Source of the DNA: an uncultured Lachnospiraceae bacterium
GTDB lineage: Bacteria > Bacillota > Clostridia > Lachnospirales > Lachnospiraceae
Assembly: GCA_902781655.1 (NCBI GenBank)
Contig: CACZJZ010000005.1
Coordinates: 1 to 64,000, forward strand
Reading direction: 5' to 3'
DNA length: 64,000 nucleotides
The position numbers and the translations under genes are program-made. Position 1 is the first letter of the stretch. Each line of letters begins with the position of its first letter. The notes under the pieces were generated by a model. That model saw only the letters and a list, made by a program, of their open reading frames with translations. It did no database searches and had not been told where the DNA came from. Positions 1-64,000 of the stretch are shown piece after piece.

Positions 1-15
1 TAAGAAGAAAAAAAT

Positions 16-107
16 GCTTACCGCGGCGAGAAAATTTTGCTTACCAGGCGGAGAAAAAACTCCTTACCGCCGGCTGTAAAATCAGCTTACCGCGCACATA
101 AATCTCC
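16..107. repeat. Four degenerate 23-bp direct repeats
   Basis: The core (G/C)CTTACC occurs at 16, 39, 62 and 85, exactly 23 bp apart. Each core is followed by a GC-rich stretch and then an A-rich stretch. Regular spacing near two helical turns suggests a binding array, such as transposase-binding repeats at an insertion-sequence end or plasmid-type iterons, just upstream of the ORF at 116. The window edge hides whether more copies lie to the left. Confidence 0.6.
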
Positions 108-115
108 TCTCAGAT

Positions 116-574
116 ATGGAAATCTATGTTGATAATCTTGCCGGAATGCAATTTAGAAACATCAACAAAATGATTGAACAGACACGTGTGCGTCTTCAAA
201 ATAAAGGCATTTCAGATGAAGACCATTACATGAAGACTTTAGAAGCTGCAACTATATCTGAAGACAACTATTTTAACAATCTTCTTGGAAATGACATTGT
301 CAAAATAGCAAAAGCTATACGAGATGCCCACTGCAAAGATGCAGAAACTGGTGATGCAACCACACCAGTTGACGATATACTTGACTCATTTGAAGAGTTA
401 ATGACTGCCGACAATGCCACTCAGGCTCAGATGGTTATGTACAGCAAGCTTTTCAAAATCAATTTTACCAAAATGGATCCCTATGAATTTAAAACCTTTA
501 CAGACATCTTTCAGAGATACTCGGATCTCTGTAAACCGGTAAAAGGGAATGGTCGCGGCAAGAGGAAAAAATAA
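116..574 (+). CDS. Hypothetical protein in AT-rich edge region
   Basis: A 152-residue frame with no family I recognise. The protein is soluble, mixed-charge and probably helical, with no signal peptide or membrane segment, and ends in a basic tail (GKGNGRGKRKK). The ATG at 116 has no clear Shine-Dalgarno sequence and lies directly after the 23-bp repeat array; the frame is closed by a stop at 77-79, so a longer N-terminus is not possible here. It could be an accessory gene of a mobile element, a small DNA-binding protein or a remnant. It converges on the GNAT-methyltransferase gene, with about 140 bp of AT-rich DNA between. Coding status is moderately sure; function is unknown. Confidence 0.5.
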   Translation: MEIYVDNLAGMQFRNINKMIEQTRVRLQNKGISDEDHYMKTLEAATISEDNYFNNLLGNDIVKIAKAIRDAHCKDAETGDATTPVDDILDSFEELMTADNATQAQMVMYSKLFKINFTKMDPYEFKTFTDIFQRYSDLCKPVKGNGRGKRKK

Positions 575-713
575 CACTTATCTGAAGCTCTGTTTGTTTT
601 TAGCAGCAAACTTTACTTGGACATAGAAAAAGATGTACTTCCTGCAAATAACTGCCATTAGGTATTTACAAAAGTACACCTTTAGTGTCTCTATAGAATG
701 ACATATTAAATAA

Positions 714-2003
714 TTATACTTTTTTACATATATACAAAAGATGATTTGTATTCCCAAGCAATTCCCTTTTTTCTGAGTATGACATATACCAATCTGAAAG
801 TCTCTTAAAGTCATCGTCGGAGATTGCAAAATCGGCCCGATGCTCAATTGGCTCAATAAGTCCGTCCACACCTGCCGTTGTAATATACGTCACATTTTTA
901 TTCTTAAACAGATTCTCAAATTCTGAAATATCATAACCGGTAAAGAGTTGTTCTTTAAAATGTCTAATCTTATTATCGTCTGTAAAATTCAATTCCTGTC
1001 CTTTAGACCAATTTCCATAAAAGTAATTTGAATACATAATTGCATATACTGATATAAATGCAAACATTATCACTCCATCTGGTCTGGTTACTCTGATAGC
1101 TTCGTCGATTGCCCTATTAACTTCTTCGCTCTCGTACAAGTGATATAGTGGTCCAAATACAAGTGTAACATCAAAGCTATTATCTTCTAACATATTAAGA
1201 TTTGTGGCATCTGCCTTAATTGACCTTATATTACTGATACTCTTGCTTTTATCCTTTAGAATTTCCAAATTCTTATCAACAAGTTCAACGGCAGTTACAT
1301 CCATTCCTTCTTTTGCCAGGGCTATGGAATATCTTCCTGTTCCTGCTCCTATTTCCAAAATCTTTGAATTATTATCACAAAACCTGTGGATATAATTCAT
1401 CGTCGTAGTAAATTCAAGTCTCCCATGCACAGTTCTTTCAAGGCGACCATCCTCTTCATATTGAGAGTAAAATTTGTTGATGATTTCTTCCCTTGAAGAA
1501 CCTTCCTCAATCTCATTTATCCTTGTAAAATACTCTTTTTCATTTTCATGATGAATATATGCTCCATTTTTTATCTGCACACGGAGGCTTGCAGGATTAT
1601 CTTTATTAACAGACATATACACTTCATGAATGCACATCTGCCTTGCCTTTGTAAGAGTAAGTTCCAGCCCTTTCGTTGCATATCCCTTTCCACGATATTT
1701 TTTTGAAATGCAATAGCCAATATGTCCAGGTCCTTCCCTCAAAAAATCATTCAAACAATGTCTCAAATTAAAAACACCGACATAAACATCTTCATCAACA
1801 AGCACATATGTAGTATCAGGAACAAATCCTTCAGGAAGATTTTTCCCCATTGACCAATCTCTCTTTTTCTCAATCCACTCAAGAAACTGCTCATAGCTAT
1901 AACCGTATACATTATTCATGTACCCGTTTTCATTTTCAGGAAAGGACATATAAAGCTCATATGTTTTTCGATAATCAGAATCCTGTACACTTACTAGTTC
2001 CAT
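714..2003 (-). CDS. GNAT acetyltransferase-SAM methyltransferase fusion
   Basis: The 429-residue protein has two enzymatic halves. Residues about 1-165 resemble a GNAT N-acetyltransferase of the RimJ type, including the acetyl-CoA loop region YRGKGYATKG. Residues about 175-429 are a class I SAM-dependent methyltransferase with motif I ILEIGAGTGRYSIALA and a later RVTRPDGVIMFAF segment. The substrate cannot be read from the sequence; a small molecule or antibiotic is possible because such fusions often sit in accessory DNA. The ATG at 2003 has a GGAGG at 2011-2015. Upstream lie a consensus promoter, a 35-codon ORF and a terminator-like hairpin, which suggests attenuation. The gene is AT-rich compared with the chromosome to its right, consistent with transfer. 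Confidence 0.85.
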   Translation of the reverse strand: MELVSVQDSDYRKTYELYMSFPENENGYMNNVYGYSYEQFLEWIEKKRDWSMGKNLPEGFVPDTTYVLVDEDVYVGVFNLRHCLNDFLREGPGHIGYCISKKYRGKGYATKGLELTLTKARQMCIHEVYMSVNKDNPASLRVQIKNGAYIHHENEKEYFTRINEIEEGSSREEIINKFYSQYEEDGRLERTVHGRLEFTTTMNYIHRFCDNNSKILEIGAGTGRYSIALAKEGMDVTAVELVDKNLEILKDKSKSISNIRSIKADATNLNMLEDNSFDVTLVFGPLYHLYESEEVNRAIDEAIRVTRPDGVIMFAFISVYAIMYSNYFYGNWSKGQELNFTDDNKIRHFKEQLFTGYDISEFENLFKNKNVTYITTAGVDGLIEPIEHRADFAISDDDFKRLSDWYMSYSEKRELLGNTNHLLYICKKV

Positions 2004-2035
2004 AACAAATCCTCCATTTTCATTTTATATAAAGA

Positions 2036-2070
2036 AAGCCTCATCAAACCACTATAGTCTGATGAGGCTT
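2036..2070 (-). terminator. Terminator-like hairpin, possible attenuator
   Basis: The arms AAGCCTCATCA and TGATGAGGCTT pair perfectly over 11 bp around a 13-nt loop. On the minus strand the stem is followed by TCTTTATAT. It lies between the 35-codon ORF and the start of the GNAT-methyltransferase gene, about 30 nt before its ATG, so read-through would be needed to express the enzyme from the promoter at 2243-2271. Confidence 0.65.
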
Positions 2071-2100
2071 CACTCTTTATTATATGTTTTAACAATATCA

Positions 2101-2208
2101 CTAAATATATTGTCGTTCCTCATCATCTACAACACCAAAAGTCCCCTGATTTGTATTCACGGGATTAGAATTTGGTGTATTAAAATTATTGAGGGATGTA
2201 TATTTCAT
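2101..2208 (-). CDS. 35-residue leader peptide or small protein
   Basis: A small ORF too short for routine gene calling. It starts at ATG 2208 with GTAGGA about 9 nt upstream and ends with TAG at 2101-2103. The peptide is rich in Asn and Thr, starts MKYTSLNNFNTPNSNP and ends VVDDEERQYI. It is the first ORF after the strong promoter at 2243-2271 and is followed by the hairpin at 2036-2070 and then the GNAT-methyltransferase gene. That order is typical of a translated attenuator leader, for example drug-responsive ones, but a free-standing small protein cannot be excluded. I recognise no homologue. Confidence 0.5.
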   Translation of the reverse strand: MKYTSLNNFNTPNSNPVNTNQGTFGVVDDEERQYI

Positions 2209-2242
2209 ATTTTTTCCTACTTTTTCAATTTTTTTATTTTTG

Positions 2243-2271
2243 AGTATAATCATGTGCCTTCGTCATGTCAA
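2243..2271 (-). promoter_or_regulatory. Consensus sigma-A promoter for leader/GNAT-methyltransferase
   Basis: On the minus strand a perfect -35 TTGACA (2266-2271) is separated by 17 bp from the -10 TATACT (2243-2248). It begins about 10 bp downstream of the stop of the grpB-like gene and drives the 35-codon ORF and, past the hairpin, the fusion enzyme. Confidence 0.75.
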
Positions 2272-2281
2272 CCAAAAATCC

Positions 2282-2785
2282 TCACATCATAGAATAAATA
2301 TTCTCTATAACCGGCGCCTTGTGTTCAATATATTTATCAATATCCTCCGGATACAAGGAAGCAGCCTCCACCTTAATTTTACTATATTCATTTACAGCCT
2401 CTGGATGCACTCTGAGATAATCCCTGAATGCAAGATGTCTTTTCAACTCCAAAGAATCCTCCGGGCACACGTATAAATGATGTTGCTGTAAATGTTCTTT
2501 GCCTTCATATGCGAAAGCTTCTCTCCCAGGTATTCCGAGATTTCCTTCATGGATGTAACCAATTTTATTAAGGGCTGATATAGCATTATTAAGATTTTCA
2601 TTTTTTACAACAATATCAATGTCTATAATTGGCTTAGCCGCCAATCCTTTAACTGACGTACTGCCGACATGCTCAATAGAAATAGCAATCTCTCCGAGTG
2701 CCTGACTAAGTTCAGTTTTTATGTCAATATAGTCCTGCTTCCACTTTTCATCATATGGAAGTACAACAACATGTTTTGTTCTCAT
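2282..2785 (-). CDS. GrpB/UPF0157 family nucleotidyltransferase-fold protein
   Basis: The 167-residue protein matches the GrpB (UPF0157) family: an N-terminal VVLPYDEKWKQDYIDIK segment, the conserved HVGSTSVKGLAAKP motif and IIDIDIVV, which resemble a nucleotidyltransferase-type active site (GS plus D-x-D). Members are often fused to dephospho-CoA kinase, but their role is poorly defined. The ATG lies 4 nt after the isochorismatase-family stop, with ATGGAGAA inside the preceding gene as ribosome binding site, so the two are probably co-transcribed. Full length for the family. It belongs to the AT-rich accessory patch. Confidence 0.85.
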   Translation of the reverse strand: MRTKHVVVLPYDEKWKQDYIDIKTELSQALGEIAISIEHVGSTSVKGLAAKPIIDIDIVVKNENLNNAISALNKIGYIHEGNLGIPGREAFAYEGKEHLQQHHLYVCPEDSLELKRHLAFRDYLRVHPEAVNEYSKIKVEAASLYPEDIDKYIEHKAPVIENIYSMM

Positions 2786-2789
2786 TAAG

Positions 2790-3314
2790 CTATTTCTCCA
2801 TCATTTCAATTGCTTCTTCCAAAGAAATGCAATCGGCAAATCTCTTTGGCCACATCATTTCATTGTAATATTTATAAGTCGTTTCGCCATCCATGTAATC
2901 ATTATCAAATTTAGAATTCGTCCCATTTGGAATGATTACTCTGTATCCTCTTTCAAAAGCTGATTTCACAGAGGCATCAATACAGAAGTTAGTCTGAAGT
3001 CCCACAATCATAAGTACTTTATCTTTCTGTTTATCAAGATACGTGGCAAGCTCTTTATTCCCAAAACAACTGTTAATCTCTTTTACAAAAATCTTATCAC
3101 CAGCTTCTGGAGCAACTTGATCAACTATCTCAAAATCTACATCACCAATAGAAAATCCTGTCCCCGGACCATCATCGTGTTGAACATAAATAACCTCAAC
3201 ACTATTCTTCCTTGCGGCATCAATGATACTTGTCACATTCTTTATGAATCCATCAAAATCATATAATCTTTCGTCCGTAATTCCTTTTTGTATATCTATT
3301 ACAATGAGCTTCAC
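2790..3314 (-). CDS. Isochorismatase-family cysteine hydrolase
   Basis: A cysteine hydrolase of the isochorismatase/nicotinamidase superfamily. The three catalytic positions are visible: Asp in VIDIQKG, Lys in IFVKEINSCF and Cys in LQTNFCIDASV, the last preceded by the usual bulge region. The substrate (isochorismate, nicotinamide, a carbamoyl compound or another amide) cannot be assigned. I start it at GTG 3314 rather than the ATG at 3356, because GGAGG at 3323-3327 lies 8 nt upstream and the family core starts right after this codon. It is followed at 4 nt by the GrpB-family gene. It lies 66 nt downstream of rlmD on the same strand. Confidence 0.85.
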   Translation of the reverse strand: MKLIVIDIQKGITDERLYDFDGFIKNVTSIIDAARKNSVEVIYVQHDDGPGTGFSIGDVDFEIVDQVAPEAGDKIFVKEINSCFGNKELATYLDKQKDKVLMIVGLQTNFCIDASVKSAFERGYRVIIPNGTNSKFDNDYMDGETTYKYYNEMMWPKRFADCISLEEAIEMMEK

Positions 3315-3380
3315 TCTATATTCCTCCAAGTCCGATCTATAGTTACCGTGGTACATTAAGCTGTAAGATAAATTTGCTTC

Positions 3381-5195
3381 TTATATCATCTGAAAATGCC
3401 TCAAAGCATCCTCTATCGCCTTAACCTTTTCCTCCGGACATCCAGGCTGTCTGCTATTCTCAGATTTTGGCTTATTGTAATTTTCACGCTCTATGATCCC
3501 ATGTTTCTGCTTAACCTGTGCAATGTTCAGGTTTGTTACATGAAATCCGTATTTCTCCTGCACCCACTCCCCAATCTCTTTGTATGTTGCCTTAGCTTCA
3601 GCACTTGTAAGATCAAGTTCATCCATATCTAGCTTAACATTGACATGATGCTTTGCCTCATGAAGTTTGGACAATAAACATACCGTTTCTATCCCCGCCG
3701 TCCACGGGAACATGTCAACGCAGACCGCCTTCTGCAGGCGGTATCCCGCGAGATAAAACGCCGGAATATCCCGCGCCAGGCTTGTGGGCTTGCAGGAGAT
3801 ATATAGAATATTCGGGACCTGATACTGCAAAATCTTCGGCAGAGCCTTCGGATGGATCCCGTCCCGCGGCGGATCGAGGACGATCACGTCCGGTTTGTCC
3901 GGGATCTGATCGATCACCTTCAGCACATCCCCTGCGATAAATTTGCAGTTTGTAAGTCCATTCACCACGGCATTCTCCCTTGCCGCCTGTACAGCCTCCT
4001 CCACGATCTCGACACCGACGACCTTTCGCGCGGATTTTGCCATCAGCTGGGAAATTGTGCCAGTTCCGGAATACAGATCAAACAGGACCGGCCTTCTGTC
4101 CGCGTCGCATTCTCCGGTTCTGGGATGACAATCCTCCTGCGCGGCTGCTTCCGTCTTCCTATCATCCATACCCGTACCGCAGATGCCCTGCAGATAGTCC
4201 CGCGCCGTCTGGTACAGGACCTCCGCTCCCTCGCTGTTCGTCTGGAAGAAGGAGAATGGTGTCACGCGGAATTTGAGTCCCAGAATTTCCTCCGTGAAGC
4301 TGTCCTCTCCGAACAGGATCTCCGTCCCTTGATCGATCACCGCGTCCGCCAGCGAATCATTATGGGTGTGCAGAATGCCGCGAATCGTGCCCTCAAGCGG
4401 AAGGGCAAGCAGCGTCTCCGCCCACAGTCTGATGTCCTCTGCGTGCTCCTCCTGCGTCGTCGTCACAAGGTCCACCAGAATTTCCCCGGTGTGCCGTGCC
4501 TTGCGGATCAGGAGATGGCGCAGGAAACCCTGATGATGCATCCGGTGATAACAGGTTACAGCCTTGTCCGCATACCGCTGTCCCCAGAAATCGCGCGTTG
4601 ACCGTAGAATAGCCCGGAAATCCGCATCCACGATGCAGCAGTCTGTCACCGTCAGGATGTCATAGAACCCGCCGCGCCGGTGCTGCCCCACCGCCAGCGG
4701 ACCGTCCCGGTACTCGTCCCCGAATGTGAACTCCATCTTATTCCGATATTCGTAGACCGCCGGCGACGTCTTGATTCCCTGAAAGTCAAAATGCGACCCG
4801 GACGGATTCTGCGCCATCCACCCGCTGTTCTCAGGATCGGGAGTCGTCCGCTTCACCGCGGCTTCTGCCTCGCCGACTGCCTGATCCAGGAGCGCCTTCA
4901 CCTGCTGCGCCTTGAGTTTTGTCGTCTCCTCATAAGGAAGATTCTGCCACGTGCAGCCTCCGCAGACGCCGAAATGCGGGCACCTGGGTGCCGTCTCAAG
5001 CGGAGAGGGGGAAATGACCCGGAGGAGTCTTGCCTCCGCGCGCTTCTCCCCATGCTTTTTCTGAATCTGTGCCTCGACCGTCTGCCCCTCCACTGTATTC
5101 TTGACTGTGACGGTTCCCTGCTCCGTCCGGACCAGTCCGCGGTTTGGAAATGCGACGCGATCCACGCGTCCCGTGATGATGTCGCCCTTCTTCAT
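3381..5195 (-). CDS. rlmD: 23S rRNA (uracil-5-)-methyltransferase RlmD/RumA with extra C-terminal domain
   Basis: RumA-type enzyme that methylates C5 of a 23S rRNA uracil. A TRAM domain covers about residues 1-60; an Fe-S cluster site has Cys72, Cys78, Cys81 and Cys186 or 187; the SAM domain shows DLYSGTGT (373-380) and VLDPPRDG (439-446); the catalytic Cys is C468 in ISCKPTSLARD. A further domain of about 90 residues (from about 512, ending DALRHFQMI) follows the normal enzyme; I recall it from other Clostridia but know no function for it. I chose ATG 5195 (GAGGT 6 nt upstream) over an upstream TTG at 5282. DNA coding for the extra domain is clearly more AT-rich than the rest of the gene. 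Confidence 0.9.
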   Translation of the reverse strand: MKKGDIITGRVDRVAFPNRGLVRTEQGTVTVKNTVEGQTVEAQIQKKHGEKRAEARLLRVISPSPLETAPRCPHFGVCGGCTWQNLPYEETTKLKAQQVKALLDQAVGEAEAAVKRTTPDPENSGWMAQNPSGSHFDFQGIKTSPAVYEYRNKMEFTFGDEYRDGPLAVGQHRRGGFYDILTVTDCCIVDADFRAILRSTRDFWGQRYADKAVTCYHRMHHQGFLRHLLIRKARHTGEILVDLVTTTQEEHAEDIRLWAETLLALPLEGTIRGILHTHNDSLADAVIDQGTEILFGEDSFTEEILGLKFRVTPFSFFQTNSEGAEVLYQTARDYLQGICGTGMDDRKTEAAAQEDCHPRTGECDADRRPVLFDLYSGTGTISQLMAKSARKVVGVEIVEEAVQAARENAVVNGLTNCKFIAGDVLKVIDQIPDKPDVIVLDPPRDGIHPKALPKILQYQVPNILYISCKPTSLARDIPAFYLAGYRLQKAVCVDMFPWTAGIETVCLLSKLHEAKHHVNVKLDMDELDLTSAEAKATYKEIGEWVQEKYGFHVTNLNIAQVKQKHGIIERENYNKPKSENSRQPGCPEEKVKAIEDALRHFQMI

Positions 5196-5250
5196 ATCGA
5201 TACCTCGTGTCTCTTTTTCCGTGACAGCCAGATGTCCCTGCACAGAAGAA

Positions 5251-5271
5251 GGCGATCCGCCCTGGATCGCC
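5251..5271 (-). terminator. Short GC-rich hairpin before rlmD
   Basis: The arms GGCGATCC and GGATCGCC form an 8-bp stem with a 5-nt loop. On the minus strand it is followed by TTCTTCT. It lies between the small membrane protein gene and rlmD and could terminate the upstream transcript. The T-tract is weak. Confidence 0.4.
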
Positions 5272-5389
5272 TCACTCTTCAATACTATTTTGCCTTGCTC
5301 TTTGGCACAATGATCATGAAGCCATTTTCCCGCTCTTTTCCCACTTTGTCTGTGCCATGCAGGTTTCTGTTATCCTTCATCCGGATCGG

Positions 5390-5704
5390 TCATTCCACCG
5401 GAATGCTGTCTTCTTCGTGCTCCTTCTCTGCCTTCGCCTTTTCTTCCTTTACTGCCTCGCGGGCCGCCTCTTCCTCCTCGGCATCCTCGCTCTCGTAATC
5501 ATCGTCAAAATCGTCGTCATAATCCTCGAAATAATCCGGGGTCATGAACCGGTACACGCCGTAGGCAACTGCCGCAACACAGGCGATCACACCGATCACC
5601 GCCAGGATCCAGAGAAGCGGATTTGTCTTATGATCGTCCTTCCTGTTCAGAATATCATCCATTTTTTTCATCGCCAGAAGATCCTCCCATCGGTCATCCT
5701 TCAT
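5390..5704 (-). CDS. Small single-pass membrane protein with acidic C-terminus
   Basis: The 104-residue protein has a charged N-terminus, one strong transmembrane helix (about residues 29-51, LLWILAVIGVIACVAAVAYG) and a very acidic tail (DYFEDYDDDFDDDYESED, then Glu/Lys-rich sequence). I do not know the family or function. Orientation is probably N-in with the acidic tail outside, but that is inference. The ATG at 5704 has GGAGG 5 nt upstream; the frame continues upstream to 5752 without a better ribosome binding site. It lies between pcrA and rlmD on the same strand and may be co-transcribed with pcrA. Confidence 0.7.
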   Translation of the reverse strand: MKDDRWEDLLAMKKMDDILNRKDDHKTNPLLWILAVIGVIACVAAVAYGVYRFMTPDYFEDYDDDFDDDYESEDAEEEEAAREAVKEEKAKAEKEHEEDSIPVE

Positions 5705-5782
5705 CATGCCCTCCTCTTCTCTTTTTCCACAGCTTCCAATTGTATATTCCATGCCGCGAAAAAATATCTGAAGTATTAGTAA

Positions 5783-8266
5783 CTATAGCACCTTTTCGAG
5801 CTTCGCAAAAGCGGCATACATGACTTTCTGCCCATATGTGTCGAATTTCACTGTCACCTTGTAATCGCGCGGCGTCTCTTCAATCTGTTCCACCACGCCC
5901 TCGCCGAATTTTACATGGCGCACCCGGTCCCCGACCTCATAGGAGGGCTTCTCCATCTGAAACGAGGAACCCTTCTTTAAACCGGAAAGGCTCTTCGTGC
6001 GGGCAATAAACGGTTTATGCGCATCATCGGTGTGTGTTCCCCGGTACACAGCCTTCGGCCGTCCGTCCGCGCTGTAAGCCGCGGGTCTCGGCTTTTCCTC
6101 CGTATCGTACGCATCGGCATAGGAACGCGCGATACGCCGCGCACCATAGGAAGCGTTTCGTCCATTCCCGCCAGCCTGTCTTCCTGCATAGCCGTAGGTC
6201 ACAAAGGTCCTGCCGTGTCCGGAGCTGCCATAACCCCCATCATCCTCAAACGGCTCGTCCTCTTCTGCGCCATCCTCGTCCCAGTCATCTTCCGACCACG
6301 CATTTCGTTTTGTCAGCTTTCCATCGAGCAGCGTCTGCGGAATCTCATTGACAAACCGGCTCACCGCATTGAAGTGCAGCTCCCCGCGGAGCATCCGGGA
6401 CTTCGCACAGGTCAGCGTCAGCTCTGATTTTGCCCGCGTGATACCGACATAGCAGAGGCGGCGCTCCTCCTCCATCTCCTCCGCGTTCTCCGAGTGAATG
6501 GTCATCTCTCCGGGGAAGATGCCTTCCTCCATGCCCGCCATATAGACGCAGGGGAACTCCAGTCCCTTCGCGGAATGAAGCGTCATAAGGAGGACCCGGT
6601 TGTCGTCCTCGCCCACGCTGTCAATATCGGCGATCAGCGCGACCTCCTCCAGAAAGCCGGAGAGCGTCGCCGGCTCCTCCGCCGCGGACTGTTCATAGGA
6701 GACCGCCTTCGTCACCAGTTCATCGATATTCCCGATGCGATCGTCCGCGTCCTCCTCATCGGATTCCTTCAGCAGCTCGACGTATCCCGTGTCGGCGATC
6801 ACCTTCTTCAGAAGCTCCGACACGGCCGCATCGCTCCCTTCCTTCTCCTCCCGGAACTTCCGGAGGGAGTGAATGAGCTCCGTGAACGGCATAATTTTGG
6901 CGGCAGTGCTCCTGGAGAGCGTCGGAACCTGTCCAGCCCGCTCCAGCGCCTCAAAGAAACTGATGCCATGCGCTGCCGCGAACTCCGCCACCTTATCCTG
7001 CGTCGCCGCGCCGATCCCGCGCTTCGGCACATTCAGGATCCGGCGCACCGCGATGTCGTCGGCCCCGTTGTCCACTGTCTTGAGATACGCCAGCAGGTCC
7101 TTGATTTCCTTCCGCGCATAGAAATTCGTTCCGCCGACCACGTTATACGGAATCGAATCCATCACAAAGCGCTCCTCCAGAACGCGGGCCTGCGCATTTG
7201 TCCGATAGAGCACGGCAAAATCGCGGTAGGACAGACTGTTCTGCCCGTCCATCCTGTCCCGGATATCGTCCGCGATAAACTCCGCCTCCTCCATCGCATC
7301 ACGCAACTGATGAAAGTGCACTCTGGCGCCGGCGCCCTGGCTCGTCCAGAGCGACTTCTCCTTTCGATTCACATTGTTGTGAATCACTGCGTTCGCCGCG
7401 TCGAGAATATTCTGCGTGGAGCGATAATTTTGCTCAAGACGCACCACAAAAGCGTCCGGGAATACCGTCTCAAAATCCAGAATGTTCCGGATATCCGCAC
7501 CGCGAAACTTGTATATCGACTGATCGTCGTCACCCACTACGCAAAGATTCCTGCTGCCAGCCGAAAGCTGCCGGATCAGCTCAAACTGCGCCCGATTCGT
7601 ATCCTGATATTCATCGACATGAATATACTGAAAACGGTTCTGATAATTCTGCAGAACCTCCGCATGGGACGTAAAAAGCTCCACCGTCTTCATCAGCAGA
7701 TCGTCAAAATCCAGCGCATTGTTCTTATGAAGCTCGCTCTGATACTCCTCGTAGCAGTCGGCAATCTGCCGCTCCTGAAACGTGAACGTGTGCTTCTCCC
7801 GATACTGCATCGGCGTCTCCAGCTGATTCTTGGCGCCCGATACCGCACTCAGCACAGTCCGCTCCCGCAGCTGCTTCGGATCGATATTCTGATGCTTCAT
7901 CACCTGCTTCATCAGCGTCTTCTGATCATCCGTGTCATAGATCGTGAAACCCGTCTTATATCCGATCAGATCAATATAACGACGCAGAATCCGCACACAC
8001 ATCGAATGAAACGTCGATACCCAGATACTCTCTGATCCGAAGCCGACCAGCCTGTCCACCCGCTCCCGCATTTCTCCCGCCGCCTTGTTTGTGAACGTGA
8101 TGGCGAGAATATTCCATGGATTCACCCCCTTCTCAATCAGATATGCGATCCGGTGCGTGATCACCCGCGTCTTGCCCGAGCCAGCTCCCGCCAGAATCAG
8201 AACCGGCCCCTCCGTGTGAAAACATGCCTCCTGCTGCTCCTTGTTCAGAGAATCGTAAATACCCAT
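5783..8266 (-). CDS. pcrA: ATP-dependent DNA helicase PcrA/UvrD
   Basis: Superfamily 1A 3'-5' helicase used in nucleotide excision repair, rolling-circle replication and removal of RecA or RNA polymerase. Visible motifs are Walker A LAGAGSGKT near residue 30, VDEYQDTNRAQF (motif II), GDDDQSIYKFRGA (motif III), EQNYRST (motif IV) and TLHSAKGLEFPCVYMAGMEE (motif V), then VGITRAKSELTLT (motif VI). The C-terminal 60 residues are the PcrA-type Tudor-like RNA polymerase interaction domain (YEVGDRVRHVKFGEGVVEQI). At 827 residues it is somewhat longer than usual because of a low-complexity linker. A large palindromic repeat lies just upstream of its start. Confidence 0.95.
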   Translation of the reverse strand: MGIYDSLNKEQQEACFHTEGPVLILAGAGSGKTRVITHRIAYLIEKGVNPWNILAITFTNKAAGEMRERVDRLVGFGSESIWVSTFHSMCVRILRRYIDLIGYKTGFTIYDTDDQKTLMKQVMKHQNIDPKQLRERTVLSAVSGAKNQLETPMQYREKHTFTFQERQIADCYEEYQSELHKNNALDFDDLLMKTVELFTSHAEVLQNYQNRFQYIHVDEYQDTNRAQFELIRQLSAGSRNLCVVGDDDQSIYKFRGADIRNILDFETVFPDAFVVRLEQNYRSTQNILDAANAVIHNNVNRKEKSLWTSQGAGARVHFHQLRDAMEEAEFIADDIRDRMDGQNSLSYRDFAVLYRTNAQARVLEERFVMDSIPYNVVGGTNFYARKEIKDLLAYLKTVDNGADDIAVRRILNVPKRGIGAATQDKVAEFAAAHGISFFEALERAGQVPTLSRSTAAKIMPFTELIHSLRKFREEKEGSDAAVSELLKKVIADTGYVELLKESDEEDADDRIGNIDELVTKAVSYEQSAAEEPATLSGFLEEVALIADIDSVGEDDNRVLLMTLHSAKGLEFPCVYMAGMEEGIFPGEMTIHSENAEEMEEERRLCYVGITRAKSELTLTCAKSRMLRGELHFNAVSRFVNEIPQTLLDGKLTKRNAWSEDDWDEDGAEEDEPFEDDGGYGSSGHGRTFVTYGYAGRQAGGNGRNASYGARRIARSYADAYDTEEKPRPAAYSADGRPKAVYRGTHTDDAHKPFIARTKSLSGLKKGSSFQMEKPSYEVGDRVRHVKFGEGVVEQIEETPRDYKVTVKFDTYGQKVMYAAFAKLEKVL

Positions 8267-8278
8267 ACTACCTCAGAA

Positions 8279-8347
8279 TTGTCCCTGACAAGTTTAGCTT
8301 GTTCGGGACAAAAATTGTCCCGAACAAGCTAAACTCGTCAGGGACAA
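8279..8347. repeat. Paired palindromic repeat, copy A of a dispersed family
   Basis: Two 33-bp units (8279-8311 and 8315-8347) are inverted around AAA, with a single mismatch between the arms. Each unit is itself an imperfect palindrome bounded by TTGTCCC and GGGACAA, with TGACAAG and CTTGTT inside. It fills the gap between the SPFH gene and pcrA. On either strand it can form a long hairpin. Related units lie at 12074-12103, 18550-18562 and 63015-63047. Confidence 0.85.
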
Positions 8348-8357
8348 AAGCTGTCAT

Positions 8358-9611
8358 TCACTGCAATTTCGTGCCGCACTCCGGGCAGAACTTCGGTGCC
8401 GTTCCGGCCGGATATTCTTTTCCGCAGCCAGGGCACTTCACTGCTCCGGCAGGCGCCGGTTTCTTCGTGCCACATTCGCTGCAGAATTTTCCGGTGTTGA
8501 CCGCGCCGCACTCCGGGCAGGTCCAGGTATCGCCCGGCTGTCCCGCGGAATGCTGCGGCATGCCGTTATGGGCTTGTTGTCCGGCTGTTCCCTCCGCAGC
8601 GCTCATCCGGTAGAGCTGCGTCGCGTCAATACCGCCGGCCTGCCCCGCCATATTCATTCCCATGAACGCCATCGCCGGCCCGGCCGCAGTATTTTTTGCC
8701 GCGTCCCGCATGGCTTGCGCCTGCGCCGTCGTGAGTGTCGCCGCCGCCATGGCCGGATTGCGGAGGGCCGCGTTCATCTGAAGCTCCTTGATCTTCTCCT
8801 CATCGTCGTCCGAGGCTGTAAGGGAACTGATCCCAAGTGAAACGATCTCAATGCCGCGAAGCTTTCTCCACTTCTCAGACAATTCCTCGTTGAGCGCCTG
8901 CGCGAGTTCCACCGTGTGTCCCGGCACCGCGGAATAGCGGATGCCCATCGCCGAAATCTTCGCAAAAGCCGGCTGCAGCGCGGTGAGCAGCTCTGTTTTC
9001 AGCTGCGAATCAATCGCATCTCTTGTAAACCGGTCCGTGACGTTCGCGCAGACATTTGTGTAAAACAGAATCGGATCGACAATGCGGTAGGAATACTCGC
9101 CAAAGCAACGCACCGCAATATCCACATCGAGACCGATATTCGTATCAACCACGCGGAACGGAACCGGATTGGCCGTCCCGTACTTGTTCCCGACGAGTTC
9201 CTTCGTGTTGATATAGTAAACACGCTGGTCTTTCCCCGTGCTCCCACCGAAGCTGAAGCGCCGCCCGATCGCCCGGAACGTCTCCCGGACAGAATCGCCG
9301 AGCTGACCCGCGAACAGACTTGGCTCCGTGGAACTGTCCCAGCGGAATTCCCCGGGTTCGGCGCAAAACTCAACCACCTTACCCTGCTCAACCAGCAGCA
9401 TGCACTGACCGTCCGCCACCGCAATCACAGACCCGTTCGAGATGATATTGTCCTCGCCGAACAGATTCGATCCGGCATGCTTTCCTCCAAGCTTCTTCCT
9501 GCCCCGCGTCATCAAAGTCTGTTCATCCATCGCATCGCAGTAGAAAAATTCCTTCCACTGATCCGCCATGACGCCGCCAGCCGCGGATAATGCTGCATGA
9601 ATCAGTCCCAT
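8358..9611 (-). CDS. SPFH-domain protein with two C-terminal zinc ribbons (YdjI-like)
   Basis: The 417-residue protein has an SPFH/band-7-like domain (about residues 30-290) and ends in two zinc ribbons: CPECGAVNTGKFCSECG and CPGCGKEYPAGTAPKFCPEC. This is the layout of B. subtilis YdjI and of proteins labelled 'virion core protein'. In B. subtilis YdjI acts with a PspA system at membranes; a role in membrane stress here is inference. No transmembrane helix is visible. The start at 9611 has CAGGAGG 8 nt upstream. A Met/Ala/Gly-rich linker joins the domains. It follows the DUF1836 gene after a 20-bp tandem repeat. Confidence 0.85.
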   Translation of the reverse strand: MGLIHAALSAAGGVMADQWKEFFYCDAMDEQTLMTRGRKKLGGKHAGSNLFGEDNIISNGSVIAVADGQCMLLVEQGKVVEFCAEPGEFRWDSSTEPSLFAGQLGDSVRETFRAIGRRFSFGGSTGKDQRVYYINTKELVGNKYGTANPVPFRVVDTNIGLDVDIAVRCFGEYSYRIVDPILFYTNVCANVTDRFTRDAIDSQLKTELLTALQPAFAKISAMGIRYSAVPGHTVELAQALNEELSEKWRKLRGIEIVSLGISSLTASDDDEEKIKELQMNAALRNPAMAAATLTTAQAQAMRDAAKNTAAGPAMAFMGMNMAGQAGGIDATQLYRMSAAEGTAGQQAHNGMPQHSAGQPGDTWTCPECGAVNTGKFCSECGTKKPAPAGAVKCPGCGKEYPAGTAPKFCPECGTKLQ

Positions 9612-9623
9612 TCGGATACCTCC

Positions 9624-9683
9624 TGCCCAAATGTTTCAATGCTTGCCCAAGTGTTTCAATGCTTGCCCAAATGCTTCAATGGC
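9624..9683. repeat. Three tandem 20-bp repeats
   Basis: The unit TGCCCAAATGTTTCAATGCT starts at 9624, 9644 and 9664 with one to three changes per copy. The third copy runs over the stop codon of the DUF1836 gene (9676-9678), so the repeats fill the spacer up to the ribosome binding site of the SPFH gene. Confidence 0.8.
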
Positions 9684-10314
9684 AGCTGTCCAACAGTTTC
9701 TCCAGATACAGCTTCCTGACATAGATATCTGCCGCAATTCTGCAGATCGCGTCAAACTGCTGCAGCTGTGCCTTCACAGCAGGATCCACTCCCTCGAACG
9801 ATCCGCCTGCAGCACGGATTTTGTCCTCGATGTCCCGGATACAATCCCTTGCCCCGTCATTCAGCTCCGCCTCGATCTCATCATAGACCCTGGCGAACGT
9901 CTCCTTCGGCGCCAGCTCCTCTCCCTTCTTCGGTGCACGACCGGTGCGCTGCTCCTCCGTGAAGCAAACCTCCTTCACCGGATCCAGGATCTTCTGCACA
10001 TCGTTGATCGTGAGAAAATTCTTCATCATATAGATGAACACCAGCTGAAGCAGATGGTCCACGCTGTATTTCTTACGGACCGGAGGGTTCAAAAGCCCCG
10101 CCTTGGCATAATTGTTGATCATCGTCTTGGTCAGAATCTTATCGTCCCCGGGATGTCTCGACAGCCCGCCCAGCTGCTGCTCCAGGTACGTCGTCACCTG
10201 ATCCATGTACAGATCAAGATGCGGATACTCCGATGCCTTCGGCAGACGGGCGCCCTCAAGCAGCTTCTGTGCCATGTCCAGCATCTCCTCAATTGACCTG
10301 GTTTCACTACTCAT
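9676..10314 (-). CDS. DUF1836 domain protein, putative MerR-like regulator
   Basis: A 212-residue DUF1836 protein. The helix-turn-helix-like core is LTKTMINNYAKAGLLNPPVRKKYSVDHLLQL, residues about 60-90, followed by IYMMKNFLTINDVQKIL, which resembles a MerR-type DNA-binding region. Targets are unknown. The ATG at 10314 overlaps the recN stop (ATGA), so the two are translationally coupled; the same frame stays open upstream inside recN, but that part is not protein-like and I exclude it. The adjacent SPFH gene may be its partner or target, as inference only. Confidence 0.85.
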   Translation of the reverse strand: MSSETRSIEEMLDMAQKLLEGARLPKASEYPHLDLYMDQVTTYLEQQLGGLSRHPGDDKILTKTMINNYAKAGLLNPPVRKKYSVDHLLQLVFIYMMKNFLTINDVQKILDPVKEVCFTEEQRTGRAPKKGEELAPKETFARVYDEIEAELNDGARDCIRDIEDKIRAAGGSFEGVDPAVKAQLQQFDAICRIAADIYVRKLYLEKLLDSCH

Positions 10315-12002
10315 GCGCTTTTCCCCGCCTTCACTGCCCTGGCTTCCTTTTTCATCTCCGCTACATTCTCCAGCACCGCTCTGGTGACCTTCTGTCCGCC
10401 GAGGAGTCTCGCGAGCTCTGCGTCGCTCTCTTCCTCCGTCATGCGGTGAATGTGCGTGAACGTCCGTCCCTTCTCCGATTCCTTCCGAATGACAAAATGA
10501 CTGTCCTCCATCGCCGCGATCTGCGGCAGATGCGTGATGCACACGATCTGATGATCCCGCGCGAGGCGGCCAAGCTTCTCCGCCACCTTCCATGCGGTCT
10601 GGCCGCTGATTCCCGTATCGATCTCATCGAAAATAAAGGTCCGGATATCGTCCCTGCCCGCAAACACCGTCTTCAGTGCCAGCATGATGCGCGACAGCTC
10701 ACCGCCGCTCGCGATGGACTCAAGCGGCCTCGGCGTTTCCCCGGGATTCATGGAAATCAGGAATGCACATCTGTCAAGCCCGTCCGATCCGGCATTCTCC
10801 TCCCCGCTCGTCAGACTGACCTGGAACTCCACCTGCAGAAAGTTAAGCTCCAGCAGCGAATTTTTCATCGCCGCGGCAAAATCCGCGCCTGCCCTCCTTC
10901 GGACCGCTGACAGTTTGCCGCAGGCCGAGAGATATTTTGCCTTTTCTTCCTCCATCTGTCCACGAAGCGCCTTCCGGCGCGCCGCGTAATTCTCCAGCAT
11001 TTCCGCTCTGCCCCGCCGGTCCGCGAGCGCCTTTTGCAGCGCCCCGACGGAGCTGCCGTACTTATCCTTCAGGTGATTGATCAGGTCAAGCCGCTCCTCC
11101 GTCTCCTGAAACGCGGCCGGATCAAATGTCAGCCCGTCCGCGTAATCGGAAAGCGCCCGATTGAAATCCGACAGCAGCCCATCGATCTCCCCGAGCTGCG
11201 CCGCCAGCCCGTCGAGCCCGTCGTCGCTTCCCGCCGCCTCCGAGAGTGCCCGGCACGCCCGCCCGATCCGGTCTGACGCGCCGTCCTCGCCGTCCGTGAG
11301 CTGCATCGCCTGACCTACCGCCTCCGACAGCCGGTTCATCGACTGCATCCGACGGTACGCCTTCTCAAGCTCCTCATCCTCGCCGGGCCTCACCGCGGCC
11401 TCCTCAAGCTCCCGGATTTCAAAATCCAGCAGCTCCATCTCCCGCGCCCTCGCCGGCCCGTCGAGATCATCCTTTTCCCATTCCTCTTCCAGCTTCCGGT
11501 ACGCCTGATAACAGCCCCGCACCTCAGACAGCAGCTGCGCCGCAGCATCCCCCGCAAACTCATCCAGAATGTGCAGCTGCCTGTCCCGCCGCAGCAGCGT
11601 CTGATTCTCCCGCTGCCCGTAAATATCAATGAGACACGCCGCCATCTCCCGCAACTGCCGCGTCGTCACCGTCTCCCCATTGATCGACGAAACACTGCGC
11701 GCCGGCATAATCTTCCGCTTGATGAGAATCGCTCCATCCTCCTCCACCGGAAGATCCAGCTCCCGCAGACGCCGCACCTGCTCCCCCGAATCCGCCTCAA
11801 ACAGCAGCTCAACCAGAGCGTACTCCGCCCCGTCCCGGATCACCGTCCGGTCCGCCTTCGCACCAAGCGCCAGATTGATCGAGCCAATGATGATCGACTT
11901 CCCGGCTCCCGTCTCGCCCGTCAAAATATTCAGCCCGTCCGTGAAGGAAATCTCCTCCTCCGCGATCAGCGCCAGATTCTTCACATGCAGACTTACCAGC
12001 AT
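10311..12002 (-). CDS. recN: DNA repair protein RecN
   Basis: SMC-like ATPase acting early at DNA double-strand breaks. The N-terminus has the Walker A site LTGETGAGKSIIIGSINLAL; a long coiled-coil centre follows; the C-terminal lobe has the signature SIASGGELSRIMLALK and Walker B TFIFDEIDTGISG, then VCITHLPQIAAMEDSHFVI. The 563-residue length is normal. It is the last gene of the usual nusB-to-recN block, but here it is separated from argR by the liv operon and has its own promoter (12055-12084), whose -35 lies in a palindromic repeat. The downstream DUF1836 gene overlaps its stop. Confidence 0.97.
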   Translation of the reverse strand: MLVSLHVKNLALIAEEEISFTDGLNILTGETGAGKSIIIGSINLALGAKADRTVIRDGAEYALVELLFEADSGEQVRRLRELDLPVEEDGAILIKRKIMPARSVSSINGETVTTRQLREMAACLIDIYGQRENQTLLRRDRQLHILDEFAGDAAAQLLSEVRGCYQAYRKLEEEWEKDDLDGPARAREMELLDFEIRELEEAAVRPGEDEELEKAYRRMQSMNRLSEAVGQAMQLTDGEDGASDRIGRACRALSEAAGSDDGLDGLAAQLGEIDGLLSDFNRALSDYADGLTFDPAAFQETEERLDLINHLKDKYGSSVGALQKALADRRGRAEMLENYAARRKALRGQMEEEKAKYLSACGKLSAVRRRAGADFAAAMKNSLLELNFLQVEFQVSLTSGEENAGSDGLDRCAFLISMNPGETPRPLESIASGGELSRIMLALKTVFAGRDDIRTFIFDEIDTGISGQTAWKVAEKLGRLARDHQIVCITHLPQIAAMEDSHFVIRKESEKGRTFTHIHRMTEEESDAELARLLGGQKVTRAVLENVAEMKKEARAVKAGKSA

Positions 12003-12054
12003 CTCGTTCCTCTCCCCTCCGCCGTTCTCCGGGCAGCACCAGGGTACAGAACGT

Positions 12055-12084
12055 ATTCTAACCTGTTTTCAATCCCCCTGACAA
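12055..12084 (-). promoter_or_regulatory. Probable recN promoter
   Basis: On the minus strand TTGTCA (12079-12084) and TAGAAT (12055-12060) are spaced by 18 bp, 53 bp upstream of the recN start. The -35 hexamer is part of the degenerate palindromic repeat unit at 12074-12103. Confidence 0.55.
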
Positions 12085-12103
12085 GTTTGTCCCTAACAAG
12101 CTA
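12074..12103. repeat. Degenerate palindromic repeat, copy B
   Basis: The stretch contains CCCTGACAAGTTTG and CTAACAAGCTA, close to the internal part of the 33-bp unit at 8279-8311, but the ends have decayed. It lies between the cytidylate kinase-like gene and recN. Confidence 0.6.
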
Positions 12104-12109
12104 CCCGGC

Positions 12110-12757
12110 TCAGTCAAACACATTTTCGCCGAACCGGACGCGGGTGTAAGCCTTGATGGCCTCCATGGTTTTCTCAAATCCCAGCCGGCTGGAATCGAGG
12201 CACAGGTCGTAATTGTTGGCATCATTCCAGGTCTGGCCCGTATAGTACTCATAATACGCTGCCTTGTGGCGGTCTGTTTTTTCAATGAAGCGCTGCAGCT
12301 CCTCGCCGCGCATCGGCTGCTTCTCCGCCGCCTGCTCCAGCAGGAAAGGCATCGGGGCATGGACGAAGCACGACACGACATTGTCGTAGTCCTTCAGGAC
12401 AAAATCCGCGCAGCGCCCGACGATGACACAGGGTTCCGTCTCCGCGAGGTGGCGGATGATTTTGGCCTGATAATTGAACAGGTTTTCAGAGGAAGTGAAG
12501 TCGCCGCTGTCCGGTGTGAAAAGCTGTCCATCGTAGACCGTCTTCGGATTCCGAAGGAAGCTGAACCGCGCCCGGTCGCTCCGGAGGCTCTCGTCCGCCT
12601 GCACGAACAGCTCCTCGGAGATGCCGCTCTCCTCCGCCGCAAGCTTTACCAGCTCCTTATTGTAATAATGAATACCCAGATTCTCCGCGAGCATCTTCCC
12701 GACAGTGCGCCCTCCGGAGCCATACTGTCGCTCGATGGTAAATACAATCTTCTTCAT
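12110..12757 (-). CDS. Cytidylate kinase-like family protein
   Basis: The 215-residue protein has a P-loop at its N-terminus (IERQYGSGGRTVGKMLAENLG) and family features of the cytidylate kinase-like group (Pfam Cytidylate_kin2): ELVKLAAEESGIS, CVIVGRCADFVLKD and RHKAAYYEYYTGQTWNDA. It should phosphorylate a nucleotide or small alcohol, but it is not the housekeeping Cmk and its substrate is unknown. It begins 15 nt after livF and is probably the last gene of the liv operon. Confidence 0.85.
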   Translation of the reverse strand: MKKIVFTIERQYGSGGRTVGKMLAENLGIHYYNKELVKLAAEESGISEELFVQADESLRSDRARFSFLRNPKTVYDGQLFTPDSGDFTSSENLFNYQAKIIRHLAETEPCVIVGRCADFVLKDYDNVVSCFVHAPMPFLLEQAAEKQPMRGEELQRFIEKTDRHKAAYYEYYTGQTWNDANNYDLCLDSSRLGFEKTMEAIKAYTRVRFGENVFD

Positions 12758-12772
12758 GATACCGCCCCCGCT

Positions 12773-13483
12773 TTATTCCCCAAGATAAGCCTTCCGGATG
12801 TTTTCGTCGTTCAGAAGGTCCGACGCCTTTCCTTCCATGGTGATGGTCCCGGTCTCCAGGACATACGCCCGGTCCGCGATGGCAAGCGCCTTTCTCGCGT
12901 TCTGCTCCACCAGCAGCACCGTGGTGCCTTCCTCATGGACTGCTTTAATGATATCAAAAACCTCGTTCACCAGGATAGGAGAAAGTCCCATGGAGGGTTC
13001 ATCCATCAAAATAATATCCGGCTCTGACATGAGGGCACGGCCCATCGCCAGCATCTGCTGCTCGCCGCCGGACAGCGTTCCCGCGGGCTGGCGTACGCGC
13101 TCCTTCAGTCTGGGAAAGCGCCTGTAGATACTCTCCAGCGTGGCGGCTGTCTTATTGGAATCGGTTCTGGTGTATGCGCCGAGCCGCAGATTCTGCTCCA
13201 CTGTCAGGTCCGCAAAAACGCGGCGTCCCTCCGGCACCTGCGCCATGCCAAGCCTTACGATCTGCGCTCCCGGCATCTTTGTGATGTCCCTGTCATGGTA
13301 CAGAATCTCTCCCGTCTTCGGACGGAGCAGACCGGAGATGGTATGGAGCGTCGTCGTCTTGCCGGCGCCGTTGGCGCCGATCAATGCGACAATCTCTCCC
13401 TTGTCCACATGAAACGAAATGCCCTTCAGCGCCTGAATGACGCCGTAGTATACGCTCAGATTTTTTACTTCCAGTAATGCCAT
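12773..13483 (-). CDS. livF: Branched-chain amino acid ABC transporter ATPase LivF
   Basis: A cytoplasmic ABC ATPase of the Liv/HAAT family, 236 residues. Walker A IGANGAGKTTTLHTISGL, Q-loop region MAQVPEGRRVFADLTVEQNL, signature LSGGEQQMLAMGRALMSEP, Walker B IILMDEPSMGLSP and the switch His region TTVLLVEQNA are all present. The PEGRRVF motif and short length mark LivF rather than LivG. GGAGA precedes the ATG. It follows livG by 18 nt and powers import of branched-chain or similar amino acids together with LivG, LivM, LivH and LivJ. Confidence 0.95.
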   Translation of the reverse strand: MALLEVKNLSVYYGVIQALKGISFHVDKGEIVALIGANGAGKTTTLHTISGLLRPKTGEILYHDRDITKMPGAQIVRLGMAQVPEGRRVFADLTVEQNLRLGAYTRTDSNKTAATLESIYRRFPRLKERVRQPAGTLSGGEQQMLAMGRALMSEPDIILMDEPSMGLSPILVNEVFDIIKAVHEEGTTVLLVEQNARKALAIADRAYVLETGTITMEGKASDLLNDENIRKAYLGE

Positions 13484-13501
13484 GGCTATCTCCCGTTCCG
13501 A

Positions 13502-14263
13502 TTATTCATCTCCAAGGTATGCTTTGATAACCTCCGGATTGCTAAGCACTTCCTTCGTCGGCCCCTCGCACAGGACCCGCCCGAAGTTCAGAACCGTCAG
13601 GCGTTCGCAGATACCGCCGACCAGTTTCATGTCATGTTCGATGAGAAGGATGGTGATGCCGAACTTGTCCCGGATCAGCTCAATGGTCTTCATCAGCTCC
13701 GCGGTCTCGTTCGGGTTCATGCCGGCTGCCGGCTCATCGAGCAGGAGCAGCTTCGGATTGGTCGCCATCGCGCGGGCGATTTCCAGCTTTCTCTGCTGTC
13801 CGTAGGGCAGATTCGAGGCGAGCGTCTCCGCAAAACGGTCCAGGTCAAAAACCTTCAGCAGATCCATAGACCGCTCCGTGATCTCCTTCTCGACCTGGCG
13901 GAATTTTCCGAGGTGCGTCAGGGAGTCAAAGAGGCTGTAGGAATACTGATTCTCCAACGCCGCCTTGACGTTGTCGATGACCGGCATCTGAGAAAACAGG
14001 CGGATATTCTGGAAAGTTCTCGCGATGCCGTCCTGGTTGATTTCGATGGTTTTGTGTCCGGTAATATCCTGCCCGTCGAGGATGATGCGTCCTTCGTTCG
14101 GGGCGTAGACACCGGTGAGCAGGTTGAATACGGTCGTCTTGCCGGCGCCGTTCGGCCCGATCAGGCCGTACAGCTGTCCCTTTTCAATCGTCATATGGAA
14201 ATCGTCCACGGCCCGGAGCCCGCCGAAGGAGATGCACAGATTGTTTACCTCCAGAAGTGCCAT
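13502..14263 (-). CDS. livG: Branched-chain amino acid ABC transporter ATPase LivG
   Basis: Second ATPase of the Liv importer, 253 residues. Walker A IGPNGAGKTTVFNLLTGVY, IARTFQNIRLFSQMPVIDNV after the Q-loop, signature LPYGQQRKLEIARAMATNP (the LSGGQ variant typical of LivG), Walker B LLLLDEPAAGMNPNE and ITILLIEHDM are visible. Its ATG overlaps the livM stop (TAATG) with GGAGA just upstream, so livM and livG are translationally coupled. Confidence 0.95.
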   Translation of the reverse strand: MALLEVNNLCISFGGLRAVDDFHMTIEKGQLYGLIGPNGAGKTTVFNLLTGVYAPNEGRIILDGQDITGHKTIEINQDGIARTFQNIRLFSQMPVIDNVKAALENQYSYSLFDSLTHLGKFRQVEKEITERSMDLLKVFDLDRFAETLASNLPYGQQRKLEIARAMATNPKLLLLDEPAAGMNPNETAELMKTIELIRDKFGITILLIEHDMKLVGGICERLTVLNFGRVLCEGPTKEVLSNPEVIKAYLGDE

Positions 14264-15351
14264 TATACGTTCTCCTTTCTGGCAGCCTTGAATTTTGCCG
14301 CAAGGTTCTCACGCCACGCGATCGCAGCCGGTGCCCAGTTGAAGATCATCACGACGATCAGGACGATCGAGTAGATCAGCATGCGGTACTTGTTGAGGCC
14401 GCGGAGCAGCTCCGGCAGCAGATACAGGATCGAGGCAGCGATCACCGACCCGCGCAGATTGCCGATGCCGCCGAGGACCACATACACCAGAATCATGATG
14501 GAGACATTGTAGCCAAAATACTGCGAGGACGCCTGCAGGGTGGAGATATTGTGGGAAAACAGAACACCCGCCGCGCCGGCGATGGCGGCCGAGATGGTGA
14601 AGGCCTGCATCTTGTATCTGACAATATTGATACCGATGGATTCCGCCGCGATGCGGTTATCCCGGATTGCCATAATGGCACGTCCGTGTTTGGAATGCAC
14701 AAGATTCTGCGCCAGGAACAGCGCAATCAGCAGCACGACCATGGAAATCGTAAAATTCGCGTCATGCGGCGTGCCGGAGACACCCATGGCGCCGTTGATC
14801 AGCATCTTGCCGTCCGGCGACAGGCCCAGCGCCATCTGATTGGACAGGGAGGCGTGCAGACCGTTCTCATCGATGCCGAGATAAAGTGCATTGAGCAGGT
14901 TCTTGATGATCTCGCCGAAGGCCAGAGTCACAATGGCCAGATAGTCACCGTTGAGGCGGAGCACCGGGATGCCGATCAGGAATCCGAAGAGCGTTGCCAG
15001 GGCGACGCCGACGAGAAACGCCAGCAGAAAGCGGAGGCCGTCAGGCAGCACGCCGTCGGTCAGCAGAGAAAACACTGCGCTCCCGAACGCGCCGATGCAC
15101 ATGAAACCGGCGTGGCCGAGGGACAGCTCCCCCAGAATGCCGACGCAGATATTGAGGCCCACCGCCACGATCGCGTAATACACCATGGGCACCAGCAGGC
15201 CCTGCAGATGGCTTGACATGATGCCGGTTTTGATGCACAGCTCCAGCACCGCGTATGCCGCGAGAACGACAAAATATGTCATGGCCGGACTCTTTCCGTT
15301 CACGGCGGTCTTTCTCTTCGGTGTCATTGCCTTCAAAATTTTATCCGTCAT
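14263..15351 (-). CDS. livM: Branched-chain amino acid ABC transporter permease LivM
   Basis: An integral membrane permease of 362 residues with about ten hydrophobic segments and the LivM features LGELSLGHAGFMCIGAFG and RLNGDYLAIVTLAFGEIIKNLL. The cytoplasmic loop SKHGRAIMAIRDNRIAAESIGIN is the ATPase-contact EAA-like region. I start it at ATG 15351 (MTDKIL), with AAGGAG 12 nt upstream; the frame extends to 15405 but has no ribosome binding site there. It pairs with LivH to form the pore. Confidence 0.93.
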   Translation of the reverse strand: MTDKILKAMTPKRKTAVNGKSPAMTYFVVLAAYAVLELCIKTGIMSSHLQGLLVPMVYYAIVAVGLNICVGILGELSLGHAGFMCIGAFGSAVFSLLTDGVLPDGLRFLLAFLVGVALATLFGFLIGIPVLRLNGDYLAIVTLAFGEIIKNLLNALYLGIDENGLHASLSNQMALGLSPDGKMLINGAMGVSGTPHDANFTISMVVLLIALFLAQNLVHSKHGRAIMAIRDNRIAAESIGINIVRYKMQAFTISAAIAGAAGVLFSHNISTLQASSQYFGYNVSIMILVYVVLGGIGNLRGSVIAASILYLLPELLRGLNKYRMLIYSIVLIVVMIFNWAPAAIAWRENLAAKFKAARKENV

Positions 15352-15416
15352 AATTCGGAGATCTCCTTCCTTGTCCCGCGGATCGGGACAATGCCCGTGC
15401 CGCATGATCCGCGGCG

Positions 15417-16301
15417 TCAGACCTTCTCCTGCGTGACTTTGCCCAGCAGTCCGGTCGGCTTGACTAACAGCACCACAACCAGGATACCAAACACGATTGC
15501 ATCCGACAGCTGGGAGGAAATGTACGTCTTGCTCAGAATCTCAACGATTCCAAGCACCAGTCCGCCGATCATGGCGCCCGGTATGGATCCGATGCCGCCG
15601 AGAACGGCCGCGACGAAAGCCTTGATGCCGGGCATTGCGCCGGTATACGGCGTGAGCGACGGATAGGCCGAACACAGAAGCGCGCCGGCTATCGCGGCAA
15701 GCCCGGAACCGATGGCGAAAGTGAGCGAAATGGTCTTGTTGACGTCAATGCCCATCAGGGTCGCTGCCCCCTGGTCCTGTGCCACCGCGAGCATAGCCTG
15801 ACCGTTCTTCGTGTGATTGATGAAAAGCTGGAGCACGATCAGAATCGCCAGACTGACCAGAATGGTGACGATCGTCACACCCTGGATGCGAAGCTGTCCG
15901 CCGAAAAGCGCGATACCCGGCCAGGTCACTACATTTGTGAAAGACTTGGTGTCCGCGCCGAAAATCAGCAGCGCCAGATTCTCCAGAAGATAAGAGACAC
16001 CGATGGCCGTGATCAGGACGGCCAGATTGGATTTTGCGTGGCGGAGCGGCTTGTACGCCACCTTCTCCGTCCCGATGCCGAGGAGTGTGCACAGAACAAT
16101 GGCCAGCAGTATTCCGGCCGCCGGCGGGAGTCCCGCCGTGGAGACACAGGTGAAGATGATATAGCCGCCTACCATGATGAAATCGCCGTGGGCAAAATTC
16201 AGCATCTTCGCGATGCCATACACCATGGTGTAGCCGAGGGCAATGATCGCGTAGATACTGCCGAGGCTCAGCCCGTTGACGAGTGATGTGAGAAAGCTCA
16301 T
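15417..16301 (-). CDS. livH: Branched-chain amino acid ABC transporter permease LivH
   Basis: A 294-residue permease with about eight hydrophobic segments. Typical LivH sequences are GLSLGSIYAIIALGYTMVYG, MLNFAHGDFIMVGGY and MLAVAQDQGAATLMGID in the ATPase-contact loop. ATG 16301 follows GGGAGGT by 6 nt; the open frame up to 16376 runs through the intergenic hairpin and is not used. It follows livJ after about 100 bp that contain a strong stem-loop. Confidence 0.93.
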   Translation of the reverse strand: MSFLTSLVNGLSLGSIYAIIALGYTMVYGIAKMLNFAHGDFIMVGGYIIFTCVSTAGLPPAAGILLAIVLCTLLGIGTEKVAYKPLRHAKSNLAVLITAIGVSYLLENLALLIFGADTKSFTNVVTWPGIALFGGQLRIQGVTIVTILVSLAILIVLQLFINHTKNGQAMLAVAQDQGAATLMGIDVNKTISLTFAIGSGLAAIAGALLCSAYPSLTPYTGAMPGIKAFVAAVLGGIGSIPGAMIGGLVLGIVEILSKTYISSQLSDAIVFGILVVVLLVKPTGLLGKVTQEKV

Positions 16302-16322
16302 AGGATACCTCCCGGAAACGAA

Positions 16323-16369
16323 TTCAGAGAGGCGCAGCCCGTTCCACGCGGGCTGCGTTACTCTCTGAA
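16323..16369 (-). promoter_or_regulatory. Stem-loop between livJ and livH
   Basis: The arms CGCAGCCCG and CGGGCTGCG, extended by AGAGAG and CTCTCT, form a long stem. It lies in the spacer after livJ and lacks a T-tract on the minus strand. Such hairpins often stabilise the binding-protein part of the transcript or limit read-through, which would give more LivJ than permease. Confidence 0.6.
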
Positions 16370-16403
16370 AATTCATCCGCTGTATCGATTTTTGCAGAAT
16401 TCC

Positions 16404-17651
16404 TTATTCTGCGCTGACATAGGCGCCGTTCTTGATGACGACAGCCTTCGGCTGCTTGTTCGGCTCGCCGGATGCCTGCCAGGTCATGCCCTTGGAGGTC
16501 AGTCCGTCGACTGTGATCTGTGTCATGGCCGTCTTCATCGCCTCACAGATATCGGAAACACTCATGTCAGGTGTGATGTTCGCCTTCTCGACCGCCGCCT
16601 TGATCGCATACATTGCATCGTAGCTGTCTGCCGCGAACTGGTTCGGCGTTCCGCCGTAATCCTTGTTGTAAGCGGCAACAAAATTCTTGGTCAGATCGTC
16701 GTCCGCATCCGCCGCGAAAGGAGTCAGCAGCATGACGCCCTCGGCGAGGCTGGTGTCAAAATTATCGACGGAAAGAATGCCGTCCAGACCGTCGCAGCCG
16801 AAGAACGTGGGCTTATATCCCATCGTGTTCGCCTGCTGCAGGATGAGGGAAGCCTCGGTGTAGTAAATTGGAAGGAAGACCAGATCCGCACCGCCGTCCT
16901 TTGCCTTCTGCAGCTGCACTGAGAAGTCTGTCTTGTTGTCCGCGGTAAATGCCTCCTGCGAGACGACCGTGAGTCCCTTCGCCTGCGCCTCTGTCACAAA
17001 ATTCTGTGTTATACCGGAGGAATAGACATCCGAGCTGTCATAGATGATGCCGATCTTGGTCGCAAGCTTGTGATCCGCGATATAATCCGCCGATGCAGTA
17101 CCCTGTGCCGGGTCGGAGAAGCAGACACGGAAGACATTGTCATATTTCACGCAGTCAACAGCCGATCCGGAAGGTGTGATCTGGAACATATTGTCATCCT
17201 TCGTGTACTCGGAGACAGCAATCGAGCACGCGGAAGTGGTGGGTCCCACAAGCATCTGCATGCCCCAGTCCTTCAGCGTATTGTATGCGTTCACTGACTT
17301 CTGGTTGTCCAGCTCATCATCCTCGGTCTTCACCTCGACCTGATAGCCGTTCATTCCGCCGTTCGCGTTGATTTCCTTTGCCGCAAGCACGGCTGCGTTG
17401 CAGACCGCGTTGCCATATGCTGCCGCGCCGCCCGTCAGCGGTCCGATCGCGCCGATTTTGAAGGTCTTGCCCGATGCCGCCGCAGCTGCCGTGTCCGCGC
17501 TGCCGGCTGCGGAGGAAGCCGCCGCGGCATCCGTGGAGGTCGCTGCCCCCGATGCCGCTCCCGATGCTCCACTGTTTCCACAGCCCGCAAGCATGGAAAC
17601 CGCCATGGCAGAAACCATCACCGCACTGATCACTCTGGAAGTCTTTTTCAT
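16404..17651 (-). CDS. livJ: Branched-chain amino acid-binding lipoprotein LivJ
   Basis: Extracellular binding protein of the Liv transporter, 415 residues. A lipoprotein signal peptide ends in the lipobox SMLAGC (Cys24), so the mature protein is membrane-anchored. An Ala/Ser/Gly-rich linker follows to about residue 63, then a periplasmic-binding-protein type I fold starting KTFKIGAIGPLTGGAAAYG. GAGGAGG lies upstream of the ATG. It is the first gene of the operon and has a good promoter at 17711-17739. The substrate is inferred from the family; related proteins also bind other amino acids, amides or urea. Confidence 0.93.
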   Translation of the reverse strand: MKKTSRVISAVMVSAMAVSMLAGCGNSGASGAASGAATSTDAAAASSAAGSADTAAAAASGKTFKIGAIGPLTGGAAAYGNAVCNAAVLAAKEINANGGMNGYQVEVKTEDDELDNQKSVNAYNTLKDWGMQMLVGPTTSACSIAVSEYTKDDNMFQITPSGSAVDCVKYDNVFRVCFSDPAQGTASADYIADHKLATKIGIIYDSSDVYSSGITQNFVTEAQAKGLTVVSQEAFTADNKTDFSVQLQKAKDGGADLVFLPIYYTEASLILQQANTMGYKPTFFGCDGLDGILSVDNFDTSLAEGVMLLTPFAADADDDLTKNFVAAYNKDYGGTPNQFAADSYDAMYAIKAAVEKANITPDMSVSDICEAMKTAMTQITVDGLTSKGMTWQASGEPNKQPKAVVIKNGAYVSAE

Positions 17652-17710
17652 AATGTTTTCCTCCTCGTCTCTGGTTCCGCAATCATTCCGAAATTCAATG
17701 ATTTTCTAAT

Positions 17711-17739
17711 AATTTAGACGCGTTTACCCGCACTGTCAA
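17711..17739 (-). promoter_or_regulatory. Promoter of the liv operon
   Basis: On the minus strand a perfect TTGACA (17734-17739) is spaced 17 bp from TAAATT (17711-17716), about 60 bp upstream of the livJ start. Confidence 0.7.
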
Positions 17740-17809
17740 GAATACCAGACCGGAAAAAACACACTCAAAGGACGCTTCGAAGCCATGCGGGAATGGTCTT
17801 CTATATTAA

Positions 17810-17829
17810 ATTGCTATAATATTTGCAAT
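17810..17829. promoter_or_regulatory. 20-bp dyad in the livJ-argR gap
   Basis: ATTGC and GCAAT flank ten A/T bases. The dyad lies about 70 bp upstream of the liv promoter and could be an operator or an upstream element; I cannot match it to a known regulator. The rest of the gap 17740-18004 shows only a GC-rich stem (CCGCGGC/GCCGCGG, 17907-17923) without a T-tract. Confidence 0.3.
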
Positions 17830-18004
17830 AAAAAAGATATGATTTTTGCCAACCTGACCATTCTTTTCCCTATGGACAGCCCGACAGATTTCATATCCAC
17901 CAGATACCGCGGCTTTGCCGCGGCATTCCTTGAAACAATCTCTGAATTTTCGTCTTGCGGAGCCGCGCTCGATGCGGCGTTCGGGCGCCTGACTGCATAC
18001 CGGA

Positions 18005-18460
18005 TCACCCCCGCATCGCCTCTTCCAGCTTCCTCATCACCAATGCCGTATCGTCCACCGTCCGGATCGCCACCATGATCGTATCATCTCCGGCGATACA
18101 GCCGACCACCTCCGGAAAATGCATCGCATCGATCGCAGCAGCCACCGCCATCGCCATGCCGGAAACCGTCTTCACCACCAGAATATTCTGCGCCGGATCC
18201 ATCGACACAAACCCCTCCCGCAGAACACGAATGTACTTATCCGACAGATGAGACTCGCTCTGCGCCTCCCCTGCCGCATACTTCTGATGCCCTTTGCCCG
18301 TCTGCATCTTCGTCAGCCGCAGATCCCGAATATCCCGCGAAACCGTCGCCTGCGTCACATCATACCCACTCCTTCGCAGTGCGTCAGCCAGCTCCTCCTG
18401 CGTCTCAATATCCTGCGTCCGGATAATCTCCAGAATTTTCGAATGCCTGTCCTTCTTCAT
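18005..18460 (-). CDS. argR: Arginine repressor ArgR/AhrC
   Basis: A 151-residue arginine-dependent regulator. The N-terminal winged helix has RHSKILEIIRTQDIETQEEL and the recognition helix region VTQATVSRDIRDLRL; the C-terminal hexamer/arginine-binding domain has GCIAGDDTIMVAIRT. It represses arginine biosynthesis and activates catabolism in Firmicutes. ATG 18460 (MKKDRHSK) follows GGAAGGA; the longer frame to 18484 is less likely. It is the last gene of the nadK block but has its own promoter, overlapped by two ARG boxes, which points to autoregulation. Confidence 0.95.
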   Translation of the reverse strand: MKKDRHSKILEIIRTQDIETQEELADALRRSGYDVTQATVSRDIRDLRLTKMQTGKGHQKYAAGEAQSESHLSDKYIRVLREGFVSMDPAQNILVVKTVSGMAMAVAAAIDAMHFPEVVGCIAGDDTIMVAIRTVDDTALVMRKLEEAMRG

Positions 18461-18486
18461 GATTCTGCTTCCTTCCGCCGCCATCC

Positions 18487-18521
18487 GGTATTTTTATGCA
18501 CCAATTATGAATAATTATACC
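18487..18521 (-). promoter_or_regulatory. argR promoter with two ARG boxes
   Basis: The -10 TATAAT (18514-18519) is extended (TGGTATAAT). Two matches to the ARG-box core TGAATWWWWATTCA lie at 18508-18521 (TGAATAATTATACC, 11 of 14) and 18487-18500 (GGTATTTTTATGCA, 11 of 14). Their centres are 21 bp apart, the spacing used by ArgR hexamers. The first box covers the -10. Confidence 0.7.
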
Positions 18522-18549
18522 ATTTCAGGCAACGGAAGCAAGCGCGAAA

Positions 18550-18562
18550 TTGTCCCTGACAA
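18550..18562. repeat. Partial palindromic repeat, copy C
   Basis: TTGTCCCTGACAA is identical to the first 13 bases of the 33-bp unit at 8279-8311. Only this end is preserved. It lies between nadK and the argR promoter. Confidence 0.55.
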
Positions 18563-18573
18563 ATCGCACACTC

Positions 18574-19419
18574 TCACCGCGCGGACATTTTCCGATGCAG
18601 TGTCTCCAGGAAGCTCTGTCGATAGATTCGGATAATTTTTGTCGTCATCGGCGAGGCCTGCACGGTGATGCGCTGTCCAGATTTCATGGACAGAGCATGG
18701 TCACTTCCGTCAAAATCCGCCTCGACTGACACCTCTGCGCCGTCTCTCGCTCTTCCGATTTCAATCTCTATTCTGTCCTCCGGAGAAAGAATTATAGTCC
18801 GGGTATTCAGTGTGTGCGGGCAGATCGGCGTCAGCAGGATGAGTTTTGACTGTGGCTCCGCGATGGGGCCGCCGGCGGACAGGTTATATCCCGTGGAACC
18901 GGTAGGCGTGGACAGGATGATGCCATCAGCCTCATACCGGTTGAGAAATCGTCCGTTCACATATACATCATAGGGAACAACCCGGAGCTGACCGGATCTT
19001 GTGATGGCGACATCATTCAGGGCCTGCAGGGCTATTCTTGTGCGGCGGCCCGGACAGTCCTCCGCATAACCCATCAGCATCATCCGCTCCTCGATCTCAA
19101 AATTGTCATCGAGCAGCCTTGTGAGCGCATCTCTCCACGCATCCTTTTCAATCTCCGCAAGATATCCCATCGTGCCGAGATTGATTCCAAGAAGAGGGAT
19201 CTGCCCCTGCGCGTTATCGTCCGCCGCATTCAGCATTGTCCCATCGCCGCCGAGAACGAGAATACACTCGCATCCGGCTGGCGCTATGTGCCCGCTTTCC
19301 GCCTTCTCCGCAGCCACGGTCACCGTCTTTCCTGCCGCCTTGAGAAAGTCACATATTTCTTGCTGAAGTGCCTCTGCCGATTGCTTATTTCTATTCGCAA
19401 TGATGTAAAAATGGTCCAT
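18574..19419 (-). CDS. nadK: NAD(+)/NADH kinase
   Basis: Phosphorylates NAD to NADP in the cytoplasm. The 281-residue protein shows the family signatures VLGGDGTMLNAA (GGDGT near residue 57), LGINLGTMGYLAEIE, LNDVAITR and DGIILSTPTGSTGYNLSAGGP. Length is normal. It begins 18 nt after tlyA and belongs to the dxs-tlyA-nadK run. The next gene, argR, has its own promoter. Confidence 0.96.
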   Translation of the reverse strand: MDHFYIIANRNKQSAEALQQEICDFLKAAGKTVTVAAEKAESGHIAPAGCECILVLGGDGTMLNAADDNAQGQIPLLGINLGTMGYLAEIEKDAWRDALTRLLDDNFEIEERMMLMGYAEDCPGRRTRIALQALNDVAITRSGQLRVVPYDVYVNGRFLNRYEADGIILSTPTGSTGYNLSAGGPIAEPQSKLILLTPICPHTLNTRTIILSPEDRIEIEIGRARDGAEVSVEADFDGSDHALSMKSGQRITVQASPMTTKIIRIYRQSFLETLHRKMSAR

Positions 19420-19437
19420 ACCTGCCGATTTGCCCGT

Positions 19438-20451
19438 TCAATTCTTCTGATCCAGCTCCGCATGCGCCGCGTCCACCAATGCCCTGATCCGCTCCTCTGT
19501 CACAGAGTCTTCCTCCGACACAGAAGCCTCCCGCAATTCAGAAGCCTCAGGCCGCGCTGTTGTTTCCCCTGCCGGCTTGCCAAGCCACATCAGATACTCA
19601 ATGTTGCCCTCCGGTCCCCGGATCGGAGAATAATCAAGTCCCAGTATCCGGAATCCGGCCTCCTCCGCATAACCGGCGCAGGCATGGATCACATCCCGAT
19701 GTACGCCGCGGTCCCTGACCACACCCTTTTTCCCGACATTTTCCCTTCCCGCCTCAAACTGCGGCTTGATCAGACACACCATCTGGCCCCCCGGCGACAG
19801 AATGGCGTACGCCGGCGGAAGAATAATGCGCAGCGAGATGAAGGATACATCGCAGGAGGCAAAATCAACCCGAACCTCGGAGCTGGATTTCTCTGTTGTT
19901 TCCTCCGCCACTGGCGCCGCCTCCCCGGTATTCTTATTCGAATCTGCCCCGTCCTTTCCCGTCATCTCCTCCGCCACTGGCGCTGCACCCTCTTCGTCAG
20001 ATCCCACGGCGGAAATCAGCGTCTGCTCTGTTACATAGCGGAAATTCGTTTTCTCCATGCAGATGACACGCGGATCATTCCGCAGCTTCCAGTCGAGCTG
20101 CCCATATCCCACATCAATCGAGAATACCCGCGCCGCTCCATTCTGCAACATACAATCCGTAAATCCGCCCGTCGACGCCCCGATATCCATGCACGTTTTC
20201 CCGGCAAGCCGGATCGGAAAGACCCGCAGCGCCTTCTCCAGCTTCAGCCCGCCGCGCGAAACATAAGGCAGAACCTGCCCCCGCACCTCAATCCTGGTTT
20301 TGTCCGGATCCGGATCAAAACCCGTGCCCGCCTTGTCCTCCTTCTGCCCGTTGACATAGACAACCCCCGCCATAATCAGCGATTTTGCCCGTTCCCGGGA
20401 CGGTACCAGCCCCCGCTCCGTGAGAAGCAGATCCAGCCTGCGTTTTGCCAT
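19438..20451 (-). CDS. tlyA: TlyA-family rRNA 2'-O-methyltransferase
   Basis: An S4 RNA-binding domain (residues 1-62, RLDLLLTERGLVPSRERAKS) is joined to an FtsJ-like methyltransferase with DIGASTGGFTDCMLQ, DVSFISLRIILPP and KPQFEAGRENVGKKGVVRD. The family methylates 2'-O of cytidines in 16S/23S rRNA and influences capreomycin sensitivity; older names call it hemolysin. An insertion of about 40 residues after KTNFRYVTEQTLIS carries a duplicated GAAPVAEE/EAAPVAEE segment and looks disordered. The C-terminus is also extended. It lies between dxs and nadK, as in other Firmicutes. Confidence 0.93.
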   Translation of the reverse strand: MAKRRLDLLLTERGLVPSRERAKSLIMAGVVYVNGQKEDKAGTGFDPDPDKTRIEVRGQVLPYVSRGGLKLEKALRVFPIRLAGKTCMDIGASTGGFTDCMLQNGAARVFSIDVGYGQLDWKLRNDPRVICMEKTNFRYVTEQTLISAVGSDEEGAAPVAEEMTGKDGADSNKNTGEAAPVAEETTEKSSSEVRVDFASCDVSFISLRIILPPAYAILSPGGQMVCLIKPQFEAGRENVGKKGVVRDRGVHRDVIHACAGYAEEAGFRILGLDYSPIRGPEGNIEYLMWLGKPAGETTARPEASELREASVSEEDSVTEERIRALVDAAHAELDQKN

Positions 20452-20468
20452 GTTTCCTGTTCCTTCCT

Positions 20469-22418
20469 CTATTCATCCACCTCTGTGTCCGGAATGTCCA
20501 CCAGTTCGCCCGGTTGTTTTGTCTGCTGGGCCGGGCACGGCATCGGATGGTGTGCCGCCCAGGCGCGGATGACCGCCTCGCGGATGCCGTCCCGGTCGAT
20601 TCCCAGGACCTGCCGGAGGACCGGCACGCCTCCATGCGGCACGAACTGGTCAGGAATGGCGATGTTCAGCACAGTATGCGTACTATCCAGGTATCCCGCC
20701 CGGTTCAGGTATTCGAGTACCCGCTCGCCGAATCCTCCTGTCCGGACGTTTTCCTCCATAGTGACAATCAGGGAGTGGTTCCTGACAAAGGAGTCCAGGA
20801 TACCGGTGTCAATCGGTTTGGCAAACCGCGCGTTAACCACAGAGACGGACAGTCCCCGCTTCTTCAGATCATCGCGCACCTGCATGGCTGTCTCCACCAT
20901 GGATCCCAGCGCGAGCAGAAGAATGTCCTTCTCCCGGACGAGTACCTCTGCCTTGCCCTGGGTGATGGGTTCTCTGTACTCCTGCATGGTATCGCAGGCC
21001 GCGCCGCGCGGATAGCGGATGGCGATAGGACCCGTGCCGGCATCCGCGAACTTCATCATGTCGGACAGCTCCCACTTGTTCTTGGGCGCCATGACTGTCA
21101 TGTTCGGTATCGCGCACAGGTAGGACACATCAAAGATTCCCTGATGCGTCTCCCCGTCCGCACCAACCAGCCCCGCTCTGTCCACGGCAAAGATGACATG
21201 CAGGTTCTGGATGCAGACATCATGGATGATCTGATCGTACGCACGCTGCAGGAAGGAGGAATAGATACAGACGACCGGCGTGAGTCCTCCCACCGCGAGT
21301 CCCGCCGCAAATGTCACAGCATGCTGCTCTGCGATCCCAACGTCGAAGAACCGGTCGGGGAAGATGTTGTGGAACCGCTTCAGCCCGACTCCCTCCTCCA
21401 TGGCCGCCGTGATCGCGACAATCTTCGGGTCCCGCGTCGCCAGCTTGATCATGACGGTCGAGAAAATATCCGTCCACGCCGCCTTGGATTTTGACGCCTT
21501 CGGCAGTCCGGTCGCGATGTCGAAGGGACCGGTGCCGTGAAATCTGGACGGATGCTTCTCCGCCGGGCCGTAGCCCTTCCCCTTGGTGGTGATGACATGA
21601 ACCAGCACCGTCTTGTTGATCCGCCGCGCGTCCTGAAACACCTTCAGCATGGCGCCGATATTGTGGCCGTCCACAGGACCGAGGTAGGTGATGCCCATGT
21701 CCTCGAACATCATGCCGGGAATCATGAGCTGCTTCAGCGAATTTTTGGCCCGCTGGATACCCTTCACCATCTTCGGCAGATTGTCGTTCATGGAATAGTA
21801 GATTTTGTCGCGCAGATGAAGATAGCTGTCGGAGGTGCGGATATCATTGAGATACATGGAAAATCCGCCCACATTCGGGCTGATGGACATGCCGTTGTCG
21901 TTGAGCACGATGATAAAATTCGTGTTCAGCTTGGAGGCATTGTTGATTGCCTCCAGCGCCATGCCGCCGGTGAGCGCGCCGTCTCCGATGACTGATACAA
22001 CCGTATTATTGCGTTCCTCAAGGTCCCTCGCCTTCACCAGTCCCAGCCCGGCGGAGATGGATGTGGAGCTGTGCCCGGTATCGAAGGCATCGCACGGACT
22101 CTCCTTCCGCTTCGGAAATCCGCTCAGCCCGCCGTACTGTCGAAGCGTGTCAAACTGGTCCTTGCGTCCGGTGAGAATCTTGTGCGTGTAGGACTGATGC
22201 CCCACATCCCATACCAGCTTGTCCTCCGGGAAGTGCAGGAACAGATGCAGCGCCATGGTAAGCTCCACGGCTCCCAGATTGCTTGCGAGATGCCCTCCGG
22301 TCCTGCTGATGTGCTCTATCAGGAAATCCCGGATTTCCTGCGCCAGCTGCGGATAGTACTCCGGCGGGATATTCCTGATATCATTCGGTTTTTGAATCGA
22401 ATCCAAAATATTACTCAT
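20469..22418 (-). CDS. dxs: 1-deoxy-D-xylulose-5-phosphate synthase
   Basis: Thiamine-diphosphate enzyme that condenses pyruvate and glyceraldehyde-3-phosphate in the first step of the MEP isoprenoid pathway. Visible are SRTGGHLASNLGAVELTMAL, the TPP motif VIGDGALTGGMALEAINNAS with its Asn, YLGPVDGHNIGAM, and the transketolase-type VGIAEQHAVTFAAGLA. About 649 residues, full length. The ATG at 22418 is preferred over a TTG at 22424 that overlaps the ispA stop. It follows ispA directly, so precursor synthesis and prenyl chain elongation are co-expressed. Confidence 0.96.
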   Translation of the reverse strand: MSNILDSIQKPNDIRNIPPEYYPQLAQEIRDFLIEHISRTGGHLASNLGAVELTMALHLFLHFPEDKLVWDVGHQSYTHKILTGRKDQFDTLRQYGGLSGFPKRKESPCDAFDTGHSSTSISAGLGLVKARDLEERNNTVVSVIGDGALTGGMALEAINNASKLNTNFIIVLNDNGMSISPNVGGFSMYLNDIRTSDSYLHLRDKIYYSMNDNLPKMVKGIQRAKNSLKQLMIPGMMFEDMGITYLGPVDGHNIGAMLKVFQDARRINKTVLVHVITTKGKGYGPAEKHPSRFHGTGPFDIATGLPKASKSKAAWTDIFSTVMIKLATRDPKIVAITAAMEEGVGLKRFHNIFPDRFFDVGIAEQHAVTFAAGLAVGGLTPVVCIYSSFLQRAYDQIIHDVCIQNLHVIFAVDRAGLVGADGETHQGIFDVSYLCAIPNMTVMAPKNKWELSDMMKFADAGTGPIAIRYPRGAACDTMQEYREPITQGKAEVLVREKDILLLALGSMVETAMQVRDDLKKRGLSVSVVNARFAKPIDTGILDSFVRNHSLIVTMEENVRTGGFGERVLEYLNRAGYLDSTHTVLNIAIPDQFVPHGGVPVLRQVLGIDRDGIREAVIRAWAAHHPMPCPAQQTKQPGELVDIPDTEVDE

Positions 22419-22420
22419 CT

Positions 22421-23320
22421 TCAATGTGTTCTCGTCATCAGGGATTGGATCAGTGCCCGGAGGAATTCGTTCTCCGCGGACAGACTGTCAAACAGACTGA
22501 GCGCCTCCCTGGTCAGCTTCTCCGCGTCGCGCTCCGCCTGCGCCAGCCCGTGCACAGAGACATAAGTCGCCTTGTTCTCCGCAGCGTCCTTCCCCGTGGA
22601 CTTGCCGAGCTCGGCGGCGCTGCCGCGCACATCCAGAATATCGTCCTCGATCTGAAATGCGACGCCGATATCCTCCCCGATCTTCTGCAGTCTGTTGATG
22701 TCTTTCTCCGGCGCGCCGGCCAGAATCGCGCCGATGGCAAGTCCGCTCTCGATCATACAGGCCGTCTTGTGCTTATGAATGTACCACAGCTCCTCCGCGG
22801 TCACACTGCTCTTTCCCTCGCCCGCGAGATCCGCGCACTGTCCGCCGACCATGCCATACACGCCTGCGTTTTCCGCCATCAGGCAGGCCGCGCGGATTTT
22901 GCGCGTCCGGACATCCTCCCGCTTCTCCTCCGCGATCGCACGGAGCACCGTCTCATAGGCAAAATTCAGAAGTCCGTCCCCTGCGATCACCGCCATGCCG
23001 GCGCCAAATACCGCGTGCGTCGTCTTTTTCCCCCGGCGGTATTCATCGTTGTCCATTTCCGGAAGATCATCGTGCACAAGCGAATAGGTATGTATCATTT
23101 CCAGCGCGGCAAGAAATGGCGCGGCATCCTGCTCCTCTCCGCCGTACATCCGGCATGATTCAAGGACAAACATCGGCCGCAGCCGCTTTCCCCCTGCCTC
23201 CACGCTGTAATTCATCGCCTCGATGACCCGGGCGGCGTATCCCTCCGGCTTCGGCAGATATGCCCGGATCACCTCATTCAGATGGCTGCATCGTTCCTCA
23301 CATTCTTTTTCAAAATCCAT
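22421..23320 (-). CDS. ispA: Polyprenyl (farnesyl/geranyl) diphosphate synthase
   Basis: Trans-isoprenyl diphosphate synthase that extends DMAPP with IPP. The first Asp-rich motif is DDLPEMD, the second is EDDILD, and EAGGKRLRPMFVL binds the diphosphate. ATG 23320 (MDFEKECEE) has GGGGG 6 nt upstream; the frame remains open to 23515, but that part overlaps xseB in another frame and is not protein-like. About 299 residues, normal for IspA. It lies between xseB and dxs, the conserved order. Confidence 0.94.
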   Translation of the reverse strand: MDFEKECEERCSHLNEVIRAYLPKPEGYAARVIEAMNYSVEAGGKRLRPMFVLESCRMYGGEEQDAAPFLAALEMIHTYSLVHDDLPEMDNDEYRRGKKTTHAVFGAGMAVIAGDGLLNFAYETVLRAIAEEKREDVRTRKIRAACLMAENAGVYGMVGGQCADLAGEGKSSVTAEELWYIHKHKTACMIESGLAIGAILAGAPEKDINRLQKIGEDIGVAFQIEDDILDVRGSAAELGKSTGKDAAENKATYVSVHGLAQAERDAEKLTREALSLFDSLSAENEFLRALIQSLMTRTH

Positions 23321-23420
23321 TTTCATCCCCCGTGCCGCTTCCCAGTTCGAAGGTGACGCATCGGCGCCACTATCAAACCCATGCCCCGCCGGAACAGATC
23401 CGTGGATCCGCCATCTCTGT

Positions 23421-23798
23421 TCACTGCACGTCAAAATCCGTGAATCCTCCGTCGGCCCCCAGCTTCTCCACCTTCTGCTCGACATCGCGGATGCGGTCAT
23501 TGCAGTGTTTGACAAGTTTCATGCCCCTTTCATAGGCACGGAACGATTCCTCCAGCGGAATCTGCGGATTCTGCATCGCCGTGAGAATCTTCTCCAGCTC
23601 AGCGAACGACTGCTCGATAGAGAGCGTGTCCACGGGAGCCTGTGCTTTCTCTCCGGAGTCCGCCCCTGACGACTGCAAAGCAGCTTCTCCAGCTATTTTT
23701 TCCACTGGGGATGACTCTCCGCTCTGAGGCTTCTCCGCCTGCCCTGCTCCTGCTGACTCATTTACCATGTTATGTGCCTCGTCGATATGATCTGCCAC
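23421..23798 (-). CDS. xseB: Exodeoxyribonuclease VII small subunit
   Basis: The C-terminal half (about residues 58-115; SFAELEKILTAMQ, PLEESFRAYERGMKLVKHC) is the XseB helical hairpin that binds XseA. About 55 extra N-terminal residues rich in Ala, Glu, Gly and Ser are probably disordered. The start is either GTG 23798 (GGAGGG 10 nt upstream) or ATG 23768 (GAGG 8 nt upstream). It acts with XseA in degrading single-stranded DNA. Confidence 0.88.
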   Translation of the reverse strand: MADHIDEAHNMVNESAGAGQAEKPQSGESSPVEKIAGEAALQSSGADSGEKAQAPVDTLSIEQSFAELEKILTAMQNPQIPLEESFRAYERGMKLVKHCNDRIRDVEQKVEKLGADGGFTDFDVQ

Positions 23799-23872
23799 GG
23801 ATTATTGTCCCTCCGGCGATCTCTCTTTCCCAGTTTCCTGAACCATTTTTACCACAGTCATCCTGTCAGCGG

Positions 23873-25165
23873 TCACGGCTCCTCCCGCAGAGCAATCTCC
23901 TCCGCTCTCGCCGTGACAGAACCGTCCCGCAGCCGGATATCGATCCTGTCCCCTGCGCGGACCTCTGCCGCGGCCTGCACCGGTTTCCCGTCCCGGGTGA
24001 GATAGCCGAAGCCCCCGGACAGCCTCCGCAGCGGCGACAGGCCATCCAGAGAAGCGCTGTACACAGAAAGAGCGTCCCGGCGCTGCCGTACGGCCCGCTT
24101 CATCGCCTCGGTCAGAGTCTCCCTGGAAAAACGTTCCTGCTGCCGGAAAGCTCTCTCCAGGGCCATGGTCATCCCGTCAGTCAGCCGCTGCGCCGCGTGC
24201 GCCGTGAAGGTCCTCTGCTCCCGGATGCGGGATGCCGGCGAGAGATGCGTCAGAAGACGCCGGTCCGCCTCCAGTTTTCTCCGATATCGGTCGAGACTGT
24301 TCTCCATCTGCCCCGAGAGCGAATCCTGCGTGCTCTGCAGGGTCTGCGCAAACCTCCTGTAATCGAAGACCGCGATCTCCGCGGCACCGGTCGGCGTCGG
24401 AGCCCTCCGGTCCGCCACATAATCCGTGATGACATAATCGGGTTCGTGCCCCACTGCTGAAATGATCGGTGTCCGGCATTCGAACACTGCGGCTGCCAGT
24501 CCCTCGTCGTTAAAGCACCAGAGATCCTCCATGGATCCGCCGCCCCTGCCGATGATGATGACATCCGGATGATCCCGCCCGGCAAGGCTGTCCAGCGCCC
24601 GGATACCGCGGATGATCGAAGCCGGCGCGTCCGGTCCCTGCACCAGAGCGGGCTTCAGGATGATCCGGATGAACGGATTTCGCCGTCTGGCCGTCGTGAT
24701 GATATCATGGACGGCTTCTCCGGTATCCGCGGTGACCACGCCGAGCGTCCTCACATACGCGGGAAGAGGCTGCTTATAAGCCTCGTCGAACATTCCCTGT
24801 TCTTCCAGCTTTTTCTTCAGCCGCTCAAACTGCTCCTGCAGCTGCCCCACGCCGTCCAGAACAATTTGTTTTGCGTACAGCTGGTACTGCCCGGTCTTCT
24901 CATAGACAGATATGTAGCCATACACAATGACCTCGTCCCCGTCCTTCATCGGGAATTTCAGCCCGCGCGGCTTGAACATAGCCCACATGACACAATTCAG
25001 CACGCCGGATTCATCCTTCAGCGTAAAATAAATATGTCCGGAGGAATGATACTTACAGTTGCTGACCTCGCCCCTCACGAGAATCTGCTGCAGCATAATA
25101 TCCTGCCGGAACATATTTCGGATATATTCATTTACCTGTGCGATGGAATAGATCGTTCTGTTCAT
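23873..25165 (-). CDS. xseA: Exodeoxyribonuclease VII large subunit
   Basis: Catalytic subunit of exonuclease VII, 430 residues. An OB-fold domain for ssDNA occupies about residues 1-105 (GEVSNCKYHSSGHIYFTLKD); the catalytic domain has LGVVTADTGEAVHDII, IIGRGGGSMEDLWCFNDE and SAVGHEPDYVITDYVADRRAPTPTGAAE split around the active site; a coiled-coil region and a C-terminal sheet follow. Slightly shorter than E. coli XseA, usual for Clostridia. Cooperates with XseB encoded downstream. Confidence 0.96.
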   Translation of the reverse strand: MNRTIYSIAQVNEYIRNMFRQDIMLQQILVRGEVSNCKYHSSGHIYFTLKDESGVLNCVMWAMFKPRGLKFPMKDGDEVIVYGYISVYEKTGQYQLYAKQIVLDGVGQLQEQFERLKKKLEEQGMFDEAYKQPLPAYVRTLGVVTADTGEAVHDIITTARRRNPFIRIILKPALVQGPDAPASIIRGIRALDSLAGRDHPDVIIIGRGGGSMEDLWCFNDEGLAAAVFECRTPIISAVGHEPDYVITDYVADRRAPTPTGAAEIAVFDYRRFAQTLQSTQDSLSGQMENSLDRYRRKLEADRRLLTHLSPASRIREQRTFTAHAAQRLTDGMTMALERAFRQQERFSRETLTEAMKRAVRQRRDALSVYSASLDGLSPLRRLSGGFGYLTRDGKPVQAAAEVRAGDRIDIRLRDGSVTARAEEIALREEP

Positions 25166-25257
25166 GACCGGCTGTATTCTGTGCGGGAACCGCCGCGCAG
25201 ACGATGCCCCAGTGCTCCTTCAGCGCAGACATAACGCCAAAATCTCCGATATGCCAA

Positions 25258-25800
25258 TTATTTTGCCTGTTTTCTGGTGTGCACAATGTGCACCTGTGCA
25301 CCGCTGTTTCTCGGCCGGTTGCGGTCCGGTGCTGCTTCCTCTGCCTGTTTCTCCGTCCTCAGCGCCTTCTGCTGCTCGTACTTCTTCTCGCCCTCCGCGG
25401 TGAATCGGGAGAGGATCGCATTCACGAACGCCGGCGCGCCGTCCTGGCCAAACCGGCGGGCCAGTTCCACTGCCTCGTTGATGGCGATTTTCTCCGGCAC
25501 GGACTCATCATACTTCATCTCATAAACCGCGAGCCGGAGCAGCGTCAGTTCCACTTTTCCCATGCGGTCGAGAGACCATCCCTCCGACCGCTCTGCGATC
25601 TCCCGGTCTATTTCTTCTCGGTGTGCGAGAATGCTCTCCAGCTTCCCCGCGATTTCCGCGCGGTCAGCATCCGTAAAGGTCTGATCGCCGCTGTCGAAGA
25701 ACAGCTCTTCCTGCTCCTTCATCTCCTCTCCGGAAAGAAAATCGAAACGAAACAGAAGTTTAAAGAGCTGCTCCCGGATAGTGCGTCTGTACATTGCCAT
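25258..25800 (-). CDS. nusB: Transcription antitermination factor NusB
   Basis: All-helical NusB protein that binds boxA RNA with S10 (NusE) in rRNA antitermination. The N-terminus RRTIREQLFKLLFRFDF and the C-terminal core VELTLLRLAVYEMKYDESVPEKIAINEAVELARRFGQDGAPAFVNAILSRF are clear; these are partial quotations of continuous regions at about residues 5-22 and 83-133. A basic/polar tail of about 45 residues after the core is extra. It follows the Asp23-family gene by 14 nt, the order seen in B. subtilis yqhY-nusB. Confidence 0.95.
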   Translation of the reverse strand: MAMYRRTIREQLFKLLFRFDFLSGEEMKEQEELFFDSGDQTFTDADRAEIAGKLESILAHREEIDREIAERSEGWSLDRMGKVELTLLRLAVYEMKYDESVPEKIAINEAVELARRFGQDGAPAFVNAILSRFTAEGEKKYEQQKALRTEKQAEEAAPDRNRPRNSGAQVHIVHTRKQAK

Positions 25801-25814
25801 GTTCTGCCACTCTC

Positions 25815-26546
25815 TTATTCGTTGCTGTCGGAATTATCTGCAAGCTTTATTCCCGCGATGCGGACATTGACATCCGTCACGGAAAGACCGGTCATGTTCT
25901 CGATGGCCTGCTTGACGCGGGCCTGCACTTTACTGGAGGTCGCAGGAATATTAAACCCATACCCCATGATGATCTGAAGATCGACCCGGACATTCCTGTC
26001 ATTCACGTCAACCCGCACGCCCTTCTGCGGATCCTTCATGCCGATGCTGCCAAGAAACTCCCTGGTGGTACCCGCCGCCATCCCGGCGACGCCGTCGACT
26101 TCCTGCGCCGCGACACTGGCTATCATCGCAACCACGTCGTCTGCGATCCGGACCGTTCCAACCGCGTCGTCCGTCGCCTTCTGTTCCTGTGCCTGCGCAT
26201 TCTGGGATGCACGCTCTGCGGCGTTCTGCCGAGACTTTTCCGCCGCCTCCCGGACCGCATTGCCAACCCGCGCCGTCTGTTCCCAAACCGTGCTGCCGAC
26301 CCGTGCTGTCTGGGAACGAAGCTTTTCTCCGTAATCGTTCAGCTTTTCCTTCATAGAGGGCTTTTCGTCCAGCCCGGTTTGATTATCCGCATCGTCGACC
26401 GTCCTGTCGGCCTTCTCCTGCCCGCTCTCTTCCACATCCGCGGTCTGCGTCCCGGCTTCTTTCCCGGTCTGCTCTACAGCATTCACCTTGTTCTCCGGCT
26501 CTTCTGCCCTCGTGACAGCGCCATCCTCTTTCCATTGTTCAGACAT
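25815..26546 (-). CDS. Asp23/Gls24 family envelope stress protein (YqhY-like)
   Basis: The Asp23 domain is at about residues 128-238 (VRIADDVVAMIASVAAQEVDGVAGM; RVDVNDRNVRVDLQIIMGYG; VNVRIAGIKL). In B. subtilis the YqhY homologue sits before nusB and affects acetyl-CoA carboxylase; other members act at the envelope. The first 125 residues are unusual: an acidic, Gln/Glu-rich stretch and then repeated amphipathic segments (SQTARVGSTVW, EQTARVGNAVR) that might contact membranes. First gene of the block that runs to argR. Confidence 0.9.
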   Translation of the reverse strand: MSEQWKEDGAVTRAEEPENKVNAVEQTGKEAGTQTADVEESGQEKADRTVDDADNQTGLDEKPSMKEKLNDYGEKLRSQTARVGSTVWEQTARVGNAVREAAEKSRQNAAERASQNAQAQEQKATDDAVGTVRIADDVVAMIASVAAQEVDGVAGMAAGTTREFLGSIGMKDPQKGVRVDVNDRNVRVDLQIIMGYGFNIPATSSKVQARVKQAIENMTGLSVTDVNVRIAGIKLADNSDSNE

Positions 26547-26911
26547 ATTTACCTTTCCTGCCGCATCGCCCGGCGGCTATTGAGTCATCACGCCTATTTT
26601 ATACCCTGCGCCGCGTTCGTCGCGGCGCCCGCAGGAGAAATGCCCGTACCAGCCTTTCCCACCCCGGGTCATTGGCATCAGTGCCGCCAATGCCTGTCTG
26701 AAAGTGACAGACTGTTATCTCATTCGGGCTTTTAATCAAAGTTATTTTAGCATCGTTCCCGCATTTTGCATACTGGAAGAAAATCCATTACAATCATACG
26801 AGGAAACAGACACAGAAACAGGCGCAAATCGTTTCTGATGTGAATCAATATGTAACAGATACCTGTTCAGAACCCCGCATGTGCTGAGCAGTGAATCAGA
26901 AAGGACTAATC
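26547..26911. other. Divergent intergenic region asp23/thrH
   Basis: No gene is visible in these 365 bases. It holds the divergent start regions of the asp23 block and thrH. A 7-bp stem (CATTGGC 26670-26676 with GCCAATG 26686-26692) is followed by a weaker GTCTG/CAGAC stem. I see no convincing riboswitch or T-box element and no strong consensus promoter; TAAAAT on the minus strand near 26750 is a possible -10 for asp23. Confidence 0.4.
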
Positions 26912-27517
26912 ATGGATATTATCTGTCTCGACATGGAAGGCGTTCTGGTGCCGGAGATCTGGATTGCGTTTTCAAAGGCAAGCGGGATTCCGGAGCTGAA
27001 ACTCACAACCCGTGATGAACCCGACTACGACAAGCTGATGCGCTATCGTCTCTCGATTCTGCGTGAGCACCATCTCGGCCTGCCGCAGATCCAGGAGGTC
27101 ATCTCCACCATTGATCCGCTGCCGGGCGCAAAGGAATTTCTGGATGAACTCCGCTCCTTTGCCCAGGTAATTATCATCAGCGATACCTTCACGCAGTTCG
27201 CCATGCCGCTCATGAAGAAACTGGGCTACCCCACCCTCTTCTGTAACACCCTTGAGGTAGCAGAGGACGGCACCATCACCGGATATCGCATGCGCATCGC
27301 GCAAAGTAAACTCTCTACCGTCAGGGCATTGCAGTCGATCGGCTTCGATACCATCGCGAGCGGTGACTCCTTCAACGACCTCGGCATGATCCGGGCGGGA
27401 AAGGCCGGTTTTCTCTTCAAGAGCACCCCTCAGATCATCAGGGACAACCCGGATATCCCTCATTTTGAGGAGTTTCCTGATCTCCTCGCAGCAATCCGAA
27501 ACGCCATGCAGAAATGA
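26912..27517 (+). CDS. thrH: ThrH: phosphoserine phosphatase/homoserine phosphotransferase
   Basis: HAD-superfamily enzyme of 201 residues matching ThrH over its length. Motif I is CLDMEGVLVPEIW, with Asp7 nucleophile and Glu9 in place of the usual second Asp, as in ThrH; later motifs are IIISDTFTQF and ASGDSFNDLGMI. ThrH dephosphorylates phosphoserine and can transfer the phosphate to homoserine, linking serine and threonine synthesis. ATG 26912 has AGGA 6 nt upstream; a GTG at 26891 is less likely. It stands alone on the plus strand and converges with mgtE (36 bp between stops). Confidence 0.9.
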   Translation: MDIICLDMEGVLVPEIWIAFSKASGIPELKLTTRDEPDYDKLMRYRLSILREHHLGLPQIQEVISTIDPLPGAKEFLDELRSFAQVIIISDTFTQFAMPLMKKLGYPTLFCNTLEVAEDGTITGYRMRIAQSKLSTVRALQSIGFDTIASGDSFNDLGMIRAGKAGFLFKSTPQIIRDNPDIPHFEEFPDLLAAIRNAMQK

Positions 27518-27553
27518 CACGCGTCCAATCTCGGCCCGACCGTGCGCAAAGCC

Positions 27554-28951
27554 TCACATATGCAGAATGCCAATCAGCACAATCCAGGCCAGTCCGTAGT
27601 AGGACACGACGCCGACCATATCTGTGATGGTCGTGATGAGCGGTCCGGACGCGGCCGCCGGATCGACGCCGATTTTCTTGAAAAACATCGGCACCGCCGT
27701 CCCGACAAAACTTGAGATGACCATCGCTAGAATCAGAGACACGCCGATGCAGCCCGAGATGGCAAAGGCTTGCATCACCGCAATATGCTTGAATGCCATA
27801 CAGTAGACACCGATCACGACAAAGGCCATCACAGCGAGCAGCAGACCGTTGGCGCCGCCGACGGTCATCTCCTTGCCGATCAGATGCAGCTTCTCCTTCA
27901 CGGTCAGCTTCTCGTCCATCAGGACACGGATCGTCACGGCCAGTGACTGTGTGCCGACATTTCCAGCCATGTCGAGAATCATGGACTGGAAGCTCATGAG
28001 TACCGTGAGCTGTGCCACCACCGCTTCAAACGCGCCGACCACACTCGACACTCCCATGCCAAGAAACAGCAGAAGGATCAGCCATGGCAGACGCTTGCGC
28101 ACGCTCTGCTTCACCGGCTCCTTCAGATCCTCCTCCGCAGACAAGCCGCCGAGTTTTGCGTAATCCTCGCCCATCTCGTCATCGACGACCTCGGTGACAT
28201 CCTGTGCGGTGATCACGCCCAGAATTCGGTTCGTATCCGACAGAACCGGGATGGATTCCTCGGAATAATCCTTCAGCTTTTCGAGACAGTCATCAATTTT
28301 CTCGTCCGCGTATACATACGGATAATTGGTCGTGATGACATCCTCGAGCTTCGTGTCCCGGCGCGCGATAATCAATTCCTTCAGATCGACGGCGCCATAG
28401 TAAATGCCCTGGTCGTCCAGCACATAAATCACGGAAATATTGTCATGCACCGCCGCCTGATCGATCAGGGAGCGCATGGCCTCCTGAATCGTCATCGTGC
28501 TCTGCAGCGTGACAAAATTCGTGGTCATGCGGCTGGCGATGAGGTCTTCGTTGTAGGCTGCGAGAGAATTCAGGGTATTTCTCGCCTCCGGATCCATCAG
28601 CTCCACCCAGGCCTGCTTCTTCGGCGACTGCGTGCTCTTCAGGATATCGACCGCCGTGTCCGTCTCCATGTGGGAAAGCACCTCGGCCGCCTTGCGTGGA
28701 TCCATCTCGTCGAGATACCGATCCGCGTCCTCATCTGCGTACTCCATGACCTCCGCAAGATCATCCGTATTCAGAATGCGGTAAATCGCGCTGCGTTCCT
28801 TGGGACTGAGCACAGGCAGAACATTTGCCAGGTCATTGGCATGATAGTCAGACAGCTGCTCCGCCAGCAGCTTCGGAGACATATTGCTTCGGATCAGCTG
28901 CAAAATCTCTTCTGCAAACTCCGGTTCTTCCTTCTTCTTGCTCTCTTCCAT
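27554..28951 (-). CDS. mgtE: Magnesium transporter MgtE
   Basis: Mg2+ channel/transporter of the MgtE family, 465 residues. An N-terminal helical domain with LLAEQLSDYHANDLANVLP and EMDPRKAAEVLSHME senses Mg2+; a CBS pair follows (about 135-255, ILGVITAQDVTEVVDDE at its end); five membrane helices make the pore, including LDMAGNVGTQSLAVTIR and VDPAAASGPLITTITDMVG. ATG 28951 (MEESKKK) follows AGGAGG by 4 nt; the open frame to 29095 is upstream leader. No M-box riboswitch could be recognised in the 155-bp leader. Confidence 0.95.
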   Translation of the reverse strand: MEESKKKEEPEFAEEILQLIRSNMSPKLLAEQLSDYHANDLANVLPVLSPKERSAIYRILNTDDLAEVMEYADEDADRYLDEMDPRKAAEVLSHMETDTAVDILKSTQSPKKQAWVELMDPEARNTLNSLAAYNEDLIASRMTTNFVTLQSTMTIQEAMRSLIDQAAVHDNISVIYVLDDQGIYYGAVDLKELIIARRDTKLEDVITTNYPYVYADEKIDDCLEKLKDYSEESIPVLSDTNRILGVITAQDVTEVVDDEMGEDYAKLGGLSAEEDLKEPVKQSVRKRLPWLILLLFLGMGVSSVVGAFEAVVAQLTVLMSFQSMILDMAGNVGTQSLAVTIRVLMDEKLTVKEKLHLIGKEMTVGGANGLLLAVMAFVVIGVYCMAFKHIAVMQAFAISGCIGVSLILAMVISSFVGTAVPMFFKKIGVDPAAASGPLITTITDMVGVVSYYGLAWIVLIGILHM

Positions 28952-29106
28952 GACGCCTCCTACTCCCTGCCTGCAGACGGCAGGGCTGCTGCCTTCGATA
29001 CGATCTCCGGCGTAATGACCATCCGATGAAACAGACGTCCGTCTCTCACCGCGTTCAGCCACCGCCACGGTAACACTGGAATCCACGGAAAACAAGTCGG
29101 AATCTG

Positions 29107-30702
29107 TCAGTTTTTCCGAAACTCCGCCAGCTCCAGTCCCTTGTTGCGGTCAAGTACCATCTGCACCGACCACTCGTTGATGAAGAGCAGGAGCGGATTT
29201 CCCTTCAGATCCTCGATGCGTTTCATGTCCGAGGTGCCGACGATGTTCTTCACGTCGCCGTCCCACTTTGCCACCCAGCGGATATGCTCATAGGGCAGCT
29301 GCTCCAGGATGATCTCCACGTTGTACTCGTTCTTCAGCCGGAACTTGAGCACATCAAACTGAAGCACACCGACGACACCGCAGATGATCTCCTCCATTCC
29401 CATCCCGCTCTCGCGGAAAATCTGAATGGCGCCTTCCTGCGCAATCTGACTGATGCCTTTCACAAACTGATCGCGCTTCATGGTATCGACCTGACGCACC
29501 CTGGCAAAATGCTCGGGCGCAAAGGTCGGAATGCCCTCGTAGCGGAACGTGGCTTTCGGCATGCAGAAGGTATCCCCAATGCCGTAGAGACCCGGATCAA
29601 AGACACCGATGATATCGCCGGCATAGGCTTCGGACACCACCTTCCGGTCGTCCGCCATCAGCTGCTGCGGCTGGGACAGGCGTGCCACCCGCCCGGACTG
29701 GGCGTGCTTCACCTCCTGCGCGGCGTCGTATTTTCCCGAACAGATGCGCAGAAACGCGATGCGGTCCCGGTGAGCCTTGTTCATGTTCGCCTGAATTTTG
29801 AAGACAAAGGCCGAGAAATCCTCCGCATACGGATCGACCGGTCCCTGATCCGAGACGCGCGGTGTCGGCGGCAGTGCCATGCGGAGGAAATGATGCAGAA
29901 AAATCTCCACGCCAAAATTCTGCAGGGCTGATCCAAAGAACACCGGCGTCAGCATTCCCGCCTGCACCTCGTCGAGATCAAACGGCTCGGAGGCGCCGTC
30001 GAGAAGGTCGATCTCCGACTGCAGCTTCTTCAGCGCCTCGCCGCCGAGAACCTCGCCGAGCCTTGCCGTCTCTGAGAGCGGAATTCGCTCCTCGTGGCCC
30101 TCCTTCGTCCCCTTCCTCGTGTCCGAATACATCAGGACATCCTCCAGCTCCCGGTCATAGATCCCCTGGAACCGCTTTCCGGATCCGATCGGCCAGTTCA
30201 TCGGGCAGGTGGCGACGCCCAGATTCTTCTCGATGTCGTCGAGCAGGTCGAACGTATCGAGCGCGTCGCGGTCCATCTTGTTGATGAAGGTAAAGATCGG
30301 GATGTGGCGCATTGCGCAGACCTTGAACAGCTTCCTTGTCTGCGGCTCGACACCCTTCGATCCGTCGATGACCATGACCGCCGAGTCCGCCGCCATCAGC
30401 GTGCGGTACGTGTCCTCCGAAAAATCCTGATGCCCGGGCGTGTCCAGCAGATTAACCACGCAGCCGTCATATTCAAACTGCAGCACCGAACTGGTGACTG
30501 AAATGCCGCGCTGTTTCTCGATCTCCATCCAGTCGGAGACGGCATGCTTCGCCGTTGCCTTGCCCTTGACGGATCCTGCCGTGTTGATAGTCCCGGAGTA
30601 CAGCAGGAACTTCTCTGTCAGCGTCGTCTTGCCGGCATCCGGATGCGAAATGATTGCAAAGGTTCGCCGGCGCGCAATCTCTTCTTTCATGGAATAAGCC
30701 AT
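29107..30702 (-). CDS. prfC: Peptide chain release factor 3
   Basis: Translational GTPase RF3, which recycles RF1/RF2 after termination. G1 ISHPDAGKTTLTEKFLLYSG, switch region EIEKQRGISVTSSVLQFEY, G3 LLDTPGHQDFSEDTYRTL and G4 FINKMDRD are present; the C-terminal RF3 domains include DVLKFRLKNEYNVEIILEQL. About 531 residues. ATG 30702 (MAYSMKEE) has GGGAG upstream; upstream codons to 30786 fall in the pnp terminator region. A strong terminator separates it from pnp. Confidence 0.96.
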   Translation of the reverse strand: MAYSMKEEIARRRTFAIISHPDAGKTTLTEKFLLYSGTINTAGSVKGKATAKHAVSDWMEIEKQRGISVTSSVLQFEYDGCVVNLLDTPGHQDFSEDTYRTLMAADSAVMVIDGSKGVEPQTRKLFKVCAMRHIPIFTFINKMDRDALDTFDLLDDIEKNLGVATCPMNWPIGSGKRFQGIYDRELEDVLMYSDTRKGTKEGHEERIPLSETARLGEVLGGEALKKLQSEIDLLDGASEPFDLDEVQAGMLTPVFFGSALQNFGVEIFLHHFLRMALPPTPRVSDQGPVDPYAEDFSAFVFKIQANMNKAHRDRIAFLRICSGKYDAAQEVKHAQSGRVARLSQPQQLMADDRKVVSEAYAGDIIGVFDPGLYGIGDTFCMPKATFRYEGIPTFAPEHFARVRQVDTMKRDQFVKGISQIAQEGAIQIFRESGMGMEEIICGVVGVLQFDVLKFRLKNEYNVEIILEQLPYEHIRWVAKWDGDVKNIVGTSDMKRIEDLKGNPLLLFINEWSVQMVLDRNKGLELAEFRKN

Positions 30703-30756
30703 ATATTTTTCTCCCTGAGCCGCCTGCAATGCAGATTTTTGAAATCGACAAAGAAA

Positions 30757-30816
30757 GACCCGGCACAAAAAGTCCAGAGCTGGCACTCACGCCAGTCCTG
30801 AACTTTCTGCCGGGTC
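30757..30816 (-). terminator. Intrinsic terminator after pnp
   Basis: A long hairpin with outer arms GACCCGGCA and TGCCGGGTC and inner arms ACTGGC and GCCAGT-like pairing; on the minus strand it is followed by TTTCTTTG. It lies 14 bp after the pnp stop and ends the translation operon before prfC. Confidence 0.85.
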
Positions 30817-30829
30817 ATATCGGATGAAT

Positions 30830-32923
30830 TTACTGATGCTGCGGAGCATCCTTGATCGAGAAGGACAGTCTGCCCATGCGATCCTTGCCGAGGCACTTCA
30901 CAGTGACCTTCTGGCCGATGCTGAGCGCATCCTCGACTCTCTCCAGCCGATGGTTCGTGATCTTGGAAATGTGGACCATTCCCTCCTTGCCCGGAGCAAA
31001 CTCAATGAATGCACCGAATTCCTTGATGGAAACGACGGTACCGTCGAGAATCATCCCTTCTTCAAAATCCGTGGTGATGATCTCGATCATCTTCCGTGCC
31101 TCGAGCAGCGCGTTCTTGTCCTGTCCGCAGATCGATACCTTTCCGTCGTCGTCAATATCAATCTGCGCACCGGTGCGCTTGATGATCTCATTGATCGTCT
31201 TGCCCTGCTTGCCGACCACATCGCCGATCTTCTCCGGATCAATCTGTGTGTAGATGATCTTCGGCGCGTACTTGGAGACCTCCTTGCGGGGTTCCGCAAT
31301 GGCAGGCGTCATGACATTTGCCATGATGTACTCGCGGGCATCCTTGCAGCGCTGGATCGCGCCCTCGACAATCGGACGGGTCAGGCCATGGATTTTGATA
31401 TCCATCTGGATCGCCGTGATGCCGTCATGCGTTCCAGTCACCTTGAAATCCATATCGCCGAAGAAGTCCTCGAGGCCCTGGATATCGGTCAGCAGGACAA
31501 AATCATCGTCCGTGTCGCCGGTCACGAGGCCACAGCTGATACCGGCGACCTGCTTTTTGATCGGGACGCCGGCGTCCATCAGTGCCATGCAGGACGCGCA
31601 GGTAGAGGCCATGGAGGTGGAACCGTTGGACTCCATCGTCTCGGAGACCGCACGGATGGCGTACGGGAACTCCTCCACCGACGGAAGCACAGGCAGCAGC
31701 GCGCGCTCCGCAAGCGCGCCGTGGCCGATTTCGCGGCGTCCCGGTCCGCGGGAAACCTTGGTCTCTCCCACAGAGTAAGCTGGGAAGTTATACTGATGGA
31801 TATACCGCTTGGATGTGATATTGGGATCGAGTCCCTCCACCTTCTGCGCTTCGGAGAGCGGCGCCAGGGTGACAACATCGCAGATCTGCGTCTGTCCGCG
31901 AGTGAACATCGCGGAGCCATGGACTCTCGGAATCAGGCCGACTTCTGCGGCCAGCGGGCGGATCTGCGTGAGCAGGCGGCCGTCCGGACGCTTGTGATCC
32001 TTCAGAATCATCTTCCGGATGGTCTTCTTCTCATACTGATAGACCGCGTCGCCGAGCTGCGCGAGATACGTATCGTTCCCCTCGAACGCTGCCCTCATTT
32101 TCTCTGTGATCTCCGCAATTCTCCTCTCGCGCGTCTGCTTGTCGTCCGTGAAGCACGCCTCCTCCATTTCCTCCGGAGAGACGACCTTCTTCATATCCTC
32201 AAACATCTGATCCGGAACCGCGACAGAGATATACTCCTGCTTCGGCTTGCCGGCCTCCGCCACAATCCGGTTGATGAAGGCGATGATCTGCTTGTTGACC
32301 GCATCGGCCTGATAGATATAGCTGATCATATCCTTTTCAGGGATCTCGTTGGCTCCCGCCTCAATCATAATGACCTTATCCGCGGTCGAGGCGACCGTCA
32401 GGCGCAGATCTCCCTCATCCCACTCCTTCTGGCTGGGATTGATGATCACCTTGCCATCCACAAGGCCGACCTGCGTGGTCGCGCAGGGTCCGGCGAACGG
32501 AATATCTGAAATCGAGGTGGCGACAGAAGCGCCGATCATTGCCACAAGCTCCGGTCTGCAGGCCGGATCCACGCTCATCACCATACACTCGAGCGTGACG
32601 TCGTTGCGCATATCCTTCGGAAACAGCGGACGCATCGGGCGGTCGATCACACGGCTTGTCAGAACCGCGTTTTCACTTGCCTTGCCCTCTCTCTTGTTGA
32701 ATCCTCCCGGAAACTTGCCGATGGCATAGAATTTTTCCGTGTACTCCACACTCAGCGGGAAGAAATCCACGCCCTCGCGCGGCTGTGCCGACTCTGTCGC
32801 CGTGCACAGCACCGTGGTATCGCCATAGTGCATGAATGCACAGCCATTTGCCTGTTTTCCGACCCGGCCGATATCAATCGACAGCTGTCTGCCGGCAAGA
32901 TCCATGGAATACGTCTTATACAT
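30830..32923 (-). CDS. pnp: Polyribonucleotide nucleotidyltransferase (PNPase)
   Basis: 3'-5' phosphorolytic exoribonuclease of the mRNA degradosome. The 697-residue protein has two RNase PH domains (FFPLSVEYTEKFYAIGKFPGG, about 52-72; GRREIGHGALAERALLPVLP, about 395-414), then a KH domain (IIKRTGAQIDIDDDGKVSI) and an S1 domain (GTVVSIKEFGAFIEFAPGKE). Full length and intact. It follows rpsO across a spacer with a strong hairpin. Confidence 0.97.
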   Translation of the reverse strand: MYKTYSMDLAGRQLSIDIGRVGKQANGCAFMHYGDTTVLCTATESAQPREGVDFFPLSVEYTEKFYAIGKFPGGFNKREGKASENAVLTSRVIDRPMRPLFPKDMRNDVTLECMVMSVDPACRPELVAMIGASVATSISDIPFAGPCATTQVGLVDGKVIINPSQKEWDEGDLRLTVASTADKVIMIEAGANEIPEKDMISYIYQADAVNKQIIAFINRIVAEAGKPKQEYISVAVPDQMFEDMKKVVSPEEMEEACFTDDKQTRERRIAEITEKMRAAFEGNDTYLAQLGDAVYQYEKKTIRKMILKDHKRPDGRLLTQIRPLAAEVGLIPRVHGSAMFTRGQTQICDVVTLAPLSEAQKVEGLDPNITSKRYIHQYNFPAYSVGETKVSRGPGRREIGHGALAERALLPVLPSVEEFPYAIRAVSETMESNGSTSMASTCASCMALMDAGVPIKKQVAGISCGLVTGDTDDDFVLLTDIQGLEDFFGDMDFKVTGTHDGITAIQMDIKIHGLTRPIVEGAIQRCKDAREYIMANVMTPAIAEPRKEVSKYAPKIIYTQIDPEKIGDVVGKQGKTINEIIKRTGAQIDIDDDGKVSICGQDKNALLEARKMIEIITTDFEEGMILDGTVVSIKEFGAFIEFAPGKEGMVHISKITNHRLERVEDALSIGQKVTVKCLGKDRMGRLSFSIKDAPQHQ

Positions 32924-32983
32924 TTCTCTTTTGTCTCCTCTTCTCTTCGTCTCTTTGCTTCGTCTCGTCTTCTATAAACCGAT

Positions 32984-33029
32984 AAAGAGACGGACTCCCT
33001 GCCGGAAACCGGCAGACAGCCGTCTCTTT
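32984..33029 (-). terminator. rpsO-pnp intergenic hairpin
   Basis: Outer arms AAAGAGACGG and CCGTCTCTTT and inner arms CTGCCGG and CCGGCAG make a near-perfect long stem. It lies after the rpsO stop. The following ATCGGTTTATAG is a weak T-tract, so it may be a partial terminator or an RNase III processing site, as at the E. coli rpsO-pnp junction. Confidence 0.7.
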
Positions 33030-33047
33030 CTGTGCTGTGCTGGAAAA

Positions 33048-33314
33048 TTACTTTCTGATGCCCAGATCCGCGATCAGCTTGCGGTACTTCTCCAGATCGT
33101 TCTTCTTGAGATAGTCAAGAAGACCTCTTCTCTTACCAACCATCTTCAGAAGTCCCCGGTTGGAGTGGAAATCCTTCGGATTCTTCTTCATGTGATCGGT
33201 CAGCTCCCGGATCCTCTCAGTCAGAACAGCAATCTGAACTTCCGGAGAACCGGTGTCCTTCTCGTCGCGCGCATACTTCCGGATAATCTCTGTCTTCTTT
33301 TCCTGTGAAATCAT
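33048..33314 (-). CDS. rpsO: 30S ribosomal protein S15
   Basis: Primary rRNA-binding protein that organises the 16S central domain. The 88 residues cover the whole family: [21 protein letters not shown] and [16 protein letters not shown] are diagnostic. ATG 33314 follows AAGGAG; the frame upstream to 33425 is leader sequence. It has a promoter at 33435-33463 and lies between ribF and pnp, the conserved Firmicute order. Confidence 0.98.
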
Positions 33315-33434
33315 GTCTTCTCCTTCTGCCCCGCAGGGCTTCCTCATGCACCTTCCTCCAGGGTCTGGCCGGAGACAGCCGGGATCCGGGCGGAGGCAAT
33401 CCTCTACTGCCGTGCATAGACACACGACAGAATT

Positions 33435-33463
33435 AGAATATCACGCAGTGGAATCTTTGTAAA
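33435..33463 (-). promoter_or_regulatory. rpsO promoter
   Basis: On the minus strand TTTACA (33458-33463) lies 17 bp from TATTCT (33435-33440), with a TG one base before the -10. This gives rpsO-pnp expression independent of the long upstream operon, with a leader of about 115 nt. Confidence 0.55.
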
Positions 33464-33539
33464 GAAATTTTGCACACCGGTTTACGCCAGTTTCCTGCGA
33501 AGATTGAGTCGGTCATCGTCAGCGCCGAACATCGTCTGA

Positions 33540-34496
33540 TCATCTGCAGTCTCTTCCGCGGTGGAACTCCCTCCCCGCCTCGATATCCCGCTGCATCTGC
33601 GCCTTCAGATCAGACAGCGACGCGAACCTCCGTTCGCTGCGCCGGAACGTGTAAAGGCTGGTCAGTATCTTCTCTCCATAGATATCGCCGTCAAAATCAT
33701 ACAGATATGTCTCGACGGTCACGACCGGCTGTTTTCCGGGCACCTTTCCCTCCCGGATCGTCGGCTTGACGCCGATATTGGTCATGCCGTGATAAATCCG
33801 ACCATCCAGAAGCACGTCCGAATAGTAGACCCCGAACGGTGGCAGGAGCTTTCCCTCCTCCGGGATCTGGTTCAGCGTCGGAATGCCGATGGTACGTCCG
33901 ATCTGATTGCCGTGGCGAACCGTCCCCAGAATCTGGTACGGCCGGCCGAGGAATCGGCTTGCCCGCTCCATCTCCCCGCGCTCCACCAGCACCCGGATAT
34001 ACGTGGAGCTCACCACAACCCCGTCGATCCGCACCTTGCTGACCTGCTCTGCCTCAAAGCCGAGCGACGCGCCAAGCTGCCGCACCAGCGTGAAATTTCC
34101 CCTTCCGCCGGCGCCGAAGGATAAATCATCCCCCGCCGCGATGTAGCGGGCATGCATCTGTCCGAAGAGAATGCGCCGGACAAAATCCTCCGGCTCTGTC
34201 CCGGCGGTCTTCTCATTCATCGGAAATTCCATCAGGTAATCCACGCCCAGCTCCGAAAAGAGCCTCCGCTTCTCCTCCCGCGTCGAGAGCTCGCGCACCT
34301 CTTCGCCGCGGCCGCTGAAAAAAACGGCAGGGGACGGATCAAAGGTGAAAACCGCCGTTTTTCTCCCCTTTTCCTTCTGGCGGGAAAGCATCTCCAGAAT
34401 CTTCTGATGGCCCAGATGCACTCCGTCAAACTTTCCGATGGCAGCTGCAGTTTCCTCCGGGATCTGAAATTGTGTGGTGCCGCTGATAATCTGCAT
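33540..34496 (-). CDS. ribF: Bifunctional riboflavin kinase/FAD synthetase
   Basis: Makes FMN and then FAD. The N-terminal FAD synthetase (nucleotidyltransferase) domain has AIGKFDGVHLGHQKIL and TFDPSPAVFF, then VVSSTYIRVLVERGEMERA; the C-terminal riboflavin kinase has LGTVRHGNQIGRTIGIPTLN (PTxN motif) and TNIGVKPTI. The 318-residue length is normal. It follows truB by 41 nt within the translation operon. Confidence 0.96.
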   Translation of the reverse strand: MQIISGTTQFQIPEETAAAIGKFDGVHLGHQKILEMLSRQKEKGRKTAVFTFDPSPAVFFSGRGEEVRELSTREEKRRLFSELGVDYLMEFPMNEKTAGTEPEDFVRRILFGQMHARYIAAGDDLSFGAGGRGNFTLVRQLGASLGFEAEQVSKVRIDGVVVSSTYIRVLVERGEMERASRFLGRPYQILGTVRHGNQIGRTIGIPTLNQIPEEGKLLPPFGVYYSDVLLDGRIYHGMTNIGVKPTIREGKVPGKQPVVTVETYLYDFDGDIYGEKILTSLYTFRRSERRFASLSDLKAQMQRDIEAGREFHRGRDCR

Positions 34497-34537
34497 AACT
34501 ATACCCCGTGCCTCATTCTACGCGGCACAAATATTCC

Positions 34538-35614
34538 TCACAGAAACATCTTCTCTGCCATATATCTGCTTCTCTCCGGGTTCCATCTGTAAAGGCCACA
34601 GAACTTTCCCTGCGAATCATAGACCCTGACCCGTTCCGGCATTTCCGTGCGGGCAGCGCCCTCTCCAGCTGTATCACCCGCATCGGCTATTCCCAGCTGC
34701 TCCCTGGTCAGTGCGTTGCCGTTCCGGAGACGGAAATCATCCTCCGGCGCGGTTTTCCCCCGCGGACAGTCCTGGAAAAAGGCATCCACCGGCATCACGA
34801 ACGGACGGATCAGACGGTAAGGATCCTCATCCTCTCTGCAAATCATCTGCTCTATCTCATCCAGCGTCCGTGCGTCGGAAAGCCGGAAAACGCCGACCCG
34901 GGTCCTGAGAAGATACTCCATCGCCGCGCCTGTGCCAAGCTTCTGGCCGAGATCCTCGCACAGAGTCCGGATATAGGTCCCCTTCGAACACCGGACGCGG
35001 AATCGCACCCGGGGCAGATCCACGGACAGCAGTTTGATCTCATAAATCTGCACAGTACTGGCGCGCCGCGCCACCTCCAGCCCCTGTCTAGCATACTCAT
35101 ACAGGCGACGGCCGTTTACCTTCCGCGCCGAGTACATCGGCGGAAGCTGCTCGTAATCGCCGAGAAACGATTGCAGCACCCTGCGCAGAACTGCCTCCTG
35201 CCAGAAAACCGCCCGGCTCTCATCGGATTCCACGGGACAATGTCGAACCGCCGCGCCATGGGCAGGCTCAGTGTCTCCATTCTCATCCATCTCCGCAAGA
35301 CGCCGCAGCCGTGAGACGACCTCGCACTCCGGCATTTCCTCCAGCACCGCTGCGGAGGAAGATAAATCCTGCGTGTCCGTCCGGATTCCTAGACGTGCCA
35401 CGGCTTCGTATTCCTTGTCGCGGTCCGCAATCAGATCCACCAATTTTGTCGCATTGCCAAGGCACACCGGGAGCACCCCCTCCGCATCCGGATCGAGGGT
35501 CCCGGTGTGCCCTATTTTTTTCATATGAAGAATGCCGCGCAGCTTCGCCACAACATCATTCGAGGTATATCCCTTCTCCTTGCGGATGACGAGCATCCCG
35601 CTGAGTCCTTCCAT
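34538..35614 (-). CDS. truB: tRNA pseudouridine(55) synthase TruB
   Basis: Makes pseudouridine 55 in the T-loop of tRNAs. The catalytic Asp lies in IGHTGTLDPDAEGVLPVCLG; KEKGYTSNDVVAKLR and YSARKVNGRRLYEYAR are also typical, and the C-terminus has a PUA-like region. At 358 residues it is longer than usual because of an insertion at about 85-125 (RRLAEMDENGDTEPAHGAAV region). The start may be ATG 35614 or the seventh codon (35596). It starts 1 nt after the nrnA stop. Confidence 0.94.
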   Translation of the reverse strand: MEGLSGMLVIRKEKGYTSNDVVAKLRGILHMKKIGHTGTLDPDAEGVLPVCLGNATKLVDLIADRDKEYEAVARLGIRTDTQDLSSSAAVLEEMPECEVVSRLRRLAEMDENGDTEPAHGAAVRHCPVESDESRAVFWQEAVLRRVLQSFLGDYEQLPPMYSARKVNGRRLYEYARQGLEVARRASTVQIYEIKLLSVDLPRVRFRVRCSKGTYIRTLCEDLGQKLGTGAAMEYLLRTRVGVFRLSDARTLDEIEQMICREDEDPYRLIRPFVMPVDAFFQDCPRGKTAPEDDFRLRNGNALTREQLGIADAGDTAGEGAARTEMPERVRVYDSQGKFCGLYRWNPERSRYMAEKMFL

Positions 35615-35615
35615 C

Positions 35616-36590
35616 CTACTGCTTTCCGGCCTTTCTCTTCATCTGTATATCAATGCTGTCCGAGATATTGTTGATGATGTCATGATACAGCGCGTTGCAT
35701 GTGCAGCCTGCCGCGCGCTCATGCCCGCCACCTCCGTAGAAACGCGCAATGTCCGCCACATTGATGCTTCCGTCCGACCGGAGTGAAACCTTGTAGGTCA
35801 TCGGCTTCACTTCATACATAAAAATTGCGCACTGCACCCCCTCTGTCAGCATCAGCTGGCTGGCAATGCCGTCCATATCCTTCGGGCCGACCTGGTAAAA
35901 TTCCATCGTCCGGTGGTCAACCACACTCACGATGCAGGTACCGTTCCGGAACAGCATGCTCTCCAGCAGCGCCCGTCCCAGAATCTGATTCTGCAGATAG
36001 GTTTTGCCGTAGAAGATTTCGTTGATGAGCACGCCCGGCTCCGGCGTCAGATGATGACTGATCAGATCGCCGGCGGCCTCCATCGTGTGCCGCGAGGTGT
36101 TGGAATACTTGAAAACCCCGGTGTCTGTGATAATGCCGATGTAGAGTGCCCTCGCCACCGGCTCCGTGATTTTCGCAGGGTCGATCAGATCGTAGATCAG
36201 CTCGCAGGTGCTGCTCGCCTCCGGCCGAATGTAATTGACATCTCCGTCGCCCGGATTGCTCTCATGATGATCGATATTGATTTTGCGCGCTGCCCTGTCA
36301 AAATACGGCTTTGCCCCGGCAAGCCGGTCCGATGCCGTATCGAGATCAAAGAACACATCGTACCGCTCCACATCCGTCTGATAGTCGAAGCGGATCTGTT
36401 CGATTCCGGGCATGTATCGCCGGATGCTGTCCTTCACATCCCCGGCAAAGACATCGATCCTCACATCCGGGAGCTGTCCCTCCAGATACAGAGCCAGTCC
36501 CATCGATGCGCCAATCGCGTCTCCATCCGGGTTTTCATGGCCTGCGATGCCAATCGTTCTGGCACCGCGCACTTCTTCGAGTATATTCAA
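35616..36590 (-). CDS. nrnA: DHH-family nanoRNase/pAp phosphatase NrnA
   Basis: DHH/DHHA1 phosphoesterase of 324 residues that degrades 2-5 nt RNA and dephosphorylates pAp. Metal-binding motifs are GHENPDGDAIGAS, FFDLDTAS, NIDHHESN and IITDTGVFKYSN; the DHHA1 end has FYGGGGHERAAGCTC. Its ATG overlaps the rbfA stop. The order rbfA-nrnA-truB-ribF is conserved in Firmicutes, linking RNA maturation and turnover. Confidence 0.93.
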   Translation of the reverse strand: MNILEEVRGARTIGIAGHENPDGDAIGASMGLALYLEGQLPDVRIDVFAGDVKDSIRRYMPGIEQIRFDYQTDVERYDVFFDLDTASDRLAGAKPYFDRAARKINIDHHESNPGDGDVNYIRPEASSTCELIYDLIDPAKITEPVARALYIGIITDTGVFKYSNTSRHTMEAAGDLISHHLTPEPGVLINEIFYGKTYLQNQILGRALLESMLFRNGTCIVSVVDHRTMEFYQVGPKDMDGIASQLMLTEGVQCAIFMYEVKPMTYKVSLRSDGSINVADIARFYGGGGHERAAGCTCNALYHDIINNISDSIDIQMKRKAGKQ

Positions 36591-36997
36591 TCTGCCGCTC
36601 CCCCGTCTTCCGGTTTCTCGCCGCGCGCTGCCTCTGCAGCTTCATCCTGTGCAATCACCTCGTCGATCTTCTTCGACATGGCGACGCCATACGCGATGGA
36701 GTCATCCGGGATAAAGGTGAGTTCCGGCGTGTTCCGAAGATTGACATCATGCGCAAGCGCCGTGCGGATAAAGCCCTTCGCGCTGTTCAACCCGTCGAGC
36801 GTCCGCTTTTCCTCGTCCTTGTCTCCCATCACACTGAACCAGACCTTGCATGTCTTCAGGTCGGTGGCTACCTCCACCTCCAGAATACTGACAAACGGGC
36901 TGACTCTCGGGTCCTTCAGGTCATTCCTGATGATATCGGAGAGAGAACGGCGCACCTCATCGTTGATTCTCCTGTTTTTGACGCTGTTCTTCTTCAT
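36587..36997 (-). CDS. rbfA: 30S ribosome-binding factor RbfA
   Basis: KH-fold factor needed for late 16S rRNA 5'-end maturation and cold adaptation. Typical features are RINDEVRRSLSDIIRNDLKD, VSILEVEVATDLKTCKVWFS and LRNTPELTFIPDDSI. The 136 residues include a short acidic C-terminal tail (EAAEAARGEKPEDGGAAD). It follows infB after a spacer carrying a hairpin and overlaps nrnA by 4 nt. Confidence 0.95.
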   Translation of the reverse strand: MKKNSVKNRRINDEVRRSLSDIIRNDLKDPRVSPFVSILEVEVATDLKTCKVWFSVMGDKDEEKRTLDGLNSAKGFIRTALAHDVNLRNTPELTFIPDDSIAYGVAMSKKIDEVIAQDEAAEAARGEKPEDGGAAD

Positions 36998-37052
36998 TGC
37001 TATACGTTATACCTCCATGCCGCACCCCTGGCGGCACCCACGGGAGAAAACA

Positions 37053-37088
37053 GGCGGAGCGCTGCTCTATTGCCGCACGCACTCCGCC
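37053..37088 (-). terminator. Hairpin between infB and rbfA
   Basis: Arms GGCGGAGTGC and GCGCTCCGCC (minus strand, one G-T pair) enclose 16 nt; TGTTTTCT follows. It is placed 7 bp after the infB stop and probably acts as a partial terminator that lowers expression of rbfA and later genes. Confidence 0.6.
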
Positions 37089-37095
37089 ATTCTGT

Positions 37096-40000
37096 TTATG
37101 CGTTTGTGGCAGCTGCCTTTCTGGCTGCCTTTTCCGCCTCGGCCGCCGCTTTCCGCTGCGCCTTGATCTCTGCCGCTCTTTCGCCTTCCACCTTGACCAT
37201 CTCGCAGCATTCCACCTGATCGCCGACAGCAATCTGGTCAAAGTCCTCGAAGACAAGGCCGCATTCAAAGCCCTCTTTGACTTCCTTCACATCGTCCTTG
37301 AACCGTTTCAGCGAAGCGAGTGCTCCCTCAAATATCTGCTTCCCGTCTCTGGTGATACGGCACTTGCAGCCCTTTCTGACCACGCCGTCCAGCACAGAGG
37401 AGCCGCCGATATTGCCGACCTGCGACGCCTTGAAGATCTGGCGGATCTCGGCATGTCCGATCACCTTCTCCTCATAGACCGGCGCCTCCATGCCCTTGAT
37501 CGCGGCCTCTACCTCGTCAATCGCATTGTAAATGACATTATAGAGGTGGATATCCACACCCTCGCGGTCAGCGGTCGCCTGCGCTACCGGATCGGTCTTT
37601 ACGTTGAAGCCGATGATGACCGCATTGGAGGCCGCCGCCAGGTCCACATCCGATTCGCTGATATTGCCGACGCCGCTGTGGATACACCGCACCTGAATCT
37701 CATCGTTGGAGAGCTTCAGCAGGCTTGCCTTCAGTGCCTCGACCGAACCCTGTACGTCCGCCTTGATGATGATGTCAAATTCCTTCAGATTGCCTTCCTT
37801 CATCTGATTGAAGAGATCGTCAAGGCTCATGCGCATTCTCGTCTCTTCGAGAAGGTCTTCCTTGTGCTGATTGCGGTAGGTTTCCGCAAACTGCTTGGCA
37901 GTCTTGTCATCCTCGTGGGCCACCAGGACCTCGCCGGCGCGGGGAGCCTCGGACAGACCCAGCACCTCCACCGGTGTGGACGGACCGGCTTCCTTCACCG
38001 TCTTGCCCTTATCGCTCAGTAGCGCGCGGACCTTGCCCGATGCGGCACCGGCGGATATGAAGTCGCCCACATGAAGTGTGCCCTTCTGGACCAGTACGTT
38101 GGCAACCGGACCGCGGCCCTTGTCGAGCCTTGCCTCAAGCACAAGACCTCTTGCCTTGCGGTTCGGATTGGCTCTGAGTTCCAGAATATCCGCCGTGAGG
38201 AGCACGGTATCAAGCAGATCGTCGACTCCCTGTCCGCTTCTCGCGGAGACCGGCACCATTTCCGTCTCTCCGCCCCAGTCAGTCGCTGTGAGACCGTACT
38301 GCGTCAGCTGTGTCTTGACGTTGTCAATATTCGCGCCGGGCTTGTCGATTTTGTTGATCGCAACAATAATCTCTACGCCGGCGGCTTTTGCATGGTTGAT
38401 TGCCTCGACGGTCTGCGGCATGACGCCGTCGTCCGCCGCAACCACAAGGATGGCGATATCTGTCGATTTTGCGCCGCGCATGCGCATCGCCGTGAATGCC
38501 TCATGTCCGGGCGTATCGAGGAAGGTGATCTTTCTACCCTTGACCTCAACCTGATAAGCGCCGATGGCCTGCGTGATTCCGCCCGCTTCCTTATTGGCGA
38601 CGCTGATCGCCTTCAGCTTCTCCTGTCGGGTCTTCTTGTCCTCTTCAAAAATACCATAGGACATCGCGCGGATGTAATCGAGCAGTGTCGTCTTGCCGTG
38701 ATCGACATGCCCCATGACACAGACGACCGGAGGGCGGGGAACAAGCGTATCCTCCGGATCTTCGTCCTCCTTCAGGAGTTCCTCGATCACATCGACTTTC
38801 TCTTCCTTCTCGCACAGAATATCGTACTCGACTGCAATATTCTCCACTTCCTCATACGTGAGTTCCGTGTTCGGTGTCGTCACACGGCCCTCGAGGAACA
38901 GCTTCTTAATGATGTCGGCATCATGGATATGCATCTTGGCCGCAAGATCACGGATCGTGATTTTATCTGGCACGCTGATGGTCCGGATCTTTTCCTCCGG
39001 AGCCTCCTCCATGACCTTCTCGGGGCGGATGAAACGTCCTGCTTTCTTCTGGCGGCTCTCCTCCTCGTTGTACATGTAGTCCTTGCGGTTCCGCTTGTCA
39101 CGCTCCTGACCGGCCTTCCTCCGGTCTGCGTCCCGATGCTTCTCCGCGTCCTTGACAAAGGAGTCTCCGTTCCCTCCCGGTGCCGGTCTTCCACCAAACC
39201 GGCGGTTTCCGGCTCCGCCAAATGCAGGCCTTCCGCCCTGACCGCCCCGGCCGGCACCGGCGTTCCCGTTGCCCCGGAAGCCGCCTTCCTGTCCGCCCCG
39301 GCCCTGATATCCAGCACCGGGTCTGCCCGCGCCGTACCGGTTCTGGCCCTGATAGCCGCCCTGGCTGCTCCGATAACCGCCCTGGCTGCCGCGGCCCTGA
39401 TATCCGCCGCTCTGACTATTCCGGTTCTGTCCGCCACGCGTTCCTGTGCGTCCGCTGCTGACAGGCTGTCCGCCATTTTCGTTTCTGCGGCGCACGGCAG
39501 GATCGATGATATATGGAATATCCTGCGGTCTTCTCACCGCGGAAACTGTCTTTCTGCCCTGCGGCGCAGCGGCGGATGGCGATGCAGTGGCTGCCCCGGA
39601 ATGACTGTCGCTCTCCGGCTTTCTGCTTTCCACAGCAGGCTTCAGGGTTTTCTGTGCCTCCGGCGTCCCGTTCTTCACCGCATCGGTTTCCTTTTCGGAG
39701 CCGGCCTGCGCTGCTGCCTTCGGCGCTTCCGCCGGAGCTGCCTTCGCAGCTGCCTTCTCTGCTGCCTCTTCGACCGGTGCCTGAGAAGCCTGCGCAGTCG
39801 TCGCCGGCTGCGTCTCCTGTGCCGGAGCGGCTGCTACAGTCTGGTCCTGCGAAGCTGCTGCCACGGAAGCTGCGGTCATCGCCGCCGACTCCGTCAGTTC
39901 TGTCTCCGGCTTTGGCGCTGTCTTTTTCGGCTGCGGTGCCACCGGCTTGTGATAATCCACTTCCATCTGGGACGGCACCGTCTTCGGCCGGATGATATGG

Positions 40001-40509
40001 TGCTGCGGCGCCTGCGTGAATGTATTGCCGCGGCGCTCATTCCCGGTGCCGCTGGAATAGTTGCTATTCCGGCTGTTCTGTCCGCGTCCCTGCGCGTTTC
40101 CGCTATTCATGACAACATTCGGGCGCCGGTTCTGCGGACGGTTCCCCGCATTGCCGGTCGTTACAATAATCACTCTCTTCTTGTGCGGCGCCGCCGGCTT
40201 CTCTCCCGCCTGGGCATTTGCGCTCACAACGCGCCGTACCTTTCTGACCTCTCCGGTTCCAGCCGGCTTCTTCTCCGCCGGAACTCCGGATACTTTTTTC
40301 TCAGGTGTCTGATCTCTGCTGGTTTCTTCCACCGGTGCTTCCTTTCCTGTCCTCCCGCTGAATTTCCGATCCAGAATAGCGACTGCGGAATCCTCGACAC
40401 TGCTGTTCGCCGTCTTGGCTTCCACTCCGTTCTCATGCAGGCAGTCCAGAATCTCCTTGCTCTCCACTCCGTACTTCTTTACGAGTTCACTGATCTTCGT
40501 CTTCGCCAT
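37096..40509 (-). CDS. infB: Translation initiation factor IF-2
   Basis: GTPase that places initiator tRNA on the 30S subunit. A first IF2_N domain is at about residues 3-52 and a second at about 495-550 ([20 protein letters not shown]); the G domain has [34 protein letters not shown] and [13 protein letters not shown]; beta-barrel and C-terminal tRNA-binding domains follow. Between the IF2_N domains lie roughly 440 low-complexity residues: first Ala/Glu/Gln-rich, then Gly/Arg/Gln-rich with many RGG, QGG and GYQG units. Total 1137 residues, long for the family. ATG 40509 ([10 protein letters not shown]) lies inside the ylxQ 3' end. Confidence 0.96.
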
Positions 40510-40837
40510 TCTGTCCTCTCTCATCGCTCCCGCTGCCGGACTCCAGCAGCTCCTGTATTTTCCCTGCAAACCCGGCATCTGTCACCGCCAGGCAGGAGCG
40601 CTCCGCCTTGCCAAGACAGTGTCCGAGTGCTTCCTTTGTGCTGTACCGCACAACTGGAATGCTATGGTATTTTCCCATATCCGCAAAATGCTTGCGGGTA
40701 TTTTCTGATGCGTCCTCCGCAAGGAGAATCAGCCTGGCGCGGCCTTTTCTTGCCGCCTCCTCAGCCTCGAACCCTCCGCTTCTGATCTTGCCGGCGCGTT
40801 CGGCAAGTCCCAGCAGCGACAGCACTCTATCCCGCAT
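40487..40837 (-). CDS. rplGA: L7Ae-family ribosomal protein YlxQ
   Basis: A 116-residue L7Ae/L30e/S12e/Gadd45-type RNA-binding protein. The core RDRVLSLLGLAERAGKIRSG, ARLILLAEDASENTRKHF and ALGHCLGKAERSCLAVTDAGFA matches YlxQ, encoded between ylxR and infB in Firmicutes; it is thought to recognise kink-turn RNA. ATG 40837 has GCAGGA upstream, overlaps ylxR by 11 nt and its 3' end overlaps infB by 23 nt. Confidence 0.92.
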   Translation of the reverse strand: MRDRVLSLLGLAERAGKIRSGGFEAEEAARKGRARLILLAEDASENTRKHFADMGKYHSIPVVRYSTKEALGHCLGKAERSCLAVTDAGFAGKIQELLESGSGSDERGQNGEDEDQ

Positions 40838-41216
40838 GGTTTCCTGCCTTCCCGGCGGAAACCGGATGCCCGCCCGCCCCGGTCTTCTGATCTGAAACAG
40901 ACCGGGAAGCTTTGGCCCCCGGACTCTCCGGTCCCGTCTTGCTTTCGGGCAGTGCTGTTCCGGACAGTTCCTCCTGCAGAGCAAGGATCGTCTCCCTGCT
41001 CACCGGAACGCCGAACGCACGGGCAATCGCGCCGCGCTTCACCGCCTTCTCCAGGCAGGCTGGATCGTCGCAGAGATACGCGCCTCTGCCGCCGACCCGC
41101 CCGGTGCGGTCAACCATAATCTGGCCGTCCTTTGTATGAACCAGCCGGATCAATGTCTTCTTCTCTTTGCAGATTCCACATCCGATGCAGGTGCGCATCG
41201 GGATTTTTTTCGCCAT
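40827..41216 (-). CDS. rnpM: YlxR/RnpM family RNA-binding protein
   Basis: DUF448 protein encoded between nusA and infB. Typical residues are PMRTCIGCG, KTLIRLVHTKDG, DRTGRVGGRGAYLCDDPACL and AFGVPVS. The B. subtilis homologue has been reported to bind and modulate RNase P RNA, hence RnpM. Four Cys (two in the CIGCGIC stretch, plus CDDPAC) might suggest a metal site. The C-terminal 40 residues are low-complexity. Confidence 0.92.
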   Translation of the reverse strand: MAKKIPMRTCIGCGICKEKKTLIRLVHTKDGQIMVDRTGRVGGRGAYLCDDPACLEKAVKRGAIARAFGVPVSRETILALQEELSGTALPESKTGPESPGAKASRSVSDQKTGAGGHPVSAGKAGNHAG

Positions 41217-41293
41217 AGACCTTCCTCAGCTGCCTGTCAGGCAGGATGTATTGAGATGGCAGAACAAACCAAAATGTCTTGCGGCAGGCCCCG

Positions 41294-42712
41294 TCAGGCC
41301 TCCGATGCAGGCGCATCCGCCGCATTCGCCGCAGCGTCTTCTCCGTTGGCAGCCTCTGCCTCGCCGTCTCCGGATGCCGTCCCGTCCTCTGCTGTCAGAG
41401 GATTGCCATTCTCATCCACCGGGTTGCCATTCTCATCGACATACTCGATTTCCTCTGAGCCGATCGGATTGCCGTTCTCATCAACCGGATTGCCGTTCTC
41501 GTCGACGTATTCTGTCTCACCGTCAAAATCAAGCGGATTGCCATTCTCATCGACCGGATTGCCTTCCTCATCGACATACGTGACGTCATCCGCATAATCC
41601 TCGTAGCGGAAGCCCGGCGCATCCTTTGCCTGCGTCTCGCTCTTGATATCGATCTTGTACCCGGTCAGCTTCGCCGCAAGACGGGCATTCTGGCCCTCCC
41701 GCCCGATTGCGAGGGAAAGCTGGTAATCCGGGACGACGACCTTGGCCGTTCTTGCCTCTGGATCGGCGAAGACCGCGACGATCTTTGCCGGACTCAGGGC
41801 GTTCTGAATAAAGTTTCCAGGATTCTCGTCATAGTTGACAATATCGATCTTCTCGCCGTTCAGCTCGCTCACGATCTGATTGACGCGTGAACCGTTGAGC
41901 CCGACGCAGGCGCCGACCGGATCCACATTTGGATTGTGGCTCCACACCGCGATCTTTGTGCGGCTTCCCGCCTCACGCGCGATGGACTGAATCTCGACAG
42001 TCCCGTCGCTGATCTCCTGCACTTCTTCCTCGAACAGGCACTTCACCAGCTCCGGATGCGTGCGCGACACCAGAATCCGCGGAGAACCGGAGCCGCGGGA
42101 ATCTCTCTGTCCGGAACGCACCTCCACAATATAGACCTTGATACGGTCCGTCGTGTGCAAATACTCCCCCGGCACCTGCTCGTTGGCAGGGAGCAGGCCG
42201 TCCGCGCGCCCCAGATTGATGCTGTAGCTGTCGCCGCTCTTGCGCTGCACGACGCCTGTGACGACATGATGCTGCAGCTCCATGTAGTAATTCAGGACCT
42301 CGCTGCGCTCCTCCTCCCGGATCTTCTGTGTGATCACGTTCTTTGCATTGGTCGTGGCGATACGGCCGAGATTCATGCTGTTGATGGGCACCTTCACCGT
42401 CTGGCCGATTTCCGCATCCGGCGTGATCCGCAGGGCATCGTCCAGACTGATCTGCAGAAGTTTGTCCTCCACGTCGTCCGGCGTCCCGACGACTTCCTTG
42501 TCCGCATACACGGAGTAGGTGCAGGCTTCGCGGTCCGTCACCACATGGATGTTGTCGATTTTGCCGTACTGATTGCGGCAGGCGCTCAGCAGTGCGTTTT
42601 CGATGGCATCGAACAAAATGTTGCGGTCGAGGTGCTTCTCCTTCTCCAGCGCCTCAATAGCCTCTCTCAGCTCACTGCCGTTGTTTTCCTTCGTGTCCTT
42701 TTTCCTCGCCAT
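41294..42712 (-). CDS. nusA: Transcription factor NusA with repeat tail
   Basis: Binds RNA polymerase and controls pausing, termination and antitermination. An N-terminal polymerase-binding domain (1-130), S1 domain (about 133-200), KH1 (about 230-290; VGACVGLNGSRVNQI) and KH2 (about 300-360; LAIGREGQNARLAAKLTGYK) are intact. A further 95-residue acidic tail contains YVDEEGNPVDENGNP at 379-393 and YVDENGNPVDENGNP at 402-416 and 424-438, then an Ala/Glu/Asp-rich end. Normal Firmicute NusA stops near residue 370. It lies between rimP and ylxR as usual. Confidence 0.96.
   Translation of the reverse strand: MARKKDTKENNGSELREAIEALEKEKHLDRNILFDAIENALLSACRNQYGKIDNIHVVTDREACTYSVYADKEVVGTPDDVEDKLLQISLDDALRITPDAEIGQTVKVPINSMNLGRIATTNAKNVITQKIREEERSEVLNYYMELQHHVVTGVVQRKSGDSYSINLGRADGLLPANEQVPGEYLHTTDRIKVYIVEVRSGQRDSRGSGSPRILVSRTHPELVKCLFEEEVQEISDGTVEIQSIAREAGSRTKIAVWSHNPNVDPVGACVGLNGSRVNQIVSELNGEKIDIVNYDENPGNFIQNALSPAKIVAVFADPEARTAKVVVPDYQLSLAIGREGQNARLAAKLTGYKIDIKSETQAKDAPGFRYEDYADDVTYVDEEGNPVDENGNPLDFDGETEYVDENGNPVDENGNPIGSEEIEYVDENGNPVDENGNPLTAEDGTASGDGEAEAANGEDAAANAADAPASEA
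41399..41578 (-). repeat. In-frame tandem repeat in nusA tail
   Basis: Three copies of a unit coding for YVDENGNPVDENGNP, spaced 23 and 22 codons, each itself an approximate duplication of DENGNP. The nucleotide repeats (ATTGCCATTCTCATC-like on the plus strand) are close enough to allow copy-number change. Confidence 0.85.
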
Positions 42713-42811
42713 TTTCTTTTGTCCTCACTTTGCATGATCAGCCCCGGGTATGGACTCCGTGCTTCCCGTTCCTCTGCCCGCCCAGGTATCCCGGAGAGCC
42801 CTCGCTCTCTG

Positions 42812-43348
42812 TCAAAACTCGACCGCCAGCCGGATCCGCGCGATGTCTTTGCGCTGCAGCACGATCTCTTCCTCTGCCGTCTCTGTCTCCGCCCCGGCCG
42901 CTGCTTTCTTCCCCTTGTGCCCGGCCTTTTTCCCCGGATCAGGGCGCAGCGTGACCGATTCCTTATCAAAACCTGTCAGAACGCCAGTAAACTCACGCTC
43001 TTTTGTCCTCTCTCGCGGCGCATAAAGCCGGATCTCAACCTTCTCGCCGATGCTGGCTGCAAGATGCCTGTCCTTCGTGAGCGCCCGCCCGAGACCCGGA
43101 CTAGATACCTCCAGTGTGTAAGCGTCCCTGATCGGATCCTCACGGTCCAGAACATCGGACAGCGCCCGGCTCACTTTCTCGCAGTCTTCAATCGTCACCC
43201 CGCCGTCCTTGTCAATGTAACAGCGCAGAATATATTCCGTTCCTTCCTTTATATATTCGACGTCGTAGACACGGACGCCGCAAGCCTCCGCAATCGGTGT
43301 GAGGAGTTCCTCAACCTTTGCCGCAGTCTCTTGCGCTTTTCCAGGCAT
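42812..43348 (-). CDS. rimP: Ribosome maturation factor RimP
   Basis: Factor for early 30S assembly, first gene of the nusA operon. LLTPIAEACGVRVYDVEYIKE, YIDKDGGVTIEDCEKVSRAL and YTLEVSSPGLGRALTKDRH are the family signatures; the C-terminal SH3-like domain follows (FTGVLTGFDKESVTL). A Lys-rich insertion (KKAGHKGKKAAAGAETE) sits near the end. The 178-residue length is slightly above typical. A terminator at 43432-43456 lies upstream. Confidence 0.95.
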   Translation of the reverse strand: MPGKAQETAAKVEELLTPIAEACGVRVYDVEYIKEGTEYILRCYIDKDGGVTIEDCEKVSRALSDVLDREDPIRDAYTLEVSSPGLGRALTKDRHLAASIGEKVEIRLYAPRERTKEREFTGVLTGFDKESVTLRPDPGKKAGHKGKKAAAGAETETAEEEIVLQRKDIARIRLAVEF

Positions 43349-43431
43349 GCCATTCCTCTCTGTTCCGCCACTCCGGCAGAATCATCAGGCCAGCTTTCCG
43401 GCCCGCGATTTCCTTTTCCCGTGACATAGAA

Positions 43432-43456
43432 AAAGTGGACTTTTTCAGTCCACTTT
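43432..43456 (-). terminator. Intrinsic terminator/leader hairpin upstream of rimP
   Basis: AAAGTGGAC and GTCCACTTT enclose a 7-nt loop; on the minus strand TTCTATG follows the T-run. It lies 84 bp before rimP. It could terminate the Hpt transcript or attenuate the rimP operon. Confidence 0.65.
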
Positions 43457-43496
43457 GCCAACTTCCTCAAAACATCTTTACGGTATCACGAAAAGC

Positions 43497-43512
43497 AGCC
43501 TTTTGCAAGGCT
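43497..43512. terminator. Short bidirectional terminator hairpin
   Basis: AGCCTT and AAGGCT pair around TTGC. On the plus strand TTTTCG follows directly; on the minus strand GCTTTTCG follows. It lies just after the Hpt stop. Confidence 0.5.
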
Positions 43513-43530
43513 TTTTCGCGATTTCATGTT

Positions 43531-43887
43531 CTAATCCAGCGAGCGGATCGCCTCAGTTGCCGTATCGTAATCCTCCGCGATCTGATGCAGCATCTCCATG
43601 AGTTCGTCCTCAGACGGCTGTTTTCCGCCGCGCACCGCCTCCGTCAGACTGCTCGCCGCATGCGCCAGATTGTCAAGCCCCAGATTGAGACAAACACCCT
43701 TCAGCACATGCACCGACCGGAATATGGCGTCCAGATCCCCCTCCTTCGCCGCCTCCTCCAGATCGTGGTAACTCCTGTCCTCCAGAAACAGCCTGAGAAA
43801 GTTCCGCACATTGTCCTCTGAAATCAGTCTGCGCACCGCTTCGTCATAATTGCCGCCAACCGCATCATAGCATTCCCTGAGTGTCAT
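43531..43887 (-). CDS. Hpt-domain phosphotransfer protein
   Basis: A 118-residue single-domain histidine phosphotransfer protein. The phosphorylatable His is H60 in FRSVHVLKGVCLNLGLDNLA, which fits the HxxKG motif; the rest forms the expected helical bundle. It would pass phosphate between a hybrid histidine kinase and a response regulator, but neither is encoded nearby. GGAGG lies 8 nt before the ATG. It has its own promoter (-10 at 43929-43934), so it is an orphan gene. Confidence 0.88.
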   Translation of the reverse strand: MTLRECYDAVGGNYDEAVRRLISEDNVRNFLRLFLEDRSYHDLEEAAKEGDLDAIFRSVHVLKGVCLNLGLDNLAHAASSLTEAVRGGKQPSEDELMEMLHQIAEDYDTATEAIRSLD

Positions 43888-43928
43888 GTCCTGCGCCTCC
43901 TGTCCAGAATCTCCTGCCGTACCCGCTT

Positions 43929-43934
43929 ATTATA
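43929..43934 (-). promoter_or_regulatory. Extended -10 promoter of the Hpt gene
   Basis: TGATATAAT on the minus strand, a perfect -10 with the extended TG; no good -35 is visible. Confidence 0.5.
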
Positions 43935-44083
43935 TCAGACGCAGTACAATAGAAACCGCTCGTAAAGAAAATTGGTTAATTTCAGAAAACGATCAAATAC
44001 TCGCACTTCTTCCATGATCGGGCCGCTTCCGCCCCGCGTCGTGCGCAAAACGAGGTTGCCACTGCCGGGGGAATCCGCCTGCC

Positions 44084-44623
44084 TCAACCGGACTTGCTCC
44101 GCCCGGCGTCGCGCAGAAAGACAGCTGCCCGCTTTGTCGCCGCCATCAGAGGCCTGTACAGAATCAGGCACAGGGCAAAATTGCTGACGCCGTGCAGGAT
44201 ATCATACGGTATGCCCGCCACCCACCACGTGAACGCCATGCTCCACCCACCGACTGCCAGATAAGGAATCGAACACAGCGCGCCGAAGCAGAATCCGAAC
44301 AAAGCTGAGAAAACAGCATGAAACCAGTAAGAGGCATGCCTCCGGGTAAAGTGGACGAACAGGATTTCCGCCGGCCAGATGTAAAGGTACATGATAACCC
44401 AGTTGTTCACACCCCAGAAAGCCGTCTCCACCAGCGTGAAGGCGACGGACACCGCCAGAACCTCCAGTCCGAAGTTGAGCGTGAAAACCATAAACAGAAG
44501 GGTCACCAGCTCCACATTCGGAAGGAACTCCAGTGCCCGCTTGCTCACCTCGATCAGCGCCAGCATCATACCCATCGCCGCGATGTCACGGATGGTAAAC
44601 CTTCGCTTACTGTCCTTTTTCAT
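44084..44623 (-). CDS. ECF transporter S component, probable cobamide uptake
   Basis: About 180 residues with five or six hydrophobic helices (IAAMGMMLALIEVSKRALEF; LVTLLFMVFTLNFGLEVLAV; ALFGFCFGALCSIPYL; GIPYDILHGVSNFALCLILY). Size, topology and the GIPYD(I/L)xHGxxN end are those of an energy-coupling-factor substrate-binding S protein. The gene overlaps the DUF4430 gene and shares its cobalamin riboswitch, so the likely substrate is a cobamide or a precursor; no ECF ATPases are encoded in the window. ATG 44623 is chosen; an ATG at 44641 is possible. Confidence 0.82.
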   Translation of the reverse strand: MKKDSKRRFTIRDIAAMGMMLALIEVSKRALEFLPNVELVTLLFMVFTLNFGLEVLAVSVAFTLVETAFWGVNNWVIMYLYIWPAEILFVHFTRRHASYWFHAVFSALFGFCFGALCSIPYLAVGGWSMAFTWWVAGIPYDILHGVSNFALCLILYRPLMAATKRAAVFLRDAGRSKSG

Positions 44624-45080
44624 ACACAAACTGGAAATCATCGCCGTCCGCGACCGGCTGGGAATCCGCGCCGTACTGTCCCACTTCCCCGTTCACATAG
44701 ATGGACCAGTACGCCTTATCCTTGTCGTAATCCGCCGTCACACCGTTGATCGCCGTGATATACAGACCATAATCGCTCTGGGTTCCTTCATAGGAGAAGT
44801 CTCCCTCAGCTGCCAGCTCATCCATCAGACCGCTGAGATACTCCGCGTCTGTTCTGCCCTGATACGATTTTGTCTCTCCATTCTGATCGACGACCTCGAC
44901 CGTATATGCCTTTGTACCGGTCTGCGTCTTCGGCCCGAACTTACGATAGACACACAGGAGCACCGCAAGCAGCGCCGCGATCAGGATCACGCCGAATATT
45001 ATTTTCTTTCCTCTGCCCTTCTTTTTTCCTGCCTGTGTCTGCCCGATCTTTTCCCGTTTGACTTTTTCCTGCTGTTCCAT
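44607..45080 (-). CDS. DUF4430 membrane-anchored cobalamin-binding-like protein
   Basis: A 157-residue protein with a basic N-terminus, one membrane anchor (about 26-45) and an extracellular DUF4430 domain (about 57-154; LYITAINGVTADYDKDKAYW, then SIYVNGEVGQYGA and DGDDFQFVYEKG). DUF4430 resembles the C-terminal cobalamin-binding domain of transcobalamin/intrinsic factor. ATG 45080 follows AGGTA; the upstream frame to 45269 crosses the terminator and riboswitch and is not used. With the S component and the riboswitch this looks like a surface B12 capture system. Confidence 0.85.
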   Translation of the reverse strand: MEQQEKVKREKIGQTQAGKKKGRGKKIIFGVILIAALLAVLLCVYRKFGPKTQTGTKAYTVEVVDQNGETKSYQGRTDAEYLSGLMDELAAEGDFSYEGTQSDYGLYITAINGVTADYDKDKAYWSIYVNGEVGQYGADSQPVADGDDFQFVYEKGQ

Positions 45081-45147
45081 TCTGATCCAGTACCTCACTT
45101 TCTCTCTGGTGATGTTGTGCCAAAAGGTGCAGGCGCAGCCTTCAAAA

Positions 45148-45186
45148 AAGGACCCCTCTGCGGAATGCAGCCGCACGGGAGTCCTT
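45148..45186 (-). terminator. Terminator of the riboswitch expression platform
   Basis: On the minus strand the arms AAGGACTCC and GGGGTCCTT, with an inner TGCGG/CCGCA stem, are followed by TTTTTTG. It lies between the riboswitch and the DUF4430 gene and would stop transcription when cobalamin is bound. Confidence 0.85.
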
Positions 45187-45254
45187 CGAAATGGCAAAAC
45201 AAAACCAGAGCAGTCCGCTCTGTACGGGCTGCCAGGATTCGTGCCGCCAGGATC

Positions 45255-45412
45255 TCGTGGCGATTGCACCGCTGAAGGCAGGTCTCCCGGCTGATGGACG
45301 GCGTTTCACATGGAAATCAGCGATCCAATCACGGTGACGAGTTCGTGCGGGATCCTCACCCGCTTCCCTTTTCACCGGGCCCATCCGGCCCGGCACCTCC
45401 GGCCTATTCAAT
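45255..45412 (-). ncRNA. Cobalamin riboswitch
   Basis: On the minus strand the aptamer core is visible in order: GGAGGTGCCGGG, GGTGAAAAGGGAAGCGGGTG, GAGGATCCCGCACG, GTCACCGTGA and finally the B12 box AGCCGGGAGACCTGCC (45277-45292). These match the conserved elements of the adenosylcobalamin-type riboswitch. Boundaries are approximate. A terminator (45148-45186) follows. Confidence 0.93.
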
Positions 45413-45419
45413 GGGTGGC

Positions 45420-45425
45420 ATTATA
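45420..45425 (-). promoter_or_regulatory. Promoter of the riboswitch transcript
   Basis: A perfect extended -10 (TGGTATAAT) on the minus strand just before the riboswitch; transcription would begin near 45413. No good -35 is seen. Confidence 0.6.
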
Positions 45426-45513
45426 CCACCCTCTGCGAAAATAAGATAGAACAAGTTTAAATACGGCATCAGCCGCCGTTCCCGCGCGAAGCCGCTCAAA
45501 TACGTGAATTCAA

Positions 45514-45542
45514 TTGCCAAAATCCGGCGATTATGGTTAAAT
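45514..45542 (+). promoter_or_regulatory. Promoter of the Fe-S scaffold/GGGtGRT operon
   Basis: TTGCCA (45514-45519) and TTAAAT (45537-45542) are spaced 17 bp; the leader to the ATG is about 80 nt. It faces away from the riboswitch promoter. Confidence 0.5.
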
Positions 45543-45629
45543 AAGGGACGGTTACAAAGCTCCCTCCGGCGTTCTGAGCACAGCGGCCGGATCCGGGCAT
45601 TTTCATACATCCTCGAAAGGAGATTACAC

Positions 45630-46322
45630 ATGGTTTACTCATCAGAAGTAAAGGATATGTGCGTCGTTCATCAGGGCGTGCATCATGGCGCGGCTCCCAT
45701 TCCGGAAGAAGCGAAATGGGTCAAGTCCAGGAAAGTGGAAGATATTTCCGGATATACGCACGGCGTTGGCTGGTGCGCACCGCAGCAGGGTGCCTGCAAG
45801 CTCTCCCTCAATGTCAAGGAGGGCATCATTCAGGAGGCCCTCATCGAGACAATCGGCTGCTCCGGCATGACGCACTCTGCTGCTATGGCAGCGGAAATTC
45901 TCCCCGGCCTGACCGTTCTTGAGGCGCTGAACACTGACCTGGTGTGCGATGCCATCAACACTGCTATGAGAGAGCTGTTCCTTCAGATCGCCTATGGCCG
46001 CTCCCAGTCCGCATTCTCTGAGGATGGCCTTCAGATCGGCGCAGGACTTGAGGATCTCGGCAAGGGAACCCGCTCCATGGTCGGTACTACCTACGGCACT
46101 CTGGCAAAGGGTCCCCGTTACCTGGAACTGACCGACGGCTATATCACCGAGCTGGCACTGGACGAAAACGATGAGATCATCGGTTATAAGTTCGTCAACT
46201 TCGGCAAGATGATGGACTTCATCAAGGCGGGCGACGATGCCAACACGGCATTCCAGAAGGCGTCCGGCAAGTATGGCCGTGTCGCGGATGCTGTGAAATT
46301 CATCGATCCCAGAAAGCAGTAA
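45630..46322 (+). CDS. NifU-like iron-sulfur cluster assembly scaffold protein
   Basis: A 230-residue protein with a NifU/IscU-like N-terminal domain (about 38-125; GWCAPQQGACKLSLNVKEG, IETIGCSGMTHSAAMAAEIL), then a separate region of about 100 residues of unknown fold (GTRSMVGTTYGTLAKGPRYL). Cysteines are at 11, 49, 56, 77 and 106; the canonical third IscU ligand region (LFLQIAYGRSQS) has no Cys, so cluster ligation may differ. ATG 45630 has AAGGAG 6 nt upstream. It is followed at 24 nt by the GGGtGRT gene. Codon use is strongly biased to few C-ending codons, suggesting high expression. Confidence 0.85.
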   Translation: MVYSSEVKDMCVVHQGVHHGAAPIPEEAKWVKSRKVEDISGYTHGVGWCAPQQGACKLSLNVKEGIIQEALIETIGCSGMTHSAAMAAEILPGLTVLEALNTDLVCDAINTAMRELFLQIAYGRSQSAFSEDGLQIGAGLEDLGKGTRSMVGTTYGTLAKGPRYLELTDGYITELALDENDEIIGYKFVNFGKMMDFIKAGDDANTAFQKASGKYGRVADAVKFIDPRKQ

Positions 46323-46346
46323 TCCAAGAAGGAGGAAAGTAAGACA

Positions 46347-47366
46347 ATGGCATTATTTGAATCATATGAAAGAAGAGAGCCCCAGATTCTGGCCACTCTG
46401 AACAAGTATGGCATTTCCTCCATCGAGGAATGCAAGACCATCACCGAGGCAGCCGGTCTGGATGTCTATCACCTTGTCGAGAATATTCAGCCCATCTGCT
46501 TCGAGAACGCAAAGTGGGCATACACCGTCGGCGCGGCGATCGCCATCAAGAAGAACTGCCGCAGGGCGGACGAGGCCGCTGCCGCAATCGGCGAGGGCCT
46601 GCAGAGCTTCTGCATCCCCGGATCGGTTGCTGACCGCCGTAAAGTAGGTCTTGGCCATGGCAATCTCGGCAAGATGCTCCTTGAGGAGAACACCGAGTGC
46701 TTCGCATTCCTCGCCGGCCACGAGTCCTTCGCAGCCGCAGAGGGCGCCATCGGTATCGCTGACAAGGCAAACAAGGTCCGCAAGAAGCCCCTTCGTGTCA
46801 TTCTGAACGGCCTTGGCAAGGATGCCGCCAAGATCATCTCCCGTGTCAACGGCTTCACCTATGTTGAGACAGAGTATGACTATTTCACCGGCGAACTCAA
46901 GGTTCTCTCCGAGACCTGCTACTCCAAGGATCCGACCAGCCCCCGCGCCAAGGTCCGCTGCTACGGCGCTGACGATGTGCAGGAAGGCGTCGCGATCATG
47001 TGGAAGGAGAATGTGGATATCTCCATCACCGGAAATTCCACCAACCCGACCAGATTCCAGCACCCTGTCGCAGGCACCTACAAGAAAGAGCGCCTCGAGG
47101 CAGGCAAGAAGTACTTCTCCGTGGCATCCGGCGGCGGCACAGGCCGTACTCTTCACCCGGACAACATGGCTGCAGGCCCTGCTTCCTACGGCATGACCGA
47201 CACCATGGGCCGTATGCACAGCGATGCGCAGTTCGCGGGTTCCTCCTCCGTCCCGGCACACGTCGAGATGATGGGCCTGATCGGCATGGGCAACAACCCG
47301 ATGGTTGGCGCCACCGTCTCCACCGCTGTTTCCGTAGCACTGGCTGCGGAACAGGGCAAGTTCTGA
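46347..47366 (+). CDS. GGGtGRT protein (function unknown)
   Basis: The 339-residue protein carries the motif that names the family, GGGTGRT, at 262-268. It is soluble, with no signal peptide. Seven Cys (29, 51, 71, 89, 118, 191, 205) and a glycine-rich C-terminus (MGLIGMGNNPMVGATVSTAV) stand out. The family is known by its motif and by its neighbouring Fe-S scaffold gene; no biochemical role is known to me. AAGGAGG precedes the ATG. It is the last gene of the pair, ended by a terminator at 47454-47512. A role in Fe-S or metal-cofactor metabolism is inferred from context only. Confidence 0.9.
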   Translation: MALFESYERREPQILATLNKYGISSIEECKTITEAAGLDVYHLVENIQPICFENAKWAYTVGAAIAIKKNCRRADEAAAAIGEGLQSFCIPGSVADRRKVGLGHGNLGKMLLEENTECFAFLAGHESFAAAEGAIGIADKANKVRKKPLRVILNGLGKDAAKIISRVNGFTYVETEYDYFTGELKVLSETCYSKDPTSPRAKVRCYGADDVQEGVAIMWKENVDISITGNSTNPTRFQHPVAGTYKKERLEAGKKYFSVASGGGTGRTLHPDNMAAGPASYGMTDTMGRMHSDAQFAGSSSVPAHVEMMGLIGMGNNPMVGATVSTAVSVALAAEQGKF

Positions 47367-47453
47367 TCAAACCTGCCCTGCAGTCCCTTGTCCAATCGGG
47401 TTCCTGCTCGCTGGCAGAGGTCACCGGGCAGGATTCCCATGTTTCAAAGAACA

Positions 47454-47512
47454 AAAGCACGACCGGTACATTCCGAACAGGAGCGCGCCGGTCGTGCTTT
47501 TTATCGTTTTTT
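47454..47512 (+). terminator. Intrinsic terminator after the GGGtGRT gene
   Basis: AAAGCACGACCGG and CCGGTCGTGCTTT form a 13-bp stem followed by TTATCGTTTTTTC. Confidence 0.9.
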
Positions 47513-47552
47513 CTGGCCTTTTTACATCAAATGACGCAGGCGCAAAAATCAT

Positions 47553-50444
47553 TCAGCCATCCTGCTTCATCAGGGACACGACAAAATTCGTGAGATTCAG
47601 GACATACAGACGATCCCCGTTTTCTTCATTCCGCATTAGGTACGACAGCTGCCCGTGGAACCTCCGCTCGTTCACCGGGACCTCGAAGCTCCATTCTTCC
47701 GGTTCTGTACCCCGCCCTGCTCCATCCGGCTTTCCTTCCTTCCGCTCCATTAGTATCTGGAACAGACTCTTTGCCAAAGCCGAGTCATCCTTCAGATAAA
47801 TTTCCGACCCCCTGATTTCAAGAATATCCCTCAGGTTCTGCTGCATTTCATCATTCATGCGCATGACAGTGAATCGGCGCGTCCCGGCATTCCACAGAAG
47901 AACCGCTCTGCAGAATCGATAGGCGGCATGGTTCCCCGGAAAATAGAGCTGGCTCCCCGCGATGTCCAGTTTCACTTCTGCCGCGGTCTGATAAAAACGA
48001 TCTATGCATGCGTCCGTGCGATTCCGTAGAAAACTGCTTGAGAGCAGTTTTTCCAGCGGAAGAGGCTGGCTGAAATAGAACCCCTGGATGAAATTGATGC
48101 CCCACTGCTTCGCCAGCAAGAACTGATCCCAGTTTTCCACTCCCTCTGCGATCATCATGCTGTTTGTCTCATGGCTGAGGTCTACAACGCTCCGGATGAT
48201 GGTCTGCGTCCTGGGATTCGCATAGTCTGCCAGAAACGACTGGTCCAGCTTGCATCCCTGTACCTGGTAACTCCCGAACGAAGACAATGAGGACTCTCCC
48301 ACGCCGAAATCATCGATCCACAGGCGATATCCCAGCTCGTGCATCTGCCGCAGAGAATCCTGGAGAAGGCTGGAATCGGCGAATGCGGATTCCGTGATTT
48401 CAAACTGAATCTGCTTCCTGGAAATCTGATAGCGGGACATGATATGCTCAATCTCGACCGGCATATTGACAGTGCGGAAGTCTGTCTGAGACAAATTGAC
48501 ATTGATGAAGATCTTTTCTGGAAAACGATCCCGGTGCGCCGCAACATCCCTGCAGACCTGGTCCAGTATATAAAGGTCCAGCCGGTATACCTCGTTTGTT
48601 CTCTCCAGATACGGAATATAATCAGCCGGGGGAATGAGTCCCTGTTCCGGATCCTGCCAGCGGCTCAGCGCCTCAAAGCCGCAGGTGGTTCCGCTGAGAG
48701 ACCCCACAATCGGCTGATAGTAAGGGACGAAATATTTCTTCTGCAGTGCTGTTTCGAACCGGTTGTGGACAAAGGTCCCCCTGTTTCTCTCCTGACTCAT
48801 TGCCGCATCATAGATGTGGAAATAAGAATCGCGGTGATACATATCCGGATCCGCATCCGCTGCATATTTTGCATTATACATGCCTGTCGCAAAGTCGGTC
48901 GGCGCATCGTTTGCATGATGGTGGAATATTCCTGCCCTGAGAATGATTCTGGGCCTTCGCTCCGTCTTATACACCTCGTCCTGTATCTTCCGGACACGGC
49001 TGACAAACTCATCATCTGGCAGAGTGGAAAACAGCACAAAATGATCGGCTTCTCTGTGGATCAGTCTGACACCGGGGACACAGTTTAAAACGATCTGACT
49101 GATTTGTTCCAGCAGATTTTGTCCCGCCCTGTAGCCGAGTTCTTCCGTGATCTCCGAAAAGTCGTTCATATCGAGATAGGCGATACTCCATGCCTTGCCG
49201 GACATGTCATTCTGATCAAACAGCTTCACCGCCTCATTCATGTCCTCCAGCGTATCAAGGACTGGCGTCTGAGCCGGCAGCCAGTGGAGAGCCTTGTTCT
49301 CCGTCATGGAGACAGTACCCTTTATTTTTCCTCCGCCCTCTCCCTTTGCCTCATAGAGAAAGCTGTCCGCCACCCGAATCATCGTCCGGAGTTCCTGCTC
49401 CGAATGCGCGATTCCCCTGTAATATCCGATCGACACAGAAAAGCCGATTCCTTCTATCTTAATTCGACATAATTTCTGAAATTCCTGGAGCCGCTGGATG
49501 AACCGCTGTCCATCTGGGTCTTTTGAAATCACCAGAAGTTCATCCCCGCCATAGCGATAGCAGCGATCCTGCTTTTCCCGAAAAACCGTTCTCAGTGTTC
49601 TGCCAGACCGAACCAGGATCCGATCTCCATAGACGTGCCCGTACATATCGTTTGCTCTCTTGAAAGAGTCGAGATCGATGAGCGCTATGCACAGCGTCAC
49701 ATTCATCAGTTCCGGAAAATCCTCTCTCAGTGCCGTCCGGTTCAGCAGTCCAGTGAGTTCATCAGTCCGGCTTTTGGAATGGAACCTCTTCTCGTTATCT
49801 TCAATCTGGAATTTATCCGATTCCGACCGCAGAAATGCTTTCCATCGAATCGAGTTGATAAAGCTGCAGATGACATGGAGCGCAGCGAAATCCACCAGAT
49901 CCTGCCATGCCAGAACATGATGGATCGAAATCATAATGAGGATGGCGGTAACAACATTGATCGCAAAATTTCTCAGATTGGTCAGAATATCCGACATCGG
50001 CACCAGATAAATGATGGATGTCACCAGAATATATTCAAAGAAAAAACTGCTGTTCTTCTCCGTCGTAAAGAAAGTCAGGCTGGCAAGAATCATATTGACA
50101 GCCATAAAACAGTCGATCTCTCTCCTGCTCCGCTTGCGTTCCCGTTCTGATTTTCGCGTGACCGCCCTGAAAAACAGCAAAACAAAAAAGGCGTTTACGG
50201 AGAAAAGGAGAAGATACACCATTGTGGCGTTCAGCTGCGTAAGAAGGATGCCTCTGCCCCACAGCGCATGGGTCCCGACCACTCCGATCATCCCCAGTAT
50301 GCACAGCTGGATGCCTGCGGCAATGCAATAATTCAGATTGCCTTGAATGTAGTCCCTCGTCAGTCTCGGGTTGCTCCTGGATACCGCAGTATCGAAGTCC
50401 GGGATGACCAGCTGTATGTCCGTCAATCGTTTCAATGGCTTCAT
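47553..50444 (-). CDS. Membrane GGDEF-GGDEF-EAL cyclic-di-GMP protein
   Basis: A 963-residue protein. An N-terminal membrane region with about five or six helices (35-205) is followed by a GGDEF domain (about 230-375; RTDELTGLLNRTALRED, CYRYGGDELLVIS), a second, degenerate GGDEF domain (about 415-550; the motif is replaced by IHREADHFVLF), then an EAL phosphodiesterase domain (about 572-830; GFEALSRWQDPEQG, NVNLSQ, EITESAF, IDDFGVGESSLSSF, KLDQSFL, AEGVE) and about 130 further residues. EAL catalytic residues look intact, so it may both make and break c-di-GMP; net activity cannot be told. It stands alone between two terminators. Confidence 0.9.
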   Translation of the reverse strand: MKPLKRLTDIQLVIPDFDTAVSRSNPRLTRDYIQGNLNYCIAAGIQLCILGMIGVVGTHALWGRGILLTQLNATMVYLLLFSVNAFFVLLFFRAVTRKSERERKRSRREIDCFMAVNMILASLTFFTTEKNSSFFFEYILVTSIIYLVPMSDILTNLRNFAINVVTAILIMISIHHVLAWQDLVDFAALHVICSFINSIRWKAFLRSESDKFQIEDNEKRFHSKSRTDELTGLLNRTALREDFPELMNVTLCIALIDLDSFKRANDMYGHVYGDRILVRSGRTLRTVFREKQDRCYRYGGDELLVISKDPDGQRFIQRLQEFQKLCRIKIEGIGFSVSIGYYRGIAHSEQELRTMIRVADSFLYEAKGEGGGKIKGTVSMTENKALHWLPAQTPVLDTLEDMNEAVKLFDQNDMSGKAWSIAYLDMNDFSEITEELGYRAGQNLLEQISQIVLNCVPGVRLIHREADHFVLFSTLPDDEFVSRVRKIQDEVYKTERRPRIILRAGIFHHHANDAPTDFATGMYNAKYAADADPDMYHRDSYFHIYDAAMSQERNRGTFVHNRFETALQKKYFVPYYQPIVGSLSGTTCGFEALSRWQDPEQGLIPPADYIPYLERTNEVYRLDLYILDQVCRDVAAHRDRFPEKIFINVNLSQTDFRTVNMPVEIEHIMSRYQISRKQIQFEITESAFADSSLLQDSLRQMHELGYRLWIDDFGVGESSLSSFGSYQVQGCKLDQSFLADYANPRTQTIIRSVVDLSHETNSMMIAEGVENWDQFLLAKQWGINFIQGFYFSQPLPLEKLLSSSFLRNRTDACIDRFYQTAAEVKLDIAGSQLYFPGNHAAYRFCRAVLLWNAGTRRFTVMRMNDEMQQNLRDILEIRGSEIYLKDDSALAKSLFQILMERKEGKPDGAGRGTEPEEWSFEVPVNERRFHGQLSYLMRNEENGDRLYVLNLTNFVVSLMKQDG

Positions 50445-50623
50445 GATATGTTATCTCTTCGATCTTTTCCGATCCTATTTTCCGTTCGGTCTTTTCCAGC
50501 CACAGGCGCGCCGACTGCGTGTTCCTCGCCTCCAAAACCTCAGTTATTGTATTCCCCTCTGCCCGAAATGCCAAGGAGAATCCTTTCACATTCTCCGTTT
50601 CGCCAGATGAGACATACGCAAAA

Positions 50624-50647
50624 GGCGCTGTCCTTTCGGACAGCGCC
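50624..50647 (-). terminator. Intrinsic terminator after lipO
   Basis: GGCGCTGTCC and GGACAGCGCC form a perfect 10-bp stem with a GAAA tetraloop on the minus strand, followed by TTTTGCG. It lies 68 bp after the lipO stop. Confidence 0.9.
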
Positions 50648-50714
50648 CCGCTGTGTCATCCCCCTCGTATTACTTTTTAGTCAGTCTGTCATGCAGTCAT
50701 CTCCGACAGCCGGT

Positions 50715-52349
50715 TTACTGCTCTGCCTTCCATGCTGCGTACTGATCCTGGCAGGCCTTCAGGACATCCTGATAGCCGGCGCCATCGAGTTCGCTCTGGA
50801 ACTCCTTGATGGTCGAGTCAACCTGATCCTCAGTATATCCGCCGAGTTCAAGGGACTTGCCATAGGTGTTGAACTTATCGATGCAGGCTGCAACCTTGTC
50901 CGTTACGCCGGCAGCATCCGCGTTGAAACGGAATCCGGTGGAAGGATAAGTCTTCGCATCGTTGTTGAAGGTGTCATACATCTCAACCTTGTTGTCAGGC
51001 TCGTTGACTTCCAGCGTGACAGCCTTCACAGAAGTGGATTCCCACGGGCTGTGATTGTAAAGGGTGCCGGTGCCTTCCTGTGTGCGGTCTACCTTGCCGT
51101 CAGTCAGAACATAATCCGTGCCTTCGATACCATAGGTGTAAAGGTTGCCGACAACCGGATCTGTCTCCAGAACGCCGAGGAAGTCGATGCAGGCCTTTGC
51201 CTGATCCTCAGTGCACTTTGCGGAAATCGCGAAGCAGGAGCCAAGCGTAGATCTGGAAGTGCTGTAGGTATTGGTCAGAGTCGCGAACTCTTCCTTCTGA
51301 TTGCCGTCACGGCCTTCCGATTCCTTATCGTTCGGAATGGAGGTCCACCAGTTGAACAGCCAGTCCTGCGACTGCGTTGCGGAAGCGTCGACAACGGAAC
51401 CGATCTCATCGTCAGCGTTGACGTAGCCCTTGTCGGCCCATCTTGCCATCATCTTGCAGAACTTGGAATAGTCGTCGGTCAGAAGCGGATCCACAACCTC
51501 TCCGGACTGTGCGTCCACACCGATCATGGAATACATGTTCGGCACAACGAAATCATACTTGTCCATACCGAAGCGGTAGAACATATTCGTGCCGGCGAAT
51601 ACAAACGGATAGCGAATGCCTGCATCCACAGCCTTGTCCATGAACGGCTCGAGTGCTGCCAGCTTGTCCCATGTGTTGTCCGCAGCATCGACTGCCTTCG
51701 TTACCTCATCTGCGGTTACGCCAATCGCATCCAGATTGGACTGCAGCATCTTGACCTTGTATCCCTCGGCGCCTTCCTTGTAGATCGGAACATAATAGTC
51801 GCGTCCGTCATAGCGGCAGCCTGCCCAGTAGGATTCCGGAATCGCCTTGTAAAGATCTGTGCCGGGAAGCAGGTCCGTGATATCATACGCGGACTTATTC
51901 TTGTAGAGATCGTCGGTTCCGATGGTAGCCCACCAGTTCGAGGTCCACATCAGATTGACTTCGCCGTTGTTCCAGGCCATGTTTGCCTTATCAGCATACT
52001 CAGCGTTGTTGATATCGTGAATCTCGACCTGTACATTGTGGCCCTTCTCGAGCAGATACTGATTGATCGCATCCTGTACCTTCGTCACCTCATCCGTATC
52101 AGGGTCTGCCACATTGTATGCCGCGCGGTAAACAACGATCTTCTGAACGTCGCCCGATGCCGCTGCGGTAGTGGCTGTCGTGTCAGCCGCCTCAGAGGTT
52201 GCTGCTGCTGCCGTGCTGGTCTCCGCCGCTGCCTGCGTGGAAGCCGTGGAGGCTGCCTGATTTGCCGTATTGCTGGAACCGCATCCTGCGAGCAGAGCTG
52301 CAGAGGTTGCTGCTGCCAGTGTGAGTGATACCATCTTCTTAGATTTCAT
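50715..52349 (-). CDS. Extracellular solute-binding lipoprotein (LipO-like)
   Basis: Sugar-type ABC binding protein of 544 residues. The signal peptide ends in the lipobox ALLAGC (Cys23), followed by an Ala/Thr-rich linker and a large binding domain (IVVYRAAYNVADPDTDEV; NLMWTSNWWATIGTDDLY). The large size and LplB/YtcP-type permease neighbours match the LipO group, whose known members import oligosaccharides or glycosides. The ATG has GGGAGG 6 nt upstream. It is separated from ytcP by a terminator and has its own promoter (52586-52614), allowing excess binding protein. Confidence 0.88.
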   Translation of the reverse strand: MKSKKMVSLTLAAATSAALLAGCGSSNTANQAASTASTQAAAETSTAAAATSEAADTTATTAAASGDVQKIVVYRAAYNVADPDTDEVTKVQDAINQYLLEKGHNVQVEIHDINNAEYADKANMAWNNGEVNLMWTSNWWATIGTDDLYKNKSAYDITDLLPGTDLYKAIPESYWAGCRYDGRDYYVPIYKEGAEGYKVKMLQSNLDAIGVTADEVTKAVDAADNTWDKLAALEPFMDKAVDAGIRYPFVFAGTNMFYRFGMDKYDFVVPNMYSMIGVDAQSGEVVDPLLTDDYSKFCKMMARWADKGYVNADDEIGSVVDASATQSQDWLFNWWTSIPNDKESEGRDGNQKEEFATLTNTYSTSRSTLGSCFAISAKCTEDQAKACIDFLGVLETDPVVGNLYTYGIEGTDYVLTDGKVDRTQEGTGTLYNHSPWESTSVKAVTLEVNEPDNKVEMYDTFNNDAKTYPSTGFRFNADAAGVTDKVAACIDKFNTYGKSLELGGYTEDQVDSTIKEFQSELDGAGYQDVLKACQDQYAAWKAEQ

Positions 52350-52585
52350 ACTTGCCCTCCCATTGATGGTCAATCTATATTCTCTGCGGGACCCCATGCC
52401 CCGCGACGAATATCAGTTGTTACTGTTGCTTCTGTGAGCGATGTCACTTTTTGCTTTCTGCAGATATTCCGTGCTGCTGACATCAGCTCCTCACGAATGT
52501 TCTCGTGTTCACGAAACATTTTCGCTGCATCAGGTTGAAAGGAAATGATCATGTCTTGTGATATTCTCTTTCGAAACCGATTAAG

Positions 52586-52614
52586 ATGATATATCCTTTG
52601 TGCATATTTTGCAA
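52586..52614 (-). promoter_or_regulatory. lipO promoter
   Basis: TTGCAA (52609-52614) and TATCAT (52586-52591) on the minus strand are spaced 17 bp. Confidence 0.5.
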
Positions 52615-52726
52615 TAGCTGTTTTGCAAAATTTTATTTTCCCGTATTATCGCTACTCTCGCGTCGATAATTCGCCTACAATTATGCACATTTACGATAAC
52701 GGTTACATAAGTGAGAAAAATATTTC

Positions 52727-52752
52727 CCCCGTCAGGGCAAATCCTGACGGGG
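52727..52752 (-). terminator. Terminator after the ytcP-like gene
   Basis: CCCCGTCAGG and CCTGACGGGG form a 10-bp stem; on the minus strand GGAAATATTTTTC follows. It lies 15 bp after the permease stop. Confidence 0.8.
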
Positions 52753-52767
52753 ATCAGGATCATCCGG

Positions 52768-53688
52768 TCATCCCTTGACAGAACCGACCGTGAGTCCTTT
52801 GACAAAGTATTTTTGGAAGAACGGATAGGCGATGATGACCGGTCCGATGACAATAATGACAGTCGCCATGGTCGCGGACCACTGCGGGATGCTGCCGCCC
52901 ATTGCCGCGATAACGGCAGACGGAATATTCTTGTTGGAAAGCAGTGTCTCGATGGACTTCTGAATTTTGATCAGAAGGAGCTGCAGCGGCTGCTTGCTCT
53001 TCGATTCGATGTACAGATAGGCGTTCTGCCAGTCATTCCAGTAGGTCGTCGCCATCATGAACCCGACCGCGGCTAGCGTGGGCTTCATCAGCGGAAGCGT
53101 GATCTGGAAGAAGGTGCGGTACTCTCCGGCGCCGTCGATCCGCGCCGCATCCATCAGCTCCTCCGGAATGCTGTTCTGAATATAGGTCCGCAGAATGATG
53201 ACATTCATCGTAGTGACGCAGATCGGAAGGATCAGCAGCAGCATGGAATCCTTCAGATGATAGACGCCGGTGAAGATCACATAGCTCGAAAGCTGGCCTC
53301 CGTTAAAGAGCATCGGAATCAGAAGATAGATGCTCAGGCCGTACCGCATACGGAACTGCGGCCGGCTCAGCGAATACGCGAACATCGACATCACCAGCAG
53401 ACCGACAAAGGTGCCGACCACGGTGACAAAAATGGTGACGCCGTAGGAGGTGCCGAGCTGCTTTCCATACCGGAGCACTGCGTTCATGCCTGCCATGGAC
53501 CAGTGCTGCGGAAAATATGTGAAGCCGGACGATTTGAGTTCCTTGTCATCCGTAAAGGCGGAAATGACGGTCAGGACCACCGGAGCTGCACAGAACAATG
53601 TATAGAGCGCGAGGAAGAACCCAAGGATATACTGCCCCACCCCGTTCTTTTTCTTCTTCGGTTTAACCAGAATCTGTTCCTTTGCCAT
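52768..53688 (-). CDS. ABC transporter permease, YtcP type
   Basis: A 306-residue CUT1-type carbohydrate permease with six hydrophobic segments. The ATPase-contact EAA loop is EELMDAARIDGAGEYRTFFQ; the N-terminus is basic (KPKKKKNG) and the C-terminus ends KYFVKGLTVGSVKG, a typical YtcP/LplC ending. GGAGG precedes ATG 53688; the open frame to 53748 overlaps the lplB gene end. It follows lplB by 10 nt and forms a heterodimeric pore with it. No ATPase is encoded here, so a shared MsmX-like ATPase is likely. Confidence 0.9.
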   Translation of the reverse strand: MAKEQILVKPKKKKNGVGQYILGFFLALYTLFCAAPVVLTVISAFTDDKELKSSGFTYFPQHWSMAGMNAVLRYGKQLGTSYGVTIFVTVVGTFVGLLVMSMFAYSLSRPQFRMRYGLSIYLLIPMLFNGGQLSSYVIFTGVYHLKDSMLLLILPICVTTMNVIILRTYIQNSIPEELMDAARIDGAGEYRTFFQITLPLMKPTLAAVGFMMATTYWNDWQNAYLYIESKSKQPLQLLLIKIQKSIETLLSNKNIPSAVIAAMGGSIPQWSATMATVIIVIGPVIIAYPFFQKYFVKGLTVGSVKG

Positions 53689-53698
53689 GACACCCTCC

Positions 53699-54688
53699 TT
53701 AGAACAGCGCGTTTTCCGGGCTGATCCGGTTGACCATCCAGTTCGCAAACAGCATCAGCAGAAGTCCGACCACAGACTGGAAGAACGTCGTCGCAGCCGT
53801 GAACCCAAAATCCGAAATCTTCATGATCGCATTGAGGACATAGCTGTCGATAACCTGCGTGGTACTGTAAAGGTTTCCGGTGTTTCTGGTGACCTGATAG
53901 AACAGACCGGTGTCTGAATGCATGATGTTTCCGACTGAGAGGAGCAGCATGACCGTGATCATCGGAACAAGTGCCGGCAGCGACACATACTTGATCTGCT
54001 GCCACTTGTTCGCGCCGTCGATCTCCGCCGCCTCATAGAGGGAAGTGTCAACACCGGCGAGGACGGACATATAGAGAACCGAGCCATATCCGACGCTGTT
54101 CCACATTTTGACAATCGTCAAAATCAGAGGCCAGTACTGCGGGCTGCGGTAAAAGGCAATTTTATGGCCGTTCGCGGCGAGCGCGTTGCTGACGATACCG
54201 ACCGAGGAGCCGATATAAGCCATGACAATGAACTGAACCGCCGCAAAGGAGACGAAGATCGGGATGATCATGATCGTCTGCATGAATTTGCCGACCTTCT
54301 TGAACGCGAACTGGTCGATCGCAATGGCAAGGACGACATTCAGAAAAGTGCCGAGGGCCGTGAAGATCACATAATACATCAGTGTGTTCTTCGTCATATT
54401 GAGGAAGGTTGACTTCGACGCAAGCAGGAACCTGAAGTTCTGCAGGCCGTTCCACGGGCTGCCGTAGATGCCCCTCGTCATGTCATACTTCTTGAACGCG
54501 AGCACAAGACCGGTCATCGGAACATAGTTGAACAGGAACATGATGATGACAGCCGGCAGAGCCATCACCAGATACGCCCTGTGTTTCCAGGTATTGTGCC
54601 AGAAGCTGTTGCTCTTTGCCTTCCGATAGTCAAATTCCGTCATTTCTGCCGGGCTGCTGCCCTTTGCGGCAGGTTTCGAATTAGCCAT
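53699..54688 (-). CDS. ABC transporter permease, LplB type
   Basis: A 329-residue permease with six hydrophobic helices. LplB features are ALPAVIIMFLFNYVPMTGLV, FKKYDMTRGIYGSPWNGLQN and the EAA loop YEAAEIDGANKWQQIKYVSL. First gene of the importer operon; GGGGAGG lies just before the ATG. Its promoter region carries LacI-type dyads and a long leader hairpin, so expression is probably controlled by sugar or carbon catabolite repression, which is inference. Confidence 0.9.
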   Translation of the reverse strand: MANSKPAAKGSSPAEMTEFDYRKAKSNSFWHNTWKHRAYLVMALPAVIIMFLFNYVPMTGLVLAFKKYDMTRGIYGSPWNGLQNFRFLLASKSTFLNMTKNTLMYYVIFTALGTFLNVVLAIAIDQFAFKKVGKFMQTIMIIPIFVSFAAVQFIVMAYIGSSVGIVSNALAANGHKIAFYRSPQYWPLILTIVKMWNSVGYGSVLYMSVLAGVDTSLYEAAEIDGANKWQQIKYVSLPALVPMITVMLLLSVGNIMHSDTGLFYQVTRNTGNLYSTTQVIDSYVLNAIMKISDFGFTAATTFFQSVVGLLLMLFANWMVNRISPENALF

Positions 54689-54722
54689 ATGCCTCCCCTT
54701 CCGATCCCTTTCTGCTCGCTGT

Positions 54723-54765
54723 GATAAATACGGCGGATTCTTGTCCGCCAGCCGCCATATTTATC
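54723..54765 (-). promoter_or_regulatory. Leader hairpin of lplB
   Basis: GATAAATA-GGCGG pairs with CCGCC-TATTTATC, and a second CCGCC in the loop can pair with GGCGG in an alternative fold. It lies in the 5' leader, about 35 nt before lplB. No T-tract follows. Confidence 0.55.
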
Positions 54766-54808
54766 GGGATCTGGTGAATTTGAATGCAAAATGTTACGAA
54801 AGCTACAC

Positions 54809-54854
54809 GAAAGCGTTCTTTCCTTAAACGTTTTCGTCCCGCGGTATTATTATA
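54809..54854 (-). promoter_or_regulatory. lplB promoter with LacI/CcpA-like operators
   Basis: A perfect -10 TATAAT (54849-54854) on the minus strand has no clear -35. Just downstream, AAACGTTT (54826-54833) is a perfect dyad with a central CG, and GAAAGCGTTCTTTC (54809-54822) resembles a cre site. Both lie at about +9 to +33, where a repressor would block transcription. Confidence 0.5.
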
Positions 54855-55051
54855 TTACACATTTCTTTCGCGATACACTGTTATATTTTGACAAGTTTTT
54901 TACAATTATTATGTTAAATATTTACAACCTCAATTCCGAAACCAGGAGTTTTATCCCATTGTTTCTTTTCTCTCATTTATTATTCTGCGAAATTACGTAA
55001 TCGTTTCGTCCAGCTTTTTCGTGTCATGATTCATCTGCGCACAATAGAAAA

Positions 55052-55104
55052 GCTCCGGATCCTCCGGAATCTGCATAAATAACAGATTCCGGAGGATCCG
55101 GAGC
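55052..55104 (-). terminator. Terminator after the MATE gene
   Basis: A perfect 22-bp inverted repeat (55052-55073 and 55083-55104; each arm contains CTCCGGATCCTCCGGA or its complement) with a 9-nt loop. On the minus strand TTTTCTATTG follows. Confidence 0.9.
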
Positions 55105-55169
55105 AAATTCATTTCATCTACAGCAGGTGGCGGCATCTGTGCCCCGCTTCTCCCGTTTCCAGTGCAGAT

Positions 55170-56618
55170 TCAGCACGCCTCCTGCCCCGATATCGTACCG
55201 CGGCGGTGTGTCCGGTCAGGCCTCCACGCGCCCGTTCGGAACCGGATATAGGTCACAGCCGCGACCAATGTCCAGGTGAACGCTGTGCCGAGCCAGATTC
55301 CCCAGACTCCTACCTGAGGGATCAGGGTCAGTGGCTTCGGGAAAAGAATGCGCCCGGCGCATTCCGTCACGCCGTTGATCAGGGAAAATGCCGCATCCCC
55401 CGCGCCGTTCAGCAGCCCTCGGAACACATAGATCACGCCGAGCGGAAGATAGAACAGACTCGTGAGACGGAGCGCGTGCGCGCCGAGTGCGATCACCGCA
55501 TCGTCCTCCACAAACAGACCGACAATAGCCTTTCCGCCAAACTGCATCACCGGGATCATCGCACACGAAAAGACGAGCATCATCGCAAAGCTCTTCCAGA
55601 CGCCCTGCTGGACGCGGTCCTCTTTCCTCGCGCCGATATTCTGTCCGGTGAAGGTGGAAATGGACATGGACAGAGACTGGTAGGGCTGCTGCACGAGCTG
55701 CTCAATGCGGCTCGTAGCGGTGAATGCGGCGACCACCGTGGATCCGAAGGAATTTACCACGCTCTGCAGAATGACACAGGAAAACGCGATGAGGGAACTC
55801 TGCGCAGCCATCGGCACGCCAATCCGCACGGCTTTCCAGATAATATTGCGGTCCGGAAGAAAGGCCTCCCGCGTCAGCCGGAACAGCGGATTGCGCCGGA
55901 GAGAAAAGAGAAGGCTCCCGATGCCGGACAGCAGTTGCGAGATGATGGTCGCAACACCCGCGCCTGCGACTCCCCAGTGGAACGTCCGTACGAAAAGAAG
56001 GTCGAGTACCACATTCAGAACACTGGCCACAATCAGAAAATAAAGCGGCGTCCGGCTATCCCCAAGTCCACGGAGAATGGCGGAAATGCAGTTATACAGC
56101 GCGACGGCGATGACTCCGACGCACATGATCTGCATATACCCCGTTGACATACCAATGATGTCATCCGGCGTTTTCAGCAGCGCGAGCACGGGCCTTGCAA
56201 AGAGGAACCCAAGCCCGCCCATCAGCAGCGCCGAGGCTGCGATGATATAGCATGCGTTGCCGATGGTTTTGCGAACCTTGTCCTCCTCTCCCGCGCCAAA
56301 ATACTGCGAGATAACAATGCCGACGCCATTGCCGAGGCCGTTGCAGAGGGAAAAGAACATCCAGTTGAGCGAACCGGTGGCGCCGACCGCCGCCAGTGCA
56401 TCCGCGCCGACAAACCGGCCGACGATCATGGAATCCACCATGCTGTACAGCTGCTGGAACACATTGCCGATCAGCATCGGGATCATAAACGCCAGCATCA
56501 GCTGCACCGGATTCCCCTGCGTCATATCCATCACGCCGCTGCCGCGGGAGCTGCTTCCTTTCGCCTCCGCATGGGATATCCTGCCACCTGTGTCCGGATT
56601 ATTCTTGTGAAAATTCAT
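55170..56618 (-). CDS. MATE family efflux transporter
   Basis: A 482-residue exporter with about twelve hydrophobic segments in two homologous halves. MATE features are MTQGNPVQLMLAFMIPMLIG, LYSMVDSMIVGRFVGADALA and the second-half GQNIGARKEDRVQQG. It probably uses a Na+ or H+ gradient to export cationic drugs or metabolites; the substrate is unknown. ATG 56618 is used; a 30-residue hydrophilic N-terminus precedes the usual family start. A dyad TGTTTC/GAAACA (56645-56660) lies 27 bp upstream, a candidate operator. It is followed by a strong terminator. Confidence 0.92.
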   Translation of the reverse strand: MNFHKNNPDTGGRISHAEAKGSSSRGSGVMDMTQGNPVQLMLAFMIPMLIGNVFQQLYSMVDSMIVGRFVGADALAAVGATGSLNWMFFSLCNGLGNGVGIVISQYFGAGEEDKVRKTIGNACYIIAASALLMGGLGFLFARPVLALLKTPDDIIGMSTGYMQIMCVGVIAVALYNCISAILRGLGDSRTPLYFLIVASVLNVVLDLLFVRTFHWGVAGAGVATIISQLLSGIGSLLFSLRRNPLFRLTREAFLPDRNIIWKAVRIGVPMAAQSSLIAFSCVILQSVVNSFGSTVVAAFTATSRIEQLVQQPYQSLSMSISTFTGQNIGARKEDRVQQGVWKSFAMMLVFSCAMIPVMQFGGKAIVGLFVEDDAVIALGAHALRLTSLFYLPLGVIYVFRGLLNGAGDAAFSLINGVTECAGRILFPKPLTLIPQVGVWGIWLGTAFTWTLVAAVTYIRFRTGAWRPDRTHRRGTISGQEAC

Positions 56619-56644
56619 CAAAATTTACTACTTCTTTCTATTTC

Positions 56645-56660
56645 TGTTTCATGCGAAACA
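56645..56660. promoter_or_regulatory. Dyad operator candidate before the MATE gene
   Basis: TGTTTC and GAAACA flank four bases (ATGC), a perfect 6-bp inverted repeat in the leader of the MATE gene. The binding protein is unknown. Confidence 0.4.
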
Positions 56661-56725
56661 CAGGGAACCTGGCCGCGCTCGACTCCGGGCCTGTTACACT
56701 CCGATCCGATTGCTCCGCAGTACTT

Positions 56726-58480
56726 TTACTTTACACGGAACGCAAGGAACTGGCCCGGCGTCAGAACCAGATCTGCCTCCCATTCCTCCTGCGGCTGAAG
56801 ATCGAACGCGCCCTGCACCTTGCGGAAGGAAAGAACGCCATCTCTGCCGTTTATCCACCCCGCGGGGGTAAGGAGCTCAATGTGTTCTGCCGGCTTCAAA
56901 GAATGTACTGTCACACGGACATCGTGGATCGGGTCCTTGACGTAGCGGTACAGAACAAAGGTTCCGTCTTCATACTGGAAAAGCGACAGATTTCTGCCCG
57001 TCACGAAGACGCCGTCCACATTCATGACTCGGCGGAGCGGGTCGAGCGCGCTCTCGGGGATACGGTCGAGATCCGACGGGTTCTCCGGAACCGAGAGGGT
57101 GAACAATCTGCCCGGTCCGTAAGGACTCTTCAGAAACAGACCGGTGTGATAATCGCCGCTTCCGCCATCCAGCAGTGCCCAGGAGGCATTATTGCCATGC
57201 TGCAGATCCGGGAACAGAACCGGCTCCGCGCCGTCAATGTACCCTGCCGGATCGTCCGTCACCCAATAGCGGTCCACGGTGATTTTCCTGCCTGTGTAGC
57301 GAAGCTCGGACAGCTCTTCCCATGCCTTCGCCGGGACCTTCTGTACAAAGCCGCTCGTCACGACGACGTCCCCGCCGGTGAGAAGCTTGTCCTTGATTTT
57401 GCCGAGGATTTCCGGATCCTCGAGGGACGATTCCGTCAGAAGCACCTTGCCCTTGCCAAACGGGAACTGCGGTGTCGCCTCCACCGGAATACCCAGCATG
57501 CCGAGACGCATCTCGAGATGATTTTCTCCGCTGGAATTGTACGGAATGTAGGCAGGAATGCCCACCGGTTTGCCAGCGCCGGAGAGAATCGCATCCAGCT
57601 TATGGAGCTGAATGCCGAGGGGCGCCACAAATTTGTTGTCGATCAGATCTTTCCACTGAAACAGCATGATCTCCCGGGCGCCGGACAGAGCCGTGAGGTA
57701 GGCCTGTTCAAGATAGCGGTCGGTGGACCAGCACTGATACGTGTCAAGCCAGCCTCCGCCGTTACGGCCAGGCGCCGCGTTTTCCATCCACCGCATGAGA
57801 GAGTAGCTGAGATACTCCGGCAGATGCTGGTCCTGATATGCCTGCATGCGCGTCTCCGTGCCTGTGTAAATGGCATCGAAAATATCCTTCTCCTCCTCCG
57901 GCCGATATCCCGTATAGGCGAACGATTCCCGCCAGTTGGGGAATTTGACGACCATCTTCACTTTGGGATTCACCGATTTTGCAGGACCGACAATGAGATT
58001 CTTCGATACGTCCACCATGAGATCCCGGCGGAATTCCTTCCATGTCCTGCTGCCCTTCCGGCGGATGCAATCCTCACAGGTGCAGTTGGTGAAGTAATAA
58101 TCATCCAGAATGACCTCGTCGAAAATGGACGCCGTGAACTCGGACACCTTGCGGATTTTTTCGCGCATAGTCTCGTTGGAATAGCAGTAGGTGCCGAACA
58201 GGCGCTGTCGTTTTTCATCCCCATTTCCAGGAATGTCGTCCGTGACCGTCGTAAATCCGCCAGACACCTCGATGCCATGCTGCTCCAGCAGAGCCTTCCA
58301 CAGCATCACCTGATCTCTGGAAACCCACGTATCGCCGCGGTACGTCTCCAGGTAGACTTTGTCGAGCCCGACATACTTTTCCAGAAAAGCAAGGTCGCTC
58401 TCGATCTGCTCCTTCGTCCCTCGCGCCGTGATCGCTGCAGGGATGTACGTAACCATCTTGAAATTATGATATTGCGCCAT
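56726..58480 (-). CDS. GH42-like TIM-barrel protein, substrate unknown
   Basis: A 584-residue cytoplasmic protein (no signal peptide). Residues about 10-300 look like a TIM barrel (KVYLETYRGDTWVSRDQVML; DEVILDDYYFTNCTCEDCIR; ENAAPGRNGGGWLDTYQCWS); about 310-430 look like the GATase-like domain seen in GH42 enzymes (GKVLLTESSLEDP; GGDVVVTSGFV); the C-terminus is a probable beta sandwich (FVLYRYVKDPIHDVRVTVHS). The CTCEDC cluster could bind zinc. I recall homologues annotated only as hypothetical or permease. Acidic residues in DEVILDDYYF might be catalytic, as inference. GGAGG lies 5 nt before ATG 58480. Confidence 0.75.
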   Translation of the reverse strand: MAQYHNFKMVTYIPAAITARGTKEQIESDLAFLEKYVGLDKVYLETYRGDTWVSRDQVMLWKALLEQHGIEVSGGFTTVTDDIPGNGDEKRQRLFGTYCYSNETMREKIRKVSEFTASIFDEVILDDYYFTNCTCEDCIRRKGSRTWKEFRRDLMVDVSKNLIVGPAKSVNPKVKMVVKFPNWRESFAYTGYRPEEEKDIFDAIYTGTETRMQAYQDQHLPEYLSYSLMRWMENAAPGRNGGGWLDTYQCWSTDRYLEQAYLTALSGAREIMLFQWKDLIDNKFVAPLGIQLHKLDAILSGAGKPVGIPAYIPYNSSGENHLEMRLGMLGIPVEATPQFPFGKGKVLLTESSLEDPEILGKIKDKLLTGGDVVVTSGFVQKVPAKAWEELSELRYTGRKITVDRYWVTDDPAGYIDGAEPVLFPDLQHGNNASWALLDGGSGDYHTGLFLKSPYGPGRLFTLSVPENPSDLDRIPESALDPLRRVMNVDGVFVTGRNLSLFQYEDGTFVLYRYVKDPIHDVRVTVHSLKPAEHIELLTPAGWINGRDGVLSFRKVQGAFDLQPQEEWEADLVLTPGQFLAFRVK

Positions 58481-58509
58481 ATGTCCCTCCAATCATTTTT
58501 CCCCCGCCT

Positions 58510-58567
58510 TCACACCAAAGTCCCGGTTATCTCCATCATATCGGAGAAAGCCGGGACTTTGGTGTGA
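58510..58567. repeat. Long inverted repeat upstream of the GH42-like gene
   Basis: TCACACCAAAGTCCCGG and CCGGGACTTTGGTGTGA form a perfect 17-bp stem, with a weaker CTCC/GGAG stem in the loop. It starts 30 bp before the gene and lies in its probable leader. No T-tract follows on either strand. Confidence 0.75.
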
Positions 58568-58606
58568 GATTAACGTTATTTATAGTAAATTTCTCTTCTC
58601 AGCGCG

Positions 58607-58633
58607 TTCTGTGGCATTACTGCTGCCACAGAA
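58607..58633. other. Hairpin after the MacB-type permease gene
   Basis: TTCTGTGGCA and TGCCACAGAA form a perfect 10-bp stem with a 7-nt loop, just after the permease stop. It lacks a T-tract, so it is a weak terminator or a transcript-stabilising stem. Confidence 0.5.
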
Positions 58634-58637
58634 GCAA

Positions 58638-59936
58638 TTATTCATACCGGAGCGCCTCGATCGGATCCATCTTCGCCGCCTTATTCGCCGGATAATAGCC
58701 AAAGAAGATGCCGATGGCAAGCGACACACCGATGGCGAGTCCGATGGCGCCGACCGGCACCGCGATGGAATAGCCCATGACGCGGCATCCGACCATGCCG
58801 CCGATCAGACCGCCCACAATACCGATGACGCCACCGATCACGCACATCACCGCCGCCTCGATGATAAACTGCTGTCGGATGGCGCTGCGCTTCGCCCCCA
58901 TGGCCTTGCGCGTACCGATCTCCCGGGTGCGTTCGGTGATCGTCACGGTCATGATGTTCATGACGCCGATGCCGCCGACCAGCAGAGCGATCGCGGCGAT
59001 CAGGGAGATCGTGGTCGTCTGCTGCTGCATGTACTTCTTCGCCTCGTCGATCATTTCCTTGTTGCTGTATCCATCCACCACGACATCGGCATCCGCGCTG
59101 AACTGCCCCTGCATGTAGTTTTTCAGCTCGGTCGTGAAGGAAGCGATATCCGTGCCGTCCACCGCCTGCAGCGTGAAATAGTTGATAGCAGTGGGATCAT
59201 ACATGACATCGTCGGTGAGTGAGGACAGGACGAGCGCTTTGCAGGTTTTGTATGGAACAAACACCGGGGTGTACATTTCCTTCAGATCCTTGTTGGACAT
59301 CTGCCGCATATAAGAGGCGTCGATGTTGAACGAATATACCCCCGCGATGGTATAGGACTGCACGGAGTCGTCATCGTCGCTAGTCCCCATGAGCTGAATT
59401 TCTTTTCCCACCGCGCCGTCGTAATTGCCCGCGAACAGATTGTCGACCAGCATCGTCGAAACAAGACAGGTGTTCGTGGCATTATTCAGAGCATCCGCGC
59501 TGAAAAAGCCCCCCGCTTTCAGCTTGACGTTCTGCACCGTGAAGTGTCCGTTGTTCACTCCCTCCATGGAAACATTGGCGAATTCCTGCTCCGCCCTGTC
59601 GGTGGAGATCACAGCCTTATAGGAATTGCCATACAGGTCAAAATCAATGGCGGCTATCTGGTCACCATATTTGTCGCACATTTTCTGCAGCATCGGAATG
59701 GTGAAGCTGTAGCTGGGCGTATTCTCATCGTAGCTGTTCTGATACATATAGAGCTGGATATTGTTGACCCCGCCCGCCGCATATTGCTGCTCCATCTGTT
59801 TCGTCTGTCCCGCGCCGATGGTCTCGATCGCCACCACCGCGCCGACGCCGATCATGATGCCAAGCATGGTCAGAAACGTCCTCATCTTGTTGGCTGTGAG
59901 ACTGTGAAGCGCGAGCCGTATATTTTCCAGAAACAT
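58638..59936 (-). CDS. MacB-type ABC permease (FtsX family)
   Basis: A 432-residue permease of the MacB/FtsX type: one N-terminal helix (RTFLTMLGIMIGVGAVVAIE), a large extracellular domain (about 45-305) and three C-terminal helices including LLVGGIGVMNIMTVTITERT and the coupling segment REIGTRKAMGAKRSAIRQQF. It ends with the usual PANKAAKMDPIEALRYE. With the ATPase and the MacA-like adaptor it should form a mechanotransmission-type exporter of peptides, toxins or antimicrobials in a Gram-positive envelope. Confidence 0.93.
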   Translation of the reverse strand: MFLENIRLALHSLTANKMRTFLTMLGIMIGVGAVVAIETIGAGQTKQMEQQYAAGGVNNIQLYMYQNSYDENTPSYSFTIPMLQKMCDKYGDQIAAIDFDLYGNSYKAVISTDRAEQEFANVSMEGVNNGHFTVQNVKLKAGGFFSADALNNATNTCLVSTMLVDNLFAGNYDGAVGKEIQLMGTSDDDDSVQSYTIAGVYSFNIDASYMRQMSNKDLKEMYTPVFVPYKTCKALVLSSLTDDVMYDPTAINYFTLQAVDGTDIASFTTELKNYMQGQFSADADVVVDGYSNKEMIDEAKKYMQQQTTTISLIAAIALLVGGIGVMNIMTVTITERTREIGTRKAMGAKRSAIRQQFIIEAAVMCVIGGVIGIVGGLIGGMVGCRVMGYSIAVPVGAIGLAIGVSLAIGIFFGYYPANKAAKMDPIEALRYE

Positions 59937-59957
59937 CGTTTTCTCAGCGCCTCCCTG

Positions 59958-60953
59958 TCACCGGATGCCGTCTTCCGAATCATCCACCCCGTCTGTCTGA
60001 TCTGCTGTCTTCCTCTGTTTCGGCGAATCCGCCGGTCGAATCTGATGATCCTGCGCTTCCTTTTCCTGCTCTGCTTTCTCCGCAGCCTTCGATTCCAGTG
60101 TGAATTCGTGCTCCCGATCCGCCTTGCTGCCTCTCCGCTCCCCGACGATCCGGCCGTCCACCAGCGTCAGGACGCGCTCCGCCTCCTCCGCGAGAGTAGT
60201 GGAGTGCGTGATCATGACAATCGTACGTTTCTGTTCCTCATGAAGCTGATGAAAAAGATTCATGACCGTGCGGCTTGTCTGCGAATCCAGCGCACCGGTC
60301 GGCTCGTCTGCCAGAATGATGGAAGGATCGTTCGCCATCGCCCGCGCAATCGCGACTCTCTGCTGCTGACCTCCGGAGAGCTCTGCCGGCGTGTGATCCA
60401 TCCGATCCGCCATTCCGACCATCTCCAGCAGCTGTGCGGCGCGCTCCATACGCTCCTCCACCGGAACTCCTGCGTAGAGCATCGGCATGGCGACATTCTC
60501 CAGTGCCGTCGTCCTGGCAATCAGATTGTATGTCTGAAAAACGAATCCGATTTCGCGGTTGCGTATCTCCGCGAGTGCATCCTCCGACGCCTCGCTGACA
60601 TCCTCCCCGCGCATCAGATAGCTGCCCTCCGTCGGATGATCCAGCAGCCCGATCTGATTCATCAGTGTGCTCTTTCCGGACCCGGATTCTCCGACGATGC
60701 AGATAAAATCGCCGTCGTAAATATCCATGGTGATGCCGTGAAGAACCTCGAGCTCATTCTCTGTACCGATATTAAACCGCTTCACGATATGCTCAAGATG
60801 AATGACCGGCTCCCGGCTGTCCGCCCCGCTCTTTCTTCCGTCCCGGCTCTCTGCTGCGGCATCCTCTTCAAGAAGCTCCAGCACCTCATCCGCTTCCGTC
60901 TCCGCCGAAGAAGACTGTCCGGTTGTTTTGCGATGTTTTATCCACAGTCTCAT
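59958..60953 (-). CDS. MacB-type ABC transporter ATPase
   Basis: The 331-residue protein has a standard ATPase core (about 50-275): Walker A IVGESGSGKSTLMNQIGLLD, Q-loop FVFQTYNLIARTTALENV, signature LSGGQQQRVAIARAMANDP and Walker B IILADEPTGALD with ITHSTTLAEEA. Extra tails are present: about 45 acidic residues at the N-terminus and about 55 charged residues at the C-terminus. The stop of the adaptor gene overlaps its ATG, and the permease gene follows after 21 nt. Confidence 0.94.
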   Translation of the reverse strand: MRLWIKHRKTTGQSSSAETEADEVLELLEEDAAAESRDGRKSGADSREPVIHLEHIVKRFNIGTENELEVLHGITMDIYDGDFICIVGESGSGKSTLMNQIGLLDHPTEGSYLMRGEDVSEASEDALAEIRNREIGFVFQTYNLIARTTALENVAMPMLYAGVPVEERMERAAQLLEMVGMADRMDHTPAELSGGQQQRVAIARAMANDPSIILADEPTGALDSQTSRTVMNLFHQLHEEQKRTIVMITHSTTLAEEAERVLTLVDGRIVGERRGSKADREHEFTLESKAAEKAEQEKEAQDHQIRPADSPKQRKTADQTDGVDDSEDGIR

Positions 60954-62812
60954 TCAGCGACGCCTTCCATCAGTCCACCGGTCGTGGCATCCGAACCGCC
61001 CGCCGGGCTGCTGTTGTCGATCAGAAGGTCTCCCTCCTTCAGATCGCCTCCGACAATGGCAGTGTACATATCCCCCTGCGCGCCTATCTCCACCGCGATC
61101 TGCTCCGTCTGCGTGAGATCCGATCCGTCTCCCATCACGCGGGTGACAAAATATCCGCCATTCCCGTCGCTCAGAATGCAGGTCTTCGGCACCGCCAGGC
61201 AGTTTTTATTCTCCTTCAATATAAAATTCAGCTTCGTATTCATGCCAATGCGGAGTCTCGGATTTGCGCCCAGATCCACATCCACCTCATAATAAGCCTT
61301 CTTGCTCTTGCCGGTCGTTCCCGTTGTAGACGAAGTGGACGATGTCGTGCCGGAAGACTGGGAAGGATCGGTACTGGTGCCCGTCGTCGCTGTCGTCGTC
61401 GATTTTGCCGTGGCCGGATCCTTTGTCGGGACTGGCGCCGTATAGCAGACCGTTCCCTCAACCGGATCAGCGCCCGTCGCATCCGTCAGTGCCTGTACTT
61501 TCATGCCCTCCACGACATCGGCGATGCTGGACTCATCGATCTGCGCCACCACCTTCATGGCGCTGAGATCATCGATCGTCACCGCGGCAGTGCCGGTGTA
61601 GGTCTGTCCGGGGAGGACATTCACCTCCGTGACCGTTCCGTCAATAGAGGCCGTCACTTCGCGGTTTTCCAGCGCCTTCTCTGCGTTGCTGATGGACTGC
61701 CTCGCGTCGAGCGTATTCACCTGATTCGTTACCCGCTGGCTCGCGACCTTGTCCGCTGCCGCCTGTCCGGTCTCATACTGCGTCACTGCCTCGTCCGCGG
61801 CGGACTCAAGCTGCGTGTCCTGCGCGCGCTCCGCTGTCAGCGAGGACTCATAAGCAGTTTTGGCTTTGGTATAATCATCCGTCGCCTTTGTCAGCGCTTT
61901 CTCCGCATTGTTGTAGGCGGATTCTGCCCCCGTTGCCGCGGAAGCCGCAACCGCGGCGTCGTAAGCCGCCTGCGCGGCTGCCTGGGCAGCCTGATTTCTA
62001 TCAGCCTGATTATCGTACGTCTCCGTTCCATTCTTATCGACCTGGAGTGACCCTGAACTGTTCACCAGCTCCGATTGCGCAGCCTTTTCAGCGGACGTAT
62101 TTTGCGCGGCCTGCGCCGCAGCCTGCTTGCTCTGATAAGCCGCGAGAGCGTCATCCCTCGTCTTCTGCGCAGCGTTCATTTTCTGCTGGGCTTCCTGCAT
62201 TCTCGCCTTGAGATCCGCCACATTCTGTGCGTCCTCGTCCGGCTCCTGAATCGCGTTGTTGTAGTCCTCCTGTGCATTTTCATTCAACCGCGTCTGCTTG
62301 CGGTAAGAATTGCCTGTCGTGATCGCCGCCTCATTGTACTGCCTGGCCGCGGTATTTGCGTCAATGCTGTTCTGCTGCTCCTGCAGCGCGAGCTTCTGCT
62401 GGTTGAGTTCCAGCTCATTCTCCGTCTTGGTCATGTCAATCGTGAACAGCACATCCCCCGCCTTCACCTGATCGCCGACCTTGACATTGACCTGATCCAC
62501 CACATAGCCGGTTGCATCCCCTCCGTCGGTAGAATGCGCATTCTGCACCTGCCTGTCATTGCTCGTGACCGTGCCCGTCGTGCTCAGCACCTGCTGCACA
62601 TCCATCACCTGAGCAGTCGCTGTCATCGGCTGATACCCGGCGTCCTCCACCTGAGGATGAAGCCGGTCCCGGATCCACCTGCCCGGATAGACATTCAACG
62701 CGTAAGTAGCGCCGGTCACCCCTGCTGCCGCAATCACAACCCCCAGCACAACCTTCAGCTTCCTGTGACCCTTTTTCTTCTGAATACCCTTCTTCGTGGA
62801 ATATGACACCAT
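60950..62812 (-). CDS. MacA/HlyD-type membrane fusion adaptor
   Basis: About 620 residues. One N-terminal membrane helix (LKVVLGVVIAAAGVTGATYA), a lipoyl/beta-barrel region (VVDQVNVKVGDQVKAGDVLF), a very long Ala/Gln/Asp-rich coiled-coil hairpin (about 150-400), then the second lipoyl half (NREVTASIDGTVTEVNVLPG) and membrane-proximal domains, with a Ser/Thr linker (TTATTGTSTDPSQSSGTTSS). It links the exporter to the cell envelope. The start is uncertain: ATG 62812 (MVSYSTKKG) is chosen; 62824 and 62890 are in frame. First gene of the operon, under the promoter/operator at 62942-62997. Confidence 0.9.
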   Translation of the reverse strand: MVSYSTKKGIQKKKGHRKLKVVLGVVIAAAGVTGATYALNVYPGRWIRDRLHPQVEDAGYQPMTATAQVMDVQQVLSTTGTVTSNDRQVQNAHSTDGGDATGYVVDQVNVKVGDQVKAGDVLFTIDMTKTENELELNQQKLALQEQQNSIDANTAARQYNEAAITTGNSYRKQTRLNENAQEDYNNAIQEPDEDAQNVADLKARMQEAQQKMNAAQKTRDDALAAYQSKQAAAQAAQNTSAEKAAQSELVNSSGSLQVDKNGTETYDNQADRNQAAQAAAQAAYDAAVAASAATGAESAYNNAEKALTKATDDYTKAKTAYESSLTAERAQDTQLESAADEAVTQYETGQAAADKVASQRVTNQVNTLDARQSISNAEKALENREVTASIDGTVTEVNVLPGQTYTGTAAVTIDDLSAMKVVAQIDESSIADVVEGMKVQALTDATGADPVEGTVCYTAPVPTKDPATAKSTTTATTGTSTDPSQSSGTTSSTSSTTGTTGKSKKAYYEVDVDLGANPRLRIGMNTKLNFILKENKNCLAVPKTCILSDGNGGYFVTRVMGDGSDLTQTEQIAVEIGAQGDMYTAIVGGDLKEGDLLIDNSSPAGGSDATTGGLMEGVAE

Positions 62813-62941
62813 CGTTCTTCCCATCTCCCCCGCTGTATGCACACCTCTCTGAAACAGAGAGCCACTCTTCTGCCATTTTACCATATCCACCCGCTTTTCC
62901 TCACCTGGTCAGAAAACAGACAGAAAACAGGCAGATTTCCC

Positions 62942-62968
62942 AACTGTATTAGTTCGGTTAATACAGTT
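62942..62968. promoter_or_regulatory. GntR/YtrA-like operator of the MacAB operon
   Basis: AACTGTATTA and TAATACAGTT form a 10-bp dyad around 7 bases. The half site TGTATTA...TAATACA resembles operators of YtrA-subfamily GntR regulators, which control ABC export genes in Firmicutes. It begins directly after the -10 and covers the start point. Confidence 0.6.
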
Positions 62969-62997
62969 ATCATACGCACCTTTCCCGCCTCCGTCAA
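62969..62997 (-). promoter_or_regulatory. Promoter of the MacAB-type operon
   Basis: TTGACG (62992-62997) and TATGAT (62969-62974) on the minus strand are spaced 17 bp, directly upstream of the operator dyad. Confidence 0.7.
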
Positions 62998-63014
62998 TCG
63001 GTCCGCGCAAAATT

Positions 63015-63047
63015 TTGTCCCTGACAAGTTTGGCTTGTTTGGGACAA
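63015..63047. repeat. Palindromic repeat, copy D
   Basis: A single complete 33-bp unit with TTGTCCC and GGGACAA ends, differing from the unit at 8279-8311 at two positions. It lies between the export operon promoter and the protease gene. A smaller TTGTCC/GGACAA dyad follows at 63098-63111. Confidence 0.8.
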
Positions 63048-63194
63048 TTTTTCGTCATCGTTCCGTTGTAATTCGGTGCAAATCATGACAGAATAAGTTG
63101 TCCTCGGACAAACATATATTCGACAGGTAATCGCATATGCCGGATTCGGCAGATTTCACGCATATGTGGTTTTCCCAGATGGGAGATACAGACG

Positions 63195-64000
63195 ATGAAG
63201 CGATTTGTGAAGAGAATTTCAGAAAAGTGCCCGGTCTCACGCCGCACGGCGATCCAGCGACTGACCGCCATACTGACGGCGCTGCTGCTCGCTGCGGCGC
63301 CTGTCATGCCGGCGAATGCGGCGCACGCGCTGCCGGACGCTGATTTTACCAATTATCCGGATACCATCCTGTTCTACTCGCCCTCTGTCACTTCGGACGA
63401 GCTCTACAACAATGGTGTCAATTATCTGCTTGTGCCAGACAATGTCAGGCAGCGTCTGATTTCCGACGGCGTGCGGATTTACCTCATCGCCTATCAGGAT
63501 GAGGTTCTGTCCTCCTCGCGGGTGTCCGATTACGGCGATTCCCGGATCGGCGTCGCCGCCCTCACCACACACCCGACATTCCGGAAATATGTTTATACCA
63601 GAACCGGTAAGCTCGCCTATGTGGAGCGCGTATCAAACGGCATGATCGAAATCCAGACGAACGTGAGCACTGACACGGTCATCGACGCGCACCGTCTGGT
63701 TCACGAAATCGGCCACTATGTCGATACAGCCGCCGGCGCCGCGACCGCCACGTATTTTGCCATCTCCAGCGGGGCGCAGTTCCAGAATTATTATAAGCAG
63801 TTCGGCAGCAGTGTGGTCGCCTATTCGTCGTACAGGGCGGTCCCCGCCCTCTACAATGCGGAGGAGTGCTGGGCTGACTGCTTCAAGCTCGCCTACACGG
63901 AGCCCGACACACTGAAAGCTATCTCGCCGGCCCTTTACCAGTTTGTGGTCAGTCAGGTGAATGCCCTGCCGGCAGCGGAGCCTTCCATGAAGAGCAGCAA
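63195..64000 (+). CDS. Secreted zinc metalloprotease, anthrax lethal factor/M34-like (partial)
   Basis: The gene runs off the right edge; 268 codons are present. The start ATG 63195 has GGGAG 9 nt upstream. A signal peptide (hydrophobic AILTALLLAAAPVMPANA, about residues 25-42, after a long basic N-terminus) predicts secretion. The zinc motif HEIGH is at 170-174 (RLVHEIGHYVDTAAG), and NAEECWADCFKLAY (E223/E224) lies about 50 residues further, the position of the third ligand. Both motifs and the sequence between them follow the catalytic domain of anthrax lethal factor (HEFGH ... NEAEFFAEAF) and related M34/Pro-Pro endopeptidases. The substrate is unknown. Confidence 0.82.
   Translation, partial: MKRFVKRISEKCPVSRRTAIQRLTAILTALLLAAAPVMPANAAHALPDADFTNYPDTILFYSPSVTSDELYNNGVNYLLVPDNVRQRLISDGVRIYLIAYQDEVLSSSRVSDYGDSRIGVAALTTHPTFRKYVYTRTGKLAYVERVSNGMIEIQTNVSTDTVIDAHRLVHEIGHYVDTAAGAATATYFAISSGAQFQNYYKQFGSSVVAYSSYRAVPALYNAEECWADCFKLAYTEPDTLKAISPALYQFVVSQVNALPAAEPSMKSS

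What the first reader, a model, noticed from the sequence alone, without database searches (positions are those of the whole stretch)
45630..47366. NifU-like scaffold paired with a GGGtGRT protein
A two-gene operon with its own promoter and terminator joins an atypical Fe-S scaffold (canonical third IscU ligand absent, extra 100-residue domain) to a seven-cysteine protein of unknown function carrying GGGTGRT. No sulfurase (IscS/NifS) or Suf gene is nearby. Strong codon bias suggests an abundant product. The pair may be a separate Fe-S delivery or storage route, or a metalloenzyme with its own scaffold.
Basis: partly seen in the sequence, partly recalled or inferred. Interest (0 to 1): 0.7.

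Follow-up and report, generated by a model that had tools for sequence, protein, structure and literature searches.

The report
Iron-linked NifU-like/GGGtGRT protein pair
Two neighbouring genes, kept side by side in many gut bacteria, encode a protein pair whose relatives in two species are made in larger amounts when iron is plentiful; it probably handles an iron-containing cofactor, but its function is not known.

Summary
The two genes are real: a NifU-like protein (45630-46322) and a PF14057 GGGtGRT protein (46347-47366), with a likely promoter and a terminator. They behave as one unit: the same 10 of 199 same-phylum genomes carry both families, and the NifU-like gene lies directly upstream in 89 of 90 loci (the other is cut by a contig end). 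None of the seven cysteines of GGGtGRT is invariant, while five histidines are. The scaffold keeps H44, C49, C77 and C106 in 92 of 92 sequences, so a third candidate ligand exists in a shifted place. Published tables show expression following iron: 7.1-fold for GGGtGRT in Clostridium pasteurianum, and an 11 to 12.8-fold fall under chelation in Bacteroides thetaiotaomicron. A model of GGGtGRT (pLDDT 79) has no significant PDB match; most of its best-conserved loop is unordered. Best reading: an obligate iron-dependent complex in which the NifU-like subunit carries a metal or cluster and GGGtGRT is its dedicated enzyme or acceptor. No metal, complex or activity has been shown.

The parts
45514..45542 (+). 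Likely promoter: TTGCCA, 17 nt, TTAAAT, with TATGG before the -10
   Evidence: Sequence. A related TRTGn-type site stands upstream in 24 of 73 operons, the window's not being one of the 24. Not listed by the consensus scan.
45630..46322 (+). NifU-like gene, 230 aa; invariant H44, C49, C77, C106; IscU-like core about 44-120, unassigned C-terminal part about 125-230
46347..47366 (+). GGGtGRT gene (PF14057), 339 aa; helical part 1-112, alpha/beta part 118-260, low-confidence conserved loop 262-303, C-terminal helices
   Evidence: PF14057 E 3.8e-189; conservation; model with pLDDT 79.1, pTM 0.82
47190..47366 (+). 3' end of the GGGtGRT gene: in relatives a target of integrating elements
   Evidence: Viral contigs, tyrosine recombinases beside the gene end in 10 of 10 ORFs tested, gene end copied inside L100, L101 and L104. 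No element was sought in, or noticed beside, the window copy; the gene is intact.
47453..47501 (+). Intrinsic terminator: 14-bp stem 47453-47466 / 47488-47501, then T-rich
   Evidence: Sequence

Best explanation
The two genes make an obligate two-protein complex that is expressed when iron is plentiful. The NifU-like subunit keeps the IscU-type core and binds a metal site, most likely an Fe-S cluster, through H44, C49, C77 and C106. The GGGtGRT subunit is an alpha/beta protein whose invariant loops (GHES 124-127, GLGKD 155-159, GNSTNP 229-234, GGGTGRT 262-268) each follow a strand and so probably face one pocket. The conserved loop 262-303 is of low confidence in the modelled monomer and would close on a ligand or on the partner. 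GGGtGRT is therefore the dedicated client or catalytic subunit, and the NifU-like protein its built-in metal or cluster carrier. Sulfur and cluster assembly would come from the separate Suf-type gene cluster of the genome. Shown: pairing, co-divergence, invariant residues; published: iron-dependent expression in two species. Inferred: the complex, the Fe-S nature of the site, the pocket, catalysis, the supply by Suf.
For: Same 10 of 199 genomes for both families; partner directly upstream in 89 of 90 loci and in 4 of 4 fetched plasmid-collection records (Vibrio, Collinsella, Persicobacter, Bacteroides); no other widely shared neighbour (most frequent 18 of 84 loci); distance correlation 0.89 over 86 operons against at most 0.39 in 2000 permutations; H44, C49, C77, C106 in 92 of 92; 134 columns of GGGtGRT without a variant in an alignment of 91, gaps set aside; partial but significant similarity to NifU of solved structure (E 1e-4); iron-dependent expression; own genome has two SUFBD_core genes, an Aminotran_5 and a NifU_N gene together on contig C3; model.
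Against: No biochemical evidence of metal or cluster. The NifU-like protein is under the Pfam cut-off and lacks the IscU spacing, so the site could hold zinc. No contact between the two proteins was modelled, and the NifU-like protein was not modelled at all. GGGtGRT has no significant fold match, so the enzyme idea rests on conservation. Related sequences raise any distance correlation, so 0.89 is weaker than the permutations suggest.
Confidence: 0.45

Rival explanations
1. An iron or Fe-S store or buffer: both proteins accumulate with iron and hold iron-sulfur that is released to other proteins when iron falls.
For: Higher with excess iron in Clostridium pasteurianum, 11 to 12.8-fold lower under chelation in Bacteroides thetaiotaomicron; listed in metaproteomes; low Nc of GGGtGRT; the window's genome has no strong ferritin match (best PF00210 match 26.5 bits, just over the cut-off of 24.5).
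Against: Presence of GGGtGRT is independent of ferritin: with a threshold of my own (E up to 1e-15), 27 of 122 carriers and 9 of 28 non-carriers have one, Fisher p = 0.33. Over 60% identity across phyla with Gly/His/Asp/Asn-rich invariant loops looks more like an active site. No invariant cysteine in GGGtGRT.
Confidence: 0.2
2. A general Fe-S scaffold and delivery route that serves many target proteins, parallel to Suf.
For: IscU-like core and three invariant cysteines; in one Collinsella record the pair lies about 2 kb from a suf cluster.
Against: No sulfurase, chaperone or carrier gene recognised by eye among neighbour clusters shared by 4 or more of 84 loci; expression falls under iron limitation, whereas Isc/Suf systems usually rise (recalled); the strict link with one partner suggests one client.
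Confidence: 0.12
3. A zinc- or sulfur-transfer subunit (SufU-like) fixed to an enzyme without Fe-S; iron acts only through general regulation.
For: A 3 Cys + 1 His set suits zinc as well; SufU of solved structure is named a zinc-dependent sulfurtransferase (title of 5xt5).
Against: The response to iron is strong: 7.1 is the largest value in the early Fe+ column of the C. pasteurianum table.
Confidence: 0.15

Closest known systems
GGGtGRT protein family, PF14057
   Same: Match over positions 1-325 of 327; the window protein is an ordinary member.
   Different: Nothing. No function is given in the passages that I read in 8 of the 17 papers holding the term.
IscU / NifU N-terminal scaffold (PF01592, TIGR01999, TIGR03419; 4eb5)
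   Same: Core 56-113 aligns with NifU-1 of 4eb5 at E 1e-4; C77 aligns with a conserved cysteine of IscU (its role as second ligand recalled).
   Different: Under the curated cut-offs; first cysteine shifted; no HCS motif; C106 in a shortened segment; extra C-terminal part; strict partner.
SufU; the own-genome NifU_N protein on contig C3 (L115)
   Same: Same broad superfamily; conserved cysteines.
   Different: The profile comparison covers 25 columns only (probability 23%); no desulfurase family match beside the window gene.
TSCPD 4-Cys family, TIGR03905
   Same: Possible similarity around G-[AT]-C and GC-[SA]-G; one of 31 members hits TSCPD at E 0.043.
   Different: Profile comparison weak (probability 10%); no TSCPD motif.
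IssA thioferrate store (PMC5524996; seen in a search listing with the start of its abstract)
   Same: Works-like comparison only: iron-sulfur storage as a possible role.
   Different: No sequence relation tested.

Membership tests
GGGtGRT, PF14057 | Score over the curated cut-off, full length, GGGTGRT motif | tested here: met
   628 bits against 27; positions 1-325 of 327; motif at residues 262-268
NifU_N / IscU scaffold (PF01592, TIGR01999) | Score over the curated cut-off | tested here: not met
   PF01592 19.7 bits against 22; iscU 18.9 against 192.4. Called NifU-like, not IscU.
NifU_N / IscU scaffold (PF01592, TIGR01999) | Three cluster cysteines in canonical places, third in an HCS motif (recalled) | tested here: not met
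   Three invariant cysteines exist (C49, C77, C106; 92 of 92), but only C77 aligns with a cysteine of IscU; no HCS motif in the window protein
NifU_N / IscU scaffold (PF01592, TIGR01999) | Assembles and transfers an Fe-S cluster | not testable with these tools
   Needs anaerobic biochemistry
SufU | Over the TIGR01994 cut-off, desulfurase gene beside it | tested here: not met
   15.4 bits against 92.5; the genome's NifU_N gene over the cut-off lies next to an Aminotran_5 gene on contig C3
TSCPD 4-Cys family (TIGR03905) | Profile similarity and TSCPD motif | tested here: inconclusive
   hhalign probability 10%, E 0.003 over 47 columns; no TSCPD motif
Iron store replacing ferritin | Presence complementary to ferritin | tested here: not met
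   Strong ferritin match in 27 of 122 carriers and 9 of 28 non-carriers, p = 0.33

The most novel reading that the evidence does not exclude
An undescribed iron-dependent enzyme, widespread in gut bacteria, with a fold not yet seen in the PDB. GGGtGRT is its catalytic subunit, and an IscU-like protein has become a permanent cluster-bearing subunit instead of a transient scaffold. The conserved loop 262-303 orders only when that cluster or the substrate is in place.
Probability: 0.25. Interest if true: 0.85.

Novelty: new variant of a known kind. Interest (0 to 1): 0.6.

Why it matters
GGGtGRT is present in 122 of 150 genomes (one per genus) of the window's family and the pair was seen in records of five phyla (Bacillota, Bacteroidota, Spirochaetota, Actinomycetota, Pseudomonadota). 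It shows up in rumen, chicken and human gut proteomics and responds strongly to iron, yet no function was found in the papers read. It offers a tractable test of how gut bacteria spend iron when they have it. If the IscU-like protein proves to be a fixed subunit, that would widen the roles of its fold.

Tried and rejected
Ferritin complementarity: no relation. Control by a known RNA switch: no Rfam match at the gathering score on the + strand of the window; the cobalamin riboswitch found points to the divergent genes. Conserved neighbourhood beyond the pair: none that is widely shared. Solved relatives of GGGtGRT by sequence: none of significance (best E 0.93 and 0.27). GGGtGRT model without an alignment: unusable, pLDDT 39.8. 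Fold comparison: 755 matches at E up to 10, none at 0.001; the first row (CooS-V, E 0.026, TM 0.23) and the phosphofructokinase rows (TM 0.23) are too weak to use. A joint -35/-10 promoter pattern as I wrote it matched 0 of 73 upstream regions, and three narrower -10 patterns 7, 13 and 4 of 73; the pattern with 24 of 73 was chosen after looking at the sequences. Papers by Pfam number: 8 hits, which by title concern Plasmodium or other unrelated matters. Searches on iron limitation and iron-sulfur storage gave nothing more on the pair in what I opened.

Full report
What is there. Two + strand genes, 45630-46322 and 46347-47366, lie 24 bases apart, each with a ribosome site. A likely promoter lies at 45514-45542 and a 14-bp stem terminator at 47453-47501. 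The downstream gene is a full-length PF14057 GGGtGRT protein (628 bits). The upstream protein has an IscU-like core recognised weakly by PF01592 and by NCBIfam NifU/IscU/SufU models, all under their cut-offs, and somewhat better by a profile of 31 members against solved structures (NifU-1, 4eb5, E 1e-4). Its last 100 residues match no Pfam family: all 31 members match NifU_N, and one also TSCPD at E 0.043.

Pairing. PF14057 was found in 10 of 199 genomes of the window's phylum. A profile of the NifU-like protein, at E up to 1e-10, was found in the same 10 of 199, next to it each time by coordinates. In the window's family 122 of 150 genomes carry PF14057, some as pieces at contig ends; the NifU-like profile was not run on that set. 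In these 80 plus the 10, the window itself included, the NifU-like gene lies directly upstream on the same strand in 89 of 90: 84 found by motif and 5 by tblastn. Several are cut by contig ends (for example L013, L081), and in L090 the NifU-like frame ends early (7162-7662). In L055 the contig begins at the GGGtGRT gene. Four of the 10 plasmid-collection records with a match were fetched (Vibrio, Collinsella, Persicobacter, Bacteroides) and all four hold the pair. Pairwise distances of the two proteins correlate at 0.89 over 86 operons (3655 distances; at most 0.39 in 2000 permutations; shared ancestry alone raises such values). No third gene is widely shared: the most frequent other neighbour, a topoisomerase-like gene (named by eye), occurs in 18 of 84 loci. 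In that script the pair itself was called in 72 of 84 loci each, probably because opposite-strand frames displaced it (a 14-locus cluster of such frames was listed).

Conserved residues. From 87 loci tried, my extraction kept 82 NifU-like and 81 GGGtGRT proteins; with the 10 that makes 92 and 91. Four Prevotella loci are among those dropped from one or both sets. In the 92 NifU-like sequences H44, C49, C77 and C106 never vary; C56 is kept in 90. HMMER places C77 on a conserved cysteine of human IscU, while the first IscU cysteine falls on Q53, four residues from C49 (their roles as ligands recalled). The alignment stops before the third IscU cysteine; C106 lies in a segment that looks shortened. 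A third ligand is thus likely present but displaced; this is inference, since this protein was not modelled. In 91 GGGtGRT proteins no cysteine is invariant: C118 in 88, C89 and C205 in 87, C51 in 80, C71 in 75, C29 in 24, C191 in 19. H104, H125, H239, H291 and H305 are in 91 of 91, and H270 in 90 with one undetermined residue.

Structure of GGGtGRT. Without an alignment the model failed (pLDDT 39.8). With 36 sequences it reached pLDDT 79.1 and pTM 0.82: helices to about 112, an alpha/beta part 118-260, C-terminal helices 302-335. The low-confidence stretches, 231-235, 262-269 and 271-303, include GGGTGRT and much of the best-conserved block (mean 0.97 for residues 281-320). Invariant loops follow four strands, which suggests one ligand pocket at an edge of the sheet; I read this from the order of elements, not from coordinates. 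Foldseek against the PDB found no match at E up to 0.001; the first row has a TM-score of 0.23. With a shallow alignment and a loose loop this does not prove a new fold.

Expression. In Clostridium pasteurianum the GGGtGRT protein is 7.1-fold (early) and 2.2-fold (late) higher with iron in excess. One NifU-related spot is 3.7- and 2.9-fold higher; a second spot has 2.4 and 1.6 in the same columns (and 0.4 and 0.6 in the opposite ones) (PMC5395762, section 11 read). In Bacteroides thetaiotaomicron the two genes fall 11 to 12.8-fold under 150 uM dipyridyl, P listed as 0 (PMC10434189, passages read). The term GGGtGRT occurs once in that paper, so no entry under that name was seen for P. gingivalis or P. 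intermedia; whether those two have the gene I did not test. Rumen, chicken caecum and human gut studies list one or both proteins (PMC7035244, PMC11204068, PMC13041051, PMC12101220, PMC12643325; passages read). PMC9942572 lists a GGGtGRT match among putative virulence factors found by software (passage read); I give this no weight. Codon bias is strong for GGGtGRT (Nc 35.1, second of 46) and modest for its partner (40.9, twelfth).

Genome setting. The own genome has two SUFBD_core genes, an Aminotran_5 gene and a NifU_N gene in a row on contig C3 (150602-154268), read here as a suf cluster, so the pair is an addition to a housekeeping system. Ferritin shows no relation to the pair. A tree of 32 GGGtGRT proteins (35 were named, three Prevotella rows were missing from my file) groups Treponema with Bacteroidales inside a clade with Alistipes (98/96), which suggests transfer between phyla; the Vibrio, Collinsella and Persicobacter rows are long.

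Reading. The strict pairing, the high conservation of both, invariant metal-type residues in one and pocket-type residues in the other, and expression that follows iron fit a dedicated complex better than a general scaffold. Storage and zinc-based readings remain open. Searches of print: 'GGGtGRT' (17 papers; 8 opened; of the rest several look by title like primer matches, and PMC12014591 on rectal cancer was not opened), Pfam number, BT0173/BT0174, NifU with Bacteroides, NifU with iron limitation, iron-sulfur storage. None of the passages read gives a function; subscription journals and preprints are not in that library.

Side result. The 3' end of the GGGtGRT gene is an integration target in relatives. 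Of 20 viral-contig loci, 14 match only from residue 270 on: in 8 the match lies at a contig edge, in 6 (L098, L100-L104) inside the contig. Ten of ten neighbouring ORFs that I chose from ten loci are tyrosine recombinases. One contig has the gene end twice (L096, L104), with a 67-base exact repeat.

Noticed in passing
3' end of the GGGtGRT gene, window 47190-47366; relatives L091-L110: Integrating elements in viral contigs sit at the 3' end of this gene; L100, L101 and L104 carry a copy of its last codons inside the contig, and 10 of 10 adjacent ORFs tested are tyrosine recombinases. The window gene is intact.
   Followed up: partly
Upstream regions of the operon in relatives (among L011-L090): T[AG]TG[ACT]GA[AG]AAT, an extended -10 with G at its first position, occurs upstream of 24 of 73 operons, against 43 matches in 2.2 million bases (both strands) of the loci. 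The pattern was chosen after looking, the operons are related, and the window's own promoter does not match it. A link with iron is untested.
   Followed up: partly
window 45260-45415, - strand: Cobalamin riboswitch (68.2 bits) ahead of the divergent ORFs 44607-45269 and 44084-44641, which may be cobalamin uptake genes (inferred, not searched).
   Followed up: no
G283, C1:1347696-1348673 and C1:1561325-1562305: This genome carries two full-length GGGtGRT genes, the second scoring about 100 bits lower; its partner was not examined.
   Followed up: no
L112 (Collinsella), 1-6993: The pair lies about 2 kb downstream of a sufB-sufD-sufS-sufU cluster, with a transposase gene between; the only such neighbour that I noticed in an annotated record.
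   Followed up: no
L090 (Treponema sp. UBA1240), 7162-7662: The NifU-like frame is short (501 bases) ahead of a full GGGtGRT gene; assembly error or a real break, not examined.
   Followed up: no
L074, L090 (Treponema): Their GGGtGRT proteins group with Bacteroidales inside a clade with Alistipes (98/96 support), a sign of transfer between phyla.
   Followed up: partly
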